Part shown: one piece after another, positions 1 to 64,000 of the stretch
Layout of the letters: each line of letters begins with the position of its first letter
Numbering within the stretch: position 1 is the stretch's first letter
Origin: Alicyclobacillus sacchari
GTDB taxonomy: Bacteria > Bacillota > Bacilli > Alicyclobacillales > Alicyclobacillaceae
Length of the DNA stretch: 64,000 bases
NCBI RefSeq assembly: GCF_004366795.1
Contig: NZ_SORF01000001.1
Coordinates: 372,001-436,000, forward strand
Direction: 5' to 3'
Notes under the pieces: model-generated
The model's database searches: none
What the model was told of the DNA's origin: nothing
Seen by the model: the letters and a program-made list of their open reading frames with translations, nothing else
Program-made: the position numbers and the translations under genes

Positions 1-78
1 TCAAGGCTAGGGTGTCCAAACGATACGAAAATTGATCGGCCGCTAAAACGAATTCGCTCTAGAACAATATGGAATGCA

Positions 79-105
79 AAACCCACGGCGAATCGCCGTG
101 GGTTT
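79..105. terminator. Hairpin terminator after threonine aldolase
   Basis: A 12-bp perfect stem (AAACCCACGGCG with CGCCGTGGGTTT) and a 3-base loop lie about 40 bases beyond the stop of the minus-strand threonine aldolase gene. Read on the minus strand the stem is followed by a short T-rich stretch, as in an intrinsic terminator. No gene is visible in bases 1-142. Confidence 0.75.
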
Positions 106-142
106 GTTGTGTAGCACCGGCCAAAAGCAGCAGTTGCTGCCG

Positions 143-1192
143 TCAGGCTGCGCCAAACTCCTTGATTGTCTCGTGGATTCTGTCGACCGCCGTCTCGACC
201 TCGGCTTGACTGACGTCTTTGTGCGTCACAAAGCGTACGGTGCGAGGGCCGAAAGCGGTAGCCAACACGCCGTTTTTGGCGAGCTCCGCAATGAACGCAT
301 CGGCCGTCGTGTGCGCATCGGTGAGCTCAGCAAGGACAATATTCGTTTGAACTGTATCCAACTTGACCGCGATCCCTTGCATATTGGCGAGTCGCTCCGC
401 CAACAACTTCGCATTCGCATGATCTTCCGCCAGGCGTTCCACCATATTCGTCAAAGCCCAGATGCAAGGTGCAGCCAATACACCCGCCTGCCGCAACCCA
501 CCGCCAAGGCGCTTTCGCCAGACCCGAGCGCGATCGATCATGCTCCACGAACCGACCACAACCGACCCAACAGGTGCGCCCAACCCTTTGGACAAACAGA
601 ACTGCAACGAATCGACGTGGCTGGCCCACGTTCGTTCATCAATTCCGGACGCGACAACCGCGTTCCAGATACGCGCACCATCCATATGCAGCGGCACCCC
701 TGCCTCGCGCGCAACGCTCGCCGTCGCCTGCAGAATCTCGATTGGCAACACCGTGCCTCCTGCCCGATTATGCGTGTTCTCGACGCAGATGAGTCCTGTC
801 CTAGGTTGATGAATGTCGCGGGGACGGATGGCCCTGCGCACCTCCTCCGGATCCATGGCCCCCATGCGTCCGGCGATGGGCCGTGCCTGCGCCCCTGCGA
901 TCACGCTGATCCCTGCGACCTCATAGTAAAATACGTGCGATTCGGCCTCGACAATGACCTCATCACCGCGTTCCGCCCATGCGGCAATGGCGACCTGGTT
1001 GCCTTGTGTGCCACTTGTGACAAACAGGGCCGCTTCCTTTCCGAATATGTCTGCGGCCAATTCTTCCAGCCTGCGAACCGTCGGGTCTTCTCCGTATACG
1101 TCATCGCCCACCTCGGCCTTGGCCATGAGCCGGCGCATCTGCTCGGTAGGCTGTGTCACCGTGTCGCTCCGCAAATCGATTCGCTTTCCCAT
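143..1192 (-). CDS. ltaE: Low-specificity L-threonine aldolase
   Basis: PLP-dependent cytosolic enzyme that cleaves threonine/allo-threonine to glycine and acetaldehyde. The 349-residue protein opens with the family signature RSDTVTQPT and GDDVYGEDPTV, carries the glycine-rich TSGTQGNQVA segment and the HMDGARIWNA motif, and has the PLP-binding lysine in LSKGLGAPVGS. The ATG at 1192 is chosen because the homologous N-terminus starts there (MGKRIDLRSDT) with a GGAGTGATGTGAGG ribosome-binding region just upstream; the reading frame stays open further but into the preceding gene. It lies 35 bases downstream of the penicillin-binding protein gene, so the two are probably cotranscribed, and a hairpin terminator follows. 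Length and motifs are normal for the family. Confidence 0.92.
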   Translation of the reverse strand: MGKRIDLRSDTVTQPTEQMRRLMAKAEVGDDVYGEDPTVRRLEELAADIFGKEAALFVTSGTQGNQVAIAAWAERGDEVIVEAESHVFYYEVAGISVIAGAQARPIAGRMGAMDPEEVRRAIRPRDIHQPRTGLICVENTHNRAGGTVLPIEILQATASVAREAGVPLHMDGARIWNAVVASGIDERTWASHVDSLQFCLSKGLGAPVGSVVVGSWSMIDRARVWRKRLGGGLRQAGVLAAPCIWALTNMVERLAEDHANAKLLAERLANMQGIAVKLDTVQTNIVLAELTDAHTTADAFIAELAKNGVLATAFGPRTVRFVTHKDVSQAEVETAVDRIHETIKEFGAA

Positions 1193-1227
1193 CCTCACAT
1201 CACTCCGTATTGATCTTGTTCCCTTGA

Positions 1228-3321
1228 TCAGTGACTCTGCTCCGGCAACGTGTAAGCCGACGAAGATTTCCAATTTGCTGGGATCGCCGTACTCGTCCAG
1301 CCGCTCTTTGGCATGAACGGTTCGTGGTGTTCATTGAAGTAAGCATCGAGCATCTGCCGAGCGATGACGGCTGAAAACTGAGCGCCATAACCACCGCCTG
1401 GAGCCATCACGGCAATGGCGACTTGCGGATCATCGAGTGGCGCATAGCATATAAACACCGAGTTGTCGGTCGGCTTACCGCCCAGATAAATCTGCGCCGT
1501 GCCCGTCTTTCCGGCCACCTGGTATGGTGCACCAGCAAATGCAGAATACGCTGTTCCACTTGGGTTGGACGTCACACCATACATGCCCTGCTTAACCAAG
1601 TTCCACTGCCAACTGGCCGCCTGCACTTTCCCCTGAACTTGCGGTTTTACCGACTGCAATGGCTTCGCCCCAGAACTCGGCGTGCCGTTTTCCGTAAAGA
1701 CGTTTTCGAGCAAATGCGGCTTCAAGCGCAGCCCCTGATCCGCCAACGTCATCGCGTACTCCGCAAGCTGCATGGGCGTGAACTGCTGCGACTGGCCGAT
1801 GGCGGCGTCTGCCAAGCTGGCTGGCGATCCGTAGTTGACATACTTCCCGGTCTTCGCCACCGAAGCCTCACTTGCCTTCAGGTTGTACGGCACTTGACTA
1901 TTTCCCTGTGTATAGTCCTCGACATAGAACCGTCCAGCTGCTTCATATGGCAAGTCTACGCCTGTCGGATAGCCGAGCCCAAAGTCGACCTCACCCTGAA
2001 ACAGTTGATTGATACCTTTTGCGAAGTCGGTGTTGAGATAGTTTTGGAAGCTGCCAGCAGTCGGAGGATAGCCGCCGCCGCTCGACGTGCTGCTGCCAAA
2101 CCATTGACCCAGCCATAGACCCACTTGATAAAAGAACACGTCACTGGATACGGTGATGGCCTCAATCGGATTGACACCGCCAAAAGCAAAACCTTCGTCT
2201 TCATTTTTCCGGGACGTACCAATGTAGATATAGCCATCGTCTTCGATGATGGTATTCGGCTTGACCACGCCAGCCTTCAGGGCTGTGATGAGATTGGCCG
2301 GCTTCACCGTCGATCCCGGATAATTGTACATCCCGATAGCATTGTTCATCTGAGCGCCGGAGGTGCTCAAGTAATTCGCATGTTGACCAAGCGTACCGGT
2401 CGTATACCAATTCGGGTCCAGGTACGGATAGCTGACCATCGCAATCACGCCGCCCGTTTTCACATTCAGCATCACGGCGGCCGCATTCTCGACATTGTTC
2501 TTATTGCTGTTGCTATTGATCATGTTTTGCATGATCATTTGCGCTTCTGCTTGTTCATGGCCATCAAGGGTCAATTGAATGTTGTCGCCGTCTTGTGGTG
2601 CAATTTCCCCGACGCTGCCAATGGCATTTCCAGCGCTGTTGATAGCAACCAATTCGTAGCCAGGCTTGCCCTGTAAAATCGATTCATACTCCTGCTCGAT
2701 ACCTGTTTCGCCGACCTTTTGGCTATATAGATATCCTTTGTACTGATTCACGTTTTCCGCCGTGATCGCACCTACATAGCCGAGAACCTGACCAGCGAGA
2801 TCGCCATTCGGGTACTGCCGCTGATATTCCTGAATGACCTGTACGCCAGGAAGCTGCGACTGGTGCTCCACGACAAACGCAACCTGCGCGTCGGTCACGT
2901 TGTTCGCGAGCGTCACCTGAATCGTACCCGTGTCGCTGTTCATCGTTTGATACAGGTTCGCCGCCGTCGTTTGTAACACAGGTGCCAACACGCGCGCCAC
3001 CTGATGGTACGTCGCGTCACTGACGGTGGAATAGCGATTGAGCACGATGCTCATCGTGGGTTTGTCCCATGCGAGCACCTGCCCATTGGCATCGTAGATC
3101 CAGCCGCGCTGTGGCAATATGGGGATTCTCGCCATTTGTGTCGTCAATTCCGCCTGGCGGAACGATTGTCCTTTCGCGACTTGTACGTACCCTGCACGTA
3201 GCACGAGCGATGTGAATGACAAAAACACGATCCCGTAGACCACGTTCGTTCGAAACGCGCGGCGCCGGCGCCGCTTCTCTTCGTCCGTCAGCTGTTCTTG
3301 TTTATCCTTCCATTTTCTCAT
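1228..3321 (-). CDS. mrdA: Class B penicillin-binding protein 2 (elongation-type transpeptidase)
   Basis: Membrane-anchored D,D-transpeptidase that cross-links peptidoglycan, most likely partnering the elongasome (PBP2/MrdA group) rather than division. After a highly charged cytoplasmic tail (residues 1-25) there is one membrane anchor (about 25-45), then a dimerisation domain (about 60-240) and the transpeptidase domain. Its active-site motifs are visible: STVK at 337-340 (nucleophilic serine), SSD at 392-394 in the SxN position, and KTGT at 605-608. At 697 residues the size is typical of class B enzymes. The ATG at 3321 has GGGGTTGTG upstream. The SxN triad reads SSD instead of the usual SxN, a common drift in this group. 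Assignment to PBP2 rather than another class B paralogue is by overall architecture only. Confidence 0.85.
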   Translation of the reverse strand: MRKWKDKQEQLTDEEKRRRRRAFRTNVVYGIVFLSFTSLVLRAGYVQVAKGQSFRQAELTTQMARIPILPQRGWIYDANGQVLAWDKPTMSIVLNRYSTVSDATYHQVARVLAPVLQTTAANLYQTMNSDTGTIQVTLANNVTDAQVAFVVEHQSQLPGVQVIQEYQRQYPNGDLAGQVLGYVGAITAENVNQYKGYLYSQKVGETGIEQEYESILQGKPGYELVAINSAGNAIGSVGEIAPQDGDNIQLTLDGHEQAEAQMIMQNMINSNSNKNNVENAAAVMLNVKTGGVIAMVSYPYLDPNWYTTGTLGQHANYLSTSGAQMNNAIGMYNYPGSTVKPANLITALKAGVVKPNTIIEDDGYIYIGTSRKNEDEGFAFGGVNPIEAITVSSDVFFYQVGLWLGQWFGSSTSSGGGYPPTAGSFQNYLNTDFAKGINQLFQGEVDFGLGYPTGVDLPYEAAGRFYVEDYTQGNSQVPYNLKASEASVAKTGKYVNYGSPASLADAAIGQSQQFTPMQLAEYAMTLADQGLRLKPHLLENVFTENGTPSSGAKPLQSVKPQVQGKVQAASWQWNLVKQGMYGVTSNPSGTAYSAFAGAPYQVAGKTGTAQIYLGGKPTDNSVFICYAPLDDPQVAIAVMAPGGGYGAQFSAVIARQMLDAYFNEHHEPFMPKSGWTSTAIPANWKSSSAYTLPEQSH

Positions 3322-3507
3322 TGCACAACCCCAACGCTGAATAATGTATCATCTCGCGCAACTATGGACAGCAAAGCCGAGCAACAGAGGTGCACTTGGA
3401 CATATAATAAGACTGACAGAGCAACACATCCCACTTTCTTGTCGACGCCTAACGACTAGATTACCATAAATGAAAACAGACAGACGGGGAATGAAGGGGA
3501 CTGGTCT

Positions 3508-4719
3508 ATGTTTTCAGATTATGCACAGACCTGGCTATCCATCCTCCAGACACTGCACTGGCACGCTGTGATTCCCGCCGTGGTGGCAGCCGTTTGGACC
3601 TTTATCTTCTTGCGTACCATACCTGACTTGGTCCGCACGCCGCGCCTCAAACAAGTGCGGGGTACTGACGAAGAGCGTTGGACGGCGAAGCACGACCTTG
3701 GCAAAGTCAGCGTGATCGTGGCGGCTCGGGATGAAGCCGAGCGAATTCGGCAAACGGTCGAATCGCTGACGGCACAGACCTATCCGAATATGGAGATCAT
3801 TTTGGTCGATGATCGATCCAGCGACGGGACAGGAGCAGAAATTGATCACCAGGCCGCGCTGGCGGAAAACGTAGTGCCTGTCCACATTATGGAACTGCCG
3901 CGCGGGTGGCTCGGCAAGAACCATGCGCTATATGTCGGATCGAGACAGGCCAGTGGCGATTGGCTCTTGTTCGCGGATGCAGATGTGTATTTCTATCCAG
4001 ATGCCATCGAACGCGCCATGCAGTATGTACATACGCACAAGCTTCAGCATTTGACCGTCGCCCCGCGCTTGATTGCTACGGGCTACTGGCTGCGCATGCT
4101 GACCGCCATGTACATCTTCAACTACGTTCTCTTCAAGCGCCCACAGAGCGCGTATCGCAGGCGCGCACGGGCGCATGCGGGAATTGGAGCATTCAACCTG
4201 GTTGCACGCCGCGCATATGAGGAGAGTGGCACGCACCAGGCAATTGCGTTGCGCCCTGACGACGATTTGTATCTCGGCAAGCAAATCAAACAACACGGCT
4301 TCCGGCAACGGTTTGTCGTCGCGCAACAATGTATTGAGATTGAATGGTACCCAGATTTATCGTCGATGATAGTGGGAATGGAAAAAGCGCCGCTTCCAGC
4401 CTTTCGCTATTCGGCGCTGTTGCTCTGTCTGAGCATGGTCTTGATGATGGCGTTATACAGCGTGCCGTTTGTCGGGGCGGTTGTAGGACCTGGTTGGTAC
4501 CGTCTGTTGTATGGCTATGCGTTGCTCCTCATGTGCATCCTGTACGAATTGCATGCGGCCTTTTTAAAGCTGCCGAAGCACCAGTTTCTCATTTTGCCTG
4601 TCGGAATGCTTCTTTACAGCTATGCGTTTATCCGATCCGCAGTTCTGGCCGTTCGCCGAGGCGGTCTGATGTGGCGCGACACATTCTACACGCTGCGCGA
4701 ACTCCGCCGGGGCCTGTGA
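3508..4719 (+). CDS. Family 2 glycosyltransferase, HpnB/CrtQ-like, membrane-bound
   Basis: A 403-residue GT2-fold protein. An N-terminal membrane segment (about 18-38) precedes the nucleotide-sugar domain, with VIVAARDEAERI, DDRSSDGTG at 101-109 and the metal-binding FADADVYF at 155-162. RPDDDLYLGKQIKQ near residue 250 is the acceptor-side ED/DD region. Three or four hydrophobic helices close the protein (about 300-380). This arrangement matches the hopanoid-associated HpnB and carotenoid-glycosyltransferase CrtQ groups, so a lipid acceptor is likely but not proven. The ATG at 3508 follows a GGGGA ribosome-binding site. It is monocistronic, divergent from the PBP gene, and ends at a strong hairpin. 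A link to the hopanoid cluster 9 kb away is inference from family only. Confidence 0.75.
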   Translation: MFSDYAQTWLSILQTLHWHAVIPAVVAAVWTFIFLRTIPDLVRTPRLKQVRGTDEERWTAKHDLGKVSVIVAARDEAERIRQTVESLTAQTYPNMEIILVDDRSSDGTGAEIDHQAALAENVVPVHIMELPRGWLGKNHALYVGSRQASGDWLLFADADVYFYPDAIERAMQYVHTHKLQHLTVAPRLIATGYWLRMLTAMYIFNYVLFKRPQSAYRRRARAHAGIGAFNLVARRAYEESGTHQAIALRPDDDLYLGKQIKQHGFRQRFVVAQQCIEIEWYPDLSSMIVGMEKAPLPAFRYSALLLCLSMVLMMALYSVPFVGAVVGPGWYRLLYGYALLLMCILYELHAAFLKLPKHQFLILPVGMLLYSYAFIRSAVLAVRRGGLMWRDTFYTLRELRRGL

Positions 4720-4759
4720 CCCCATACGAAGAGCCCGCCTCGTCACAGCATCGCCTATT

Positions 4760-4803
4760 ATGCAAAACAAGGTGCGCCCCAAGCGGCACACCTTGTTTTG
4801 CAT
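4760..4803. terminator. Bidirectional terminator between convergent genes
   Basis: A 15-bp perfect inverted repeat (ATGCAAAACAAGGTG / CACCTTGTTTTGCAT) with a 14-base loop sits between the convergent glycosyltransferase (+) and NlpC/P60 (-) genes. The base of the stem carries A-runs/T-runs in both directions, so it can stop transcription from both sides. Confidence 0.8.
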
Positions 4804-4817
4804 GGTATCGCGAAAAA

Positions 4818-5987
4818 TCAATGCGTGATGTAACGACGAGCTCCGATGTACTTGGGTCCCCAGTAGGAATTGAACACGCTGTCGATGGACACGCCCATGT
4901 CCTGAGAGTCAATCATCAGCCCATTGCCAATATAAATACCGACGTGAGACGCTCCTGGCGCATACGTGCTAAAGAAGACCAAATCACCCGGCTGCAGATC
5001 GTTTTGACTCACAGGCACACCGGCCGCAAATTGTTCTTCCGAAGTGCGGCTGATATAGACGCCAAAATGAGCAAACACGTATTGTGTAAATCCTGAGCAG
5101 TCGAATCCGCTGGGCGATGTCCCTCCCCACACATACGGCGTACCGAGAAACTGCTCCGCATAGCCAATAATGGAGTTCGGATCCGCTGGTACCAATGCTG
5201 CCTGTTGCTGCTGAACATATTGAGGGTTGCTCTCCTGCTGCTCAGCAGCCTGCGTTGCAGCCTGAATTGCCTGAATATCCGACTGGGTCAACTGAATTTG
5301 ACTCTCGAGAAGCCCCTGCTGTTTCTTCCCACTTTGGATGTCAGCCTCAACGACGGCTAAATTGCGCTGCTTCTCACCTTTGAGAGCCTCGTCTGTCGCC
5401 TGCAAGGCCTGTAACTGAGCCTCAACCTGCGCAACTTGATTTTCTGAGGCTTTGACTTCGTCTTGTTTCTGAACGATGGCTTGCTGAAGGGTCTTTACAG
5501 ACTGCACAACTTGATTCTGGGTCTTCGATACGACAGATAAATCATAGAGGCGAGAGAGAAAGTCCGTAAAACTCGTGGCATTAAATAGAACCTCTAAGTA
5601 TGAAACATTGCCATCCTCGTATTCACTGCGGACGATCTGGGCGAGCTCATTTTGATCCGTTTCCAGCTCTTGTTGATTCTGCGCCAACTGAATACCCAGT
5701 TGATGCTCCTGCGCCCGCAACGATGCCATGCGCGCATGATTCGTCTCAATCTGCAATTCTACGGTATGTATCGAATTATCAAAGGTGGCGATGGCATTTT
5801 TAAGGGCTAATTCCTTGACTGCGTCCGACTGAACCTGTTGTTCCACGCTGCTCTTTTCACTTTGCAACTGCGACAGCTTTTGCTGATCTTCAGCCAGTGA
5901 ATTCGCATATGCAGCCCTCGGAAACAACGCAAACGACAACGCAACAATTGCAGAGACACCCAACATCCATTTTGACTTATTCTGCAT
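4818..5987 (-). CDS. Secreted coiled-coil NlpC/P60 peptidoglycan hydrolase
   Basis: Extracellular D,L-endopeptidase of the CwlO/PcsB architecture. Residues 1-29 are a Sec signal peptide ending PRAAYANS. Residues 30-250 are a long Gln/Glu-rich coiled coil, and 270-389 form the NlpC/P60 domain. The catalytic cysteine is C297 in GFDCSGF and the histidine H348 in GASHVGIYIG. CwlO-type enzymes cleave the gamma-D-Glu-DAP bond during cell elongation and are usually controlled through the coiled coil by FtsEX; no ftsEX is in this window, so that partner is inference. The ATG at 5987 is preceded by GTGAGGAG. 389 residues is within the family range. The gene appears monocistronic. Confidence 0.9.
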   Translation of the reverse strand: MQNKSKWMLGVSAIVALSFALFPRAAYANSLAEDQQKLSQLQSEKSSVEQQVQSDAVKELALKNAIATFDNSIHTVELQIETNHARMASLRAQEHQLGIQLAQNQQELETDQNELAQIVRSEYEDGNVSYLEVLFNATSFTDFLSRLYDLSVVSKTQNQVVQSVKTLQQAIVQKQDEVKASENQVAQVEAQLQALQATDEALKGEKQRNLAVVEADIQSGKKQQGLLESQIQLTQSDIQAIQAATQAAEQQESNPQYVQQQQAALVPADPNSIIGYAEQFLGTPYVWGGTSPSGFDCSGFTQYVFAHFGVYISRTSEEQFAAGVPVSQNDLQPGDLVFFSTYAPGASHVGIYIGNGLMIDSQDMGVSIDSVFNSYWGPKYIGARRYITH

Positions 5988-6350
5988 ATTCGCTCCTCAC
6001 TGCCAACATGGTGATAGAATTCTATGACGGCCGTCACCGGCGCAATTCCAACAACAAAACTGCGTTTCTAGCCTAATTCGACAAGTTATTCAAAAATCCT
6101 GCCGCAAAAATCGATGACATTTGCTTTCTTTTTTTTTTGCTACGATAAACCGATGCCCACCAGTGAATGCCGTTTCATTTTGACCTTTTTTTGAGATACA
6201 ATGTTGCTCATCATGAGTGTAGGTGCTATGCACCAGTTCACACCGCTGTCAGGAGCCTGAAACTTCAACACGTTTTCAATGCAAGCCAGTTATGCTGTGC
6301 AAGACTGAATTCACCCAAATAACATGAGAATCTCAGGAGTGTGAACCCTG
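5988..6350. other. 363-bp divergent intergenic region
   Basis: Separates the NlpC/P60 gene (-) from comA (+). It holds a sigma-E-like promoter (see 6175-6202), a 10-T run at 6129-6138, and an approximately 140-base comA leader with an AGGAG ribosome-binding site at 6334-6338. No open reading frame or strong hairpin was seen. Confidence 0.6.
6175..6202 (+). promoter_or_regulatory. Sigma-E-like sporulation promoter of comA-VOC
   Basis: TCATTTT (6175-6181), 13 bases, then GATACAAT (6195-6202). The Bacillus mother-cell sigma-E consensus is roughly kmATATT, 13-15 bases, CATACAnT, so the match is 6/7 and 7/8. A housekeeping promoter would need an 11-base spacer here, which is too short. Predicted start is near 6209, giving a leader of about 140 bases. 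Confidence 0.55.
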
Positions 6351-7127
6351 ATGTCAGGTACGTTAGAAGTCGGCTTGCGGCTGCCTTCCCGCGCCGTGAA
6401 ACCCCGACTGAGCGGGTTGACCATCGTGATCGACAACGGTGTGCCGCTCCGCCACTTTGAAGATGTCATGGAAAGTGCCTCAGATTTGGTCGATCTCGTC
6501 AAATTCGGATGGGGAACGTCGCTTGTCACACCGCGGCTCGTCGAAAAGATCGCATGTTTACGCAGATTGGGCATCGATTACTTTTTTGGCGGAACGTTAT
6601 TCGAAAAATTTTATGTGCAGAATCAACTTGAAGCCTATGAGGAGTTCTGTAAACGCCACGAATGCAACTACGTGGAAATTTCCAACGGTACCGTGCCTAT
6701 GACCAATGCAGAGAAATGCGCTTGGATTACGCACTTCTCGGAACGCTTCCAAGTCCTGAGTGAAGTGGGCTACAAAGATGTCAACCAATCACTGATGCTT
6801 CCGCCCAACCGCTGGATTCAGTACATTCAAGAGGATTTCGCAGCAGGCGCCAGGTACGTCATCACCGAAGCCCGCGAGTCCGGTACCAGTGGCATTTGCC
6901 GCGAAAATGGCGAGTTGCGCTTTGGTCTCATTGAAGAAATTCTCGATGCCAACATCGAGATCGACAAACTTGTATTTGAAGCACCCAACAAGTCACTGCA
7001 GACGCACTTTATCGAGAAAGTTGGGAGCAATGTCAATCTCGCAAATGTTCCCTTTGCGGATATTATTCCACTCGAGACCTTGCGGCTTGGACTGCGATCC
7101 GACACCTTCATGTTGTTTGAAAACTGA
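6351..7127 (+). CDS. comA: Phosphosulfolactate synthase (ComA/YitD family)
   Basis: Adds sulfite to phosphoenolpyruvate to give (R)-2-phospho-3-sulfolactate, the first step to coenzyme M in methanogens and to sulfolactate in Bacillus spores. The 258-residue protein spans the whole TIM-barrel family: TIVIDNGVP near the N-terminus, DLVKFGWGTS at about 47-56, FGGTLFEKF at about 79-87, YVEISNGT at about 107-114, and ITEARESGTSGI at about 171-182 with a phosphate-binding look. The ATG at 6351 has AGGAG 12 bases upstream; the nearer GTG is out of frame. It is followed 26 bases on by a VOC protein and preceded by a sigma-E-like promoter, consistent with a spore role. This is not the competence regulator also called ComA. 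Dephosphorylating ComB is not in the window. Confidence 0.88.
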   Translation: MSGTLEVGLRLPSRAVKPRLSGLTIVIDNGVPLRHFEDVMESASDLVDLVKFGWGTSLVTPRLVEKIACLRRLGIDYFFGGTLFEKFYVQNQLEAYEEFCKRHECNYVEISNGTVPMTNAEKCAWITHFSERFQVLSEVGYKDVNQSLMLPPNRWIQYIQEDFAAGARYVITEARESGTSGICRENGELRFGLIEEILDANIEIDKLVFEAPNKSLQTHFIEKVGSNVNLANVPFADIIPLETLRLGLRSDTFMLFEN

Positions 7128-7153
7128 ATTCATGCCATTGAGGAGGACTTTAC

Positions 7154-7552
7154 ATGCGCGATCCCAACAACGTCTTTCACCTTGCCATCCCCGCTCGCGA
7201 TCTCGATGAAACGTACGACTTCTACGTCACCAAGCTCGGGTGTAAGCTCGCACGCCGCTATGCGGATCGCATCACTCTTGATTTTTTTGGTGATCAGGTG
7301 GTTTGCCACCTCTCGGACCATTTCGATCGCGACGTAAACATGTATCCACGTCATTTTGGTATCACCTTTAGGGACAAGCGGCAATTTGACAATCTGTACA
7401 AACTGGCAAAACAGCGCGAACTTCCGTTCTTCCAGGATTTATCCAAGCGTTTCCAAGGCATGATTGAGGAACACGAAATGTTTTTCCTGCGCGATCCATC
7501 CAACAATCTACTGGAGTTCAAGTACTACTATGATGATCGCATGATGTACTGA
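7154..7552 (+). CDS. VOC-superfamily (glyoxalase/dioxygenase-fold) protein
   Basis: A 132-residue single-domain protein of the vicinal-oxygen-chelate fold: two beta-alpha-beta-beta-beta modules (about 5-55 and 65-125). The opening FHLAIPARDLDETYDFYVTKLG and the closing FFLRDPSNNLLEFKYY are diagnostic. Candidate metal ligands are His9 and the Glu of NLLEFK, with His68 in PRHFGITF in the second module. The substrate cannot be read from sequence. It lies 26 bases after comA with its own GAGGAGG ribosome-binding site, so the two are almost certainly cotranscribed. A role in sulfolactate metabolism is inference from position. A short hairpin follows. Confidence 0.8.
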   Translation: MRDPNNVFHLAIPARDLDETYDFYVTKLGCKLARRYADRITLDFFGDQVVCHLSDHFDRDVNMYPRHFGITFRDKRQFDNLYKLAKQRELPFFQDLSKRFQGMIEEHEMFFLRDPSNNLLEFKYYYDDRMMY

Positions 7553-7557
7553 ACAGC

Positions 7558-7582
7558 AGGGCGTCGGCTGGGCTGACGCCCT
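7558..7582. terminator. Hairpin between convergent VOC and gerAB genes
   Basis: An 8-bp stem (AGGGCGTC / GACGCCCT) with a 9-base loop lies in the 28-base gap between the convergent genes and reaches into the gerAB stop codon. There is no T-tract, so termination efficiency is uncertain. Confidence 0.5.
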
Positions 7583-8669
7583 ATGACGCGTGCATCGACC
7601 GTGACCGTTGCATACGCGCCATCAGCAACAAACCTGTGCAAGCGAGCACGGGAATCACGATCCACCAAAGAATGACCATCGACGGCCAGACGTCATTGAC
7701 GCTGATGACTTCCACAGAGGTGTGAAACGCCCAGAACCCAAACACCAGAATCCATGCCCCAACGGCTGGCACGATCGTTCGTGCATCTGCAGCTGGCCAA
7801 ATACGCTGTAAGGCAGAACAGATGACATATAGATTGATGCCAATTTTAATCACAATAGTCGGCAACCACAGCCCGACAATCGGGAGATCAAAGCGATCGA
7901 GAAAGTCGGTGAGCCGAATCTCTCGCACCGCTTCGTACGCTGGGTACATGAAATGGCCGGCCAATGTGCTGCTGAGATTTAACTGGCAGATGATCAGGAC
8001 AAACTCAAGAAACCCACAGGAAACCAATAAGGCGATGCAAGACTGCCGAAAAGTGTAATGCCGATTTGAAAACATGAGAGGCAAAATCATAATATTGCCG
8101 ATGGGATCCAACGCATACCAAATGCCAATCATCGGACGAATCACGCCCTTTTCGAAAAACGGCTGCAAGTACTGCCAACTCAAGTCTGGAATTAAAAGTA
8201 GGCCAGCACACAGAGCAACGACAATAAACAGAGGTATGTACAATTCCGCCATGCGCCCGACGATTTCAATGCCACCTCGCACCATGAACACGCATGTAGC
8301 TACGATGAGCACCGCAATCAGGATGGCTGGCGTTCTAGGCAAAAATACGACGTTGACAAAATCAGTTCCAAGCCGCATATCCTTTGCCATATCGAGCGAT
8401 AACACCAGCACATATCCTGCAACTAAACACTTTCCAAACCAGCCATACCTTTCGACAAAAAGTGTCAATAAGTCTTTGCCTGGATGAGCATGTAACGTGC
8501 GATTGACAAGCCAGAGTATTGCAAGCATGACAAGCGCACACACTGGAACCCCTATCCATGCATCTTGACGAGCTAAACGTAGAATTTGTCCAGGCCAGGT
8601 GACAAGTGTAGCCGAAAACACGTAACAGAGCCCGATAATTACGATTTGGCGAGACGACGTAATTTCCAA
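7581..8669 (-). CDS. gerAB: Spore germination permease, GerAB family
   Basis: Integral inner-membrane subunit of a GerA-type nutrient germinant receptor, an amino-acid-transporter-like fold thought to hold the germinant site. About ten hydrophobic helices are visible along 362 residues, the normal length. The start is taken as TTG at 8669 (giving MEITSSRQIVIIGL, like the usual family N-terminus) because GGGGTG sits six bases upstream; a GTG at 8678 overlapping the previous stop as GTGA is the alternative. The frame is open far upstream, but that stretch overlaps the preceding small gene and resembles no family. It is the last gene of the A-C-D-B operon. The germinant cannot be deduced. Confidence 0.88.
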   Translation of the reverse strand: MEITSSRQIVIIGLCYVFSATLVTWPGQILRLARQDAWIGVPVCALVMLAILWLVNRTLHAHPGKDLLTLFVERYGWFGKCLVAGYVLVLSLDMAKDMRLGTDFVNVVFLPRTPAILIAVLIVATCVFMVRGGIEIVGRMAELYIPLFIVVALCAGLLLIPDLSWQYLQPFFEKGVIRPMIGIWYALDPIGNIMILPLMFSNRHYTFRQSCIALLVSCGFLEFVLIICQLNLSSTLAGHFMYPAYEAVREIRLTDFLDRFDLPIVGLWLPTIVIKIGINLYVICSALQRIWPAADARTIVPAVGAWILVFGFWAFHTSVEVISVNDVWPSMVILWWIVIPVLACTGLLLMARMQRSRSMHAS

Positions 8670-8674
8670 AACAT

Positions 8675-8881
8675 TCACCCCGCAAATGAGAATTTGGGGA
8701 GCCACGCAAACGTCGTGTGTGTGAACATCAGGGTGTTGGAGAGCACCCACATGCCTGCTGCCGACAGCAGACAAACACTGTATATCACGCGCGTGACTCG
8801 ATTGCTCTCTTTCCATTCGCGCCACTGCAGCAGTACTAAACCCGTTACCAAACCCACAGCCTGTGTCATCAATAAGATCAC
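8675..8881 (-). CDS. Small two-helix membrane protein, germination receptor D-subunit type
   Basis: A 68-residue protein with two predicted membrane helices (about 2-18 and 31-54) joined by a basic loop. Small two-helix D-subunit proteins are encoded within or beside many GerA-type operons in Bacillales and modulate receptor function; position and topology match, though I cannot show sequence homology. It starts with GTG overlapping the gerAC stop (GTGA), and its own TGA forms part of the ribosome-binding region of gerAB, so all three are translationally coupled. It is short and easily missed in automatic annotation. Confidence 0.7.
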   Translation of the reverse strand: MILLMTQAVGLVTGLVLLQWREWKESNRVTRVIYSVCLLSAAGMWVLSNTLMFTHTTFAWLPKFSFAG

Positions 8882-10077
8882 GACTGTAATTCCTCCTCTG
8901 GAACGCCGACGGGGGAAGTCGCATTCCCGCTATTTCGAATTTCCACTTGCGCATCAATGTGAACTGGGATGTTCGGATAAAAGTCGTCGCGCCAATTCTG
9001 CCTTACGCGATGCCAATACCGTGGATAGTTCCGGTATACTCGGTTACAGATACCGATGGGATCCGCATGGTATCGTTGGAGTTGTGCAACCCCTAAACGC
9101 ATATCGTCGATGACTGCCTGACTTGCCTGCCGCTCGAGGCTCGGTAGGTTCTGACTACGCTCATACGTCAGATTTGACGTATTTTCGCTTAACTCCCCAG
9201 TCACACGCGCTTTGATCTCGCAAACCATGCGACCGTCCGGCATTGACTTGACCGTCGTTCGCACATGATAGCCAGTCACCATGACCGACACAAATCCGCT
9301 ACCATTTGTGGCGCGTATTGTGATCATCGGGCGTCGATATTCGCCCATCGCCCATAACACACCGTCAGCTGCACGCCCCGACAGCATGGCGACCATCTTT
9401 TGCTTCTGGAATATGGCCACACCTGCCAGCTTTACGTTGGATTGTTCCTCACCCGCTTCCCCCGGTTTGGTCATCGTCCATGAAACCACTGGCATGATGG
9501 GATCCTGCCCTTCAGCCAGCAATGCTTCTGTCACACGTTTTACCGTTCGCGGATGGGTCATCGACTCATTGGCCAATTCACGCAAAAACTCAGCGGGCGT
9601 TTTTTCCATCGTCGCTTCTGCATTCAACAAATCTGCCGCAGGGCCCGAACTGACAAGAAGATACGTCGTCATACGGTTTTGTGGAATGCGACTCATGACG
9701 TCGATGGGAGACTCGATGTTTTGTTTAGCCAGATCTTCGCCGAAGAGGAATACGCGCATGTGTGAAAAGTATAATTGTCTCGACATGGCATTCTGCTGTT
9801 GCATATTCGCTGCTCGGAAGGTGTCTCCGGTCGCCGAATCGAGAAAGTAAGCCTTATTCCCACTCGATCCGCCGCCACCCCCCTTCTGCCCAACATCAGA
9901 GATCTTACCTGGTAATGGAATTTGCACCGTGACACGATACTTCTTGTCCTGCGTCAAATCAGCAGCCGTTGCTGTGACAAATGCAATGTCATTGATTTCA
10001 CGTCTGTCCCAGCAGCCATTGGTCAATGGCACCAGCAGTAACGCACTGATGATGGTCGTCAATACCCTGACCTTCAT
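8878..10077 (-). CDS. gerAC: Ger(x)C-family germination receptor lipoprotein
   Basis: Lipid-anchored C subunit of the germinant receptor, on the outer face of the spore inner membrane. The N-terminus MKVRVLTTIISALLLVPLTNGC is a lipoprotein signal with lipobox LTNGC, the acylated cysteine being residue 22, followed by the very conserved WDRREINDIAF. The remaining roughly 370 residues cover the three-domain Ger(x)C fold; total 399 is normal. The start codon overlaps the gerAA stop as ATGA, and the stop overlaps the next gene as GTGA. An internal Gly-rich patch (GQKGGGGGSSG) near residue 65 is probably a surface loop. Confidence 0.92.
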   Translation of the reverse strand: MKVRVLTTIISALLLVPLTNGCWDRREINDIAFVTATAADLTQDKKYRVTVQIPLPGKISDVGQKGGGGGSSGNKAYFLDSATGDTFRAANMQQQNAMSRQLYFSHMRVFLFGEDLAKQNIESPIDVMSRIPQNRMTTYLLVSSGPAADLLNAEATMEKTPAEFLRELANESMTHPRTVKRVTEALLAEGQDPIMPVVSWTMTKPGEAGEEQSNVKLAGVAIFQKQKMVAMLSGRAADGVLWAMGEYRRPMITIRATNGSGFVSVMVTGYHVRTTVKSMPDGRMVCEIKARVTGELSENTSNLTYERSQNLPSLERQASQAVIDDMRLGVAQLQRYHADPIGICNRVYRNYPRYWHRVRQNWRDDFYPNIPVHIDAQVEIRNSGNATSPVGVPEEELQS

Positions 10078-11735
10078 CTGGCTCCCCCTCGCGAACCGGA
10101 TGCCTTATCCGGCGTAGGCATCTGCCGTTCTCCCATGCGCTTGCGATTGTGATGTGCGACGGATGATGGGCGGAATACCATTTTCCACCACGGAGGTCTG
10201 AAGAAGAGATCTTTGACTTCCTTGCGCTTGTACGGAGCAAGTCCCGACAGGTAAGGAACGCCAAAGGAACGGAGCTTGCAAAGGTGAATCGTAATCCACA
10301 TGACGCCGATGACAATGCCGAACATGCCGAGCACCGCCGCCAGGAGCATCATTGGAAAACGAAGCAAGCGGATAGCGATCGCGGCATTGTAACGCGGCAG
10401 CGTAAACGAAGCGATACCGGTGATCGCGACAATAATGACCATCGGCGCCGATACAATACCCGCTTCGACCGCAGCTTGCCCAATGACCAAAGCACCGAGG
10501 ATACTGACCGCTTGTCCCACCGCCTTCGGTAACCGAATACCGGCCTCTCGCAGCGCTTCAAATGTGAGCTCCATAATCAACGCCTCAATAATGGCTGGAA
10601 ACGGAATGCTCTCGCGCGCCGCGGCAACACTCATGACCAGACTTGTCGGCAACATGTCCTGGTGATATGTTGTCACGGCGATGTACATGGCTGGCAGGAA
10701 AAGAGCCAAAAATAGTGAAATATACCGAAGGACACGTACAAGGTAGACAAGAAAAAACCGTTCATAGTAATCTTCGCTCGCCTGCACAAATTGCCACCAC
10801 GTAACGGGGGCAACGAGAACAAATGGCGTACCCTCAGTCAGGATGGCAAAGCGCCCTTCCAACAATTGTGCAGCAATGGTGTCCGGTCTCTCGGAATATT
10901 GAAACTGTGGAAATGGCGACATCGGTTGGTCTTCGATGAGCTCCTCGATGTAACCACTCTCCAGCACGCCATCTATTTCGATACTTCCAATGCGCCGTTT
11001 TGCTTCCGTGATCACCTTTGGATCAGCTAAATCTTCAATGTACACGAGCAAGACTTGCGTCTTGGTGTACTGGCCCAATGTAAAGGAAGACGCCTTGAGT
11101 TGTGGCGTCCGGATCTTATGCCGAAGCAATGCCATATTGGCTTCCAGATCTTCCGTAAACCCTTCGCGCGGGCCGCGGACTACCGATTCCGTTTCCGGTT
11201 CTGAGATACCGCGTCGTTCCTGCCCAGAAGTGGATAGCAAGAACGCCTGGGGCAGTCCGTCGACGAATAAGACAGCCCGCCCGCCAACAATCTCGTCAAT
11301 GACCTGACAAAACGTGTCCGCCCGACCAACCTGCGCCAACACAATACCTTCATTACGTATCCTGTCAGACGCTAACCAGTTATTCACATGCCCATCAACG
11401 GGTGCAAAATCATACATGAGCGGACGAAGTGCTTCCTCACTTAGGTCAGTTGCGCTAACCATCCCTGTGAGATACAGAATACAAGCGTCCCTTGCATGCC
11501 CCACGCGCAAGGGACGAACCTGCAAATCTGCGCATTCGGAGAAAGCCTTTAGCATGATGGTCAAGTTCTCGTCCAAGTGATCCGAAACTGGGCTCTGCCA
11601 AGTCGATGAAGTTGGCTGTCCGCCCTGCACTCCCGCCGATGCAGACGTTTCAAACCCTGTTTCCCTGCGGTCAGGACCATGCTCTTGTTCGGCAGAGCGC
11701 CTTTTGCGTTTACGAATCAACACTCGTCCGTCCAT
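10074..11735 (-). CDS. gerAA: Spore germination receptor A subunit, GerA family
   Basis: The large integral subunit of the germinant receptor, now viewed as an ion-conducting oligomeric channel in the spore inner membrane. It has an N-terminal hydrophilic region (about 1-280; a variable basic head to about residue 60, then the conserved soluble domain beginning DENLTIMLKAF) and a C-terminal membrane domain of about five helices with SVAAARESIPFPAIIEALIMEL. The ATG at 11735 is chosen for the GGAGGAAGGCGA ribosome-binding site; a longer frame exists but would overlap the upstream terminator. The length, 553 residues, is slightly above the usual 480-500 because of the basic head and tail. First gene of the operon. 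Confidence 0.93.
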   Translation of the reverse strand: MDGRVLIRKRKRRSAEQEHGPDRRETGFETSASAGVQGGQPTSSTWQSPVSDHLDENLTIMLKAFSECADLQVRPLRVGHARDACILYLTGMVSATDLSEEALRPLMYDFAPVDGHVNNWLASDRIRNEGIVLAQVGRADTFCQVIDEIVGGRAVLFVDGLPQAFLLSTSGQERRGISEPETESVVRGPREGFTEDLEANMALLRHKIRTPQLKASSFTLGQYTKTQVLLVYIEDLADPKVITEAKRRIGSIEIDGVLESGYIEELIEDQPMSPFPQFQYSERPDTIAAQLLEGRFAILTEGTPFVLVAPVTWWQFVQASEDYYERFFLVYLVRVLRYISLFLALFLPAMYIAVTTYHQDMLPTSLVMSVAAARESIPFPAIIEALIMELTFEALREAGIRLPKAVGQAVSILGALVIGQAAVEAGIVSAPMVIIVAITGIASFTLPRYNAAIAIRLLRFPMMLLAAVLGMFGIVIGVMWITIHLCKLRSFGVPYLSGLAPYKRKEVKDLFFRPPWWKMVFRPSSVAHHNRKRMGERQMPTPDKASGSRGGAR

Positions 11736-11757
11736 TCGCCTTCCTCCATCCGCAGAA

Positions 11758-11788
11758 TAACATTCCAATACGGCCATTATTTTATCCA
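11758..11788 (-). promoter_or_regulatory. Sigma-G-like forespore promoter of the ger operon
   Basis: On the minus strand TGGATA (11788-11783), 18 bases, AATGTTA (11764-11758). This matches the forespore sigma-G pattern (TGnATA, 17-18, CATnnTA) at 5/6 and 6/7 positions and places the start point about 16 bases before the gerAA ATG, leaving room only for its ribosome-binding site. Confidence 0.5.
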
Positions 11789-11803
11789 TAAGACATAACA
11801 AGA

Positions 11804-11840
11804 AGGGTTGTTCTGGACGCACATGCCCAAGAACAACCCT
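11804..11840 (-). terminator. Terminator of htrA
   Basis: An 11-bp perfect stem (AGGGTTGTTCT / AGAACAACCCT) lies 47 bases beyond the htrA stop, followed on the minus strand by TCTTGTTATGTCTT, a weak T-rich tail. It separates htrA from the ger operon. Confidence 0.7.
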
Positions 11841-11886
11841 GATACCATTCATGTTTGTTTCGTGCAGGAAATCTCCCTAGTTATTA

Positions 11887-13212
11887 TTAGTACCCAAACG
11901 GGCTCGTCGAGTTAAATGGGTCTGGCATCACACTGCCACCGCCCGACGAAAACGGGTTCTGCCCGGAACTTCCGGCCGATTGATTTTGGCTGGAAGCGCC
12001 CGACGCCGTCGTGTTTGGCGATTCCTCCGAACCGATTTTGACATGCAACGTCTTCTTCTGAATCCCACGGTATACGACGACCGGCACCGTTTCACCAGGT
12101 TTCAGCGTAAACAATTCCGTCCGCAGATCCGCAATGGATTGAATGGTCTTACCGTCGATGGAGATGATGACATCACCCGTTCGCAAACCGGCACTCTTCG
12201 CGTTGGCCGAATCGACACTTTCAACATACACACCATAATTGACCGGAATGTTCCCCGGCAAGTATCCGGACGGTATACTGGACAAGTCAATGCCCTCAAT
12301 GCCGAGCGCCGGATGCAGGGCGTGACCTGTGCGGATGATTTGATCCGCAACATTGAGCACTTCGTTGGATGGAATCGCAAACCCCATGCCCTCGAAATCC
12401 TGCTCGACAATCTTACTGCTGTTGATGCCAATGACTTGTCCTGCAGCATTCAGCAGCGGCCCACCACTGTTGCCCGGATTGATGGCCGCGTCCGTCTGAA
12501 TGACAGATTGGTAATCGAGTGTCGTATCCGAAGTCGGTTCCTCGACCGGCATCATGCGCTGGTCGCCGCTCACGATTCCGGACGTCACCGTGTCTGCAAA
12601 ATCCAGTCCCATCGGCGTCCCGATTGCAATCGCGGGTTCACCGACTTGAATGTCGTCCGAATTGGCAAATTGCGCAGGCTGGATGCCTGGAAATGTCGAT
12701 GCCGGTACTTTCAACACCGCGAGATCCGTGTACGGGTCCGTGCCTACCACTGTAGCCCGTACCTGCTTGTTTGTATTGAGGACGATTTCGACTTTCGATC
12801 CGCCCTGAACCACGTGGTTGTTCGTCACAATGTAAGCATTGTCGCCGTTCCGATAGAAGTAGACGCCCGACCCGATATCCGATTCCTGGGTCTGCGATTG
12901 CTGTGTAAAGAAGTCGCTGGTCGTCGTGTAATTGACGACTGCAACGACATCAGGTTCGACCTTTTTCACGACCTGTGTAATATCGTCATTTATATTGACG
13001 TTCACTGACATCGGCTTGGTCGCTGACGTGGTCGACGTCGGCAATGTAGGTCCCGACGCCAAGGATGTTTGGGAGTTTCGCACCACCGGCGTGATCGCAA
13101 GCGTCGCACCTGCGCCGACAAGCGCCGAGACGACCACGGTTGCGACCCACTTCCATGCGCCAGCAGACTCGCGAAAGAAACCGTTGCCTTGTCTCGAACG
13201 ATAATAGCCCAT
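11887..13212 (-). CDS. htrA: HtrA/DegP-type membrane-anchored serine protease with PDZ domain
   Basis: Envelope quality-control protease. An N-terminal basic stretch and one membrane helix (about 21-45) anchor the protein facing outward. A trypsin-like domain follows with catalytic triad H133 (NNHVV), D163 (YTDLAV) and S249 (NPGNSGGP), then a PDZ domain (about 310-400) with GVYVESVDSANAKSAGLRTGDVI. The tail is Ser/Gly/Asn-rich and low complexity. 441 residues is typical of Bacillus HtrA/YyxA. The ATG at 13212 has AAAGGTG nine bases upstream. It is transcribed separately from the hopanoid operon that ends 100 bases before it; no clear terminator is visible in that gap, so read-through is possible. 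Confidence 0.94.
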   Translation of the reverse strand: MGYYRSRQGNGFFRESAGAWKWVATVVVSALVGAGATLAITPVVRNSQTSLASGPTLPTSTTSATKPMSVNVNINDDITQVVKKVEPDVVAVVNYTTTSDFFTQQSQTQESDIGSGVYFYRNGDNAYIVTNNHVVQGGSKVEIVLNTNKQVRATVVGTDPYTDLAVLKVPASTFPGIQPAQFANSDDIQVGEPAIAIGTPMGLDFADTVTSGIVSGDQRMMPVEEPTSDTTLDYQSVIQTDAAINPGNSGGPLLNAAGQVIGINSSKIVEQDFEGMGFAIPSNEVLNVADQIIRTGHALHPALGIEGIDLSSIPSGYLPGNIPVNYGVYVESVDSANAKSAGLRTGDVIISIDGKTIQSIADLRTELFTLKPGETVPVVVYRGIQKKTLHVKIGSEESPNTTASGASSQNQSAGSSGQNPFSSGGGSVMPDPFNSTSPFGY

Positions 13213-13313
13213 TCCTGTTCACACCTTTCGTCGTCAAGTCAGCTTTGATGCCTTTAGTATGCATCGCAAACCTTGAAACCGTATCGAAAAGGTCAGGCCA
13301 AGAAGGCTTATGG

Positions 13314-14657
13314 TCATCGCCGCAACAACGCTGCAGCCGCAGCTTCGCCGCTGCGCACGGCTCCTTCAAGACAGGCCGGCCAGTCGGTACGCGTCCAATC
13401 GCCTGCCAACAGCAAGCCTGCAATCGGCGTCCTTGGGTATGGGCGCAGATGCCACGTACCTGGCTCCGCGAGAAACGTCGCTTTCGGCTGCCAAACCACT
13501 TTGCCAGTGAGAAGTTTCGCGTTGCGCACCTCTGGGCACGCTTTACAAAGGGCAGCGTGTACGCCGCTGATGATTTGCTCATGCGTCCAATCGCGGAATC
13601 GATCCGCAGCCGAGATGGAAACAGATAGCCAACGGCCAGCTTGCTCGGACTCCGGCAACAACCGGCCACGGTTAAACACGAACATGCCATCAAAATCGGT
13701 CGCCGCGAAGACATCCTCGTTCAAGACCACGCGGTCATAGTTAAGAAACACGTTCAGGATAGGACTCCATCGCAATTTCGCAATGCCTTGAAAGGGCTCT
13801 TGATCTGCCCAGCCTTCCGGAAGCATGCGAAGCAACGCGTCGTGCGGAACAGCAGAAATCACCTGTTCTGCCGCGATGAGTGAGCCATCGCGCAGATGGA
13901 CGCCAGACACCTTGTTCGCTTCCAAGTGCAATTGTTCAACATAAGACGAGTAGCGTATGTTGACGCCTCGCGCAGCCAGATGTTGGACGGCGTCGCGAGC
14001 GAGATCGCCAAGGGGGCGTGTGAACAGCCCCAGCCGTGCCGGCTGCCAGCCCCGCATAAAACCCATGTGAAACGATTGGGCGGCCAACCCTGCACTAATT
14101 TGGTCGGCATGGCCATTTAAAATTGCCGTACCAACCAAATCCCATAACAAGCGTACGGTTGTATCGGCCTGCCCGGAGGTCTGAAGCCAGCTGGCAAAGC
14201 TTACGGCATCGAGTTTTTCCGCCTGCGGTCGCACAAAGGCGAGCGCACCAGCAATGGCCGACATGCGCTCGCTCGCCGAGAGGTGCCCATACGTCAACAA
14301 CGCCGGCAACAAATGCAACGGCCCTGCCAGACGCCTGCTGGCGATTCGATACATCTTTCCGCCGTGGTAGACAGGGATGTCGAGCAAAGGCTGAAGCCGA
14401 TACCCGCTTCGCACATGGAGACTCTGTAATAAACTCGCAAACCGATCACAACAGCCTAAGAGCACGTGCTGTCCATTGTCCAATGCGAGACCAGTTTCGC
14501 GATCAACAAAGGAAAACGCGCGCCCTCCTGGGTAGGGCGTGCGTTCCAGCAGTAAGATGCGCTTCGGCTCGATACCTTGTGATAGTAGGGCCTCGGCGGC
14601 CGCGATCCCTGCCCATCCCGCGCCGATGATGATTATACTGTCGCTGACGCGTTCCAT
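13314..14657 (-). CDS. hpnE: Hydroxysqualene reductase / squalene-associated FAD oxidoreductase HpnE
   Basis: Amine-oxidase/phytoene-desaturase-fold flavoprotein that reduces hydroxysqualene to squalene in the three-step HpnC-HpnD-HpnE route. The FAD dinucleotide-binding motif is at the N-terminus (IIIIGAGWAGIAAAEALL), with RTPYPGGRAFSF following and the C-terminal FAD signature LLLAGDWTRTDWPACLEGAVRSG near residues 415-440. At 447 residues it is full length. The ATG at 14657 overlaps hpnD by 25 bases and has GGGGTG five bases upstream. It is the last gene of the hopanoid run. Confidence 0.92.
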   Translation of the reverse strand: MERVSDSIIIIGAGWAGIAAAEALLSQGIEPKRILLLERTPYPGGRAFSFVDRETGLALDNGQHVLLGCCDRFASLLQSLHVRSGYRLQPLLDIPVYHGGKMYRIASRRLAGPLHLLPALLTYGHLSASERMSAIAGALAFVRPQAEKLDAVSFASWLQTSGQADTTVRLLWDLVGTAILNGHADQISAGLAAQSFHMGFMRGWQPARLGLFTRPLGDLARDAVQHLAARGVNIRYSSYVEQLHLEANKVSGVHLRDGSLIAAEQVISAVPHDALLRMLPEGWADQEPFQGIAKLRWSPILNVFLNYDRVVLNEDVFAATDFDGMFVFNRGRLLPESEQAGRWLSVSISAADRFRDWTHEQIISGVHAALCKACPEVRNAKLLTGKVVWQPKATFLAEPGTWHLRPYPRTPIAGLLLAGDWTRTDWPACLEGAVRSGEAAAAALLRR

Positions 14658-15493
14658 AACACACCCCACACCAAGCGCAATTTACGTGAGCTGGATAACG
14701 CGATTCGGCCATCAAACACCTGAAATCGACTCTCTTCTATCTTCGTCAATAATTCACGATACATGAGAAACAGCATGCGCAAACAGCGAAGGCTGTCCTC
14801 TTCAACCAATGGAAACAACCCTTTGGCTTTCTCGTAGTACATCTTTGCCCGCTCGGCCTGCTCGTGCATCAACGCCAAAAAGCCAGGCGTGACGCGCTTT
14901 CGCCTTAAGTCGTCCATCGTGTAGCCGTGTTTGGCAAGCTCTTCTGTTGGCAAGTACACGCGATCGCGCTTCATGTCTTCGTCGAGATCGCGGAGAATGT
15001 TGGTCAACTGCAAAGCGCGCCCCATGTCCCGCGCCAAGGATAAAGCACTGGGATCGCGATAACCGAAAATGTGCACAGACATGATGCCGACCGTGCCCGC
15101 GACGTAGTCGCAATACTGTTCAAGCTCCTCCATCGTTTGCAGCCGAACTGCGTGCATGTCAATGCGCATGCCCTTGACCATGTCGCGAAACGGTTCAATA
15201 GGCAATTGAAACCGCCGCACGGTATCTCCCAATGCCATGACGATTGGATCGCCGGACGCAGCGTAATGATCGGCAAAGGCTTGCTCAGCCATGCGCTCCG
15301 CCCTTGCGAGATGCTCCTCGGCCTCGTCTCCTTCGTAATCGTCGACGGCATCGTCGCAAATGCGGCTCCAGGCATAAATGGCGTACATCGCGAGGCGCTT
15401 GTGCGCCGGCAAGAAACGCATCCCATAATAGAATGAACTTCCAGCCTGGCGCGTCAGCTTCGTACAGTGTTGATATGCCTGCTCCATGTTCAT
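14633..15493 (-). CDS. hpnD: Presqualene diphosphate synthase HpnD
   Basis: Trans-isoprenyl diphosphate synthase (squalene/phytoene synthase family) that condenses two farnesyl diphosphates to presqualene diphosphate. It carries both Asp-rich Mg-diphosphate motifs: DDAVDD at 47-52 and, downstream, NILRDLDEDMKRDRVYLP. It also has the family signature YCDYVAGTVG. 286 residues is normal. The start overlaps the hpnC stop as ATGA; GAGGAGTGG lies ten bases before it. Confidence 0.92.
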   Translation of the reverse strand: MNMEQAYQHCTKLTRQAGSSFYYGMRFLPAHKRLAMYAIYAWSRICDDAVDDYEGDEAEEHLARAERMAEQAFADHYAASGDPIVMALGDTVRRFQLPIEPFRDMVKGMRIDMHAVRLQTMEELEQYCDYVAGTVGIMSVHIFGYRDPSALSLARDMGRALQLTNILRDLDEDMKRDRVYLPTEELAKHGYTMDDLRRKRVTPGFLALMHEQAERAKMYYEKAKGLFPLVEEDSLRCLRMLFLMYRELLTKIEESRFQVFDGRIALSSSRKLRLVWGVLWNASATV

Positions 15494-16371
15494 CCGGGAG
15501 CCACTCCTCGTTGCCCGACCCCGATCAAAGTACGCATGGCGATGTGCAGCTTCTGACCGCTTGTGATCACGGGTCGGCGCACAAACGGATCGTAGTTTTG
15601 GCGATGCAACGCCGCGAGAACAGCTTCACCGCCAAGCCGATAGAGTCGTAGCTGCATCGCGAGTCGCCGCGGCACCAGCGCCTCGAGGCGAGCACCCTGC
15701 CTGAACCAGTCTGCCGTTCGCTCCACCTCATACTTGATGCAAGCACGCACACCGTCCGTCATGCGAGCCGCGCGGATATCTTCCAAAGACGCTCCGAATG
15801 ACTCCAAATCGGCCTTGGGCAAGTAAATTCTCCCGTTTTGGAGGTCGCGGTGAATATCTTGAAGGTGGTTCGCCACTTGCAAGGCTGTGCACGTATAATC
15901 GGACAATGTCGCACGCTCCTCGTCGCAGCAGCCAAAGACGCCGAGCACGAGACGGCCCACGGGATCCGCCGAGTAGCGGCAATAATCCCGCAGGTCGTCC
16001 CACGTCTCATAGGTTGCTTGGCGTTGATCCCGCCGGTTGGCTTCAATCAGGCGCAGAAATGGCTCGATGGGCAGCCCGCACACTTCAATCGTGTGTTGCA
16101 AGGCCCGAAATACTGGCGTCTGCGGCGTACCGCCGTACGCTCGCCGCAGTTCTTCCTCGTACGCGTCGAGAGCCGCCAGTCGATCTCCTTCCAACTCGTC
16201 ACCGAGATCGTCCACGCCGCGACAAAATGCATAAATAGAACAAAAGTGCGGACGAAGCCCGCGCGGGACGAAGAGCGAGACGACGGAAAAGTTCTCGTAA
16301 TGGCTGGCCGTCAAGCGCGCACACATCTCGAAATCGGCTCGCAAACCGACAGGTACCGACTGCATCGCCAT
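15490..16371 (-). CDS. hpnC: Hydroxysqualene synthase HpnC
   Basis: Squalene/phytoene-synthase-fold enzyme converting presqualene diphosphate to hydroxysqualene. First Asp-rich motif RGVDDLGDE at about 51-59; second NHLQDIHRDLQNGRIYLP, including the NxxQD...D pattern of the family; YCRYSADPVGRLVLG precedes it. 293 residues. The first ATG (16371) overlaps the shc stop as TAATG; a second ATG two codons in (16365) has better spacing from GAGG and may be the real start. Gene order shc-hpnC-hpnD-hpnE with overlaps at every junction argues for one translationally coupled unit. Confidence 0.9.
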   Translation of the reverse strand: MAMQSVPVGLRADFEMCARLTASHYENFSVVSLFVPRGLRPHFCSIYAFCRGVDDLGDELEGDRLAALDAYEEELRRAYGGTPQTPVFRALQHTIEVCGLPIEPFLRLIEANRRDQRQATYETWDDLRDYCRYSADPVGRLVLGVFGCCDEERATLSDYTCTALQVANHLQDIHRDLQNGRIYLPKADLESFGASLEDIRAARMTDGVRACIKYEVERTADWFRQGARLEALVPRRLAMQLRLYRLGGEAVLAALHRQNYDPFVRRPVITSGQKLHIAMRTLIGVGQRGVAPG

Positions 16372-18272
16372 TACCTCGTCAACCGGCCCAGCGCGTCTTT
16401 GTACCTACCTAGTACCATGACCGGAAAGATGTGTCGATAGAGCGTGTAACCAAGGTAAAAATCTCCAGGGAACCCTGTTCCAGTGTAATACGGCTCATCC
16501 CAACCGCCATCCGGCCGCTGGGTTCGCACGAGGTAGGCGACACCGCGCGAAACCGCATCAGATTGTACGCGCCCACCGGCTATCAAAGCAAGGAGCGCCC
16601 AAGCAGTCTGTGAAGGTGTGCTTGGCCCTACTCCGGCAAAGCGCTCGTCCACATAAGATCGGCAATCCTCACCCCAGCCGCCGTCTTCGTTCTGGTGTGC
16701 GACAAGCCAGTCGAGCGCCTTCTGCACAAATGGCTCCTTCATATCGACACCGACCGATTTTAAGGCTGGCACCACAGCACCAATGCCATAGATGTAGTTA
16801 ACACCCCAGCGCCCATACCACGAACCATCGGGCTTTTGTTCGCGCTTCAGGTAGTTTACCGCCCGCGTAACCACCTTCCACGCCTCGTCATAGCCAAAAC
16901 TGCCGAAGCATTCCAAGACGTGTGCGGTAACGTCTTCGGAAGGCGGATCGATCACCTCACCGAAGTCGCAGAATGGAATGCGATTCGGAAGTTCCTTGTT
17001 GTTATCGACGTCGTAAGCGCCCCAACCGCCGTTCGAACTTTGCATCGCCGTGAGCCAACGGAAGCCTGCCGTCATCGCATCGCGCCGCTCTGCCTCGTTC
17101 GGCAATTTCAGGCTATTGAGTGCCCAAACGACAACCGCCGTATCGTCGACATCGGGATAATGTGGATTGTGAAACTGGAATGCCCATCCACCCGGCTTGG
17201 CGTTTGACCGCCGCACAGCCCAGTCGCCCTTCGTGGTGATGCGATGGTCCAGAAGCCATTGTCCCGCCTTGATCAGATTAGGCTCGTCTGGCGCCAAACC
17301 GGCTGCACGCAGTGCGAGAATCGAGAGGCCGGTATCCCACACAGGCGAAATGGACGCTTGGAACATCCAGCCACCGTATTCCAAGTCGATGCCATACAGG
17401 TCGAGTCCCTCCCATCCTTTGATAAACGCGGGATGGTTGGTCATATTCATGACTTTAAGCGCAAGCAACGCGTAAAACCAGGGCGGTTGAATGCCACCCC
17501 AACTACCATCGCCTGCCTGATGTTCAATCAACCAATCGATCGCGCGTTGCTCGGCGGCCTTGCGGAACGGGTGGAACGACCCATTCTGATAACCTTGCAA
17601 CAACTTGTCGATGGCTAAAAAGAGGCCTGAATTGCCACCCTTGGCCGCACGCCGACGCGGAGGCACGTTGGTCTTAAACAACTCGGGCACTTTGGCATGC
17701 GCTGGCAACGGGAACACCGCACGGCGGCTCATCACGATCGTGAGTGCGACGATCGTCGGCCGCGCCCACGAACCGAAGTCGTAAATATTGAGCGGCATAT
17801 TTTTGCCCAAGAACATGATCTCGGGTGGGACAACCGGCAATTTGTTCCACGGATACTCGCCCACCAAGGCCAACCACAAGCGCGTAAATACGCGTGCTGA
17901 TTCAACCCCACCCTGACTTTGAATAAATGTCGACGCCTTGCGCATGCGTTCATCGTCAGGGGCTAAACCGATGTATTTCAGAGCAACGTAGGCCTCGATA
18001 GTCGTGTCGAGGTCTTGCGGACCACCCGGATATTGCGCCCATGTGCCATCCGCTCGCTGCTCGTGCAAAAGATATGTCTTAATCTTCTCCAGACGCTCGT
18101 TGTCCACCTTGCCCAGACAGTGACATAGAAGCACGTATTCTGCCTCCATGGTTACGTTGCTGAGCAGAGGTCCCCACCAGTATCCTTCTTCGTGCTGGCG
18201 GCTCAACAGATACTCGACACCGTTGTCGAGCGTCTGCATATAAGCTGGAACTTCCGCTAGTTGCTTGGTCAT
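16371..18272 (-). CDS. shc: Squalene-hopene cyclase
   Basis: Monotopic membrane enzyme that cyclises squalene to hopene and hopanol. The 633-residue protein starts MTKQLAEVPAY, closely parallel to the A. acidocaldarius enzyme, and keeps the catalytic acid DVDD at residues 374-377. The QW repeats are visible (for example GDGSWGG, DGSWYGRWG, EDGGWGED, RPDGGWDE), as is the EDCRSY region. The ATG at 18272 has AAGGGGG eight bases upstream; in-frame upstream codons overlap hpnA and are not family-like. It lies 29 bases after hpnA. The similarity is the strongest single pointer to an Alicyclobacillus-type host. Confidence 0.98.
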   Translation of the reverse strand: MTKQLAEVPAYMQTLDNGVEYLLSRQHEEGYWWGPLLSNVTMEAEYVLLCHCLGKVDNERLEKIKTYLLHEQRADGTWAQYPGGPQDLDTTIEAYVALKYIGLAPDDERMRKASTFIQSQGGVESARVFTRLWLALVGEYPWNKLPVVPPEIMFLGKNMPLNIYDFGSWARPTIVALTIVMSRRAVFPLPAHAKVPELFKTNVPPRRRAAKGGNSGLFLAIDKLLQGYQNGSFHPFRKAAEQRAIDWLIEHQAGDGSWGGIQPPWFYALLALKVMNMTNHPAFIKGWEGLDLYGIDLEYGGWMFQASISPVWDTGLSILALRAAGLAPDEPNLIKAGQWLLDHRITTKGDWAVRRSNAKPGGWAFQFHNPHYPDVDDTAVVVWALNSLKLPNEAERRDAMTAGFRWLTAMQSSNGGWGAYDVDNNKELPNRIPFCDFGEVIDPPSEDVTAHVLECFGSFGYDEAWKVVTRAVNYLKREQKPDGSWYGRWGVNYIYGIGAVVPALKSVGVDMKEPFVQKALDWLVAHQNEDGGWGEDCRSYVDERFAGVGPSTPSQTAWALLALIAGGRVQSDAVSRGVAYLVRTQRPDGGWDEPYYTGTGFPGDFYLGYTLYRHIFPVMVLGRYKDALGRLTR

Positions 18273-18301
18273 CCCGATAACCCCCTTACACGTCAGTTCT
18301 G

Positions 18302-19303
18302 TCATTTCGATACGGGTGCCATACCTGCTTCGCGAAACCATGTGATCGCTCGAAGCAAGGCATCTTCAACGGACGACTGCGGCATGCCAAGCTCCTGTAC
18401 CGCTTTCGTTGCGTCAAAATACATCGGTTCGCGCGCCAGTTTGACCCCATCCACCGGTGCCCGCGGCGTGTGATGCAACAACCGCGACAGCAGGTAATCG
18501 TCCACAATGGCCACCGACATGGCGACCCAGAACGGAATCTTCGTCCGCGGTGGACGCCTCCCGGCCAGCCGCGCCACCGTGCCAACGAGATCGCCAAAGT
18601 GCATGTTGCGATTGCCGAGAATATAGCGCTCCCCGCGCCGTCCGCGCGCGTAGGCAAGGAGATGCCCGAGCGCGACATCCTCTACCGCAACCAAATTGAG
18701 CCCGGTTTCCACGTATGCAGGCATCCGTCCGAGCATCGTATTAAGGACAATTCGCCCCGTCGGCGTCGGCTTGACGTCATAGGGTCCGACGGGTGTCGAC
18801 GGATTGACGATCACGATGTCCATACCAGCTTTCGCTGCATCTATGGCAAGGCGCTCGGCCAAGACTTTCGTTTTTTTGTACGTGCTATAGACCTTATCCG
18901 GGTCGTTGAAGCCATCCGCTTCTGTCGCCGGCTTCCCGTCGTGCCGCAGCTTCACTGCCGCCGTCGAACTGGTGTAGACAAGCCGCGGTCCACCCGCGTG
19001 GCGCACCGCCTCAATGAGCCGACGCGTTCCTTCGACGTTCGCCGCGTACATCAGCGCATCGTCCCGGCGGTCGAGCGAGTAGTGCGCAGCCACATGAAAG
19101 ACAGCATCACAGCCGCGAACCGCCGCCTCGATCCCCGCGCCAGTCGCGAGATCGCCAACGCAAACGTCTGCGCCGAGCGCCAAGAGTGCTTGCGCCCGCA
19201 TCGGATCGCGCACGAGTGCCCGCACCTGATGCCCTTGATCGCGCAAAGCCGCGACGACATGGTAGCCGACGAACCCAGTGCCTCCTGTCACCAGCGCAAG
19301 CAC
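18302..19303 (-). CDS. hpnA: Hopanoid-associated NAD(P)-dependent sugar epimerase HpnA
   Basis: Short-chain-dehydrogenase-like protein of the extended epimerase/dehydratase group found in hopanoid loci; thought to act on side-chain sugars, but its reaction is not settled. The Rossmann motif VTGGTGFVG is at the N-terminus and the catalytic YSTYK at about 146-150, with TSSTAAV supplying the Ser/Thr. The GTG at 19303 is chosen because GGGAGG lies eight bases upstream and the dinucleotide motif starts six residues in; the frame is open for 67 further codons but overlaps hpnG. 333 residues. It overlaps hpnG by 16 bases. Confidence 0.9.
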   Translation of the reverse strand: MLALVTGGTGFVGYHVVAALRDQGHQVRALVRDPMRAQALLALGADVCVGDLATGAGIEAAVRGCDAVFHVAAHYSLDRRDDALMYAANVEGTRRLIEAVRHAGGPRLVYTSSTAAVKLRHDGKPATEADGFNDPDKVYSTYKKTKVLAERLAIDAAKAGMDIVIVNPSTPVGPYDVKPTPTGRIVLNTMLGRMPAYVETGLNLVAVEDVALGHLLAYARGRRGERYILGNRNMHFGDLVGTVARLAGRRPPRTKIPFWVAMSVAIVDDYLLSRLLHHTPRAPVDGVKLAREPMYFDATKAVQELGMPQSSVEDALLRAITWFREAGMAPVSK

Positions 19304-19920
19304 GCCAGTTCCCTCCCAATCTGCTGCAAAATCCGACGCGCGCGCAGGGCATGAAACGGCAAGCGCAAGGCATGGCCCCACGTCCCAGGGCGCCAGGACG
19401 GCAGTTGGTCGAACGCAGTGTCGAGCACGACGCGAATGGCGTAAAACGGAATTCCCTGCAATCGCGCCGCCTGTGCCCAGGCAAACGTCTCCTGATCCAC
19501 CCAACGAGTTCCCGCACGGAGTGCTAGTTCGCGCTTGTCCGCAGGCGATGCAGCGACGCGTTCGACCGAAGCGATGCCGTGGTCAGCCTGCACGCCTACC
19601 CCAGTTTTGCGTGCGGCCTCCAGCACTGCGCCCATCAAAGGTTCCGGCAAAGGCGCAATCGGTTCGACGCTGCCAGCATCGGAAACCGCCGTTTGTGGTA
19701 ACGCAATTTCGCCGCGCCGCACATCTGCACAAAGCGCCCCGCACACGCCCACCCCGAGCACCAACGATGGGCGAGATACCGCAAATGTCCGCTCTGCCGT
19801 CGCACGGCCGCGCGCCGGTCCCACTCCGGTTGCGATCACGCCCCATTCCGGGGCGGATCGCAAAGAACGAAGGGCATTTGCCTCAAACGTCAGCGCGGTC
19901 AAAACGAGTCTTGCAACCAT
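19288..19920 (-). CDS. hpnG: Adenosylhopane nucleosidase/phosphorylase HpnG
   Basis: Nucleoside-phosphorylase-fold protein (MTAN/PNP superfamily) that removes adenine from adenosylhopane to give ribosylhopane or its phosphate in C35 hopanoid side-chain synthesis. Visible features are the glycine-rich VIATGVGPARG (about 28-38), the strand LVLGVGVCGAL, and the late VDQETFAWAQAA segment, where an acidic residue contacts the base. 210 residues, normal for HpnG. The ATG at 19920 follows the hpnH stop by six bases and has no clear ribosome-binding site, so it probably relies on coupling with hpnH. Confidence 0.87.
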   Translation of the reverse strand: MVARLVLTALTFEANALRSLRSAPEWGVIATGVGPARGRATAERTFAVSRPSLVLGVGVCGALCADVRRGEIALPQTAVSDAGSVEPIAPLPEPLMGAVLEAARKTGVGVQADHGIASVERVAASPADKRELALRAGTRWVDQETFAWAQAARLQGIPFYAIRVVLDTAFDQLPSWRPGTWGHALRLPFHALRARRILQQIGRELACLRW

Positions 19921-19926
19921 CTTTGA

Positions 19927-20937
19927 TTACGATGCGAAGAACCAACGCACGAGCTTCCACGTATCCGCCGGCGACACGGCCTTGACCGCAGACATCTCGT
20001 AACCGCTGTGCATCATGCAACTCGCGCAACGCGGGTTTTCGCCATACCCAAACTCATCCCAATTCGTCTTTTCCATCATCTCTTGGAACGAATCATAGTG
20101 ATCGTCCGTCAATAGATAGCAGGGGCCTTTCCAGCCTTTTGGGTTGCGGTTCGGCATCGCCCACGGCGTGCAACGCAAATCTTTTTTACCTGTCAGGAAG
20201 TCAAAGTAAACGGGCGTGTCGTAGAAGCGGATTTTGTCGCCAGCGTGTTCGAGGATTTCCGAAACTAGTTGATTGACCTCTTTGCGGTGAAGGAAGATGT
20301 CACTGTGTGCGGAATCCACCTCTTCATAGGTGAACGCAGGCGACACAATGCAATTGTCGACGCCAAGATCCATCAGCTCTTGGAGCAATTCTGCGGTATC
20401 CTTGGCGCTTGCTCCCTTGTACAAGGTCGTATTGGTCGCAACGCGGAACCCTCGCTCCTTGGCCGCTTTGATGCCTTTGATCACGATATCAAACACGCCC
20501 GCCCTCTCGACCATACGGTCATGGTGCTCGCGTTTGCCATCCAAGTGAAACACGAACGTGAAGTTCGGATGCGGCTTCAGCTTGTCGAGGACGCGGTGCA
20601 GCAAAATGCCGTTTGTGCAGAGCATGACGAGTTTTCTGCGCGCCAGCATGCCGTTCACGATATCGACAATCTCCGGGTGAACAAGCGGTTCACCGCCGGC
20701 TATCGAAACCGCGGGTGCGCCGCACTCCTCGATCGCCTTGAAGCAGTCCTCCGCCGTCAAGCGGAGTTTCAGCACCTCTTCACTTTGCCTGATTTTCCCG
20801 CAACCCGTGCACGTCAGGTTGCAAAGTTCTGTCGGCTCCAGCATCAACACCATCGGGTAACGTTTGACGCCCTTGACCTTGTTCTTCGCAAGGTACTTGA
20901 CCATATCGACCGTCGCCGACAATGACTGTCTTGCCAT
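19927..20937 (-). CDS. hpnH: Radical SAM adenosylhopane synthase HpnH
   Basis: Radical S-adenosylmethionine enzyme that attaches the 5-prime-deoxyadenosyl group to diploptene, giving adenosylhopane, the first committed step to bacteriohopanepolyols. The CxxxCxxC iron-sulfur motif is C39, C43, C46 (LCNLTCTGCG), followed by the SAM-binding GGEPLVHPE. The C-terminal part has the HpnH-type extra cysteines (CTPWAMPNRNPKGWKGPC, CASCMM). 336 residues. Strong AGGAGGGG ribosome-binding site before the ATG at 20937. The gap to fni upstream (106 bases) is the largest within the hopanoid run; no promoter is convincing there. Confidence 0.95.
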   Translation of the reverse strand: MARQSLSATVDMVKYLAKNKVKGVKRYPMVLMLEPTELCNLTCTGCGKIRQSEEVLKLRLTAEDCFKAIEECGAPAVSIAGGEPLVHPEIVDIVNGMLARRKLVMLCTNGILLHRVLDKLKPHPNFTFVFHLDGKREHHDRMVERAGVFDIVIKGIKAAKERGFRVATNTTLYKGASAKDTAELLQELMDLGVDNCIVSPAFTYEEVDSAHSDIFLHRKEVNQLVSEILEHAGDKIRFYDTPVYFDFLTGKKDLRCTPWAMPNRNPKGWKGPCYLLTDDHYDSFQEMMEKTNWDEFGYGENPRCASCMMHSGYEMSAVKAVSPADTWKLVRWFFAS

Positions 20938-21043
20938 CCCAATCCCCTCCTAGTCAATCCGCTTCGACGAATGAGAAGATAGAAATCAATCGGTCTGAGG
21001 GAACAATATCCCACATCCGGGGTCAGAAGCAAATTCCCGGAAA

Positions 21044-22156
21044 CTACACCTCGCCTGCGCCACGTATCCCGCCGCCCCGCTGCAAGCTCTCCAAGTAAAA
21101 GTTCCTGCCCCGCGCCAGGAGCCATTCGCGCAGTCTTCCCATGACGACAACTGGCTTCTTCCTCAAGTCCGCCCAGGTTCGGCACCCAGTCAAGACGAGC
21201 AATGTACGCAGCTCGGCATGCAACTCTTCCAAATAGCGATCCAGTGCCGCCTCACCATCTGGCTGCCCCAGCAGACGCACAAGCGGACCGGCGATCCCTA
21301 CCGCCTTGGCCCCCATCGCCATCGCTTTGACGATTTCGTCAGCCGTACGCATCCCACCTGAAGCAAAGATGTCCGCGCGATTGCCCACAGCGTCGATCAC
21401 TTCTGCAAGCGAGGCAGCCGTGGATAGCCCCCAGTTTTGCCAAGACTCGGCGAGTTGCAGGCCGCGGCGCCAAGCCTCGACCGCGATAAAATTCGTTCCG
21501 CCGCGGCCGCCGACATCAATCCCTCGCACGCCGCACTCCACAAACTGAACAGCTTGCTCGGCCGCAATCCCCTGACCGACTTCCTTCGCAATCACCGGCA
21601 CGCCTACGCGCTGCACCACGTCCTCGAGCTTGGCGAGCGCACCGCGAAAGTCGCGGTCTCCCTCAGCCATGAACATCTCCTGAGCGACATTCCAATGCAC
21701 CTGCAAAAGCTGTGCACCGACGATGTCGATAGCCGCTTTCGCGGTTTCCGCATCCGTGCCCATGCCGACGTTCGCGATCACGACACCATCCGGATGCATC
21801 TCGCGCACAACGCTGTACGTGTACGCAACTTCGGGCGAACGCACACCCGCAGTGCCAGAGCCCAAGGCGATAGCCAGCCCATGCCGACGCGCAGCCGCGG
21901 CGAGGCTGCGGTTAATGGCATAGACCTCGTCTGCACCGCCAGTCATTGCATTGATGACAATGGGAGACGGAAGCGTCACACCGCACACTTCGGTCGCGAT
22001 GGATATCTCGTCCACCGCCAGCTCCGGTGCACAGCACGGAACGAGAGATACGTCCTCGAACCAGTTGGTGCTCGCCGGGTGATCGCCGAGCGCGCGCACC
22101 GCAGCGACGTGCTCGACCTTGCGGCGCTGCCGCAGATCTCCAACCACCTTCGCCAT
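21044..22156 (-). CDS. fni: Type 2 isopentenyl-diphosphate isomerase (FMN-dependent)
   Basis: FMN- and NAD(P)H-requiring TIM-barrel enzyme interconverting IPP and DMAPP, the typical form in Bacilli. Motifs include ITIATEVCGVTLPSPIVINAMTGG-like strands (INAMTGG at about 58-64), IDVGGRGGTNF (flavin phosphate binding) and the late FASGGMRTADEIVKAMAMGAKAVGIA. 370 residues. The ATG at 22156 has AAGGAGACGGAAC upstream; a nine-codon upstream extension has no ribosome-binding site. It follows dxs by 44 bases and supplies balanced IPP/DMAPP to the squalene genes downstream. Confidence 0.93.
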   Translation of the reverse strand: MAKVVGDLRQRRKVEHVAAVRALGDHPASTNWFEDVSLVPCCAPELAVDEISIATEVCGVTLPSPIVINAMTGGADEVYAINRSLAAAARRHGLAIALGSGTAGVRSPEVAYTYSVVREMHPDGVVIANVGMGTDAETAKAAIDIVGAQLLQVHWNVAQEMFMAEGDRDFRGALAKLEDVVQRVGVPVIAKEVGQGIAAEQAVQFVECGVRGIDVGGRGGTNFIAVEAWRRGLQLAESWQNWGLSTAASLAEVIDAVGNRADIFASGGMRTADEIVKAMAMGAKAVGIAGPLVRLLGQPDGEAALDRYLEELHAELRTLLVLTGCRTWADLRKKPVVVMGRLREWLLARGRNFYLESLQRGGGIRGAGEV

Positions 22157-22200
22157 GTTCCGTCTCCTTCTTTCTGTCGCCAACAGGGGCGCAGCCGTGC

Positions 22201-24096
22201 TTACGTCCCTACTTTGTCCAATATATGCGTCGACTTCCCTTTATGACCTAAAAGCTGCAATGCATCCTGCACAATACCCTCGGCATCCAGTCCCAACCTG
22301 TGCAACACTTCGTCGCGCCCACCGTGCTCCACGAAGGTATCGGGCACACCTTTGCGACGTATGGGGAGGACAAGCCCGTGATCGAGCAATAATTCGGCCA
22401 CCGCCGAGCCGGCGCCACCCGCCAAGGCCGCTTCCTCGACCGTTAAGATTGGCCTTCCCGTCTTGCCCAGCTGCACAATCAGTTCCTCATCGAGAGGTTT
22501 GACAAACCGGAGGTTGACGACCGTCGATTCGATTTGATAATCAGCGGCAAGCGTCTGGGCGGCCTTCATCGCCGGATTAACCATCGAACCGAGTGCAATG
22601 ATGGTCAAATCCGCGCCCTCGCGAAGTACTTCCGACTTCCCCCAAGGCAAGGCCTGAAGCGGCTCGTCAAGCGCTACGCCCAATCCATCCGCGCGCGGAT
22701 AGCGAACGGCTGCAGGTCCATCGTGCTGGCTGGCTGTATAGAGCATATGCCGGAGCTCGTTTTCATCCTTTGGCATCATCACCGCCATGTTCGGCACCGC
22801 GCGCAGATATGCGACATCGAATACACCCTGATGCGTCTCGCCGTCGGGACCGACAATGCCCGCGCGATCGACCGCAAGCAGAACAGGCAAGTTTTGTATG
22901 CAGATATCGTGGATGGTTTGATCGTACGCGCGCTGCAGGAAGGTGGAGTACACCGCAAAGATCGGACGCTTGCCGGCAGCCGCCAAACCTGCGCAAAACG
23001 TACCGGCATGTTGTTCGGCTATGCCCACGTCAAACGTACGCGTCGGGAACTCCTTCTGGAATTTTGTCAATCCACTGCCCGAGAGCATCGCCGGAGTCAC
23101 GACGACAATGCGCTCGTCCCGCCGGGCCATCTCCGCGACCGTCGCGGCGAACACATTCGTATACGACGGAGGCTGGTTGCCCTTCACAGCGCTCGGCCAC
23201 GCATGCCATTTGTCTTCCGAACTCTCCGCCTGTGGATACCCCTTGCCTTTTTGTGTAAGCGTATGAATGAGGACAGGGCCGCGAATGTCCTTCGCGCGCT
23301 CAAAAACAGAAATTAATTGAGGCAAGTCGTGTCCGTCGATGGGTCCGATATACTTAAAGCCGAACCCTTCAAAAGGCGTGATCGGCAACAGCATGTGGCG
23401 TGCAGCGTCCTTGGCTCTATCCAGGACCTTCGTCACTTTCGCCCCAACACCGCTCAACTGGCGGAGAATGTGGTCAATATCCGCCTTAGCTTTGGCATAA
23501 CTCGGATCCGTACGCAAGCGCGTCAGGTACTTGGAAACCGCCCCAACATTATTCGAAATGGACATCTCGTTGTCATTGAGGACGACAATCAAGTCGAGCC
23601 CGAGATCGCCCGCATGATTCATCGCCTCCAGGGCCATACCGCCCGTAAGTGCACCATCGCCGATCACGGCAATCACGTGATGATTTTCCCGGCGAAGATC
23701 GCGGGCAACGGCCATGCCTACGGCCGCCGAGATGCTGGTGCTGGAGTGGCCTGCACCGAAAGCATCGTGCGGACTCTCACTCCGCTTCAAAAAGCCAGCA
23801 AGACCGCCCAGCTTGCGCAAGGTCGGAAACATATCTTTGCGGCCGGTCAAGATTTTGTGCACGTATCCCTGATGGCCGACGTCCCACAAAATCTTATCGC
23901 GAGGGCTGTCGAACACTCGGTGCAGAGCCAAGGTCAATTCAACCACGCCCATATTCGCGCCGAAGTGGCCGCCCGTCCTCGAGATGGACGACACCAGGAA
24001 ATCACGGATTTCCTGAGCCAGTGTCACTAGTTGCGACTCCGTCAGTTGCTTCAAATCTTTTGGGTCTTGAATCGAATCCAGTAACGTAATCAACAC
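22201..24096 (-). CDS. dxs: 1-deoxy-D-xylulose-5-phosphate synthase
   Basis: Thiamine-diphosphate enzyme condensing pyruvate and glyceraldehyde-3-phosphate, the first and flux-setting step of the MEP isoprenoid route. The ThDP motif runs from VIGDGALTGGMALEAMNHAG to NDNEMSISNNVG (about residues 150-185). The transketolase pyrimidine domain has AEQHAGTFCAGLA, and the C-terminal domain starts near TIIALGSMVNPAMKAA. About 631 residues. The start is uncertain: GTG 24096 or TTG 24093 align with the usual LLDSIQDPKDLK N-terminus, neither ideally spaced from GAGG. A longer frame upstream is not family-like. First gene of the hopanoid run, which suggests that precursor supply is co-regulated with hopanoid output. 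Confidence 0.95.
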   Translation of the reverse strand: MLITLLDSIQDPKDLKQLTESQLVTLAQEIRDFLVSSISRTGGHFGANMGVVELTLALHRVFDSPRDKILWDVGHQGYVHKILTGRKDMFPTLRKLGGLAGFLKRSESPHDAFGAGHSSTSISAAVGMAVARDLRRENHHVIAVIGDGALTGGMALEAMNHAGDLGLDLIVVLNDNEMSISNNVGAVSKYLTRLRTDPSYAKAKADIDHILRQLSGVGAKVTKVLDRAKDAARHMLLPITPFEGFGFKYIGPIDGHDLPQLISVFERAKDIRGPVLIHTLTQKGKGYPQAESSEDKWHAWPSAVKGNQPPSYTNVFAATVAEMARRDERIVVVTPAMLSGSGLTKFQKEFPTRTFDVGIAEQHAGTFCAGLAAAGKRPIFAVYSTFLQRAYDQTIHDICIQNLPVLLAVDRAGIVGPDGETHQGVFDVAYLRAVPNMAVMMPKDENELRHMLYTASQHDGPAAVRYPRADGLGVALDEPLQALPWGKSEVLREGADLTIIALGSMVNPAMKAAQTLAADYQIESTVVNLRFVKPLDEELIVQLGKTGRPILTVEEAALAGGAGSAVAELLLDHGLVLPIRRKGVPDTFVEHGGRDEVLHRLGLDAEGIVQDALQLLGHKGKSTHILDKVGT

Positions 24097-24448
24097 CTCG
24101 ATTGCACCAGAGTGTACAACAGACAACAAGCCGCAATGGGCCTTCCTGTGCACGCGGCGATCCGGTCTTCGAGGCTCCACCCCCCAATGCAAAGTTGGTC
24201 GAAGGAAAAATGACAAATCATAAAATTTCTCAACTTGAAGCGTACCAAATTTTGAGGTGCGCCTGCAATCGTACAGCTAAATTTTTCGTGTACCTGAACA
24301 ATCGAGTTTGGCAGATTTCGAATCATCGACCACTCTTGTATGTCATCCACGAATCCGAAACGCAAAATAAAACAAGAAAGGCCCACGCTGTCTTGTATGT
24401 GATGTACTATACAAATATGCGGCCGATCGAGCAGCGGAGCCTTGACGC
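24097..24448. other. 352-bp gap upstream of dxs
   Basis: Lies between dxs and the minus-strand export-like gene, so it must carry the promoter of the hopanoid run unless that is read through. An AT-rich block around 24210-24260 contains TATGAT on the minus strand, but no properly spaced -35 box was found. The 10-mer TCTTGTATGT occurs twice about 56 bases apart. No riboswitch motif, hairpin terminator or convincing gene was seen. Confidence 0.5.
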
Positions 24449-24985
24449 TTATCGAAACAGACCAACAATGGCCCATCCTCCATAGGCGATGATAAATGTG
24501 GAGCTTATCATGCCAATGAGGATGCTGGTTACCACCAAGGCCGTGTTCCATCTCAGTAAATAGCCAATCGCCATACACACGTATGCCCCTAAGATGGGAC
24601 ACAGAGGAATGAGAATCCAGACACCATAGCGACCGTACTTCTGGGATAGACGCTCGGCCTTCTGTAATCGCTTGCGCGCCCACTTCCACCTGTGCACGAT
24701 CTCGCCGAAGGCAAACATCATAATCGGCAATGAGATGAGGTTGGCAAGAATGGAAATCACGGCACCCGTGAACGGTTGAAAACCCAACGGTATACTGGCT
24801 GCTGCAGCCGGCTGCGCTTCCAGTACGATCGAGGTGCCAATCAGGGACAACGTCGGCACGACTTTCCCCTGACTGATCCCAACCCCTAGCGCGGCGGCAA
24901 AAAACACAAAGGCCACGGCAACGCCATACATGAGTCCGCGTACAAACGCCGAACGGACTGCAGTTGGACCCATTTGCCGTCCCAT
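24449..24985 (-). CDS. Small-multidrug-export-like integral membrane protein
   Basis: About 178 residues with four to five hydrophobic helices (about 10-30, 35-55, 65-85, 110-150 and 155-175). A short basic loop carries WKWARKRLQKAERLSQKYGRYGVW, and the helix after it (PLCPILGAYVCMAIGYLL) resembles the PF06695 small multi-drug export family. Substrate and function are unknown. Two close ATGs (24991 and 24985) compete; 24985 is preferred because GGGGGA lies six bases before it. No operon partner: the cupredoxin-like gene is upstream on the same strand but separated by 150 bases. Confidence 0.65.
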   Translation of the reverse strand: MGRQMGPTAVRSAFVRGLMYGVAVAFVFFAAALGVGISQGKVVPTLSLIGTSIVLEAQPAAAASIPLGFQPFTGAVISILANLISLPIMMFAFGEIVHRWKWARKRLQKAERLSQKYGRYGVWILIPLCPILGAYVCMAIGYLLRWNTALVVTSILIGMISSTFIIAYGGWAIVGLFR

Positions 24986-25136
24986 GGACATTCCCCCATT
25001 TCCGTCACCAATATTGTACCATTTGCTAACGGCGATTTCGCTTGCCACCTGTCATCATCCAACCGCAAGATGCAACCTGTGCAGACAATCGCTGTTATGA
25101 GAATGCACACAAGAGGCATGGATTATCATTCGATCA

Positions 25137-26810
25137 TCAAGTTGTTGGCTGTGTCGATGCAGGTGGGGCACTCCAGATCGAGCCGTCGAACGACGTGTGC
25201 ACGCCGATTTCGTTGAGGAGATTCACGAAGTCGTTCACGCAGACATATAGGGCTTTGCACCCCGTATCGGGATCGATTGCGGTTTCTGTTAAAGCATTTC
25301 CGATGATCGTTCCGTTCACTGCAAAATGGACCATGCCCTCGATTGGAACCTGTTGCGAGACGGTGGCAACCGCAGGTGCATGAATCACGACGTTCAAACC
25401 ATGTATACGACTTGAGACTCCAATGGCATTCATCCAGACGATCGCGCTTTGTAAAGGAACAAAGACAGCCTTGCCGATTCTTTGTGCCGGCATCGTGGTC
25501 GACAGAGCGCCCGCAACCACGGATATACGGTTTGCTGACGGCAATACGTTCACGATCATGACGGCGTGGTAAACATCGTCAATCGGGCTTGCGAATCGAT
25601 AGACCCCAGCTTCGTCAAATGTGAGCGAATAGCTGCTACCACTCGTCAAGACGTTTGAGCTGACATTCCCTATGCCGTCGAACGAATGGCTGCCGCTCGC
25701 CGTCGGAACCATGAGGCTCGAAACGGCATCCGGTGTGTTCGTCGCCTCATATGTGACCGCATGTACACCATGTACACCAACTTCCCTCCAGGCAACCGAA
25801 TCGCCAACATGAATGGTCAAGGATGCAGGCACATATCCCGCATACGCGTAAGCAGGCGCGGTCACGGAACATGCCGCCACCGATTGTCGTTCTGCGTTCA
25901 ACACGACAAACTCCCAAACGCCCTGCGGAACACCAGCGGATCGAACCGTTCCCTGGAATACAGCCCGCCCCTGCGCATCCGCGGTGGCCCATAACGTGGA
26001 TACTCCCGGCACCGACGGACCTGCCACACCTGCGTAGCGCAACTCGCCTACGTATCGGTCTCCAGCACGCCCCCCCGCAAGCTGGACCAAGATGGCATAC
26101 GTCCCGTTTGGATCGTTCGCATTTGGCTGTGGCGTCAGTGTGACACTTCCGTGGATGGCGCTTCCAGCGAGCGGCTCGAGTGCCGTTTGCACACCGTCAG
26201 CATCAGGCAGATCGACGTCCTCAATGTACGTTCGCGTGCCGTTCGCGTTGTCCATCACCTTGGCCCGAACCTTTGCCAACGCCTGTTCCCCTGCAGCCAA
26301 ATCCACTTCCGCCTCATGCGCCGCCACAGAGTTGTACGAAGATGCATCAAAGGGATACGGCGATCCGGCCGCTTGGACGATCACGACCCCTTCCATCCCC
26401 GGGTGCACCGGATCAAAGTAGACATACGTCCCCGGTTTCACGAACGTCAAGCGATACGGAACGGTCGTCAGTACCCCGGATGCCACCGCGTGCGAACCAT
26501 CGTATACATCGCCGCCAAAGGCATGCAACGAGCTCGTCCACGGTGGGGGCATAAGCTTGCCGACTGGAGGTAGGTAAATGGATTGGCCGACACCTGAAAA
26601 GGACACGCTGTCTCCGGCGTCGATGGTGATGCTATTCGGTAAAAAGGCGGCGGCAAAGACCCCGTCGGCCGCTTGCACGCCTGCCTGCACGGTCCAATTG
26701 ACGGGAAGCGGCGAGTTGATGGCGGCAAAGGCAAGCGGTGCTGGAGACATGAGCATGAGTATCCCTAATGCGATCGCGGTGATACGACGAACCCTAGATC
26801 CACTTTGCAA
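25137..26810 (-). CDS. Secreted protein with two cupredoxin-like repeats and a copper-amine-oxidase-N-like domain
   Basis: A 557-residue exported protein. The signal peptide is residues 1-29 (ends PLAFAAINS). The first cupredoxin-like module (about 40-150) has PNSITIDAGDSVSFSG and ends YVYFDPVHPGMEGVVIV. A middle beta-rich region (160-310) looks like a CHRD-type domain (HGSVTLTPQPNANDPNGTY). A second cupredoxin-like module (315-430) has PASLTIHVGDSVAWREVG, and a C-terminal stretch (440-545) with GKAVFVPLQSAIVWMNAIGV resembles the copper-amine-oxidase N-terminal domain of Bacillus wall proteins. In both cupredoxin modules the ligand cysteine is absent, so type-1 copper binding is doubtful. The start is TTG 26810, with GGGGGTG seven bases upstream. 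Monocistronic. Function unknown. Confidence 0.7.
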   Translation of the reverse strand: MQSGSRVRRITAIALGILMLMSPAPLAFAAINSPLPVNWTVQAGVQAADGVFAAAFLPNSITIDAGDSVSFSGVGQSIYLPPVGKLMPPPWTSSLHAFGGDVYDGSHAVASGVLTTVPYRLTFVKPGTYVYFDPVHPGMEGVVIVQAAGSPYPFDASSYNSVAAHEAEVDLAAGEQALAKVRAKVMDNANGTRTYIEDVDLPDADGVQTALEPLAGSAIHGSVTLTPQPNANDPNGTYAILVQLAGGRAGDRYVGELRYAGVAGPSVPGVSTLWATADAQGRAVFQGTVRSAGVPQGVWEFVVLNAERQSVAACSVTAPAYAYAGYVPASLTIHVGDSVAWREVGVHGVHAVTYEATNTPDAVSSLMVPTASGSHSFDGIGNVSSNVLTSGSSYSLTFDEAGVYRFASPIDDVYHAVMIVNVLPSANRISVVAGALSTTMPAQRIGKAVFVPLQSAIVWMNAIGVSSRIHGLNVVIHAPAVATVSQQVPIEGMVHFAVNGTIIGNALTETAIDPDTGCKALYVCVNDFVNLLNEIGVHTSFDGSIWSAPPASTQPTT

Positions 26811-26982
26811 ACGCTTACACCCCCGTACTACGGCTGCTTACCGGAAGCTTACCACGCATTTGTCTATTTGAATATTGTAATAAACCGCCTGTCAACAAGA
26901 TGGGTTTGGCTTTTCAATTCGATTTCAACATAATGTTCGTATGATACAAGCAACGAAATGCGAGAAAAAAGGGGGACTGTGC

Positions 26983-28167
26983 TTGGCGCGGCGGTATTTG
27001 CATGAGATTGACCTCATGCGCGCATTTGTCATCCTAGGCGTGTTATCCGTGCATACGACATCGTTTTTTAATGTTCTTAACAACAATATGACTCCCGGCT
27101 TCCTGACACTGGGCGCGCTCATTACCAGCATGCACTACACGCGCGAGACGTTTATGTTCGTCACCGGCCTGGTATTGTTCATCACGTATTATCGCAACCC
27201 ATTCCATCCACTGGTGTTTTGGCGAAAGCGTTTTTTGCTTATCACCATTCCCTATATCATATGGACACTTGCGTATATCGCTTTCGTCGGATGGTTAACA
27301 CCCGGTTTCAATTGGTCTTGGTCAATCCTTTGGCCCGCCATCGTGCACAATGTACTAACCGGAAACATGTACTTTCTCTATTTCCTTGTCGTATCCATGC
27401 AACTCTATATCGTATTCCCCCTTCTTTTGTTCATGCTGAGAACATGGGAGAAGTATCACATTCATATTCTTGTCGCAAGCTTTGTCTTGCAAATCTGTTT
27501 GATGTGGATAAATAAATACGCACTTGGAACTGTCAACGTGGCCCACCTGCCAAAGGTACTCTATGACTTGTACGAATATCGCGATCGCAACATCGTCATG
27601 TATCAATTCTGGTTCGTTGCGGGCGGCATTTTGGCTTGCCACTATGACCGCGTGGCAGCGTTTGTCTGCCAGCATCGCCGTGCGCTTTTCATCTCCTTGG
27701 GCGTTGGCGTTTGTCTTGTTTGGAGTTATTACTTTTTGGAACGCTTGGTCGTCGGCGAAAGTGAAGGTTCGGCAGAACTTGTTCTACAACCGATTATGGT
27801 TCCGTACAGCCTTCTGGTAACCATGGTCTATTGGTATGCAGGCCTATCTTGGGCCAAGCGCATGGATCGCCCCGGATGGCGGCCGTTCAGCAAATTCATT
27901 CAGGTTGCGGGAAACACTTCGTTTGGCATCTACTTGGCTCAACCGTTTCCCCTGTACCTCATGGAACTCACGGTCAACCACATCGACGGCGTGGGTATTC
28001 CAACGTGGCTTCACTACGCCTTGTTGCCTGTGTCCATTTTGTTTGTCTACTTTTCGTCCATGCTCATTTCGTACATTCTTGGGAAAATACCGCTCCTAAC
28101 GTACACCGTCGGCAGGCGTACGCAGTGGCGCCGCCATAAACAGCAAGCTGTCCAGCGCGCGGCGTAA
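26983..28167 (+). CDS. Membrane acyltransferase, family 3 (OafA/WecH type)
   Basis: Integral membrane protein of about ten helices that transfers acyl groups, often O-acetyl, to cell-surface polymers. The family N-terminus is clear: YLHEIDLMRAFVILGVLSVHTT, with the conserved histidine, then the RETFMFVTGLVL helix and FWRKRFLLITIPYIIW. The TTG at 26983 is taken as start because AAGGGGGA lies six to seven bases before it; an ATG at 26941 has no ribosome-binding site. 394 residues. Acceptor unknown. Divergent from the cupredoxin-like gene and ended by a strong hairpin. Confidence 0.8.
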   Translation: MARRYLHEIDLMRAFVILGVLSVHTTSFFNVLNNNMTPGFLTLGALITSMHYTRETFMFVTGLVLFITYYRNPFHPLVFWRKRFLLITIPYIIWTLAYIAFVGWLTPGFNWSWSILWPAIVHNVLTGNMYFLYFLVVSMQLYIVFPLLLFMLRTWEKYHIHILVASFVLQICLMWINKYALGTVNVAHLPKVLYDLYEYRDRNIVMYQFWFVAGGILACHYDRVAAFVCQHRRALFISLGVGVCLVWSYYFLERLVVGESEGSAELVLQPIMVPYSLLVTMVYWYAGLSWAKRMDRPGWRPFSKFIQVAGNTSFGIYLAQPFPLYLMELTVNHIDGVGIPTWLHYALLPVSILFVYFSSMLISYILGKIPLLTYTVGRRTQWRRHKQQAVQRAA

Positions 28168-28170
28168 CAT

Positions 28171-28207
28171 ACGAGCATCGGGCCCGTGTTCCGGGCCCGA
28201 TGCTCGT
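28171..28207. terminator. Strong bidirectional terminator
   Basis: A 16-bp perfect stem (ACGAGCATCGGGCCCG / CGGGCCCGATGCTCGT) with a 5-base loop between the convergent acyltransferase and Aas-like genes; three bases separate it from the stop of the latter. Confidence 0.85.
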
Positions 28208-28209
28208 TG

Positions 28210-30159
28210 TCACTTGCCATCCGCCAGGATCAAGCTGCGCAGCGACACATAATCCGTTTTCCCGCTTCCGAGCAACGGAAATTCCTCGATGGTGCGCAAT
28301 TCGCTTGGGACGTGCATGCGAGAGTATCCTGATTCGTCTACGACCTTCCGCATCGGCGCCAAGGTCAATCCGGCAACGGTGGTGACGAGCAAAATCCGTT
28401 CTCCCCGCACCTCGTCAGGTACCGTGATGGCAGCAAAATCAGGACTGTCATAGGCACGGGCCGCCAACTGTTCGACAAGATTAAGCGACACCATTTCACC
28501 TGCGATTTTCGCAAAGCGCTTCAGGCGACCGATGATGGTAACAAACCCGTCTTCGTCGATCGTCACAACATCGCCTGTGTCATACCAACCGCTCTGCTCC
28601 ACGTAGCCCTGGCCGTGCAATAAGTAGCCTTTCATCACGTTCGGGCCCTGTACGTGCAATACGCCGCCCTCAGGGATTCCTTCCACAGCATGGAGGCGGT
28701 AAGCAATCCCTGGCAAGAGTCGCCCAACCGTTCCCTGGCGATGGTTGATGGGTGTGTCCAAGCAAAGAATGGGTGACGTCTCAGTCGCACCATATCCCTG
28801 CATGATCTGTAATCCGAACTTCTTTAGCCACGCGCGTTCGACTTCGGGCTTCAGCCGCTCAGCCCCCACCACAGCATAGCGCAACGACGCAAACTGCTCA
28901 GACGTAGCGTTCTGTCCATACTTCTCCAAAAAGGAAGACGTGCCAAAAAGAATGGTGGATTGTTCCTCTCCGGCTAACTCGGGAATTCGCTTGTAGTGCA
29001 AGGGCGATGGGTACAGGTAAGTCTGAATACCGGCCAAAAGCGGCAACAAAGCCCCGGCCGTCAGCCCGAAGGAATGAAACATCGGCATGGCGTTCAGCAT
29101 TCTATCCTGTGTCCCAAAGTCGATGACCGATCTCGTTTGTTGGACATTCGCGTAGATGTTATCGTGCGACAGCACCACACCTCGCGGTTTGTACTCGCTG
29201 CCCGATGTAAACAATACCATCTCACGCAATCCATGTTTCGCGCGTGCCCGCCGCTTGAACGCAAGCAAACCTTGCACTTTCTCAAACATGGAAATATTCT
29301 TGCGCACGTCCTCCATTTCGCGAACGGAAAAACGGACACTCAGCGCCGCTTCGACGTCTTGCAACTGGCCTTTTTGAATAAATTCGCGCGATGTCAGGAC
29401 TGTGCGCAAGGCGGCCGTCTCACACGCATCCAAAATCGTTTGAATGCCGCTAGAGTAATTGAGCATCACCGGTGTGATCCCAGCGTAGAACAGCGCGAAC
29501 AGGACGACCACTTGGCCAATGGAATTGGGTAAGAGCAGACCGACTCGCTCCGTGCCTGCGAACATTCGGCGAAACATCGTCCCTAGCACGTAGGAGTTCA
29601 ACAGGATCTCGCGATACGTTGCCTTGCCGCCGATGTCCTTGCAAATGACCCTGTTCTCCCCATAGTACTTGGCGGATCGCACCAACTCGTCGAACAGATT
29701 GACCTGCGAATCATCTTGTCTGCCAAGATAACTCATAAGCAAAAAGCGCTGTAACTCATCCAGCGTTTTGCGCCCATCGGTCAATGGTAGAGCGTCGCCC
29801 ATGCTGGTGCGCTGCGTATGTCCATACACCGGAACAATCGGAATTCCCCGCCGAAATGCATAACTCGCAACCGCTTGAAACGTTGCTTGATCGGTGTCGA
29901 GGGCGACGAAAACGGGTTTTCCATTCTGCAGATGACGTATGAACGGCGCAAACGATCTCGGTTTCGCAGCCCGAATGCAAACGGTCTTCCTGCCGCGCAG
30001 TAACCCTCCATAGCGAGCTTGCACCATCTCGTTCACACAAACGAGCGCGTCGTTTGGCACAGCCTCCAACGCTCTGCGAACATCCGTGTAAATGGTTACA
30101 TTTAATAAGTAGATTGCACATCTTTCCATGCGAAAGGACAAATCCGACAGCGCTTTCAT
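28210..30159 (-). CDS. Aas-like acyl-ACP/acyl-CoA synthetase with a degenerate acyltransferase domain
   Basis: Adenylate-forming enzyme expected to activate fatty acids. From about residue 150 it tracks E. coli Aas closely: ERVGLLLPNS, the AMP motif LFTSGSEYKPRGVV, PMFHSFGLTAGALLPLL, YPSPLHYKRIPEL, QGYGATETSP, WYDTGDVV, GRLKRFAKIAGEMVSL and the final LLGSGKTDYVSL with the catalytic lysine. In Aas the first ~200 residues are a PlsC 2-acyl-glycerophosphoethanolamine acyltransferase. Here that half is only about 130 residues; its NHxxxxD has become NEMVQAR and its FPEG block ALDT, so acyl transfer is probably lost. The ATG at 30159 has AAGGAG six bases upstream. 649 residues. Confidence 0.85.
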   Translation of the reverse strand: MKALSDLSFRMERCAIYLLNVTIYTDVRRALEAVPNDALVCVNEMVQARYGGLLRGRKTVCIRAAKPRSFAPFIRHLQNGKPVFVALDTDQATFQAVASYAFRRGIPIVPVYGHTQRTSMGDALPLTDGRKTLDELQRFLLMSYLGRQDDSQVNLFDELVRSAKYYGENRVICKDIGGKATYREILLNSYVLGTMFRRMFAGTERVGLLLPNSIGQVVVLFALFYAGITPVMLNYSSGIQTILDACETAALRTVLTSREFIQKGQLQDVEAALSVRFSVREMEDVRKNISMFEKVQGLLAFKRRARAKHGLREMVLFTSGSEYKPRGVVLSHDNIYANVQQTRSVIDFGTQDRMLNAMPMFHSFGLTAGALLPLLAGIQTYLYPSPLHYKRIPELAGEEQSTILFGTSSFLEKYGQNATSEQFASLRYAVVGAERLKPEVERAWLKKFGLQIMQGYGATETSPILCLDTPINHRQGTVGRLLPGIAYRLHAVEGIPEGGVLHVQGPNVMKGYLLHGQGYVEQSGWYDTGDVVTIDEDGFVTIIGRLKRFAKIAGEMVSLNLVEQLAARAYDSPDFAAITVPDEVRGERILLVTTVAGLTLAPMRKVVDESGYSRMHVPSELRTIEEFPLLGSGKTDYVSLRSLILADGK

Positions 30160-30308
30160 ACCCATCTCCTTGCAATCTCTACGGCGATATGTGGAACCAG
30201 TGTAGCATGCCCGTGCGCATTTCGACACACTGAATTTCTCCACACTGGTATAATTGGCTGAGGTTGATCATCGCGATCTCGCGGAATCGTGAAACGGGAG
30301 GGGACTCT

Positions 30309-32003
30309 ATGAAATTTTCTGAAATGACGTACGAACGCCCAAACATGAGCGACATCACTTCGCAAATGACAAAGCACATTGCTGCGTTGTCGAGCGCTGC
30401 AACAGCCGATGAACAGCTCGAGCAGATTGCCGCCATGAACGATCTTCGCAATCACTTTATGTCTATGGCCGAAATTGCATCGATTCGCAACTCCATTGAT
30501 ACGCGTGACGCATTCTATAAGGCTGAAAAAGAATACTTTGACACGGTATCACCGGAGATGGAAGCCATCGAAACCAAGTTTCGTGAAGCATTGCTGGCTT
30601 CACCATTTCGCCTGGAATTGGAGAAGCACCTAGGGACCCAACTGTTTAAGCTTGCCGAAGTCCAAAAACGCTCCTTTGGCGATGCGATCGTGACAGATAT
30701 GCAGGGGACAAACCGGCTCGTGACGGAATACAACGCGCTGATCGCCAGCGCGAAGATTCCATTTGAAGGGAAGGAGTTGACCCTCAGCCAGCTGGGCCGC
30801 TATTTGAATGCGCGGGATCGCAATGTGCGAAGGGCTGCCAATGAGGCGCGTTACGCTTTCTTTGCGGAACATGAGGCAGAGTTTGATAAGCTCTATGACG
30901 ACATGGTGAAATTGCGGACGCGCATGGCTCAGAAGCTGGGCTATGACAATTATGTTCAAATGGGTTACGACCGCATGAATCGTACGGACTATGGTCCAGC
31001 GGAAACCAAGAAGTTTCGCGACCAGATTAAACAGCATATTGTCCCACTCGCGGAATCACTGCGCGATCGCCAGCGGCAGCGCCTCGGTCTCGACAAACTG
31101 CAGTATTACGATCTCGCGCTTCACTTCCCAACGGGCAATCCAGAGCCAAAAGGCGATCCCGACTGGATTGTCGAAAACGGGAAACGCATGTACCGCGAAC
31201 TGTCGCCCGAGACAGACGCGTTTTTCAATTTCATGGTAAACAACGAACTGCTCGATTTGCTGAGCCGCGACGGCAAGCGAGTCGGGGGGTACTGCACCAT
31301 CATTCCGTCCGCCAAGGCTCCATTTATCTTCGCCAACTTCAACGGCACGGCTCACGATGTCACTGTACTTACGCATGAAGCAGGCCATGCGTTCCAAGCG
31401 TATGAATCGCGCAATCTCCCTTGTCCGGAGTACTACTTCCCGACATCGGAGGCGGCTGAAATCCACTCGATGAGCATGGAATTCTTTACGTGGGATTGGA
31501 TGAACCTGTTCTTCGAAGAAGATACAGAAAAATTTAAGTTCTATCACCTAAGCACTTCGGTGATGACGATTCCGTACTTTGCAGTCGTCGACGAATTTCA
31601 GCACTTCGTCTACGAAAACCCGTCGGTGACACCGGAAGAGCGCAAGTCGTTCTGGCGAGAATTGGAGCGCACGTACTTCCCAAGCCGCACGTATGAGGAA
31701 AACAAGTATCTCGATCGCGGCGGTTTCTGGCACCAGCAACTTCACATTTTCAATTATCCGTTCTACTACATCGATTACGGCCTGGCACAAGTCTGCGCAC
31801 TGCAGTTCTGGACCAAAATTCAGTCCGACAAAGAGCAGGCATGGAAAGACTATCTGCGCCTATGTCAGTTGGGCGGCAGTCGATCTTTCGTCGAACTGGT
31901 GCAAGCCGCCAACTTGCGTTCACCGTTCGACGAAAACTGTATTGAATCCATGATTGGCGACATTGCCAGCTGGTTGCACAGTATTGACGACAAGTCCCTG
32001 TAA
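30309..32003 (+). CDS. M3-family oligoendopeptidase
   Basis: Cytosolic zinc metallopeptidase of the thimet/PepF group, cleaving short peptides. HEAGH at residues 356-360 supplies the two zinc histidines and catalytic glutamate; the third ligand region is SEAAEIHSMSMEFF. The C-terminal substrate-binding YYIDYGLAQVCALQFW motif is typical. 564 residues, normal for the group. The ATG at 30309 is preceded by GGGAGGGGA. Divergent from the Aas-like gene and followed by a GC-rich hairpin. Together with the Opp importer elsewhere in the window it could process imported peptides. Confidence 0.93.
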   Translation: MKFSEMTYERPNMSDITSQMTKHIAALSSAATADEQLEQIAAMNDLRNHFMSMAEIASIRNSIDTRDAFYKAEKEYFDTVSPEMEAIETKFREALLASPFRLELEKHLGTQLFKLAEVQKRSFGDAIVTDMQGTNRLVTEYNALIASAKIPFEGKELTLSQLGRYLNARDRNVRRAANEARYAFFAEHEAEFDKLYDDMVKLRTRMAQKLGYDNYVQMGYDRMNRTDYGPAETKKFRDQIKQHIVPLAESLRDRQRQRLGLDKLQYYDLALHFPTGNPEPKGDPDWIVENGKRMYRELSPETDAFFNFMVNNELLDLLSRDGKRVGGYCTIIPSAKAPFIFANFNGTAHDVTVLTHEAGHAFQAYESRNLPCPEYYFPTSEAAEIHSMSMEFFTWDWMNLFFEEDTEKFKFYHLSTSVMTIPYFAVVDEFQHFVYENPSVTPEERKSFWRELERTYFPSRTYEENKYLDRGGFWHQQLHIFNYPFYYIDYGLAQVCALQFWTKIQSDKEQAWKDYLRLCQLGGSRSFVELVQAANLRSPFDENCIESMIGDIASWLHSIDDKSL

Positions 32004-32009
32004 AACATT

Positions 32010-32035
32010 GCGCCGCCGCCTGTCAGCGGCGGCGC
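32010..32035. terminator. GC-rich hairpin after the M3 peptidase
   Basis: A 10-bp stem (GCGCCGCCGC / GCGGCGGCGC) with a 6-base loop starts seven bases after the peptidase stop. Its right arm is also the last codons and stop of the convergent small membrane-protein gene, so the element is shared between terminator and coding sequence. Confidence 0.7.
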
Positions 32036-32232
32036 GCCATCCACCAAAAGCCAACGACAATCAGGATCAACAATATAAGAAAAAACGGGATGTGCCGAGC
32101 GATGGAATAACCGATGCCCCACCCCAGCCCATGCACAACGCCTCGGGCAAATTCGTGTCCCAATCCAGAACCGAAACTGGAGTACATGTGGTGGGAAAAT
32201 CCATAGGATCGAAGTAGCAACTGGCTATCCAC
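32023..32232 (-). CDS. Small single-helix membrane protein, unknown function
   Basis: A 69-residue frame starting GTG with a GGA close upstream. The first half is His/Gly/Ser-rich (SHHMYSSFGSGLGHEFARG), followed by one strong membrane helix (about 48-66, FFLILLILIVVGFWW) and the basic end MARRR. A second possible start is the ATG of MYSSFG at residue 16. A single helix with a positive C-terminus suggests a small membrane protein. No family is recognised. Coding support is moderate because the sequence does not look like a shadow of another gene. The 252 bases upstream (32233-32484) hold no other gene. Confidence 0.5.
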   Translation of the reverse strand: MDSQLLLRSYGFSHHMYSSFGSGLGHEFARGVVHGLGWGIGYSIARHIPFFLILLILIVVGFWWMARRR

Positions 32233-32484
32233 TCCATTTCAATCAAACGTCATTCATACGAGAAATCCAGCCCAATCTCACATCCTGGATGCTCACTGCC
32301 GGCTGAAGGCTGCCATATAAGACCTTCAACGCGCTTACACAGGTATGCGTGCTGTGGTCTGCGCGGACGATGCGTGCTGTCACCTGCGCTCGCCGCTGCG
32401 CAGATCGTAAAGGAACAGCAGGCAGCCGTCAACTCATGAATACAGTGGCTCGCCATCATGTGCGTCATGCCGCTCCTTCCCCTT

Positions 32485-33156
32485 TCAACCCATCGCCCGC
32501 GCGCTGGCCCAGTCGATCACGTCGACGACCGTGCGCAAGCCCAGCTTTTCGCACATCTCCATCTCCCGGCGCCAAACTTCGGCGGTCATGCGCACGTCGG
32601 CGTCTGCCTGATGGCGATGTTTCACCTCGACGCCAAGCCACGCACAGACTTCCTCCAGTGTCGGCGTTCGTGAAATGCGAGCCAACGCCTGTGCCACGAC
32701 CGCCGTGTCGATGGCGATGGGGCGGAGTTTGAGACGCCAAAGCAGCCGCGCTTGGCGCTGCAAAAACGACAGCTCGTGCCGCGCGTGGTGGGCAATCCAC
32801 ACGCGGCCAACTGCCATCCCGAGGACCTGGCGAAGGACGCGCTCGAGCTCTTTGCCGGCTTCCAACGCTTCCGGCGTCAAGCCTGTCAAACGCCAGACGG
32901 TGTCCGAAACGCCGGCGAGATCGTCATGCCGGACGAGTTCGTAGTACATCTCGCTCAACTCCTGGCGCCCGGTCATACACGCGGCCGCCACCGACAAGAT
33001 GCGATCCGCCTCTGCCGAGAAGCCTGTCGTCTCGAGATCGACAACGAAGTAATCGGCGGCAGCCAGAGGCCGCTCCCACACGCGGGCCGCTGGATCAACC
33101 AGGCCAAGTATAAGTTGGTCCGACTCCTCCTTGCGCGCGGTGAAAAACCATTTCAT
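32485..33156 (-). CDS. DnaQ-like DEDDh 3'-5' exonuclease
   Basis: Exonuclease-superfamily protein of 223 residues. Exo I is VVDLETTGFS (about 38-47), Exo II lies around HHARHELSFL, and Exo III is HRHQADADVRMT with the DEDDh histidine. This is a stand-alone domain, not fused to a polymerase, so it may proofread in trans or act on RNA or nucleotides. The ATG at 33156 overlaps the stop of the DUF294 gene as ATGA and has GAGGGGG upstream; the frame extends 62 codons further but only as overlap. Pairing with DUF294 nucleotidyltransferase genes is common in bacteria and suggests linked function, but the substrate is unknown. Confidence 0.85.
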   Translation of the reverse strand: MKWFFTARKEESDQLILGLVDPAARVWERPLAAADYFVVDLETTGFSAEADRILSVAAACMTGRQELSEMYYELVRHDDLAGVSDTVWRLTGLTPEALEAGKELERVLRQVLGMAVGRVWIAHHARHELSFLQRQARLLWRLKLRPIAIDTAVVAQALARISRTPTLEEVCAWLGVEVKHRHQADADVRMTAEVWRREMEMCEKLGLRTVVDVIDWASARAMG

Positions 33157-34178
33157 CGCGACCCCCTCGGCTTTCGGAAACGCCGGCAAACCAACTGTTC
33201 CAGTCGTTTCGCGGTACGCAAATGAACTTGCAGGCAATCCCGCCACGCTTGTGGCATTCGTCCTTTCTCCATACGTTCTGCGTTTGTGCCCGACCTGGCA
33301 GCCTGGGCGTGCAATCGAGCGCGCAGCCGCCAACCGAACCACAACGCATCGCTGACCGCCGCAGCAAACACCGGATCCAGCATCTTCATCTGTGTAAGCC
33401 CCTCGAGGCGAGCTACGGTTGCCATCGCTTGCACATCCCCAGCGATGGCAAGCAGTCGAATGGCATAGACGATGGGCGCCAGCAACTGCTCTTTGACGTC
33501 AAAGAATTCGCCTTCCGCCGCGGCCTGCCACTTGACGCGCCCGAACGGATGGAGGCCAACCGTGCGCCGGATGCCCAAGTGCGCCATCTGCCAGAGGAAA
33601 AAGGGCGACGCGGCGAGGCGGGACCGCACGGTGACAGCGATGCCCTGCCACGGTTCACAAGGGGACAGCGGCGTCGCGTCCATCGCCATGAACAGGTAGC
33701 GCGCGCTCTTCCAATCAGGAAAGGCGCAATACTGTTCGATCCGGCTGTACCAATCGGCGGGCGTGCCAAACCACCGCGGATTCGGGCCCATGACGTTGCC
33801 CCGGCACGGCTGGAAGCCGAGGGCTGTCATCGTGCGGACGAACTGCTGCAGCGGATCGACCGCCTGTGCGAAGGAAACGGTCCCGTCGCTGACAATGGCG
33901 AAGTCGAGGTCGCTGTGCGGCAAGTCCTCGCCGCGCGCTGCCGAGCCGAGCCGAATGTACGTGAGCCCGCGCCGAATCGAATCAGGTACAAATGTCTGCC
34001 AGCCAAACGCCAGTAGTTGCTCGCGCTGCTGTTGGTAGGCGTGCAGCCATCGCGAGAAGGGAGCGTGATCGAACGGCGATTCGGTGTCTTGTAGAACCGC
34101 GTCCGACCACGCGGCGGCAATATGGGCGGCACGCTCGATATTCAAATCTGGAGCTTTGACAATCACCGGCAGCTTCAC
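33153..34178 (-). CDS. DUF294 putative nucleotidyltransferase
   Basis: 341-residue protein with the DUF294 nucleotidyltransferase-fold signature GSAARGEDLPHSDLDFAIV near residue 115, including the Gly-Ser and paired acidic residues that bind metal in this fold, and a helical DUF294_C domain at the C-terminus. Usually these proteins carry N-terminal CBS or cyclic-nucleotide domains; none is present here. The GTG at 34178 has GGAGG upstream; the frame continues 52 codons further without a better ribosome-binding site. First gene of a two-gene unit with the exonuclease, divergent from the glutamine synthetase gene. The nucleotide and acceptor are unknown. Confidence 0.8.
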   Translation of the reverse strand: MKLPVIVKAPDLNIERAAHIAAAWSDAVLQDTESPFDHAPFSRWLHAYQQQREQLLAFGWQTFVPDSIRRGLTYIRLGSAARGEDLPHSDLDFAIVSDGTVSFAQAVDPLQQFVRTMTALGFQPCRGNVMGPNPRWFGTPADWYSRIEQYCAFPDWKSARYLFMAMDATPLSPCEPWQGIAVTVRSRLAASPFFLWQMAHLGIRRTVGLHPFGRVKWQAAAEGEFFDVKEQLLAPIVYAIRLLAIAGDVQAMATVARLEGLTQMKMLDPVFAAAVSDALWFGWRLRARLHAQAARSGTNAERMEKGRMPQAWRDCLQVHLRTAKRLEQLVCRRFRKPRGSR

Positions 34179-34291
34179 GGCTAGACCTCCTGAAAACGCT
34201 TGGCATACGGCCACATCTGTGCAAACATGGAACATTGCATTATGATGAACCAAATGGAACGGCCAAAAGGCCCGGCACGGAGGAATCGCAG

Positions 34292-35626
34292 ATGAAAGGC
34301 CAGACAACTGCGGACAACCTGATTTCCCTGGCACAAGCGGCAGATATCCGCTTTGTCCGCCTTCAATTCACGGATTTGTTCGGTACGGTTAAAACGGTCG
34401 AACTGCCCGTCACCGGGCTTGCCCAAGCGTGTGCGGAAGGCGTGCTGTTTGACGGATCGTCGATTCACGGCTTTGCCCGCGTCGAGGAATCTGATATGTA
34501 CCTGTGCCCAGACACAAGTACTTGGGTCCTGCTGCCTTGGCTGGACGACGCCAGCCGCCCGCTGGCTCGGATGATTTGCGACATCAAACTGCCTGACGGC
34601 TCTGCTTTTGCAGGTGATCCGCGAGCCATCCTGAAACGCGCCGTCGCCGACGCGCAAGTGTGCGGTTTGGACGCTTTGACAATCGCGACCGAATTAGAGT
34701 TTTTCCTGTTCCCGCTCGGCAACGACGGCCAACCCGCTCTCGCCGTGGTCGATCACGCTGGCTACTTCGGCAACGATCAGCAGCAAGCTGCTGCTCACTG
34801 TCGCCTGGATATGGCGGACGCACTGGCGAAGCTCGGCATCCCGCTCTTCGGCACGCACCATGAAACCGCGCCATGCCAACACGAAATCGACATCGCGCCA
34901 CTGCCGATCGTGCAGGCGGCAGACGCACTGGTCACAGCCAAAATCGCGATGCGCACCGTCGCACAGGAACACGGCCTGTACGTGTCCTGGATGCCAAAGC
35001 CCTTTGCCGGTTTTGCCGGTTCTGGTCTCCACCTGCGCTTTCAAGCAAAACGGGCCGATATGGATGATTTTCAAGATGTGCTGCGCGACGGAAACGTCGG
35101 TTGCGGTCGCCGTTTTATCGCAGGACTGCTTGATCACGCCGCAGCACTCACCGCGATCGCCAATCCCCTGGTCAACAGCTACAAGCGACTAAGACCGGGA
35201 TCCGAAGCACCGGTATACGCCTTTTGGTCGACGCGACATCCAATGCCGTTCGTGCGTGCCGCGATGGACGCCAACGGCGCCGTGTCTATTGAACTGCGTT
35301 CCCCTGATCCGAGTTGCAATCCCTACCTGGCATTTGCCGCAGCTCTTGCGGCGGGAACGGACGGCGTCCGCCGCCGGCTGAACGCGCCCCCCGCGCTGTT
35401 CGAGTCGGCAACGGCCATGACGGAGGAAGAACGTTTTTTGCGCTCCATCCCCCGCCTTCCAGTCCATCTGGATGATGCGCTAACGTTCCTGGAAGAAGAC
35501 GAAACCATCCGCGCTTGCCTCGGAGAACACGCGCTCACCCATTACGTCGGTGCGAAAGCCGCCGAATGGGAGGCGTACAGCAGAACGATTCACAGGTGGG
35601 AACACGAGCAGTATCTCTTGGGATGA
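34292..35626 (+). CDS. Type I-alpha glutamine synthetase, variant active-site loop
   Basis: 444 residues, the same length as B. subtilis GlnA. Shared motifs include LFDGSSIHGFARVEESDMYL, EFFLFP, HHETAPCQHEID (normally HHEVAPGQHEID), NPLVNSYKRLRPG, ELRSPDPSCNPYLAFA and the WE-rich C-terminus. The ATP/glutamate signature normally reading NGSGMHxHxS is AGSGLHLRFQ here, so several usually invariant positions differ. Expected role is ammonia assimilation (glutamate + NH3 + ATP), but a paralogue using another amine is possible. The ATG at 34292 has GGAGGAATCGCAG upstream. It stands alone, without glnR beside it, convergent with amtB. Confidence 0.85.
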   Translation: MKGQTTADNLISLAQAADIRFVRLQFTDLFGTVKTVELPVTGLAQACAEGVLFDGSSIHGFARVEESDMYLCPDTSTWVLLPWLDDASRPLARMICDIKLPDGSAFAGDPRAILKRAVADAQVCGLDALTIATELEFFLFPLGNDGQPALAVVDHAGYFGNDQQQAAAHCRLDMADALAKLGIPLFGTHHETAPCQHEIDIAPLPIVQAADALVTAKIAMRTVAQEHGLYVSWMPKPFAGFAGSGLHLRFQAKRADMDDFQDVLRDGNVGCGRRFIAGLLDHAAALTAIANPLVNSYKRLRPGSEAPVYAFWSTRHPMPFVRAAMDANGAVSIELRSPDPSCNPYLAFAAALAAGTDGVRRRLNAPPALFESATAMTEEERFLRSIPRLPVHLDDALTFLEEDETIRACLGEHALTHYVGAKAAEWEAYSRTIHRWEHEQYLLG

Positions 35627-35653
35627 GCGGTCAGCGGTCAACGCCCGGCACCG

Positions 35654-37042
35654 TTACGAATCATGCCCGAACGTTTGGCCAGAGGCTCCGAAATATTTCG
35701 GCAGTTCGCTCGCGGTCAAAGTCTCCGGGTATGCCGACTCGTGGTGTAGAGCGAGATCCAGACCCATGATCTCCTCTTCCTTGGTCACCCGAATGCCCAT
35801 GAGTTTGTCGACCACCCAAAGCAGAATGAACGTGCCAATACCGGAGAACAGCCAGGTCGCAACGATTCCCGTCAACTGCAGCAGCACCTGATGCGCATTG
35901 CCATGGATCAACCCATTGGCACCCGCGGAGTTGATGGCGGTCGACGCGAACAGCCCGGTTGCCAGAGCCCCCCACGTACCGCCGATACCGTGGCCGCCAA
36001 ACGCGTCCAGCGCATCGTCGTAGCCCAATTTCGACTTCATGAACGTCGAGGCGAGATAACAAATCGCGCCACCGAGAAGTCCGAGCACAATCGACCAGCC
36101 TGCCGATACGAATCCGGCTGCCGGCGTCACCGCGACCAATCCTGCCACCGCACCAGCGCAGGCGCCGACGAGTGTAACGTGACCGGTGCGCAGTTTCTCG
36201 GCAATCATCCAACCGACTGCGGCCGCAGCGGTTGCGGTATTGGTGGCGAGAAACGCCTCGGCCGAAAGATAGTTGGCGGCAAGTGCACTACCTGCGTTGA
36301 AGCCGAACCACCCGAACCATAGAAGTGCAGTACCAAGCAGGACGAACGGCACATTGTGTGCTTTAATCTCACCGGATCCATGTTCTGCGCGACGGCCGAG
36401 GTACAAAGCTGCCACCAGACCAGCAACACCCGACGAGATGTGGACGACAGTCCCTCCTGCAAAATCCAGTACGCCAAGCGCGTGCAACCAGCCACCTGCG
36501 CCCCACACCCAGTGCGCAAGCGGATCATAAATGATGGTTGCCCAGAGGACGATGAAGACGACAAACGATGCAAACTTAACACGCTCTGCCAAGCCGCCGA
36601 CAATAAGCGCCGGTGTAATGATGGCGAACATCATCTGGAAAATGCTGAAGACCATATTCGGGATGGTGCCAGCATAGTCGGAGTCTGGAGCGGCGCCGAC
36701 ACCTCGCATCATAAACCAACTCAGGTTGCCAATAATATGATGAACGTCAGGTCCAAACGCCAGACTGTATCCGACGATGACCCATTGCAGGGATACCACA
36801 AGCATAACGGATACGACCTGCAGCATCGTCGTGATCACGTTTTTGGTGCGAACGAGGCCGCCGTAGAAAAATGCCAAGCCGGGTGTCATGAGCAATACGA
36901 GTGCGGAAGATGCGAGAATCCAAGCCGTGTCACCCGAGTTGATGGGCGACGTGGTGGCGGCAAAACTGGTGCTCGGGAACAGCAGGATGCCCAAGCATGT
37001 GAATAGAATCCAACGCCATTTTGGCCCAAGCCGTGTGTTCAT
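35654..37042 (-). CDS. amtB: Ammonium transporter AmtB
   Basis: Amt/Rh-family channel with eleven helices. The first hydrophobic segment (about 10-30, ending STSFAATTS) is probably a cleaved signal or an extra helix, as in other Bacillota. Key stretches are DTAWILASSALVLLMTPGLAFFYGGLV, the DPLAHWVWGAGGWLH loop, and FGGHGIGGTWGALATG carrying one of the twin pore histidines. 462 residues. The ATG at 37042 is preferred over GTG 37054 because GGAG lies six bases upstream. No glnK follows. A GlnR/TnrA box 73 bases upstream implies induction under nitrogen limitation. Confidence 0.95.
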   Translation of the reverse strand: MNTRLGPKWRWILFTCLGILLFPSTSFAATTSPINSGDTAWILASSALVLLMTPGLAFFYGGLVRTKNVITTMLQVVSVMLVVSLQWVIVGYSLAFGPDVHHIIGNLSWFMMRGVGAAPDSDYAGTIPNMVFSIFQMMFAIITPALIVGGLAERVKFASFVVFIVLWATIIYDPLAHWVWGAGGWLHALGVLDFAGGTVVHISSGVAGLVAALYLGRRAEHGSGEIKAHNVPFVLLGTALLWFGWFGFNAGSALAANYLSAEAFLATNTATAAAAVGWMIAEKLRTGHVTLVGACAGAVAGLVAVTPAAGFVSAGWSIVLGLLGGAICYLASTFMKSKLGYDDALDAFGGHGIGGTWGALATGLFASTAINSAGANGLIHGNAHQVLLQLTGIVATWLFSGIGTFILLWVVDKLMGIRVTKEEEIMGLDLALHHESAYPETLTASELPKYFGASGQTFGHDS

Positions 37043-37114
37043 CTCCGTCTCCACTCCTTATCCTGAATTTTTTCATAACCGTACACGGGAAGGTGGAATG
37101 GCGTCAATGACTTG

Positions 37115-37131
37115 TGTAATATTATCTTACA
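37115..37131. promoter_or_regulatory. GlnR/TnrA operator upstream of amtB
   Basis: TGTAATATTATCTTACA fits the Bacillus consensus TGTNA-N7-TNACA exactly, with the AT-rich centre typical of that box. It lies 73 bases before the amtB start, at the distance expected for promoter control by GlnR or TnrA. Confidence 0.8.
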
Positions 37132-37228
37132 CATATGAAAAATATGATGTGTAAACCGACGGATTCTCCGATGATGACGTAAATTGTATTCACATAGAAG
37201 GAGGAGTGAGTAGGTGGCAACTCCGTAT

Positions 37229-37273
37229 AAAAAACCGAGTTTGCCGGAAGCCACACCTCCAGCTAACTCGGTT
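37229..37273 (-). terminator. Intrinsic terminator of the cytosine deaminase gene
   Basis: On the minus strand a 9-bp stem (AACCGAGTT / AACTCGGTT) with a 23-base loop is followed by a run of six T's. It lies 32 bases after the codA stop. Confidence 0.8.
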
Positions 37274-37304
37274 ATCGGGTTTCATTTCGTTTCCCTTGCG
37301 AACA

Positions 37305-38648
37305 TCAGGCTCTGGGTTCTGATACCGACACTGGCGATCCGGTTCGCACGCGGAAATCGACCTCGCGTCCACCATCCCCAAGCATGCCTTCGCGAGAAGT
37401 CCAATACACTTGCCGCTTGCTGGGTTCCGTTGTGGCGACGACCACCCCGCGACTCATGACCATCTGGGCGGGCGGCATGCGCCGCAGAAGATCCCACTTG
37501 TCATCCGCATCGACGAGCAACAACGACGCAGGCTTCCCGACCTCGATACCATACCGATCCTCAATCTGCAAAGTCTTGGCGGATCGCTCTGTCACCATGT
37601 CCACACAAACCATCGCTTCTTGACGCCCTGTCATCTGTCCAACGTGCATCGCCATCTGCGCGACTTGAAGCATACTGCCCGTACCAAACGAGTACCACGG
37701 ATCCATGATGTCGTCATGGCCGAGGCAGACATTGATCCCCGCCTGCCATAGTTCTTTCAAGCGTGTCAAGCCACGCCGCTTCGGATAGCTGTCAAACCGC
37801 CCCTGCAACGTAATGTTGATCAACGGATTTGCAATGAAATGGATATTGGCCTTGCGCAACAACCCGAACAGCTTGTAAGCATATGCATCGTTATAGCTGC
37901 CCATCGCCGTCGTATGGCTCGCCGTAACACGCTGCCCCATGCTTCGCTCCAGGGCTCGCGTCGCAACCACCTCGACAAAGCGCGACTGTTCATCGTCGAT
38001 CTCGTCACAGTGGACATCCACCAAACGATCGTACTTTTCAGCGAGATCGAAACATGCGTCAATCGAGCGCACGCCATACTCGCGCGTGTATTCGTAGTGC
38101 GGTATCGCACCGACCACGTCGGCGCCAAGGCGCAGCGCCTCCTCCAACAGTTCGAGCCCGCGGCCATTCTGATACGAGTAGATGCCCTCCTGCGGAAACG
38201 CGACGATTTGGATGTCGATCACGCCGCGAACTTTTTCACGCAACTCGAGTAATGCCTGCAATGCGGTCAGGTTCGGATCGGTGACGTCGACGTGGGTACG
38301 AATGTGCAGCGTACCTTGTGCCATCATCCAGCGCAAAGCTTCGTCGACTCGAGCCAGTACATCCTCCCGTGTCAGATAGGGTTTACGCTCACTCCATCGC
38401 TGAATGCCTTCAAAGAGGGTTCCGCTTTCATTCCAGCGCGGTTGCCCAGCAGTCAACACCGAATCCAAATGGATGTGCGGCTCGACAAAAGGCGGCATCG
38501 CAAGCAGTCCACTTCCCGAAAGCACCTTGCCGCTGTGCGCCAGCGTACCCGCAAGTGCAATTTCCCGAATATGTCCATCGCGAACGCCGATATCAAAAAG
38601 CCCTTCGCGCCCCATGACGCGAACATCCGAAAGCAAAACGTCAAACAT
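37305..38648 (-). CDS. codA: Cytosine deaminase (amidohydrolase family)
   Basis: Metal-dependent amidohydrolase converting cytosine to uracil and ammonia. Motifs of the CodA subfamily are HIHLDSV (first metal pair, about residue 59), THVDVTDP, VDVHCDEIDDE (third metal histidine and catalytic glutamate), ASHTTAM and the late GHDDIMDPWY with the metal aspartate. 447 residues. The ATG at 38648 has GGAGGTGGCTGC upstream. It is divergent from a purine/cytosine-type permease, which supports a nucleobase substrate and makes the ammonia released relevant to the nitrogen genes next door. Related isocytosine or creatinine deaminases cannot be fully excluded. Confidence 0.88.
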   Translation of the reverse strand: MFDVLLSDVRVMGREGLFDIGVRDGHIREIALAGTLAHSGKVLSGSGLLAMPPFVEPHIHLDSVLTAGQPRWNESGTLFEGIQRWSERKPYLTREDVLARVDEALRWMMAQGTLHIRTHVDVTDPNLTALQALLELREKVRGVIDIQIVAFPQEGIYSYQNGRGLELLEEALRLGADVVGAIPHYEYTREYGVRSIDACFDLAEKYDRLVDVHCDEIDDEQSRFVEVVATRALERSMGQRVTASHTTAMGSYNDAYAYKLFGLLRKANIHFIANPLINITLQGRFDSYPKRRGLTRLKELWQAGINVCLGHDDIMDPWYSFGTGSMLQVAQMAMHVGQMTGRQEAMVCVDMVTERSAKTLQIEDRYGIEVGKPASLLLVDADDKWDLLRRMPPAQMVMSRGVVVATTEPSKRQVYWTSREGMLGDGGREVDFRVRTGSPVSVSEPRA

Positions 38649-38807
38649 GCAGCCACCTCCATGGAGAAAGACCTTGTCCAACCCATCCTAACATCGCGTA
38701 CGATCCACCTACAAATGCCACCTTCCCTACATATCTACATAAGGCTCGAGACAACCGGAAAACATACGTCGACGAAGACAAAATTCGACCTTCATGTCAG
38801 ATTTATT

Positions 38808-38847
38808 GTCGTCGAATATTGACGACTTGTACAAGCATTGTCATAGT
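38808..38847 (+). promoter_or_regulatory. Permease promoter with overlapping inverted repeat
   Basis: TTGACG (38819-38824), 17 bases, CATAGT (38842-38847) form a plausible housekeeping promoter 60 bases before the permease start. The inverted repeat GTCGTC-N7-GACGAC (38808-38826) covers the -35 box and could be the site of a repressor. The rest of the 261-base divergent region shows nothing else. Confidence 0.45.
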
Positions 38848-38909
38848 AACAGCGTCCACTTGATGAACAAGATGGAATGACGGCGGAATCGTTGAGGGGG
38901 CATTTCGAT

Positions 38910-40301
38910 ATGTCGTATGCGAATGCATCGGACACGTACGGCTCGGAGGTGCTGCATGTCGAGCCACACGGGATTGATCCGATTCCTGAATCGGAGCGTC
39001 ACGGGCGGATCAGTAGCGTGTTCACGCTCTGGTTCAGCGCCAATTTGGAATTTGCCACACTGACGACTGGCGTCTTAGCTGTCGGCGTATTTGGACTGTC
39101 GTTCTGGCAGGCGGCAATTGCGATTGTCATAGGCACTGTCGTGGGGGCACTCGCCATTGGTTTTCTCACGACGTTTGGCTATCGTTGGGGATTGCCGCAA
39201 TTGATTCAGTCGCGAGCTGCGTTCGGTTACTTCGGGAATTTTTTACCTGGTATACTCAACTTCCTCTGCGGGATCGGTTGGTACACGGTGAACACTGTCC
39301 TCGGCGTCTACGCCCTGCAGTGGCTGCTACCCATCGGCTTTCTGCCAAACTTGATCATCATGATCATCTTACAAGCCATCATCAGCATTTACGGCCATAA
39401 CATGATTCACTGGGTCGAACGCGTAGCCGTGCTCATTCTGCTGGTCATCTTTATCTTGGTCAGCATGTACGCGTTTCCGCACATCCGTTTCAACATCGCG
39501 GAAAATCCGCACGCCTCAGCTTTCTCCGGCACTTCCGGTTCGATGATTTTGTCCATTGCCATTTCACTCTCGTACATGATGGGGTGGATGACCTACAGTT
39601 CAGACTACAGCCGCTACTTCCCTCGTGATACGAGGTCGTCGAAGGCGTTTTCCGCCGCTTTTTGGGGCAATGTCATTCCGGCTGTTTGGTTGGAATTGCT
39701 CGGTACGGGTTTGTCCACATTCACGTCTGTTAGCAAGCCCACCGATTTGGTGTCTGGCATACTTCCGCATCCCCTTGCCATTGTCACCATGCTTGCGATC
39801 ATTCTCGGAACCATCACCGCCAACGTCATCAATATCTACTCGGGATCGATCTCGCTGCTTTCCATCGACGTCGGCATCGTTCGTGCCATCGCCCCGAAAC
39901 GTTGGGTTGCCGCACTGTTGGTCGGCATCCTTGGAGGCATTCTGTCCTACATAGGCGGTCAGTCCGGCTACTACCAGAATTACAGCAACTTTTTATTCGT
40001 GCTCGCTTATTGGATCAGTCCCTGGGCAGCCGTTGTCATCTGCGATTACTTACTCATTCGCCGGCACCGGGACGTTGTGGATGACTTCTACGATAAACAT
40101 CGGCCTCTACGCACCGGGTTCTGGGCATTTCTGATTGGCTTTGCCTGTTCCATTCCATTTTTCAACCAGGTCATATACACCGGATATTTTGCAAAACACT
40201 ATCCACAAATTGGTGACATTTCGTACTATGTGAGCTTTGTGATTGCCTTCGTCCTGTACGCGCTGTTTGCGAATCGCCAGAAGGCCGAAGTCAGGCTATA
40301 G
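38910..40301 (+). CDS. NCS1-family cytosine/purine permease, CodB-like
   Basis: Twelve-helix nucleobase:cation symporter of 463 residues. The family N-terminus is evident (GIDPIPESERHGRISSVFTLWFSANLEFAT), followed by FGYRWGLPQLIQSRAAFGYFGN and the helix 6-8 region MMGWMTYSSDYSRYFPRDTRSSKAF. Probably imports cytosine for the divergent deaminase. The ATG at 38910 has GAGGGGG ten bases upstream; an ATG at 38877 is the alternative. A hairpin terminator follows. Confidence 0.85.
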   Translation: MSYANASDTYGSEVLHVEPHGIDPIPESERHGRISSVFTLWFSANLEFATLTTGVLAVGVFGLSFWQAAIAIVIGTVVGALAIGFLTTFGYRWGLPQLIQSRAAFGYFGNFLPGILNFLCGIGWYTVNTVLGVYALQWLLPIGFLPNLIIMIILQAIISIYGHNMIHWVERVAVLILLVIFILVSMYAFPHIRFNIAENPHASAFSGTSGSMILSIAISLSYMMGWMTYSSDYSRYFPRDTRSSKAFSAAFWGNVIPAVWLELLGTGLSTFTSVSKPTDLVSGILPHPLAIVTMLAIILGTITANVINIYSGSISLLSIDVGIVRAIAPKRWVAALLVGILGGILSYIGGQSGYYQNYSNFLFVLAYWISPWAAVVICDYLLIRRHRDVVDDFYDKHRPLRTGFWAFLIGFACSIPFFNQVIYTGYFAKHYPQIGDISYYVSFVIAFVLYALFANRQKAEVRL

Positions 40302-40310
40302 CCACTAAAC

Positions 40311-40341
40311 ACAGGCGCTCGCCCAGGCTGGCGGCGCCTGT
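40311..40341. terminator. Terminator between permease and aldo/keto reductase
   Basis: An 8-bp stem ACAGGCGC / GCGCCTGT with a 15-base loop, flanked by AAAC and TTTAT, ten bases beyond the permease stop and shared with the convergent reductase gene. Confidence 0.7.
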
Positions 40342-40356
40342 TTATGGAATCGAGTT

Positions 40357-41331
40357 TTACCAAATCGGCACGAAGCCATCGATTTCGTGAAGAACATCAT
40401 CAACTGCGCGCAGAATGTCTGGCGTCAGTTCCAAATCCACCGCCCGCACGTTCTCATCCACCTGCGCGATACGGCTGGCGCCGATGATAGCCGATGCCAC
40501 GTTTGGCTGGCGCAATGTCCAGGCGATGGCCAACTGTGACAAGGAAGCCCCTATCGACTTTGCAATGTCCTCCAGTTTCACCACACAAGTCAACACATCG
40601 TCACGCAGATAACTGCGAATCCAAAAGTTTGTATCATCATTCGCAGCTCGGCTGTCGCGAGGAACTTGTGCGCCAGGACGATATTTTCCTGTAAGGATGC
40701 CCTGTGCCAATGGTGAAAACACAACCTGCCCAACCCCAAGTTGTTCAGAAGTCGGCATGACTTCTTTTTCGATATAGCGTACCAGCATGTTATAAATCGG
40801 CTGGTTTGAGATGATTGGGCGTAGATTACGCTTATCCGAAATTGCGACAGCCTGTGTAATCTGAGCAGCAGACCATTCACTGACACCTGCATACAAAATC
40901 TTGCCTGCACGAACGAGATCGTCCAAGGCATACAATGTCTCTTCCAAAGACACAGTCGAATCGAAGCGGTGGCATTGATACAAATCGATATAATCGACAC
41001 CTAAGCGTCGTAAACTTGCTTCGCACTGTTCGACGATGTGTTTGCGCGATAGACCGCGATCGTTAGGTCCATCTCCCATGGGGAAGTAGACTTTCGTCGC
41101 CAAAACGTACGATGTCCTCGGATATTTGCGCAACGCTTCACCCACGACCAACTCGGCTTGACCACGGTTGTACGCGTTTGCCGTATCAAAAAAGTTGATA
41201 CCGAGTTCATAGGCGCGATCGATACAGGCAACAGCCGTTTCGCGCTCCGTAGCATTTCCATAGGTCAACCAACTACCAAGACCAACCTCGCTGACTCGCA
41301 GTCCACTACTTCCGATTTGACGGTACTGCAT
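40357..41331 (-). CDS. Aldo/keto reductase, Kv-beta/YghZ-like
   Basis: NADPH-dependent TIM-barrel oxidoreductase of 324 residues. The catalytic tetrad can be placed in FFDTANAYNRGQAE (Asp, Tyr), LATKVYF (Lys) and DLYQCHRFD (His). The C-terminal cofactor segment IAWTLRQPNVASAIIGASRIAQVDENV is characteristic. It resembles the potassium-channel beta-subunit subgroup, whose bacterial members reduce aldehydes such as methylglyoxal. Physiological substrate unknown. The ATG at 41331 has AGAGGGTGG upstream. Monocistronic and convergent with the permease. Confidence 0.9.
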   Translation of the reverse strand: MQYRQIGSSGLRVSEVGLGSWLTYGNATERETAVACIDRAYELGINFFDTANAYNRGQAELVVGEALRKYPRTSYVLATKVYFPMGDGPNDRGLSRKHIVEQCEASLRRLGVDYIDLYQCHRFDSTVSLEETLYALDDLVRAGKILYAGVSEWSAAQITQAVAISDKRNLRPIISNQPIYNMLVRYIEKEVMPTSEQLGVGQVVFSPLAQGILTGKYRPGAQVPRDSRAANDDTNFWIRSYLRDDVLTCVVKLEDIAKSIGASLSQLAIAWTLRQPNVASAIIGASRIAQVDENVRAVDLELTPDILRAVDDVLHEIDGFVPIW

Positions 41332-41488
41332 GTGACCACCCTCTCAAAGCGTGCATGTTTCATATGGTTAACGATAGTGCCATCATCCAAAGACATTGCT
41401 TCTCCCGGCACGGCGTGCTACGTTCGTAGAAGGGATACATCATCGTTGACAATTGCCCCAAGCCCTCAATTTAAAGGAGCCAATGTCC

Positions 41489-42148
41489 ATGATCCGAGGC
41501 ATCGTGTTTGACTTCGATGGGACCTTGATCGACACCGAATCTGCCTGGTACGCCGCCTTTTGCGATCTTTACCAGCAACATCGGGTGGAACTTCCGCTTT
41601 CTTTGTACGCACAATGCATCGGAACAAGTCACGACGCATTCGACCCGGTTGCGCACCTAATGGCGGCTACAAAGGCCCCCATCACCAGAAGCGAGATCGA
41701 GCAGTTTATTCAGCGCCGCCACGGTGAGCTTATGCGTGACAGGGACTTGCGGCCTGGAGTGAAAAAGACCATCCAAACGGCCCGTAAACAAGGCCTTCGC
41801 ATCGGCCTTGCAACGAGTTCACATCGGGTGTGGATCGATCCATATCTCGAACGTCTTGGCATCGCAGATGCCTTCGATTGCATTCGAACCGCAGATGATG
41901 TCAAACGTGTGAAACCAGATCCTGCACTGTACGAGCTCACGCTTGCCTGCCTGGGGCTAAGGCCAGATGAGGCTGTTGCCATTGAGGATTCTCCAAACGG
42001 TGCGCTGGCGGCTGTGCGTGCCGGCATGCATGTCCTGTGTATCCCAAACGACGTCACTCGCCAGCTTCCGTTTCCCGACCATTGCAACCATGTATCATCG
42101 TTGGACGAAATCGATTGGCCAACTTGGTTGCAAGAACAAAGTCGATAG
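41489..42148 (+). CDS. HAD-superfamily phosphatase, beta-phosphoglucomutase-like
   Basis: 219-residue hydrolase. Motif I FDFDGTLIDTES gives the nucleophilic aspartate pair, motif II is LATSSH, motif III VKRVKPDPALYELT supplies the lysine, and motif IV is VAIEDSPNGALAAVRAG. A helical cap of type C1 lies between motifs I and II (about 15-80). Substrates in this subgroup are sugar phosphates; which one cannot be said. The ATG at 41489 is chosen over 41483 because AAAGGAG is nine bases before it. A hairpin terminator follows 14 bases after the stop. Confidence 0.88.
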   Translation: MIRGIVFDFDGTLIDTESAWYAAFCDLYQQHRVELPLSLYAQCIGTSHDAFDPVAHLMAATKAPITRSEIEQFIQRRHGELMRDRDLRPGVKKTIQTARKQGLRIGLATSSHRVWIDPYLERLGIADAFDCIRTADDVKRVKPDPALYELTLACLGLRPDEAVAIEDSPNGALAAVRAGMHVLCIPNDVTRQLPFPDHCNHVSSLDEIDWPTWLQEQSR

Positions 42149-42162
42149 AATGCGTACATGGG

Positions 42163-42193
42163 AAAACCCGGCTCACTTTCATCGCCGGGCTTT
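42163..42193. terminator. Bidirectional terminator of HAD gene and opp operon
   Basis: A 10-base repeat pair AAAACCCGGC / GCCGGGCTTT (one mismatch) with an 11-base loop between the convergent HAD phosphatase gene and oppF, with A/T runs on each side. Confidence 0.8.
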
Positions 42194-42205
42194 GTCTGTG
42201 CTTTA

Positions 42206-43162
42206 TCAGTTCGCCAAATGGCAAGTCACCGAGTGTTGATTCCCCACCACTTTTCGCTCCGGCTTTTTTTCTCGACACACATCGGTCGCAAACGGGCAGC
42301 GCGGATGAAATGTGCATCCACTTGGCGGATTAAATGGCGAGGGTATTTCGCCCTGAATCGATGTCAACGCCTGACGTTTTTCCGTGTCGTCCGGCATCTT
42401 CAGAATCGACTGCAACAACACCTGCGTATAAGGATGCGTCGGGTTGGCAAACAACTCTTCAGCCGGCCCCTGTTCCACCACTTCGCCGAGATACAACACG
42501 GCCACTTGGTCACTCAAATATTCGACGACCGCCAGATTGTGCGAAATGAAAATATACGTCAGATTGAAGTCCTTTTGCAGTTCTTGCAACAATTGAATGA
42601 CCTGCACCTGGATCGAAACGTCCAAGGCTGAAATCGGCTCGTCACAAATCACCAGCTTGGGATTCAACGACAGGGCGCGGGCGATCCCGACGCGTTGCAA
42701 CTGGCCGCCGGACAATTCGTGGGGGAACGCGTATTTCACCACCGTTGGCAGCCCGACGCGCTCGAGAAGCTCGTCGACGCGCTTTTGCCGTTCCGCCTTG
42801 GTACCGATATTGTGAATCGCCATGGCGTCTTCGATTGCCGCACCTATCGTCATCCGCGGACTCATGCTGGCCTGAGGATCTTGAAAGATAATCTGCATGT
42901 CGCGGCGCAGTGGTCGCATCTGTTTCGGCGACAAACTGGTGATATCCTTGCCATCGAAAAGGATGCGACCCTCATTTGCATCAAGCAGGCGAAGCACCAA
43001 CCGCCCTAGCGTCGATTTGCCTGAGCCACTTTCTCCGACGAGTCCCATCGTCTTGCCCGCGTCCAGTTGGAACGATACTTTTTCTACCGCATGCAGGTCT
43101 CGACCTTGCACGCGGAACCGCTTGGATACTTCCTCTACTTGCAGCAATGGACTAGATGGCAT
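42206..43162 (-). CDS. oppF: Oligopeptide ABC transporter ATPase OppF
   Basis: One of the two ATPases powering peptide uptake. Walker A GESGSGKST (about 44-52), Q-loop FQDPQASMSPR, ABC signature LSGGQLQRVGIARAL, Walker B LVICDEPISALD and H-loop ISHNLAVV are intact. The C-terminal oligopeptide-transporter extension has three or four cysteines (GCTFHPRCPFATDVC) that in relatives bind an iron-sulfur cluster. The ATG at 43162 overlaps oppD by 11 bases and has GGAGGTCC upstream. 318 residues. Confidence 0.95.
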   Translation of the reverse strand: MPSSPLLQVEEVSKRFRVQGRDLHAVEKVSFQLDAGKTMGLVGESGSGKSTLGRLVLRLLDANEGRILFDGKDITSLSPKQMRPLRRDMQIIFQDPQASMSPRMTIGAAIEDAMAIHNIGTKAERQKRVDELLERVGLPTVVKYAFPHELSGGQLQRVGIARALSLNPKLVICDEPISALDVSIQVQVIQLLQELQKDFNLTYIFISHNLAVVEYLSDQVAVLYLGEVVEQGPAEELFANPTHPYTQVLLQSILKMPDDTEKRQALTSIQGEIPSPFNPPSGCTFHPRCPFATDVCREKKPERKVVGNQHSVTCHLAN

Positions 43163-44138
43163 GAGCGAGGACCTCCTCCGCACGATGGCATGCGACATGG
43201 TGATTGGGGCTGATTTCGCGAAGTGCTGGTAACTCAGACCTGCATCGCTCTGTGGCAAACGGGCAACGCGATGCGAAGGAACAGCTCTTGGGCGGTTCGG
43301 TGAGCGTTGGTGCCATGCCAGGAATCGGTGACAATTGGCGATCGCGCTGGCCAATTTCGATAATCGAGTTTTTCAAGCCAACCGTGTACGGATGGGCAGG
43401 TTGCCGCAGAAACTGACGAGTATCAGCCATCTCCATAATCTGTCCAGCGTACAATACGATGATCCGATCGCAAAAATTGGTCGCGACACCGAAATCGTGT
43501 GTAATGATCGCAATACTCATCCGTTTTTTTTGCCGTTGTTCTTGCAACAGTGCAAGAATCTGCATCTGAACCGTCACATCGAGCGCCGTCGTCGGCTCGT
43601 CCGCAATCAGCAGTTGCGGCTCGCAAGCGAGTGCGATGGCGATCATGATGCGCTGACGCATACCACCCGAAAACTCGTGCGGATAATTGCGAAAACGCGC
43701 CTTGGGCTCAGGTATGCCCATTTCATGTAAAAGTTGTAATGTACGTTCAAACGCTTCGCGGCGCCCAGCATATTGGTGCGTCAGCATCGATTCCATGATT
43801 TGATCGCCAATACGCATGACTGGGTTTAAACTCGTCATCGGATCCTGGAAAACGACGCCGATGTCGCGACCGCGAATATCCTCCAACTGCCGCGGGCGCA
43901 TCTTGAGAAGGTCGTGCCCTTGAAATTTTGCCGTTCCCGACTTGATCTTACCGTTTTCCCGAATGAGGCCGAGAGCGGACATCAAGGTCACCGACTTGCC
44001 AGATCCACTTTCGCCAACAATGCCAAGGGCTTCGCCTTCGGCGATGGAAAAGCTGACGCCGTTGACGGCGAACACTTCGTCTTCGCCGCGATCGAACTGC
44101 ACGCGTAAATCGTCAATCGCCAATAATGCCTCTGCCAT
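43152..44138 (-). CDS. oppD: Oligopeptide ABC transporter ATPase OppD
   Basis: Partner ATPase of OppF. Walker A GESGSGKS, Q-loop FQDPMTSLNP, signature FSGGMRQRIMIAIAL, Walker B LLIADEPTTALD and H-loop ITHDFGVA are all present. The C-terminal cysteine-rich region is CSFASRCPFATERC. The ATG at 44138 has AAAGGAGGTATGTGAG upstream; a longer frame exists but overlaps oppC. 328 residues. Confidence 0.95.
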   Translation of the reverse strand: MAEALLAIDDLRVQFDRGEDEVFAVNGVSFSIAEGEALGIVGESGSGKSVTLMSALGLIRENGKIKSGTAKFQGHDLLKMRPRQLEDIRGRDIGVVFQDPMTSLNPVMRIGDQIMESMLTHQYAGRREAFERTLQLLHEMGIPEPKARFRNYPHEFSGGMRQRIMIAIALACEPQLLIADEPTTALDVTVQMQILALLQEQRQKKRMSIAIITHDFGVATNFCDRIIVLYAGQIMEMADTRQFLRQPAHPYTVGLKNSIIEIGQRDRQLSPIPGMAPTLTEPPKSCSFASRCPFATERCRSELPALREISPNHHVACHRAEEVLAHAI

Positions 44139-44139
44139 C

Positions 44140-45027
44140 TCACATACCTCCTTTCGGGCTGAACGCTTCCTGCAGGCCATCCGCGACGAACAAAAAAGAC
44201 AAAAGCGTAATCGCGAATATGCCTGCTGGGAAATAGAGCAGCCACGGGAAACCAAGAATGTTTTCACCAGCGGCTGCAAGCATGTTACCGAAAGATGGCA
44301 TCGGCGGATTCAAACCCATGCCAACGATGCTCAGACCGGCTTGCGCAGTCAGATCATACGGAATGCCGAAAGCTAGCGAGACGACCATACTGCCCACGAC
44401 ATTTGGAAACATATACTTGAATGCGATGTGCGATTGCGACGCGCCAAGAGCACGCGCAGCCTCGACCATCTCACCGTTGCGCATGCTCAAGACCAGCGAC
44501 CGTATCAATCGAGCGTACCCAGCCCAGCCAGGGACACCAATGGCTAACATCATCGGCCCAAGACCTTTGCCCAGCAAGACGACCAGGATCAGCGCAAAGA
44601 AGAATGACGGCAGCGCAAACATGAAATCGACGCCGCGCATGATGATGACGTCCGCGATGCCACCGGCAAGGCCTGCCCAAAGACCAAGAATCACGCCGAT
44701 CACGAAACTGACACAGGTTGCACCAAGCGCGATTTCCAAAGCGTAGCGAATGCTGAACAAAATCTGGCTAAACACGTCATACCCGACCGTATCGGTGCCG
44801 AATAAGTGCTTCCAAGATGGTCCCGTATGCATGGCGAGGAAATCGGCATCTTTGTAACTGTACGGCGCAATCCACGGACCGATAATGCCGACGATGAAAA
44901 AAATCGCTACCCAGACGAGACCTGCAACCGCGAAATAGTTCTTGCTAAACCGCTTCCACCCCAAGTAGAACTGGGAGTGTCGCTTAGGCGCCGCAACAGG
45001 TCCTGCTTGCGAAACTGCTATGGCCAA
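44140..45027 (-). CDS. oppC: Oligopeptide ABC transporter permease OppC
   Basis: Six-helix permease; helix 1 is about 33-53. The EAA loop that docks the ATPase reads VEAARALGASQSHIAFKYMFPN, and the family N-terminal motif KRFSKNYFAVAGLVW precedes helix 1. TTG start at 45027 with GGAGGGG six bases upstream. 295 residues. The stop lies one base before the oppD start. Confidence 0.93.
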   Translation of the reverse strand: MAIAVSQAGPVAAPKRHSQFYLGWKRFSKNYFAVAGLVWVAIFFIVGIIGPWIAPYSYKDADFLAMHTGPSWKHLFGTDTVGYDVFSQILFSIRYALEIALGATCVSFVIGVILGLWAGLAGGIADVIIMRGVDFMFALPSFFFALILVVLLGKGLGPMMLAIGVPGWAGYARLIRSLVLSMRNGEMVEAARALGASQSHIAFKYMFPNVVGSMVVSLAFGIPYDLTAQAGLSIVGMGLNPPMPSFGNMLAAAGENILGFPWLLYFPAGIFAITLLSFLFVADGLQEAFSPKGGM

Positions 45028-45084
45028 AGGGTTCCCCTCCTATCTCCTGTATCCCGCTTCGCAAACGGGTCATATCATTTTGAA

Positions 45085-46050
45085 TCATTGCAACTTGACG
45101 CGCGGATCGACCCACGCATAAATCAAGTCCACCACTAAATTGGTCACCATGATCGTCGCGCCAAGAATGAAGACGGCAGTGATGGCTAACGGAAAATCAA
45201 AATTCGTGAATGCAGTGTTGATGACTTTGCCAAGCCCCGGAATCGCAAAAATATTTTCCACCCAAACCGTACCGACAACGGTAAAGGCAAACTGCGGCCC
45301 GATGACAGTAATGAGTGCGGTCAACGAATTTTTTACACCATGTTTGAAGACGAGTGGCCAATATTTCACACCTTTGCTCTTGGCGGTGCGGATAAAGTCT
45401 TGCCGCATCGTTTCAATTAAACTGCCGCGCATATAACGGGCGACCACGCCGATATTCCCAGCGGCGAGCGAGATGACCGGCAAAATGGCTTCGGAAAAGG
45501 TCCCCCAACCTGTAACCGGAAGCACGTTCTGCCACACGACACCAAAGATAAGAACGAAAATGACGGCGAGGACGAACGACGGGATCGCCTGCCCAAACAT
45601 CGACAGTGTCGTCACCGTGTAATCGATCCACGTGTTACGCTTAAGAGCGGCAATAATGCCCATCGGGATGCCGACAACAACCGACACAACCACGGACGCA
45701 AACGCCAAAATTACGCTGATTGGCAGTGCACTCTTAAGCTGTGACATGATTGTAATGCTTGGGTTTTCCATAGAATTGCCGAAGTTGAACGTAAACGAGT
45801 GCCAGATATACAGAAGCACCTGATGCCACAGTGGTAGGTTCAACCCATAGCGCTGTTGGAATTGCTCCATCACCTTTTGGTAAGCAACTGGATCCTGTGC
45901 AGCCAGTGGCGCCAGTGCCGTGGCAATCTGCGTTGTACTCATGAAGCCGCCCGGTGACGCGTACATCATGATGTACGAAATGGCGATGACGGCAGCCAAC
46001 GTAATGATTATGGCAACGATCCGCTTCGCGAGAAACCTAAGGAAAAACAT
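45085..46050 (-). CDS. oppB: Oligopeptide ABC transporter permease OppB
   Basis: Six-helix permease of 321 residues with the typical N-terminus FLRFLAKRIVAIIITLAAVIAISYIM. The EAA loop reads MRQDFIRTAKSKGVKYWPLVFKHGVKN, and the final helix is TAVFILGATIMVTNLVVDLIYAWVDPR. The ATG at 46050 has AAAGGAGG 13 bases upstream, a longer spacing than usual and the only available start. A strong hairpin separates it from oppA. Confidence 0.93.
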   Translation of the reverse strand: MFFLRFLAKRIVAIIITLAAVIAISYIMMYASPGGFMSTTQIATALAPLAAQDPVAYQKVMEQFQQRYGLNLPLWHQVLLYIWHSFTFNFGNSMENPSITIMSQLKSALPISVILAFASVVVSVVVGIPMGIIAALKRNTWIDYTVTTLSMFGQAIPSFVLAVIFVLIFGVVWQNVLPVTGWGTFSEAILPVISLAAGNIGVVARYMRGSLIETMRQDFIRTAKSKGVKYWPLVFKHGVKNSLTALITVIGPQFAFTVVGTVWVENIFAIPGLGKVINTAFTNFDFPLAITAVFILGATIMVTNLVVDLIYAWVDPRVKLQ

Positions 46051-46074
46051 GCTCGAAACTCAACCTCCTTTACC

Positions 46075-46102
46075 CCTGCAGGCACCCATAGGTGCCTGCA
46101 GG
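46075..46102 (-). promoter_or_regulatory. Intercistronic hairpin between oppA and oppB
   Basis: A perfect 12-bp stem (CCTGCAGGCACC / GGTGCCTGCAGG) with a CATA loop lies in the 82-base oppA-oppB gap, with no T-run. Such elements after a binding-protein gene usually stabilise the upstream mRNA or cause partial termination, so that the binding protein is made in excess of the permease. Confidence 0.75.
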
Positions 46103-46132
46103 TGCAAGTTGTACTGTTTGCCAGCTTCTCGC

Positions 46133-48202
46133 TTATTTCACCGAGAGGTACTGGAACTGATAGAAATTGCCCCAGGACCACGGATTTGGTTGCGTACCGG
46201 TGACATTCGAGCGTTCCAGGTAGTAGGTCTCGTTGTAGAACAACGGAATGGTATACCCGGCCTGCATCAAGCTCGTCATCAACTGGCCAGCCCATGGCGC
46301 TGCTTGTTGTGTCGTCATGCTGTTCTGCATGTAAGCCTGCCACATTCTCCAGTTCTTCACCTGAGTGGTTTCATGCGTATCCCAGTACGCCTGGATGTCA
46401 AGCGCCCCCGTATTTACGCTGCCCGTCGACGCCGTGGTCGCTGCCGGTGCGACGAACTGGAAGGCCAATTGGAATGCAGCGTGTTTCGCAGCCGCTGTCT
46501 TCGCCGTCTTCCATTGGTTGACGATGGCATTCCACTGTTGTGGCAACGACTCACTTCCCGGCGGATTAAGAATGGCTTGCCACTGTTTCGGCTGTTCCTT
46601 GACCCACTTCGTGATGATTGGAATGTCTTTTTGGACCGCCTGATTGAGAGCCGTCCAATCACTCCACTTGACGCCGACATTCGGATTCGTCGGATCGCCA
46701 TATTTCTTCACTGATGCTGGATCGTACGGGTTGTTATACCACGGGAGCACATACGCCGTCTGCGCGGCACTCCAGCCATAATCACCAGGGAAGTAAACGC
46801 CCTGCGATCCGCCCATATCCAATTGTCCCGGCTCACTCCAGTTGGTACCACTTGAAGCAACGTTGAAACCAGGTTGTACATTTTTCATCGGACCGCCGTA
46901 AGTCAAGAAGCTGTAATCCGTCTGGTTCAACTGGATGATCTTCGTTTGAATTCCGAGGTTTTGTTGCAATTCTTCAGAAACCGCTTCCGCAACGGGTACA
47001 CCGCGCTCATTGAGTGCAGGAACGGGAGCGTAGATGTACATGGTCGGCAAACCTTTGCCGTTCGGATAACCGGCTTTGGCAAGCAACTTACGTGCCTGTG
47101 CTACGTTTTCTGGAAGCCCCTTTTCGTACTTGGCCGCCGGCCAGCCCGGTGTCGCGAAGGTCGTCGTCACGCCGCCCATACCACTGAGAACCGACTGTAC
47201 GATGGGTTGGCGCTCAATGGCTTCCGCGATGGCCTGCCGCACGAGTTGCTTGTCATATGGCGAAGCGACAGCCGAGTTATCCCACTGCAGGTACTCGATG
47301 CTGTAGTCTGGCGCCTCATGCAACTCCTTGCTGAGATTGTGCGTTTTGATGTATTGCAAGTCGGAAGTCGACCCAACCATCGCGACATCCAGCTTGCCTG
47401 CCATGAAATCTTCAACGGCGACGGTGGTGCCAGGCACGATGTTGATAACCTTCGCGTTGCCTTCATTCACTTGGCCTGGATGACCTACGTAGTTCGGGTT
47501 GCGAACGAGCGTCAGCGTGCCGTTTGGTACAAACGACTTGACTACAAATGGGCCGTCCCCCACGAAATACTGCGGCATGTACCAATCCGTCGGATGCGCG
47601 TTGACAACCTTGGGATCCAAAGGCATCGAGGCGGATACAGCCAATTCGCCCAAGATGGCGTGCGGTGTGTTGGTGGTGATTTGCAACTCGTAGTCGTTGA
47701 CGACTTTAAGGCCGACTTGGCTTGCTGGTACCGCACCAGAGTGGTACTGGTAGGCATTTTTGACGTTGTTCAACACGCTTGCCCACAGCTGTGCCTGCGA
47801 GTTTGCCGGATTGAGCTGACGCATCCAGGCAAAATAGAAATCTTGCGCGGTGACCGGATCGCCATTCGACCATTTCGCATCGTGGCGCAAATAGATGGTC
47901 CATGTCAGCCCATCCTTCGATACGGAATAGCCCGATGCAATCTTCGGAACTACTTGGTTTTGTTGGTTGTAACCGAAGAGTCCCTCGAAAATGGTGCCTT
48001 GGTCGACCAGAATTTGCGGCCCCCATTGTGAAGGATCCAGCGAAGAAATGGCCGGTGTCGACGGAGCCGTCGTCGTCACAGTACCATTCGAAGCAGCAGC
48101 AGACGCAATCGGTGCACTGGCGCCCAAGAGACCGGCCATAGCCGTTCCACCCATAGCCATCACAGCAAGCGGTAGTTTGAATTTAAAGCACAACTTTGCC
48201 AA
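46133..48202 (-). CDS. oppA: Peptide-binding protein OppA (solute-binding family 5)
   Basis: Extracellular receptor that delivers peptides to OppBC. The 689-residue protein has the SBP_bac_5 pattern: IFEGLFGYNQQNQVVPKIASGYSVSKDGLTWTIYLR near the N-terminus, then DGPFVVKSF and LTLVRNPNYVG. The start is taken as TTG 48202 because GAGGGGTG lies six bases before it; GTG 48211 is possible. The signal peptide (1-39) ends ASAAAS and has no lipobox cysteine, unlike most Gram-positive binding proteins, which are lipoproteins. First gene of oppA-B-C-D-F. Confidence 0.93.
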   Translation of the reverse strand: MAKLCFKFKLPLAVMAMGGTAMAGLLGASAPIASAAASNGTVTTTAPSTPAISSLDPSQWGPQILVDQGTIFEGLFGYNQQNQVVPKIASGYSVSKDGLTWTIYLRHDAKWSNGDPVTAQDFYFAWMRQLNPANSQAQLWASVLNNVKNAYQYHSGAVPASQVGLKVVNDYELQITTNTPHAILGELAVSASMPLDPKVVNAHPTDWYMPQYFVGDGPFVVKSFVPNGTLTLVRNPNYVGHPGQVNEGNAKVINIVPGTTVAVEDFMAGKLDVAMVGSTSDLQYIKTHNLSKELHEAPDYSIEYLQWDNSAVASPYDKQLVRQAIAEAIERQPIVQSVLSGMGGVTTTFATPGWPAAKYEKGLPENVAQARKLLAKAGYPNGKGLPTMYIYAPVPALNERGVPVAEAVSEELQQNLGIQTKIIQLNQTDYSFLTYGGPMKNVQPGFNVASSGTNWSEPGQLDMGGSQGVYFPGDYGWSAAQTAYVLPWYNNPYDPASVKKYGDPTNPNVGVKWSDWTALNQAVQKDIPIITKWVKEQPKQWQAILNPPGSESLPQQWNAIVNQWKTAKTAAAKHAAFQLAFQFVAPAATTASTGSVNTGALDIQAYWDTHETTQVKNWRMWQAYMQNSMTTQQAAPWAGQLMTSLMQAGYTIPLFYNETYYLERSNVTGTQPNPWSWGNFYQFQYLSVK

Positions 48203-48587
48203 ACCATTCACCCCTCAACAATTTGTCTCAATAGGGAAGATAGCGCTTACAAGACCCCCACGATTCCAACCGTTGGACCATACGTTGCACGGATCGTGCA
48301 AGTGACCCATTCGTACCTTTTGACATCACCCCCTTAACGGGTGAAATTAAGGGAAACCCTGACGGTTGACATCCGGCAACCCAAATCGATTTGTGGCCAC
48401 CGCTAACAAATTCGTTGATGCTTCAAACATAAAATTGACACGAGACGAAATCAATAGTCTATTCCGGCAATGATTGCCCTTTTTTTTGCTCATCTTGTCT
48501 TGGTTTGCTGAAAGTCACAAACCAAGGCAAAATAGAACACAAAAACTCAAGTTTCTGACACCGAAAAGAACCTTAACATGCCGCAAT
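48203..48587 (-). other. oppA promoter region and structured leader (385 bp)
   Basis: Contains the opp promoter (48426-48454) and a roughly 215-base leader. Inside the leader are a palindrome CAAATCGATTTG near 48382-48393, a hairpin CACCC/GGGTG near 48326-48341 and TTGCACG-GAT-CGTGCAA near 48284-48301. A 9-bp stem CTTGGTTTG/CAAACCAAG (48499-48526) behind the GH9 gene may be its terminator. No gene is seen. Confidence 0.5.
48426..48454 (-). promoter_or_regulatory. Housekeeping promoter of the opp operon
   Basis: On the minus strand TTGATT (48454-48449), 17 bases, TATGTT (48431-48426). Predicted start near 48419 gives a leader of about 215 bases before oppA. Confidence 0.55.
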
Positions 48588-50201
48588 CTATCGACACACA
48601 AAATGCGATACCACGAATACCGCTGGCGAGTTCCAGTAGACAGCCACCTCATTGGTCGAATAACTGTCCTCGTGATCGAGAAAGCATTGGGCTGCCGGCC
48701 GATTTTGCAGGCGCTCACGGGCTGCAGCGTCTTGCAAGTTGCGATTGGGGCCGCCAGCCAACATGCCTGGCACGGGATCCTGTACACGATCGGCCACAGA
48801 TGGGCGGTGATGGGGGTGAAGCAGCGGACGCAATCCATAACCTGTGATGTAGGACTGATTTAAGGCGTTGCCTCCGAGTGCATAATGAACGGTCTGTAAG
48901 GCCGTATCGACATATGAGTCCGATGCTGCAAGTGTCGCTGCGATTAACAGATGCATACCCCGGTTAAACAGAACCATGTTGCTTCCCCAGATATAATCCT
49001 CTGTGGCGAGTGGAACGCCAAAAGCAGTACGGTTTGCCAGTGTGACGAGACGATCCGCTTCCGCCAACCACACTTTTCGCAACTCTCCGCAAACATCTTC
49101 ATCGGTAGACGTGCGATCCGCTCGAAGATATGAAATGGTTCCATACCCGCCGACATCGGCCCACCCAAGTGAAACGAGCGAAATCTCTGCTGCTTTGATC
49201 ACGCGCAAACACGCCTCGTGATAACGCTGTTCTCCCGTCGCCTGGAAAAGCGAAGCGGCTGCCCAATACATCTCGTCCGTCAATGTCCCGTCGCCATACT
49301 CGCCCGTAAACACCCCATTCGGATTGCGAAACGGCGTCGCTGGATGCGCCTTACACCATTCATAAGCCCGCTCGGCGGCCTGCAAACACGTGATCGCAAA
49401 AACTGGATCGAACGCTTGATAAATGCGTGCGGCGTGAGCCAAGGCTGCTGCAAACGTCGCTGTCGCCGCGTACGAGATTGGCGAAAGGACCAATTCGCCG
49501 TAATCGTCCTCAGGCATGGTCGCAAGCGACGGAAATCGGTAGGTCGTCACCTTATGATAGACACCCCCGGTATATGGATCCTGCATGCGCAACATCCATT
49601 CCAGTTCGAACCGAACCTCGGAAAGAACATCAGGCAGAGCCAATCCCGATTCGGGAATGCCAACTTCTTTGGTGAACGCTTCCGAATAGAATTCAAAAGC
49701 GAGCAATAAGTCCGCAATCGCTTTCGCTGCCGGGACGACATATTTGCCGTAGTCGCCTGCATCATGCCACCCACCATGACAGGCGATCTCGCGGGATGGC
49801 TCCCCATAGACATGCGCCTTGTCCGTATGGCACGCGGCATGTGCCCACGCGCCCGCCCACTGCGGAGGCAGATCAACCCCGCAGCGTTGGAAGTAGAAAA
49901 ACTTCTGTAAGCCAATATGAAGGTGGTCATATACATTGGGATCGACACGAAAAGAAACCGACTGTCCAAGCTCGGGAACGGTGAGCGTATACCGGCCAGC
50001 TACTGTGACGTCGCTAAAGTCGCCCACAGACACGCGCCCCCCGACCGCATGTTCGTCCGCCATTGCCTGCAACTGACCGCTTGACACCTTGCTACCATCC
50101 TCATGACAAACAACAAAACCACCGGTATAACCGCTTACATAAAAGCGCTTTCGATCCTGTGGGCGATAACCCAACTGATTCATATGTATCGATGCTACCA
50201 T
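48588..50201 (-). CDS. Glycoside hydrolase family 9 endoglucanase, cytoplasmic type
   Basis: Inverting cellulase-fold enzyme of 537 residues, the same size as the intracellular Cel9 of A. acidocaldarius. An N-terminal immunoglobulin-like domain (about 3-85, starting ASIHMNQLGYRP) precedes the (alpha/alpha)6 barrel. The catalytic base pair is in GGWHDAGDYGKYV and the acid in STNEVAVYWNSP. GYGLRPLLHPHHRPS matches the GH9 signature histidine region. There is no signal peptide, so it probably acts on imported oligosaccharides. The ATG at 50201 has ATGGAGGCGGCC upstream. No sugar transporter is adjacent; it precedes the opp operon by 385 bases. Confidence 0.92.
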   Translation of the reverse strand: MVASIHMNQLGYRPQDRKRFYVSGYTGGFVVCHEDGSKVSSGQLQAMADEHAVGGRVSVGDFSDVTVAGRYTLTVPELGQSVSFRVDPNVYDHLHIGLQKFFYFQRCGVDLPPQWAGAWAHAACHTDKAHVYGEPSREIACHGGWHDAGDYGKYVVPAAKAIADLLLAFEFYSEAFTKEVGIPESGLALPDVLSEVRFELEWMLRMQDPYTGGVYHKVTTYRFPSLATMPEDDYGELVLSPISYAATATFAAALAHAARIYQAFDPVFAITCLQAAERAYEWCKAHPATPFRNPNGVFTGEYGDGTLTDEMYWAAASLFQATGEQRYHEACLRVIKAAEISLVSLGWADVGGYGTISYLRADRTSTDEDVCGELRKVWLAEADRLVTLANRTAFGVPLATEDYIWGSNMVLFNRGMHLLIAATLAASDSYVDTALQTVHYALGGNALNQSYITGYGLRPLLHPHHRPSVADRVQDPVPGMLAGGPNRNLQDAAARERLQNRPAAQCFLDHEDSYSTNEVAVYWNSPAVFVVSHFVCR

Positions 50202-50312
50202 GGCCGCCTCCATCTGGATATCGCTACAGCAGGTTTGTTCTTGGCGATTCTGCCACCATCATACACGTGATAGAGTATAAAGAAAATACAAAAAACGATT
50301 CAATTTCACATA

Positions 50313-50380
50313 ACAGGATAAGGGCACACCCGTACTCCGCCGTCGGTATCCGGGTGTGCCCGATATAGGGTTTATCCTGT
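50313..50380. terminator. Compound terminator between nadA and GH9 genes
   Basis: Inner stem GGGCACACCCG / CGGGTGTGCCC (11 bp) is enclosed by an outer stem ACAGGATAA / TTATCCTGT (9 bp). It lies 21 bases beyond the nadA stop and ends the nad operon. Confidence 0.75.
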
Positions 50381-50401
50381 AACGAATGTCCCCTTGTCAC
50401 C

Positions 50402-51355
50402 TTAACCGATTTCGACCATGCGTTCCAACGCGATACGTGCGCGTTTTGCAGTCTCCGCGGGCACAGCAATGACCGTGCGCATCTCAACTAAAGAAGCAAG
50501 CACCTTTTCCAACGTAATCATCTTCATGAAGGGACAAATCGCCTTGCGGTTGGCTGGAATAAAGCGCTTATGCGGATTTTGCCGTTCCATTTGATGTAAG
50601 ATGCCTACTTCTGTGGCAACGATGAACTCTTCTTGTGACGACGTTCGTGCTCGCTGCAACATACCGCTGGTCGACAGCACGTGCGTGCGATCCGCTGGCA
50701 ATTGCCCCTCGGCAAGCAGATACATATTGGACGTCGAACAACCGCACTCCGGGTGAATGAGAAGTTCTGCCTGCGGATGCGCCGACAAGGTGTCGCTGAT
50801 ATCCGCCGGAGCGATGCCTGCATGCACGTGGCACTCACCGAGCCAAATGTGCATGTTTTCACGACCTGTCATGCGTTTCACATACGAACCGAGAAACATG
50901 TCGGGACAGAACAGCACCTCCTTATCAGCAGGAATGCTGTTGACGACCTCGACTGCATTCGCCGATGTACAGCAATAATCGCTCTCCGCCTTCACTTCGG
51001 CAGACGTATTCACATAGGACACAACGACGGCTCCAGGATGCTCTTGTTTCCAGGCCCGCAGTTGATCCGCCGTGATCGAATCGGCTAACGAGCATCCTGC
51101 CTCTGCATCCGGGAGCAGCACCGTCTTCTCTGGATTCAAGATGGCCGCCGTTTCCGCCATGAAATGAACGCCACACAGGACGATGACGTCGGCCGCCGTC
51201 TGCGCGGCGGCACGAGCAAGGGCAAGCGAGTCCCCAAGTATGTCAGCAACGTCCTGTACTTCTGGCAACTCGTAGTTGTGTGCGAGGATAAGCGCGTTGC
51301 GCTTCTCCTTCCAAACGCGAATTTGCTCAAGCAACGTTCCTTGTTCGATTGTCAT
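50402..51355 (-). CDS. nadA: Quinolinate synthase
   Basis: [4Fe-4S] enzyme that condenses iminoaspartate with dihydroxyacetone phosphate to quinolinate. The three cluster cysteines lie in [11 protein letters not shown] (C61), [10 protein letters not shown] and [24 protein letters not shown] is the N-terminal signature and [18 protein letters not shown] the substrate region. 317 residues from the ATG at 51355, which overlaps the nadB stop as ATGA; an ATG two codons earlier is possible. The longer upstream frame runs through nadB and is discarded. Confidence 0.95.
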
Positions 51356-52884
51356 CGCCATCCGTATACTGTCTCCCCTCGACCGATGGATGTATGTGTC
51401 GCCTTGGAAATGACACTGCTGTGTGCAAATGCGGATCGCATCTCTGGATAATCGCACCGGAAATGGGCGCCGCGGCTCTCCTCGCGGACCAGCGCTAGTT
51501 GTGCAACGAGCCACCCCACACACGCGATCGCCGATTCCGGCCACTGCTCAGACAACTCCCGAAGTTTGCGCTGCGCCGATGCCAAACCCTCACCCGTTCG
51601 CTCGATCCCGACATGATTCCACATGATCGCTTGCACCTGCGACAACACCGCCTCTGATTCGACGGCCCAAATCCGCGATTCGACATCGACCTCGGGCAAC
51701 CTCGGCGCACGTGGCGTGTCACGCATGGCCTCGGCGAACAATGTGGCCATCACGACGCATTCCAGGAGCGAATTGCTGGCCAAGCGATTGGCGCCATGAA
51801 CGCCAGTACAAGCCGCCTCGCCGAGAACAAAGAGGCCGGGAATCGAAGTCGTGCCGTCCATCCGAGCTAACACGCCGCCCATCATGAAATGGGCTGCCGG
51901 CGTGACGGGAATCGGCGACGAGATCGGATCAATCCCGACGTCATGCAACCGGCGGGCGATGTTCGGAAACCGTTCGTGAAAATGAGAAACGCCCGTCACA
52001 TCGAGGAAGACAGGGCCGCGATCGCGCTGGGCGCGAAACATTTCACGCGCCACGACATCACGAGTGCGCAGGTTGTCGCGCGGGTTTGCGAACAACGGTT
52101 CGCCGCGCGCGTCGACAAGTTGCCCGCCGGCACCGCGCACAGCTTCGGAAATGAGCAACGTCTCGCCGCGTTCAACGTGGAGCACAGTCGGATGAAATTG
52201 CACAAATTCGAGATTGCCTAAAGCCGCCCCCGCATGATACGCCAACGCCAGACCTTCCCCGATCGCCCCAGGCGGATTGGATGTATGCGGGTACAGCCGT
52301 CCGGCTCCCCCAGTCGCCAGGACAACAGCCTTGCGCGCCCGCCAAAACGTCTCCTCAGCGCCGCATTTCGCGATCACGCCAATGGCTCTGCCGCTCACAT
52401 CTTTCACCACGGTCTCCACAAAGCTCCCCGTGATGATCCGCACATTTCCCTTCTCGGCCAAGACGCTGGCGAGCGACTGTACGATCACACGCCCGGTCGC
52501 ATCGCCGTCCGCGTGGACGATCCGCGAGTGGCCATGCCCACCTTCCAGCCCCAGGCGCAACTGGCCGGTGCTGTCGCGATCGAACCGAACCCCCGCCCCA
52601 ATCAGCCAGTGGATGGTGTTTGGCGCCAATTCGGTCAACGTCCGCACGGCAGCCGGATCGCATAGCCCTGCACCGGCAGCCAGCGTATCTTCCATATGCC
52701 AAATAGCTTCATCCGCTGGATCGACACTCGCGGCAATTCCGCCTTGGGCGAAGTAAGAATTGGTGCCCGCGATGGCCGTCTTGCTCAACACGGCGACATC
52801 GCTGTGTTTTGCGGCTGCCAATGCCGCCGCCATGCCGGCAAGTCCTGCACCAACGATGACGATGTCGGCCGTGTCCTGTTTCAT
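51352..52884 (-). CDS. nadB: L-aspartate oxidase
   Basis: FAD enzyme oxidising L-aspartate to iminoaspartate, which NadA consumes directly. FAD motif [18 protein letters not shown] at the N-terminus, then the succinate-dehydrogenase/fumarate-reductase-like [18 protein letters not shown], the active-site [14 protein letters not shown], and [18 protein letters not shown]. 510 residues. The ATG at 52884 overlaps the nadC stop as ATGA, with GGGGGATG upstream. Confidence 0.95.
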
Positions 52885-53747
52885 CGCGCATCCCCCGTTT
52901 GTTCCGCCAGCCATGGCTCGATGTCGAGGCCGACGTCGACACTTCGGGCAGCATGTGTCAGAGCTCCCATCGAGATGTAGTCGACTCCTGTCGCCGCGAC
53001 TTCAGGAAGACGCGCCAACGTCATGTTTCCAGATGCCTCAAGCACCACTCGACCTTCACATATTGCGACTGCTTGCACGATTTCGGCCGTTGACATGTTG
53101 TCCAAGAGAATCATGTCAGGGCCAGCTGCCAGAGCCTCTTCCAACTGTTCCAAGGTATCGACCTCGACCTCGATTTTCTGGGCGACGCCAGCGTTCGCCC
53201 GCGCCCGCTCAATTGCCACGCGAACGCCCCCAGCCATCGCGATGTGGTTGTCTTTGATCAGAACCATATCGTCGAGGCCATGGCGGTGATTGCAGCCACC
53301 GCCCGTCACGACGGCGTACTTTTCGATACTCCGCCAGCCAGGCGTGGTCTTTCGCGTGTCGAGCAGGCGCGCTTTGGTTCCGGCAATCAGTTTTGCGGCA
53401 TCGCGCGTCTTCGTCGCTATACCCGTCAGCCGCGCCAAGAAGTTCAACGCTGTCCGCTCCGCGGTCAAAATCGAAGATGCCGTGCCAAATATCGCGCCAA
53501 CCACCTGCCGATCCGGCACGTCATCGCCATCGCGCGCCAAATACGTGAACTGCAAGTTTGGATCCACCATGTGAAATATGCGTTCGACGAGCGGCAATCC
53601 CGCAATTCGACTGGGCTCTTTCACCCACACGACAGCACGTGCCTGTAACGCCGGGTCAACCGTATACACCGTGGTGCAGTCCCCGCGGCCGATGTCTTCG
53701 GCCAACGCCAAGCGAATGAGTTGCTCTGTATGAAAGTCGATCTGCAA
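52881..53747 (-). CDS. nadC: Nicotinate-nucleotide pyrophosphorylase (quinolinate phosphoribosyltransferase)
   Basis: Converts quinolinate and PRPP to nicotinate mononucleotide. Typical motifs are LAEDIGRGDCTT, RTALNFLARLTGIATKTR, LDTRKTTPGWRSIEKYAVVTGGGCNHRHGLDD and ILLDNMS; the C-terminal LEASGNMTLARLPEVAATGVDYISMGALTHA carries the phosphate loop. TTG start at 53747 with GGAGG eight bases upstream. 288 residues. First in nadC-nadB-nadA, which makes the aspartate-to-NaMN pathway complete in one coupled operon. Confidence 0.95.
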   Translation of the reverse strand: MQIDFHTEQLIRLALAEDIGRGDCTTVYTVDPALQARAVVWVKEPSRIAGLPLVERIFHMVDPNLQFTYLARDGDDVPDRQVVGAIFGTASSILTAERTALNFLARLTGIATKTRDAAKLIAGTKARLLDTRKTTPGWRSIEKYAVVTGGGCNHRHGLDDMVLIKDNHIAMAGGVRVAIERARANAGVAQKIEVEVDTLEQLEEALAAGPDMILLDNMSTAEIVQAVAICEGRVVLEASGNMTLARLPEVAATGVDYISMGALTHAARSVDVGLDIEPWLAEQTGDAR

Positions 53748-53864
53748 CGCTGCAGCCTCCTCATCCTTCGCATCGAATGCCGACTTCTTTCTCTTGCTGT
53801 ATATACACTAGCATACACATGTTAAGTTTGCACACTGGGGTAATTTGGATTGAATAACGGTAGA

Positions 53865-53892
53865 TTGACACTCACCACACGTGTGATAAACT
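53865..53892 (+). promoter_or_regulatory. Promoter of the radical SAM gene
   Basis: A perfect -35 TTGACA (53865-53870), 16 bases, then TAAACT (53887-53892) preceded by TGA, an extended -10. Transcription would begin near 53899, inside the LexA box. Confidence 0.6.
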
Positions 53893-53898
53893 CACAAC

Positions 53899-53912
53899 AG
53901 AACATATGTTCG
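53899..53912. promoter_or_regulatory. LexA/DinR box over the transcription start
   Basis: AGAACATATGTTCG matches the Gram-positive SOS box CGAAC-N4-GTTCG at 9 of 10 fixed positions, with the palindromic core GAACATATGTTC intact and the common ATAT centre. It sits immediately after the -10 box of the promoter, the expected repressor position. Confidence 0.75.
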
Positions 53913-53938
53913 AACATTGGGTGAAAGGGGGGTACGTC

Positions 53939-54883
53939 GTGTTGGATGTCCCACAATACCACGACATACCTGTCAAATTGGCGGCTAACCAAGTGCACAC
54001 GCAGAGCATGCCGTTCTCTTGGTCGCTCAATCCTTACCGGGGCTGCGCGCACGGTTGCGCGTTTTGCTACGCGCGTTCGACCCATGCATTTCTCGGTTTC
54101 GCGGCAGATGACTCATTTCGCAAACGTATCATGGTCAAAGCAGAAGCGCCTGAGGCCTTGGAGCGGCAGCTAGAAGCCAAACTGCGGGCCTGCGGCGGCA
54201 ACCGCGAACGCTTGTCTCAGTCGTTCGGCATACTGGCGATCGGCACTGCGACAGACCCATATCAATCCATTGAGGCGAAGCGGAAGATCACGAGGAGATG
54301 CCTCGACATTCTTGCGCATTACCAAATTCGGACGACCATCACGACGAGATCGCCATTGGTTTTACGAGATGTGGACGTTTTGCGGCGAATGCGGTTGGAG
54401 TCCATTCAATTGAGCATTCATACCCTGGACGGACGCATTTGGAGAGCATTTGAACCCGCTACACCCGCTCCCAAAACGCGGCTTGCCACTTTGCGCACGC
54501 TCGCGGAACAGGGCTTGCCTGTCGGCGTGTTCCTTGCACCCATCCTGCCATATATCAACGACGATGAGGCCCAGATGTACAGCGTGATCGAAGAAGCGGC
54601 CGCGCACGGGGCACAGTTTGTCATGCCCTCCACACTACGGCTTACACCGGAAGTCAAGCCCTGGTTTTTGGCGGCCATCCGGCACGAGTACCCGCATCTG
54701 CTGGAGAGGTACGAACAATTGTACAAAACCCCCTACGCGCCCTCGTGGTATCGACGCCAGTTGACCGAGAAGGCTGCCGCCATGGTGCGCCGCTTGGGCA
54801 TGAACACCCAACCTGCACGGCGCCCGCAATCGGTCAACATGGCCTCTCAGCCGCAGAGTAGGCAGCTTACCTTGCCGATTTGA
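53939..54883 (+). CDS. Radical SAM protein, SplB/Rv2578c-like, probable SOS-regulated
   Basis: 314-residue radical SAM protein. The iron-sulfur cysteines are C36, C40 and C43 (GCAHGCAFCYAR, a CxxxCxxC motif), and the frame continues through TITTRSPLVLRDVDVLRRM and QLSIHTLD, typical of the group related to spore photoproduct lyase. Reaction unknown. The GTG at 53939 is chosen because AAAGGGGGG lies six bases upstream; an ATG at 53906 falls inside the LexA operator, downstream of the predicted transcription start, with no ribosome-binding site. A LexA box suggests a DNA-damage role, which is inference. Convergent with thiF; its start region is divergent from nadC. Confidence 0.83.
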   Translation: MLDVPQYHDIPVKLAANQVHTQSMPFSWSLNPYRGCAHGCAFCYARSTHAFLGFAADDSFRKRIMVKAEAPEALERQLEAKLRACGGNRERLSQSFGILAIGTATDPYQSIEAKRKITRRCLDILAHYQIRTTITTRSPLVLRDVDVLRRMRLESIQLSIHTLDGRIWRAFEPATPAPKTRLATLRTLAEQGLPVGVFLAPILPYINDDEAQMYSVIEEAAAHGAQFVMPSTLRLTPEVKPWFLAAIRHEYPHLLERYEQLYKTPYAPSWYRRQLTEKAAAMVRRLGMNTQPARRPQSVNMASQPQSRQLTLPI

Positions 54884-54889
54884 GCATTG

Positions 54890-54911
54890 AGTTCTCCTGG
54901 AACCAGGAACT
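54890..54911. terminator. Hairpin between convergent radical SAM gene and thiF
   Basis: AGTTCTCCTGG / AACCAGGAACT forms a short stem of about nine paired bases in the 43-base gap between the two stops. No T-run; weak. Confidence 0.45.
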
Positions 54912-54926
54912 ATCGTTCGTCCTTCT

Positions 54927-55946
54927 TTACATGCCTATGTACTGTGCATACAAGCTGCGGGCCCGAACCGGATCGTCCGTTCCATGAACCAGGGCGCGGC
55001 CATCCGGAAATACGCTGAACGCAATCTCGCCGTGTTGCCAGCGAAGCAGATACTCGTTTACACGCACCTCTCCGAACGGGCGCAAGCGTTCTGCAAGCCG
55101 CTCTAGTGACAACGGACGAGTGTTCATCGGACGCACCTGAATGGTCTGTCTGCCGCATAACGAAACAGTCAATGCACCTCTGGCGCCTGTCAAGGCTGGA
55201 AACTCGTGCTTTCCACAAGAGGGGCACTGTGGATTCGGTTCGCCCAGGGCTGTTTGATGAAACTCATTTTGCCAAACATCGACTTGGAAGATGGCATCGC
55301 TGAGCGCGTCCAGATTTCCGGTCAAATATTTGATGGTCTCAGCAACCTGATAGGATGCAACCATCGACACCACGGGCGCAATGACGCCGACCGTTTCACA
55401 GGTATCGTGTCCACCCCCGCCATCGGGACCGAGTAGGCAAACAAAACAAGGCGTTTGCCCAGGCCGAAAAAACGCTGCCGTACCATGCGAACTAACGGCG
55501 CCGCCATACGCCCATGGCACGCCGCATTTCACGGCAACGTCGTTGACCACATAACGAACCTGAAAATTGTCCGATCCATCCACAATTACGTCGACATCGG
55601 CCAATAGCGATTCTGCGTTTCCCGCATGGACGTCATCCACAACCGGCTCTACAGTGATATCGCTGTTTGCCGCGCGCAGGGCGTCCGCCGCGGCAATGGC
55701 CTTCGGGCGCCCCACCCTAGCGTCAGCCTCGGTGTACAGCGATTGCCGTTGCAAGTTCGACGGCTCGATGACATCGCGGTCGATGACGCGTACATAGCCG
55801 ACACCGGCGCGCACCAGTTGGGGTGCTGAGACCGAACCAAGCGCCCCCATACCGACAATCGCGATGCGTGCGGCGCGCAGGCGCTCCTGACCTGACCTGC
55901 CAATGGGGCGAAAGCGAATTTGCCGCGAATACCGTTCGTCGTTCAT
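54927..55946 (-). CDS. thiF: ThiF sulfur-carrier adenylyltransferase
   Basis: E1-like enzyme that adenylates the C-terminal glycine of ThiS before sulfur transfer. The nucleotide motif is IVGMGALGSVSAPQLVRAGVG, with the DRDVIEPSNLQRQSLY segment (catalytic Arg/Asp) and DGSDNFQVRYVVND. Zinc-binding pairs are CFVC and CPSC, and the adenylation-loop cysteine region is GGGHDTCETVGVIAP. 339 residues; a beta-rich extension of about 80 residues follows the zinc pair. The ATG at 55946 has AAGGAGTCAC upstream. Last gene of the thiazole operon. Confidence 0.92.
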   Translation of the reverse strand: MNDERYSRQIRFRPIGRSGQERLRAARIAIVGMGALGSVSAPQLVRAGVGYVRVIDRDVIEPSNLQRQSLYTEADARVGRPKAIAAADALRAANSDITVEPVVDDVHAGNAESLLADVDVIVDGSDNFQVRYVVNDVAVKCGVPWAYGGAVSSHGTAAFFRPGQTPCFVCLLGPDGGGGHDTCETVGVIAPVVSMVASYQVAETIKYLTGNLDALSDAIFQVDVWQNEFHQTALGEPNPQCPSCGKHEFPALTGARGALTVSLCGRQTIQVRPMNTRPLSLERLAERLRPFGEVRVNEYLLRWQHGEIAFSVFPDGRALVHGTDDPVRARSLYAQYIGM

Positions 55947-55996
55947 ACTTGTGACTCCTTTATCGACCTAGCGAATCTTCATGCTTCCTTTCACTT

Positions 55997-56791
55997 TCAT
56001 GGGTGTGCTGCCGCCTCGGACCCAATACGTCCGATTTCCGGGCTGCTAGGCGACGCCACGGCCGAACGCGGAATTCTGCCGGCCTGCCGCCCCAACCAGC
56101 CAGCCTCAACAGCCATAGCCATAGCCCGTGCCATCGCGATTGGATCCTTGGCCTTGGCAATGGCCGTATTCACCAGTACCGCGTCCGCGCCTGTTTCCAT
56201 GGCAAGGGCAGCATCCGACGGGGCACCGATCCCTGCGTCGACAACGACCGGGACGCGCCCGGCGACCACATCCACAATTCGCGCAATGCGATCCAGGCTC
56301 TCCAAGCCCTGGCCCGTGCCGATGGCGGATGCAAATGGCATAATGGTTGCACAGCCGACATCGAGTAGGCGGCGAGCCACCGTGTGATCGTCCGTCGTGT
56401 ACGGCAGGACGACGAATCCTTCCTTTACCAGTTGCTCTGCCGCCTCCACGGTTGCAATGGGATCAGGCAAAAGCGTGCCGTCATTCGGGATCACTTCGAG
56501 CTTCACCCAATTCGACAATCCCGCAGCCCGTGCCAAACGGGCCGTGCGAATCGCCTCTTCCGCCGTGTGGCAGCCCGCCGTGTTGGGAAGTAAGGTGTAC
56601 TGATTCAAATCAATATAAGACAGTATGGACTCCTCACGGGCATCCAAGTTGACCCGCCGCACCGCGACGGTAACAATTTCCGCATTGGACGCCGCGAGCG
56701 CCTCGCGCATCTGTGCGAGCGACGCATACTTCCCTGTACCCACCATCAATCGTGAGCGAAACGACTTCCCCGCAATTGTAAGCTGCTCCAT
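55997..56791 (-). CDS. thiG: Thiazole synthase
   Basis: TIM-barrel enzyme assembling the thiazole phosphate of thiamine from DXP, dehydroglycine (made by ThiO) and ThiS-thiocarboxylate. Signature stretches are SRLMVGTGKY, LPNTAGCHTAEEAIRTA, WVKLEVIPNDGTLLPDP, IMPFASAIGTGQGL and VVDAGIGAPSDAALAMETGADAVLVNTAIA. 264 residues. The ATG at 56791 has AAGGAGGTATATCGACG upstream; earlier codons overlap thiS. DXP from the dxs gene in this same window is its co-substrate. Confidence 0.95.
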   Translation of the reverse strand: MEQLTIAGKSFRSRLMVGTGKYASLAQMREALAASNAEIVTVAVRRVNLDAREESILSYIDLNQYTLLPNTAGCHTAEEAIRTARLARAAGLSNWVKLEVIPNDGTLLPDPIATVEAAEQLVKEGFVVLPYTTDDHTVARRLLDVGCATIMPFASAIGTGQGLESLDRIARIVDVVAGRVPVVVDAGIGAPSDAALAMETGADAVLVNTAIAKAKDPIAMARAMAMAVEAGWLGRQAGRIPRSAVASPSSPEIGRIGSEAAAHP

Positions 56792-56837
56792 CGTCGATAT
56801 ACCTCCTTGAGTTATGTTCACCACGCGAGGTTCTTGC

Positions 56838-57038
56838 TCAGCCCCCACCGACAAAGCGCACGACTTCGATCACATCGCCAGATGCGAGCACCGTTTCGGC
56901 GAACGCTCCGCGATCGAGCACACGCTGATTATGTTCGACAGCCACGCGTTCCTCCACCAGATTGAATTGCACCAGGAGACCCTCTACCGTTAATCCATCC
57001 GGCACGTCCATTGACTTTCCATTGACTGTAACCTGCAC
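56838..57038 (-). CDS. thiS: Sulfur carrier protein ThiS
   Basis: 66-residue ubiquitin-fold protein ending FVGGG, the C-terminal di-glycine that carries the thiocarboxylate. It begins VQVTVNGKSMDVPDG (GTG start at 57038), with GAGGTGATCGGC upstream. The conserved VAVEHNQRV segment lies mid-protein. Five bases after thiO. The final extra glycine is slightly unusual but tolerable. Confidence 0.93.
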   Translation of the reverse strand: MQVTVNGKSMDVPDGLTVEGLLVQFNLVEERVAVEHNQRVLDRGAFAETVLASGDVIEVVRFVGGG

Positions 57039-57043
57039 GCCGA

Positions 57044-58168
57044 TCACCTCCCTACCTTGACGGTCTGCGCAGGATGAAACGGCCGCCATCGTTCAGGCCA
57101 GACCTCACCTGTCGCAGCGGCGGCAACCATCTCTGCCGTAATCGCCGAGAGCAAGATGCCATTGCGAAAATGGCCGACGGCAATCATCAGTCCGGGCAGA
57201 CCTGGCAGTTCGCCAATGCGAGGCTCGCCATTCGGGGACCCAGGGCGCAATCCCGTCCAACTTTGCAGAAATTCCGCCTGGCTAAGGCCCGGTGCAATCT
57301 CGCGCAAGGCCTCGCTCAACGCCGAGATGGCCCCGATGGTTACCTCGCGGCTGAACCCCGCCTCACGCTCCTCCGTGGCACCGACAACAACCGTGCCGTC
57401 TCGTTTCGGCACCAAGTACGTACCGCCTGCGTATACCGTGCGCCGCAGGGTCGTCCCGAAGGGCGGCCGGATCGACAACATCTGCCCTTTTACAGGTTGA
57501 ATTTCAAGGGCGCAGCCCCATGGCCGCAACAAGGATGAAGCCCATGTACCAGCAGAAATCAACACCTTGTCTGCTGGGAATCGCTCATTCGCGGTCACCA
57601 CTTCGAACGTCCCGCCTGTCTGCTTTTCAATGGCAAACACGGGCGATCCTTCGCGCACATCACAACTCATGCCAACCGCCCGGGCCAACGCCTTCGCTAG
57701 GCGCGGCGCGCTGACATTGCCGTCATTCGGCAAGAACAATCCCCCATGCACTGGGCGAATGGCCGGCTCTGCTGCCCGAATCTCCGATGCATCCATCCAC
57801 ACAGCCGAATCGCCCGCTTGCCGCTGCCAATTTGCTCGCTTCAGAAGCAGAGTTGCGTCCGCTTCTGTGTATGCCAATTGCAGAATCCCGTTGTGTACGA
57901 GTTGTGCGTCGATACCTGTGTACTCCAGCAACTCCGCCACATAGGCAGGGTACAAGGCGCGACTCTCGCGACAGAGATCATAGAACGGCCCTGCCTGATG
58001 GGTTTCGAGTTGTGCACCAAGCATCCCCGCCGCGGCACTGGACGCCTCTGCCCCCAAGCGCCCTTTATCGATGACCAGCACTTTCATGCCGCGCGCTGCA
58101 AGGCGCCACGCGCTCGCCATGCCAATGGCACCGCCTCCCACAACAACCACGTCGTAGATCGACTTCAT
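57044..58168 (-). CDS. thiO: Glycine oxidase ThiO
   Basis: FAD-dependent D-amino-acid-oxidase-fold enzyme making dehydroglycine from glycine for thiazole synthesis, the aerobic alternative to ThiH. FAD motif VVVVGGGAIGMASAWRLAARG, then IDKGRLGAEASSAAAGMLGAQ, GGTYLVPKRDGTVVVGATEE, and the C-terminal WTGLRPGSPNGEPRIGELPG...GHFRNGILL. 374 residues. The ATG at 58168 overlaps the tenI stop as ATGA. Confidence 0.94.
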   Translation of the reverse strand: MKSIYDVVVVGGGAIGMASAWRLAARGMKVLVIDKGRLGAEASSAAAGMLGAQLETHQAGPFYDLCRESRALYPAYVAELLEYTGIDAQLVHNGILQLAYTEADATLLLKRANWQRQAGDSAVWMDASEIRAAEPAIRPVHGGLFLPNDGNVSAPRLAKALARAVGMSCDVREGSPVFAIEKQTGGTFEVVTANERFPADKVLISAGTWASSLLRPWGCALEIQPVKGQMLSIRPPFGTTLRRTVYAGGTYLVPKRDGTVVVGATEEREAGFSREVTIGAISALSEALREIAPGLSQAEFLQSWTGLRPGSPNGEPRIGELPGLPGLMIAVGHFRNGILLSAITAEMVAAAATGEVWPERWRPFHPAQTVKVGR

Positions 58169-58854
58169 CCTCGATTCCCCTTTCTGGTTGTCGCCGTCGA
58201 GAAAGGAACTTTCGGATTCACGTTCGCGCTCGCCATCGCATCCTTCAGCCTGGAGGCGGCGTCACGCGGGCGATCGGCAGCTAATACCGCCCCAATCACG
58301 GCGATCCCGCTGCATCCGGTCGCCAACACCTCACGAACATTGCGCTCATCGATGCCGCCGATGGCGATGACAGGTATCGAAACAGCCTCGACCACTCGCT
58401 CCAGCGCTCGCAATCCTTGCGGCGGCAATCCCGGGTGCGAAGCACTAGGGAAAACATGGCCAAACGTGACGTAATCAGCTCCCGCGCGTTCCGCCGCCAC
58501 GGCCTCATCCGACGCATGCACAGAGCAGCCAACGGCAAAGGTTAGGTCGAGCCGTTTGCGCAGAGCATGCACCGTGTCAACAGGCAGTGACTTGGCAGCC
58601 AGATGAACACCATCGAGATCGGCCGCGATCGCGATATCGACACGGTCGTTCACAAACAATTGCGGGTGGCATGCGCGAACGGCTAAGGATGCACGAAGCT
58701 CGCCAACCAAGTCGTACGTCACGGATGCGGGCACCTTTTTGTCCCGCACCTGCAGGACATCCGCACCACCGGCTGCCGCCTCGGCTAGTGCCTCAACTAG
58801 AGGCAGCGCCCCATTGCGAGTTCTATCACTCAACACGTGTAAAACAGCCGTCAT
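58165..58854 (-). CDS. tenI: Thiazole tautomerase TenI
   Basis: ThiE-like barrel of 229 residues that aromatises the thiazole made by ThiG. TenI rather than thiamine-phosphate synthase is suggested by GCSVHASDEAVAAERAGADYVTFGHVF, which matches the TenI pattern (histidine in SVH and in GHVF) rather than the ThiE GPIFPT motif, and by VHLAAKSLPV in place of the ThiE GQ-D segment. GGxD-type phosphate loops are visible (IAIGGID, GIAVIGAV). GAGGTGACAAG precedes the ATG at 58854. First gene of the operon, directly after a terminator hairpin. ThiE activity cannot be wholly excluded. Confidence 0.85.
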   Translation of the reverse strand: MTAVLHVLSDRTRNGALPLVEALAEAAAGGADVLQVRDKKVPASVTYDLVGELRASLAVRACHPQLFVNDRVDIAIAADLDGVHLAAKSLPVDTVHALRKRLDLTFAVGCSVHASDEAVAAERAGADYVTFGHVFPSASHPGLPPQGLRALERVVEAVSIPVIAIGGIDERNVREVLATGCSGIAVIGAVLAADRPRDAASRLKDAMASANVNPKVPFSTATTRKGNRG

Positions 58855-58868
58855 CTTGTCACCTCAAC

Positions 58869-58900
58869 AAAAAAGCCGTACCCAAAGAAACGGGTACGGC
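58869..58900 (-). terminator. Intrinsic terminator/attenuator just before tenI
   Basis: On the minus strand a perfect 9-bp stem GCCGTACCC / GGGTACGGC (8-base loop) is followed by six T's, and the tenI ATG comes only 14 bases later, those bases being its ribosome-binding site. It lies 71 bases after the ppaC stop. Confidence 0.8.
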
Positions 58901-58971
58901 AGGTTTCCACTTTGAACCTCACAAACGCATCCTCACGCTTGATCTATGCAATTGCCAAGCTCTTCATGCCA

Positions 58972-59901
58972 TCACTTAGCAAGGACGTCGGTCAGCACCG
59001 GTACGATTTGCTTCTTACGCGAAACGACGCCCTGCAACAGAGCCTGATGATGTTCCAACGTTACGCCATACGCCTGCTCGACCGCATTGGCCGCCTTGCC
59101 AAGAGCGATACCGACAGAGTCGTTATTCAGGATGTCGGTGACGACAAAGAAGAACAAGTCGAGCCCTTTCTCCGCAATCACCCGCTCCAAGGCAGCTTCC
59201 AACTCTTCTTTGCGCGAAAGGACGTCATTGACATCGACCGCGTTGACTTGTGCGATCTCGACCTTGTGACTGCCCATCTGGAACTCTTTCGCATCGAGAG
59301 AGATCAATTCGGCGATCGTCTTTTGACTGAGGTCTGCGCCCGCTTTGAGCATCTGCAGGCCATACTCCTCCAGGTTGACACCCGCTTTTTCAGCCAACTC
59401 GCGCGCCGCAGCGACGTCTTGCTCTGTGCAGGTCGGCGACTTGAGCAACAACGTGTCGGAGATGATGGCGGAAAGCATAAGACCAGCTATCGCCTTCGGT
59501 ACATCTACGCCATGCTCTTTGTACAGCTTGTTCAAGATGGTCGCCGTGCAACCAACCGGCTCCGCTCGATAGTATAGTGGATTTGCCGTCTCGAAGTTGG
59601 CGATACGGTGATGGTCAATCACTTCGGCGACTTCCACCTGCTCGATGTCTGCAGCGCTCTGTTGACGCTCGTTGTGATCGACCAAGATCACCTGCTTGAC
59701 TTCGTTGGCGACGGTCTCGACGAAACGCGGTGCAGCGACGCCGAAGTGATCCAACACGAACTGGGTCTCCGGATTCGGGTTGCCAAGACGAACCGCCTCG
59801 ACATCTTCACCCAATTGTGCCTTCAAATGTGCATAGACGATTGCCGACGTAATCGCGTCGGTATCCGGATTTTTATGACCGAAAACGAGCATCTTTGCCA
59901 T
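58972..59901 (-). CDS. ppaC: Manganese-dependent inorganic pyrophosphatase
   Basis: Family II (DHH) soluble pyrophosphatase. Metal-binding motifs are [13 protein letters not shown] (GHxNPDxD), VDHNERQQS and [10 protein letters not shown]. The C-terminal DHHA2 domain contains the [10 protein letters not shown] segment (SRKxQ/E) typical of the family. 309 residues. The ATG at 59901 has GGAGGAG nine bases upstream. It drives PPi-releasing biosynthesis generally. The upstream region holds a possible inverted repeat and no partner gene. Confidence 0.96.
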
Positions 59902-59917
59902 AACCCTATACTCCTCC

Positions 59918-59941
59918 ACGTTATGTAGTAAGCACTAACGT
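59918..59941. repeat. Inverted repeat upstream of ppaC
   Basis: ACGTTA-N12-TAACGT lies just before the ppaC ribosome-binding site. With only 6-bp arms it may be an operator or chance. Confidence 0.3.
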
Positions 59942-59985
59942 AGAGTATATCAGTTTAGACACCACATCTGTACTAGGGACGACCA

Positions 59986-61536
59986 TCAACCATTGGGTTC
60001 GAGCTCGCCAAGCTTCACATCCGAGGCGGGAACGGTGGCACTTTTTCCTTGAAAGCGGGCCTTCCCCATCCACAGGATAGCGAGCATCGTCACACCAGCG
60101 GGTATGAGATCCCAAACAAACGTGGTATGAATAGATGCGTTCATCGCATGCGACAGTTTCTCCACGATAGGCACCGGAATCTGGCTTCTTGTTGTCGGTG
60201 TGAGAATCGCGCGCGGATCCATCCCTCGCAATCGATCCGCATAGGCGCCAAGATTGCGAAACGCAACAGCGACATCGGACTCAAAGGCATGCTTTTGTAC
60301 CACGCCATAGATGACGATGCCAACAGCCATCCCGAGTTCGCGCACGAAGGCATTCGTCGAACTCGCGGCGCCGCGGTTTCGATCATCGAAGTCCCCCATC
60401 GCCGCCATGCCAATCACGGAGAAGAAAGGCCCGATACCAAAACCGACCATCAACATCACCAACAGCAGTTGCCAGGTCGGTGTTGTGCCAGCCAAGCGGC
60501 TGAGCAGATAAATCCCCGCAAAGAACAATACACAGAACGGCCACAGCACACTGCGATAGGTCATCCGATTCGCCAGCTGTCCAGCCACTGGTGCTGTGAC
60601 GGACGAACCAAGCATCATCGGCAGTAACTCCAGCCCAGCCGTCATGGCGGAGCCACCACGAACACCCTGGATGTATATTGGAACATACACAACCGCCACG
60701 ATGTATGCGCTGCCACTCAAAATACCCACAATGTTGCTGCTGGCAAAGGCCCGCTTGCGAAACATATGAAAGGAGACAACCGGCTCGCGAGCACGCCGCT
60801 CATTGCCAAGAAAGACAGCAAACAGAACCGCCGCGACGACAAAACCGCCAATAATTTCAGGAGAATTCCAGGGATACTGTGCTCCACCAAACTCGAGCGC
60901 AAACATGAAGGATGCGACCGCCGGCACGAGCGTGACGATGCCCACCCAGTCGATCACCTGCTTACCGTGACGCCTGGATTCGTGATAACCCAAGGTGACC
61001 AGTAAAAACGCGACAATCCCAATCGGCACGTTGATATAAAAGACCCACCGCCAGCTCATGTGCTCCGTGATGTACGCGCCAAGCAACGGTCCAAAAATGC
61101 TGGCGATCCCGAATACCGCTCCGAACATGCCAGAAAACTTGCCGGATTGCTCAGGCGGGACGATATCGAAAATGATCGTAAACGCGATCGGCATCAAGGC
61201 GCCTCCGCCAACCCCTTGGATGGCGCGGTACAGAGCCAGTTGGTCCATGTTCTGTGCGGTACCGCAGAGAATGGAACCGATCAGAAACGCAATCAGCCCA
61301 AACGCAAAAAATCGTTTACGCCCGTACATGTCGGACAACTTCCCGAAAATCGGCATCCCCGACATCTCGGTCAACATGTACGCCGCTGTGATCCATACGA
61401 TTTTGTCCAAGCCACCTAGGTGTGCGACGATGTTTCCCGTGGCCGTGGCGACAATCGTATTGTCCATTGCCGAAACAAAAATGCCGAGCAAAAGCCCCGC
61501 GATCACAAGGCCTAAGCGAGATCGCTCACTGTTCAT
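59986..61536 (-). CDS. EmrB/QacA-type MFS drug exporter (DHA2, 14 helices)
   Basis: 516-residue proton-coupled exporter with fourteen predicted helices. DHA2 motifs are visible: motif D1-like SAMDNTIVATATGNI near residue 22-36, motif A GKLSDMYGRKRFF, and motif C region FGPLLGAYI. The ATG at 61536 has AAAGGAGTGT upstream. No regulator gene of TetR or MarR type adjoins it. Substrate unknown. Followed by the ppaC gene on the same strand after an 84-base gap. Confidence 0.9.
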   Translation of the reverse strand: MNSERSRLGLVIAGLLLGIFVSAMDNTIVATATGNIVAHLGGLDKIVWITAAYMLTEMSGMPIFGKLSDMYGRKRFFAFGLIAFLIGSILCGTAQNMDQLALYRAIQGVGGGALMPIAFTIIFDIVPPEQSGKFSGMFGAVFGIASIFGPLLGAYITEHMSWRWVFYINVPIGIVAFLLVTLGYHESRRHGKQVIDWVGIVTLVPAVASFMFALEFGGAQYPWNSPEIIGGFVVAAVLFAVFLGNERRAREPVVSFHMFRKRAFASSNIVGILSGSAYIVAVVYVPIYIQGVRGGSAMTAGLELLPMMLGSSVTAPVAGQLANRMTYRSVLWPFCVLFFAGIYLLSRLAGTTPTWQLLLVMLMVGFGIGPFFSVIGMAAMGDFDDRNRGAASSTNAFVRELGMAVGIVIYGVVQKHAFESDVAVAFRNLGAYADRLRGMDPRAILTPTTRSQIPVPIVEKLSHAMNASIHTTFVWDLIPAGVTMLAILWMGKARFQGKSATVPASDVKLGELEPNG

Positions 61537-61575
61537 CGATACACTCCTTTCACATTGAAGCCCTGCACGGAGAAC

Positions 61576-62193
61576 CTACAAACCTCGTTGCTCGCAGGAT
61601 GCCACCCGAGATCGAGGATGACACGTACAATCCGTTCGATACTCGACGATGTCGATGTCGCACGCGGGACCGATGCGAATTTTATCTCCGCGCACGATGC
61701 GCGCCCTTGTATATGCCAAAACCACATCGTCTCCTTCGATCACGTCCGCCGTCAACACGTGTTCCGCGCGTCCGGCGCGTCCGAAAAACGGCTTCTTTTG
61801 CTCTACGCGCAACGTGCCACAGCCAATCTCGCGAACACGACAAGGCCCGTAAAGACGCACATCAATGTTTCCCGCATTCAATAAACCATCGATGACAAAC
61901 GTGCCACGTGAGACGAACTGCTCCACCTCACAGTCGCCGCGTACGGTCAATTCCCCCATAACACGAACGCGATTGCCGCGCATTTGCCCTTCGACGTCCA
62001 TCTGCCCCATGATATTGGCAAATCCAACCTGGACGTCGGCGTGCGTTTGAAACACCCCCATAACGCGCAACGATTGGCACTCCATAGGCCCCGTCGTCAC
62101 GGCTTCCCCCATCACGTTGACATGGCCAAAGATTCCTCCCGACGTCATGGAACTACCCATCACTCGCCAACTTCTCGCCCTTTCATCGTTCAT
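61576..62193 (-). CDS. yhbF: Bactofilin-like polymer-forming protein, YhbF type
   Basis: 205-residue protein built mainly of short repeated beta-strands with Val/Met-Gly turns (VMGSSMTSGGIFGHVNVMGEAV, ANIMGQMDVEGQMRGNRVRVMGEL), the beta-solenoid of the bactofilin/YhbE-YhbF group. An unusual feature is a Cys-containing C-terminal tail, DCTCHPRSRVASC. The ATG at 62193 has GGGATGTG six bases upstream; the frame opens earlier at TTG 62235 without one. Downstream partner of yhbE; the two share the same fold and late segments (ADVIEGDDVVLAYT compared with VDIIEGDHIYVENV). Bacillus homologues assemble into polymers linked to motility. Confidence 0.8.
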   Translation of the reverse strand: MNDERARSWRVMGSSMTSGGIFGHVNVMGEAVTTGPMECQSLRVMGVFQTHADVQVGFANIMGQMDVEGQMRGNRVRVMGELTVRGDCEVEQFVSRGTFVIDGLLNAGNIDVRLYGPCRVREIGCGTLRVEQKKPFFGRAGRAEHVLTADVIEGDDVVLAYTRARIVRGDKIRIGPACDIDIVEYRTDCTCHPRSRVASCEQRGL

Positions 62194-62238
62194 CGCATTC
62201 ACATCCCGTACTGATCTCACGGCCGCATCGCTCAACTG

Positions 62239-63045
62239 TTAAACTTGCACAGCCTCCTTAACCTTCGCGCCATGGTGCCGATTCAACTCTTCCCGATATT
62301 CAACACGTTCAGCGTACACGCCATTTCCTAGTGTAATGCGGTTTCCACGTATACGTTTGGCAACTACATTCTCCACATAAATATGGTCGCCTTCGATGAT
62401 ATCGACCACCAACTTGTGTCGACGAGCAAACCATCCTCGCCCGCGCTCGACACGCAACTCCGTACAGCCAATCTCCTGTACCTCTGATTTGGCATGTAGA
62501 CGAATGTGAACTCTTTCCGCATTGATGAGTCCTGAACTGTGCACCTGTCCTTTGCATGAAAAGCTCTCAGCTTCACACGGGCCGCCCAAATGCAGAACGC
62601 CACTGCAATCCATTCGTTCTGCTCGAATGTCTTGTGCGAATTGGGCAATTCCGTGCAACTCAACCTCGCGGGCAACACATTCTGCCCCAACGTGTGTACG
62701 CCCGTGTATATTGAGAACATCGGCTCGAACGCCGCCTTGCAACCGCGACGTCCCATGTATGCGAAGGATCTTCGCCACGTCACAGACGCCGCTCACACGG
62801 ATGGTTCCATGGATTTCGGCCGAACCAGTCACCATATCCCCCAAAACGTCTGCTTTCCCGTGAAACGCAGTCATGTCGGCTCGGAGGTTGCCGTGCATTC
62901 GCGCCACACCATGCGCCGTACATTGCTCGCACACCACATCGCCGTCAATGGTGCTTAGACCTTCCAAATGCACATTTCGATAGAAACCGCCAGTGGACGA
63001 ACCGTGACCGGACAAATGGAGATCATGGCCCATCTCCGTCTGCAT
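62239..63045 (-). CDS. yhbE: Bactofilin-like polymer-forming protein, YhbE type
   Basis: 268-residue beta-solenoid protein. A His-Gly dipeptide recurs along the chain (ARMHGNL, AFHGKA, EIHGTI, RIHGTS, NIHGRT, ELHGIA), spaced roughly 17-20 residues, consistent with one turn per repeat. The C-terminal part (HKLVVDIIEGDHIYVENVVAKRIRGNRITLGNG) is shared with YhbF. The ATG at 63045 has AGGGGGA six bases upstream; codons before it overlap yhbD. It follows yhbD by 11 bases. Confidence 0.82.
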   Translation of the reverse strand: MQTEMGHDLHLSGHGSSTGGFYRNVHLEGLSTIDGDVVCEQCTAHGVARMHGNLRADMTAFHGKADVLGDMVTGSAEIHGTIRVSGVCDVAKILRIHGTSRLQGGVRADVLNIHGRTHVGAECVAREVELHGIAQFAQDIRAERMDCSGVLHLGGPCEAESFSCKGQVHSSGLINAERVHIRLHAKSEVQEIGCTELRVERGRGWFARRHKLVVDIIEGDHIYVENVVAKRIRGNRITLGNGVYAERVEYREELNRHHGAKVKEAVQV

Positions 63046-63056
63046 ATCGAGTCCCC

Positions 63057-63680
63057 CTACATCAACTTCAGCTTTAACTCCTCGATGCACTCGCTCACAT
63101 CCGCTTCAAACACCAGCTTGGCATCCGGATCCACGACTAGCTGCCCGTCCGCCGCTTGAACCACCCACACGGATACGCCGAGTTTACGAACACAGACGAT
63201 CCGCACACGAAGGTCAGAAAACACTGTTATGCTCTGTTCCAATGCACGCAAAGCACTTCGCGCTTCGTCAAGCCCCACATCACCGCTTGCAAGCGCCCGA
63301 TGGACAACACTTGCGAACACCGTCTCCTGAAATGAACAAACGGCCACATTGGGATGCTCAAGTTGGTAGACGCGCCACGACTGTTCTGAAACGATCCCCT
63401 TGCGCACCATCTCTTCACCGCTCAATGCGATTTCAGCCGGATCCGGAGAAAATCTGCGAGCCAGCTCATCAAGCGACAAATCGTCCTTCAATTGTTTAAT
63501 TTGCTCGATCCGGGTGAGTATCTTTTCCCGCGGGAAGAAAGTCTCCTGGCCTGTAAACGTCGATTTGCGAATAAACCATTCTTCCGGAATCAAGTCCTTT
63601 CGCTTCCACCGGTACAATTGACCGTATGAAATCCCCGTTACATCGAGCAGCTCTTTTTTTGAAATCAACTCCTGTTCCAC
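63057..63680 (-). CDS. yhbD: YhbD-like HTH regulator (DUF4004)
   Basis: 207-residue protein opening with a MerR-like helix-turn-helix: LISKKELLDVTGISYGQLYRWKRKDLIPEEWF (about 4-35), then the conserved IRKSTFTGQETFFPREKILTRIEQI. The C-terminal half is an alpha/beta region of unknown function. Highly similar in pattern to Bacillus YhbD, which heads the yhbD-yhbE-yhbF operon. Start taken as GTG 63680 (MEQELISKKE); AGGAG lies nine bases upstream, though GTG 63698 and ATG 63689 are open. It probably regulates the operon via the palindrome 25 bases away. Confidence 0.82.
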   Translation of the reverse strand: MEQELISKKELLDVTGISYGQLYRWKRKDLIPEEWFIRKSTFTGQETFFPREKILTRIEQIKQLKDDLSLDELARRFSPDPAEIALSGEEMVRKGIVSEQSWRVYQLEHPNVAVCSFQETVFASVVHRALASGDVGLDEARSALRALEQSITVFSDLRVRIVCVRKLGVSVWVVQAADGQLVVDPDAKLVFEADVSECIEELKLKLM

Positions 63681-63704
63681 ATCCACCATCTCCTGCACAA
63701 CTAT

Positions 63705-63736
63705 CGTAACATAACACTGTTACGATCACAATGCAA
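63705..63736 (-). promoter_or_regulatory. yhbDEF promoter with palindromic operator
   Basis: On the minus strand TTGCAT (63736-63731), 17 bases, TATGTT (63713-63708). The palindrome CGTAACA-N6-TGTTACG (63705-63724) covers the -10 box and half of the spacer, the position of MerR- or repressor-type operators. Confidence 0.6.
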
Positions 63737-63753
63737 AATTGGTGATGCAAAAC

Positions 63754-63777
63754 AAAAAGCCCGCCGTGATGGCGGGC
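63754..63777 (-). terminator. Intrinsic terminator of the solute-binding protein gene
   Basis: On the minus strand GCCCGCC-N5-GGCGGGC (7-bp stem) is followed by CTTTTTGTTTT. It lies 48 bases beyond the stop of the partial gene at the window edge and upstream of the yhbD promoter. Confidence 0.85.
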
Positions 63778-63825
63778 CAAGCATGTTCGTGATCAATAGC
63801 GCCGTGATGAAGGCGGCACAACGAC

Positions 63826-64000
63826 TTATTTCGAGACTGTCCAATATTGCATTTCCGGAACGCCAGTTGCACCGTTGTAGTACGGCAAAACGTTGTGTAC
63901 ATTCGGTGCTACGACAGCCAACGTTGCAACGTTGACACCCCAGAGGAATGGCAGCTGCTTCGCCGTGTACATTTCGTACTGGTAGAAGTGTTGCATGGTT
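63826..64000 (-). CDS. Partial peptide-binding protein (solute-binding family 5), C-terminus
   Basis: 57 codons plus the stop, running off the window. The translation ends QYWTVSK, with LPFLWGVNVATLAVVAPNVHNVLPYYNGATGVP before it. The pattern of a Pro-Phe/Leu-X-Trp/Tyr strand, a mid Asn-Val stretch and a Tyr-Trp-rich end followed by a short basic tail is that of SBP_bac_5 C-termini; compare FYQFQYLSVK at the end of OppA in this window. It is a distinct gene, so the organism has at least two such receptors. Start and signal peptide lie beyond the window. Confidence 0.65.
   Translation of the reverse strand, partial: TMQHFYQYEMYTAKQLPFLWGVNVATLAVVAPNVHNVLPYYNGATGVPEMQYWTVSK

Follow-up and report, generated by a model that had tools for sequence, protein, structure and literature searches.

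A LexA-boxed radical SAM gene of Alicyclobacillus sacchari encodes a protein with a putative C-terminal sliding-clamp-binding motif

The translesion polymerases DinB, UmuC and ImuB combine LexA control with a short clamp-binding peptide, the same pairing as is proposed here for a protein which, unlike them, carries a radical SAM domain and no polymerase. Radical SAM proteins of the COG1533 group have been associated with the SOS response before. SplB (COG1533) is given as SOS regulated in several species, with citation of Cirz 2006 for P. aeruginosa, of a Verrucomicrobia study and of a third, among others, and SOS regulation is predicted in Bacteroidetes (PMC8565304). A radical SAM protein is counted in the core SOS regulon of Gram-positive bacteria and is listed for Balneolaeota too (PMC7739468), the radical SAM gene vnz_31145 is listed among the LexA targets of Streptomyces venezuelae (PMC9380542), and SplB-like radical SAM genes are described in operons with an ImuB-C domain (PMC3765255). 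The relevant passages of PMC9380542, PMC8565304 and PMC7739468 give no demonstrated function for the SOS-controlled proteins of this group. SOS control of the present locus, proposed in a preliminary description, is not a first, given the earlier reports on COG1533 (PMC8565304, PMC7739468); the new element is the C-terminal clamp-binding motif. No link between radical SAM proteins and clamp binding was found among titles and the opening lines of abstracts in the open-access literature, and nothing was found there on Rv2578c and LexA; what was listed for Rv2578c alone concerned other topics, judging by the titles.

The gene lies in a window of 64,000 nucleotides of A. sacchari DNA (the whole stretch that was analysed), and its features are collected in Table 1. 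The SOS box, which the preliminary description had located directly after a TTGACA promoter, was recovered in that position, with GAACATATGTTC forming a perfect palindrome at 53900-53911 and the box core starting 7 bp past the -10 hexamer. One promoter-like site was found at the locus against 0.7 expected in shuffles. The mechanical ORF start at ATG 53906 was considered as the true start and rejected; it is probably not the start used, because it falls inside the box and GTG 53939 comes after a strong ribosome-binding site. A second palindrome, ATGTTCGAACAT at 53906-53917, shares positions with the right half of the LexA box and was not kept in the orthologue upstream stretches when these were compared by eye.

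Table 1. Features of the radical SAM locus, in window coordinates.
Feature	Position	Strand	Basis
Sigma-A type promoter, TTGACA (53865-53870), 16 bp, TAAACT (53887-53892), TG ahead of -10	53865..53892	+	10/12 matches
LexA (SOS) box AGAACATATGTTCG, over the expected transcription start	53899..53912	.	Sequence and orthologue conservation
Ribosome-binding site AAAGGGGGG	53924..53932	+	Read from sequence
GTG-initiated gene for the 314-aa radical SAM protein	53939..54883	+	PF04055 and orthologues
CxxxCxxC for [4Fe-4S] cluster, residues 36-43 from GTG 53939	54044..54067	+	Cys36, 40 and 43 invariant in 54/54
Conserved GTATDPYQ, residues 102-109	54242..54265	+	Profile alignment; Thr103 in 54/54 orthologues
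Putative sliding-clamp-binding motif QLTLPI, residues 309-314, on unconserved tail	54863..54880	+	54/55 orthologues

The assignment of the product to the radical SAM superfamily, with its CxxxCxxC motif, was borne out by a match to PF04055 (60.7 bits against a gathering threshold of 29.5, 2.6e-16). The nearest curated models were NF038135 for the Rv2578c family (231.7 bits over residues 6-288, the best-scoring model) and NF033668 for the PA0069 family (214.8 bits). Both scores fall under their cut-offs, the first far under 430 and the second under 360, and judged by score the protein therefore stands beside these two families and not inside them; in a tree the Bacilli proteins likewise form a branch of their own. 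The spore photoproduct lyase model TIGR04070 gave only 20.2 bits against a cut-off of 400, so that judged by score the protein is not a spore photoproduct lyase. In that lyase (PDB 4fhc and others) Cys140 is the hydrogen donor, and an hhalign alignment (22% identity, with a gap just before the motif) sets Thr103 of the present protein against it. The ten spore photoproduct lyases examined also differ in having neither an exact SOS box nor a clamp motif in their last 20 residues. Searches of solved structures returned no significant match, either for the protein by sequence (best E 0.75) or for a 36-row profile (spore photoproduct lyase at E 0.1). For the predicted fold, VIA-align run on Foldseek candidates ranked spore photoproduct lyase as the nearest solved structure, with lipoyl synthase and MiaB likewise among the matches. 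PADLOC gave no match for the protein, and in PHROGs the only strong match was to a family of unknown function, with a weak one to 'DNA repair photolyase'.

Counted inside the window only, the 14-mer gave 7 matches when one mismatch was allowed, against 3.4 expected, and is not rarer than chance; conservation in orthologues was therefore tested. Orthologues were accepted at E < 1e-85 within the family, where the gene is present in 32/41 genomes and absent from 9/41, and at E < 1e-76 outside it, where 22 came from 299 sampled genomes of the class; fragment matches in G197 and G198 lie outside this set. Upstream of these 54 Bacilli genes (32 of the family, counting the A. sacchari gene, and 22 of other Bacilli), the zone from -200 to +45 was searched, strand corrected, for exact GAACN4GTTC. 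The exact box was present at 39/54, namely at 31/32 family and 8/22 other Bacilli orthologues, so that a lack of LexA boxes upstream of orthologues, which the preliminary description had named as counter-evidence, was not what was observed. Among the remaining 15, 11 have a one-mismatch site only and four have no site; five of the 11 end in GTTTG, as does the lexA box CGAACAAACGTTTG of the A. sacchari genome. None of 25 paralogues, hand-picked from lower-scoring rows and not a random set, carries the exact box, and five of them have a one-mismatch site. With 31/32 family orthologues and 39/54 Bacilli orthologues set against 0/25 paralogues, the LexA box upstream of the radical SAM gene is, on this comparative evidence, not a chance palindrome.

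The placement of the box at the start point, also put forward in the preliminary description, was examined at 30 family loci. The box was found in 29 of these, a -10-like hexamer accompanies it in 26/29, and this hexamer ends 7-11 bp ahead of the box in 20/26, a distance which sets the box on the start point. Across the 15 genomes of the genus GAACRTAYGTTC occurs 80 times versus 9 for the reversed pattern, while in the A. sacchari genome itself the two are equal at 4 each. A phylum sample of 299 genomes held a relative at E up to 1e-35 in 12 other genomes, with the exact box in 4/12, all four from one genus. At one orthologue (L069) two boxes, GAACATATGTTC and GAACACACGTTC, flank the promoter's TATAAT upstream of the start. 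In G202:C14 (L108, L182) the orthologous ORF is cut short at 156 aa and retains the exact box; it was excluded from the box count and kept in the clamp-motif count.

More distant relatives were examined for the LexA motifs of their own groups, GTTCN7GTTC being the alphaproteobacterial LexA repeat and CTGTN8ACAG the gammaproteobacterial motif. From a plasmid collection, 16 records were fetched among the matches listed (40 of 73), and ten relatives in named records made up the alphaproteobacterial set. GTTCN7GTTC occurs within a stretch of up to 1.5 kb ahead of the match in 9/10 of these loci, in which two pairs of close relatives (Azospirillum, Paracoccus) have identical sites, and is absent over the same distance in the Pseudorhodobacter locus; none was found in the same orientation in 13,500 bases farther downstream of the same loci. 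For three Paracoccus records the start of the repeat lies 27 bp ahead of the sole available start codon. The Methylobacterium site is doubtful, since it lies about 400 bp ahead of the farthest start. An Aeromonas relative has CTGTATATATAAACAG, of the form CTGTN8ACAG, beginning 28 bp before the farthest start, and in a Streptomyces relative an exact GAACATGTGTTC lies 57 bp ahead of the farthest start. Judged by these motifs, the LexA motif at the gene changes with the bacterial group and the SOS-type box stays with the gene. Conservation across genera together with the local LexA motif in the proteobacterial relatives strongly supports, at the level of sequence, the LexA control claimed in the preliminary description.

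The complete orthologues, when read side by side, end in QLTLPI or a variant of it. Hexapeptide forms of the clamp motif are known from Hda (QLSLPL) and DinB (QLVLGL), and QLTLPI agrees with such a hexapeptide variant. The bacterial clamp-binding consensus is given as QL(S/D)LF in PMC6204406. A search pattern for the last 12 residues, Q[LMI]x[LFM]x(0-1)[LFIMVW], was drawn up once the first C-termini had been seen and was applied to the paralogues, the window and the proteobacterial loci afterwards. It is matched by 54/55 orthologues, the single miss being the shortened ORF of G202, and by 16/20 far relatives. In the paralogue set it is matched by 4/26, three of which (L183-L185) are placed close to the main branch in the tree. 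L191 (QLGFL) was counted as a match and is probably due to chance. Three further loci (L144-L146), which have neither a box within one mismatch nor a clamp motif, were left out of the clamp counts; the frame of L144 ends early. Among the 239 ORF ends in the window (ORFs of at least 100 codons) the pattern occurs once, in the radical SAM gene itself. All 11 proteobacterial loci match, six of them also within the 20 far relatives, with ends such as QLSLF, QLSLL and QLRLF, and exact QLSLF was found in five orthologues and two Paracoccus records. The described families share this feature with the Bacilli protein: on the Rv2578c side, the Streptomyces and Nonomuraea relatives have QLTLL and QLALV at their ends, and the proteobacterial relatives, one of which is annotated as PA0069 family, combine proteobacterial LexA motifs with clamp-type ends.

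Over 54 rows the column entropy was 0.00 bits at the Q and 0.38 at the next position; ahead of the motif it was 2.2 bits at -1 and ranged from 3.0 to 4.1 bits between -22 and -2. An invariant Q after 22 unconserved positions gives this end of the protein the build of a short, tethered binding peptide. In the predicted structure pLDDT is < 50 at residues 295-314, yet it is also < 50 at residues 1-66. Alignment A2 omits L139 and L140. A tree built by a quick method, with the last 15 residues removed, joins 50 rows, all with the motif, in one group with an SH-aLRT of 94, which spans Bacilli, other Bacillota, Actinomycetota and Proteobacteria; the motif label required 3 changes on the tree versus 17.8 in shuffles.

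The A. sacchari genome encodes a LexA above the family cut-off, and its lexA and recA genes carry CGAACAAACGTTTG and CGAACAAGTGTTTG, respectively, upstream. Two more GAACATATGTTC sites were observed in this genome (L134 1778-1789 and L024 2020-2031), of which one, carried by a contig of 4.7 kb, has close by a YolD-like ORF (PF08863) and a 188-aa ORF without a Pfam match, and the other stands just ahead of a 127-aa ORF. Neighbours of the radical SAM gene are mostly unconserved between genera. The exception is uvrB, which lies just 3' of it in L044 (after 1100) and L045 (after 2478) and was identified by Pfam UvrB_inter in L045 and by similarity to L045 in L044. An SOS-like site, GAACAATTGTTC in L045 and GAACAATGGTTC in L044, stands between the two genes, an arrangement which fits a repair role.

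The reading that best accounts for these observations, and which we consider likely, is that of a radical SAM enzyme which is induced by the SOS response, tethered to the beta clamp and active on DNA. That the box is a chance palindrome upstream of a gene without SOS control would agree with the count in the window, where such sites are not rarer than expected; this has been refuted in practice, given the exact box at 30/31 other family orthologues of 44-78% protein identity and its absence from the paralogues, and its probability is negligible. The gene could instead be a vegetative stand-in for spore photoproduct lyase, reversing UV thymine lesions (the spore photoproduct or another dimer), as the predicted fold would allow. 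TIGR04070 was over cut-off in 0/15 genomes of the genus (G000-G014), which is spore-forming, versus 21/41 genomes sampled from the class. We regard this as unlikely: the absence of the lyase cysteine, whose place is taken by an invariant Thr, argues against the same hydrogen-return scheme, and three genomes (G052, G059 and G060) hold both the radical SAM orthologue and a spore photoproduct lyase, so that the two are not simply exchangeable. Relatives also occur in alphaproteobacteria, which to our knowledge form no spores of this kind, and these argue against the spore photoproduct as substrate.

It is conceivable, if rather doubtful, that the protein assists SOS mutagenesis: docked on the clamp, it would modify DNA or a polymerase and so let translesion synthesis proceed, with no reversal of the lesion. 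Y-family polymerases dock on the clamp, and in the same genome a Y-family polymerase-like gene (396-1613, minus strand; PF00817, 1.5e-5) has a box of the same type, AGAACGTATGTTCT (L023 1627-1638), upstream. The SplB-like genes in ImuB-C operons (PMC3765255) point the same way. Against it, the window ORF that follows the radical SAM gene lies on the opposite strand, the neighbours differ between genera, and no polymerase was recognised among those that recur. Radical SAM folds act on a wide range of substrates, the fold list including lipoyl synthase and MiaB, and the protein could be an RNA or protein modifier with a tail for some partner that is not the clamp; this appears very improbable, as the clamp consensus is matched in both Bacillota and Proteobacteria, exact QLSLF included, and SOS-type boxes track the gene through different LexA motifs.

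Returning to the SOS-induced, clamp-tethered enzyme, the gene would be a stand-alone member of the SOS regulon. The box, together with the lexA and recA genes in the genome, suggests a switch in which LexA bound at the transcription start would block RNA polymerase; once DNA damage had activated RecA, self-cleavage of LexA would allow expression of the gene. The predicted clamp-binding tail would then bring the enzyme to the DnaN clamp, at gaps or at forks that have stalled, as in the SOS polymerases, and there it may direct 5'-deoxyadenosyl-radical chemistry at a lesion or base in the DNA. Since SOS control is paired with a clamp-docking tag as in repair polymerases, the enzyme probably acts directly on damaged DNA at replication forks. 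The DNA-damage function suggested in the preliminary description thus gains support from the C-terminal motif, while no evidence singles out the UV or alkylation lesions that it had named.

For the family as a whole, the chances seem about even that an entire branch within COG1533, the Rv2578c and PA0069 relatives together with the Bacilli group, represents replication-coupled radical SAM DNA repair, SOS-induced in several groups and docked on the clamp, with the lesion removed or converted at blocked forks through radical chemistry. The clamp tail predicts both a physical partner (DnaN) and a place of action (forks and gaps), and it offers a clean separation-of-function mutant in which the last six residues are deleted. 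If this is true, radical chemistry would be added to the clamp-directed activities.
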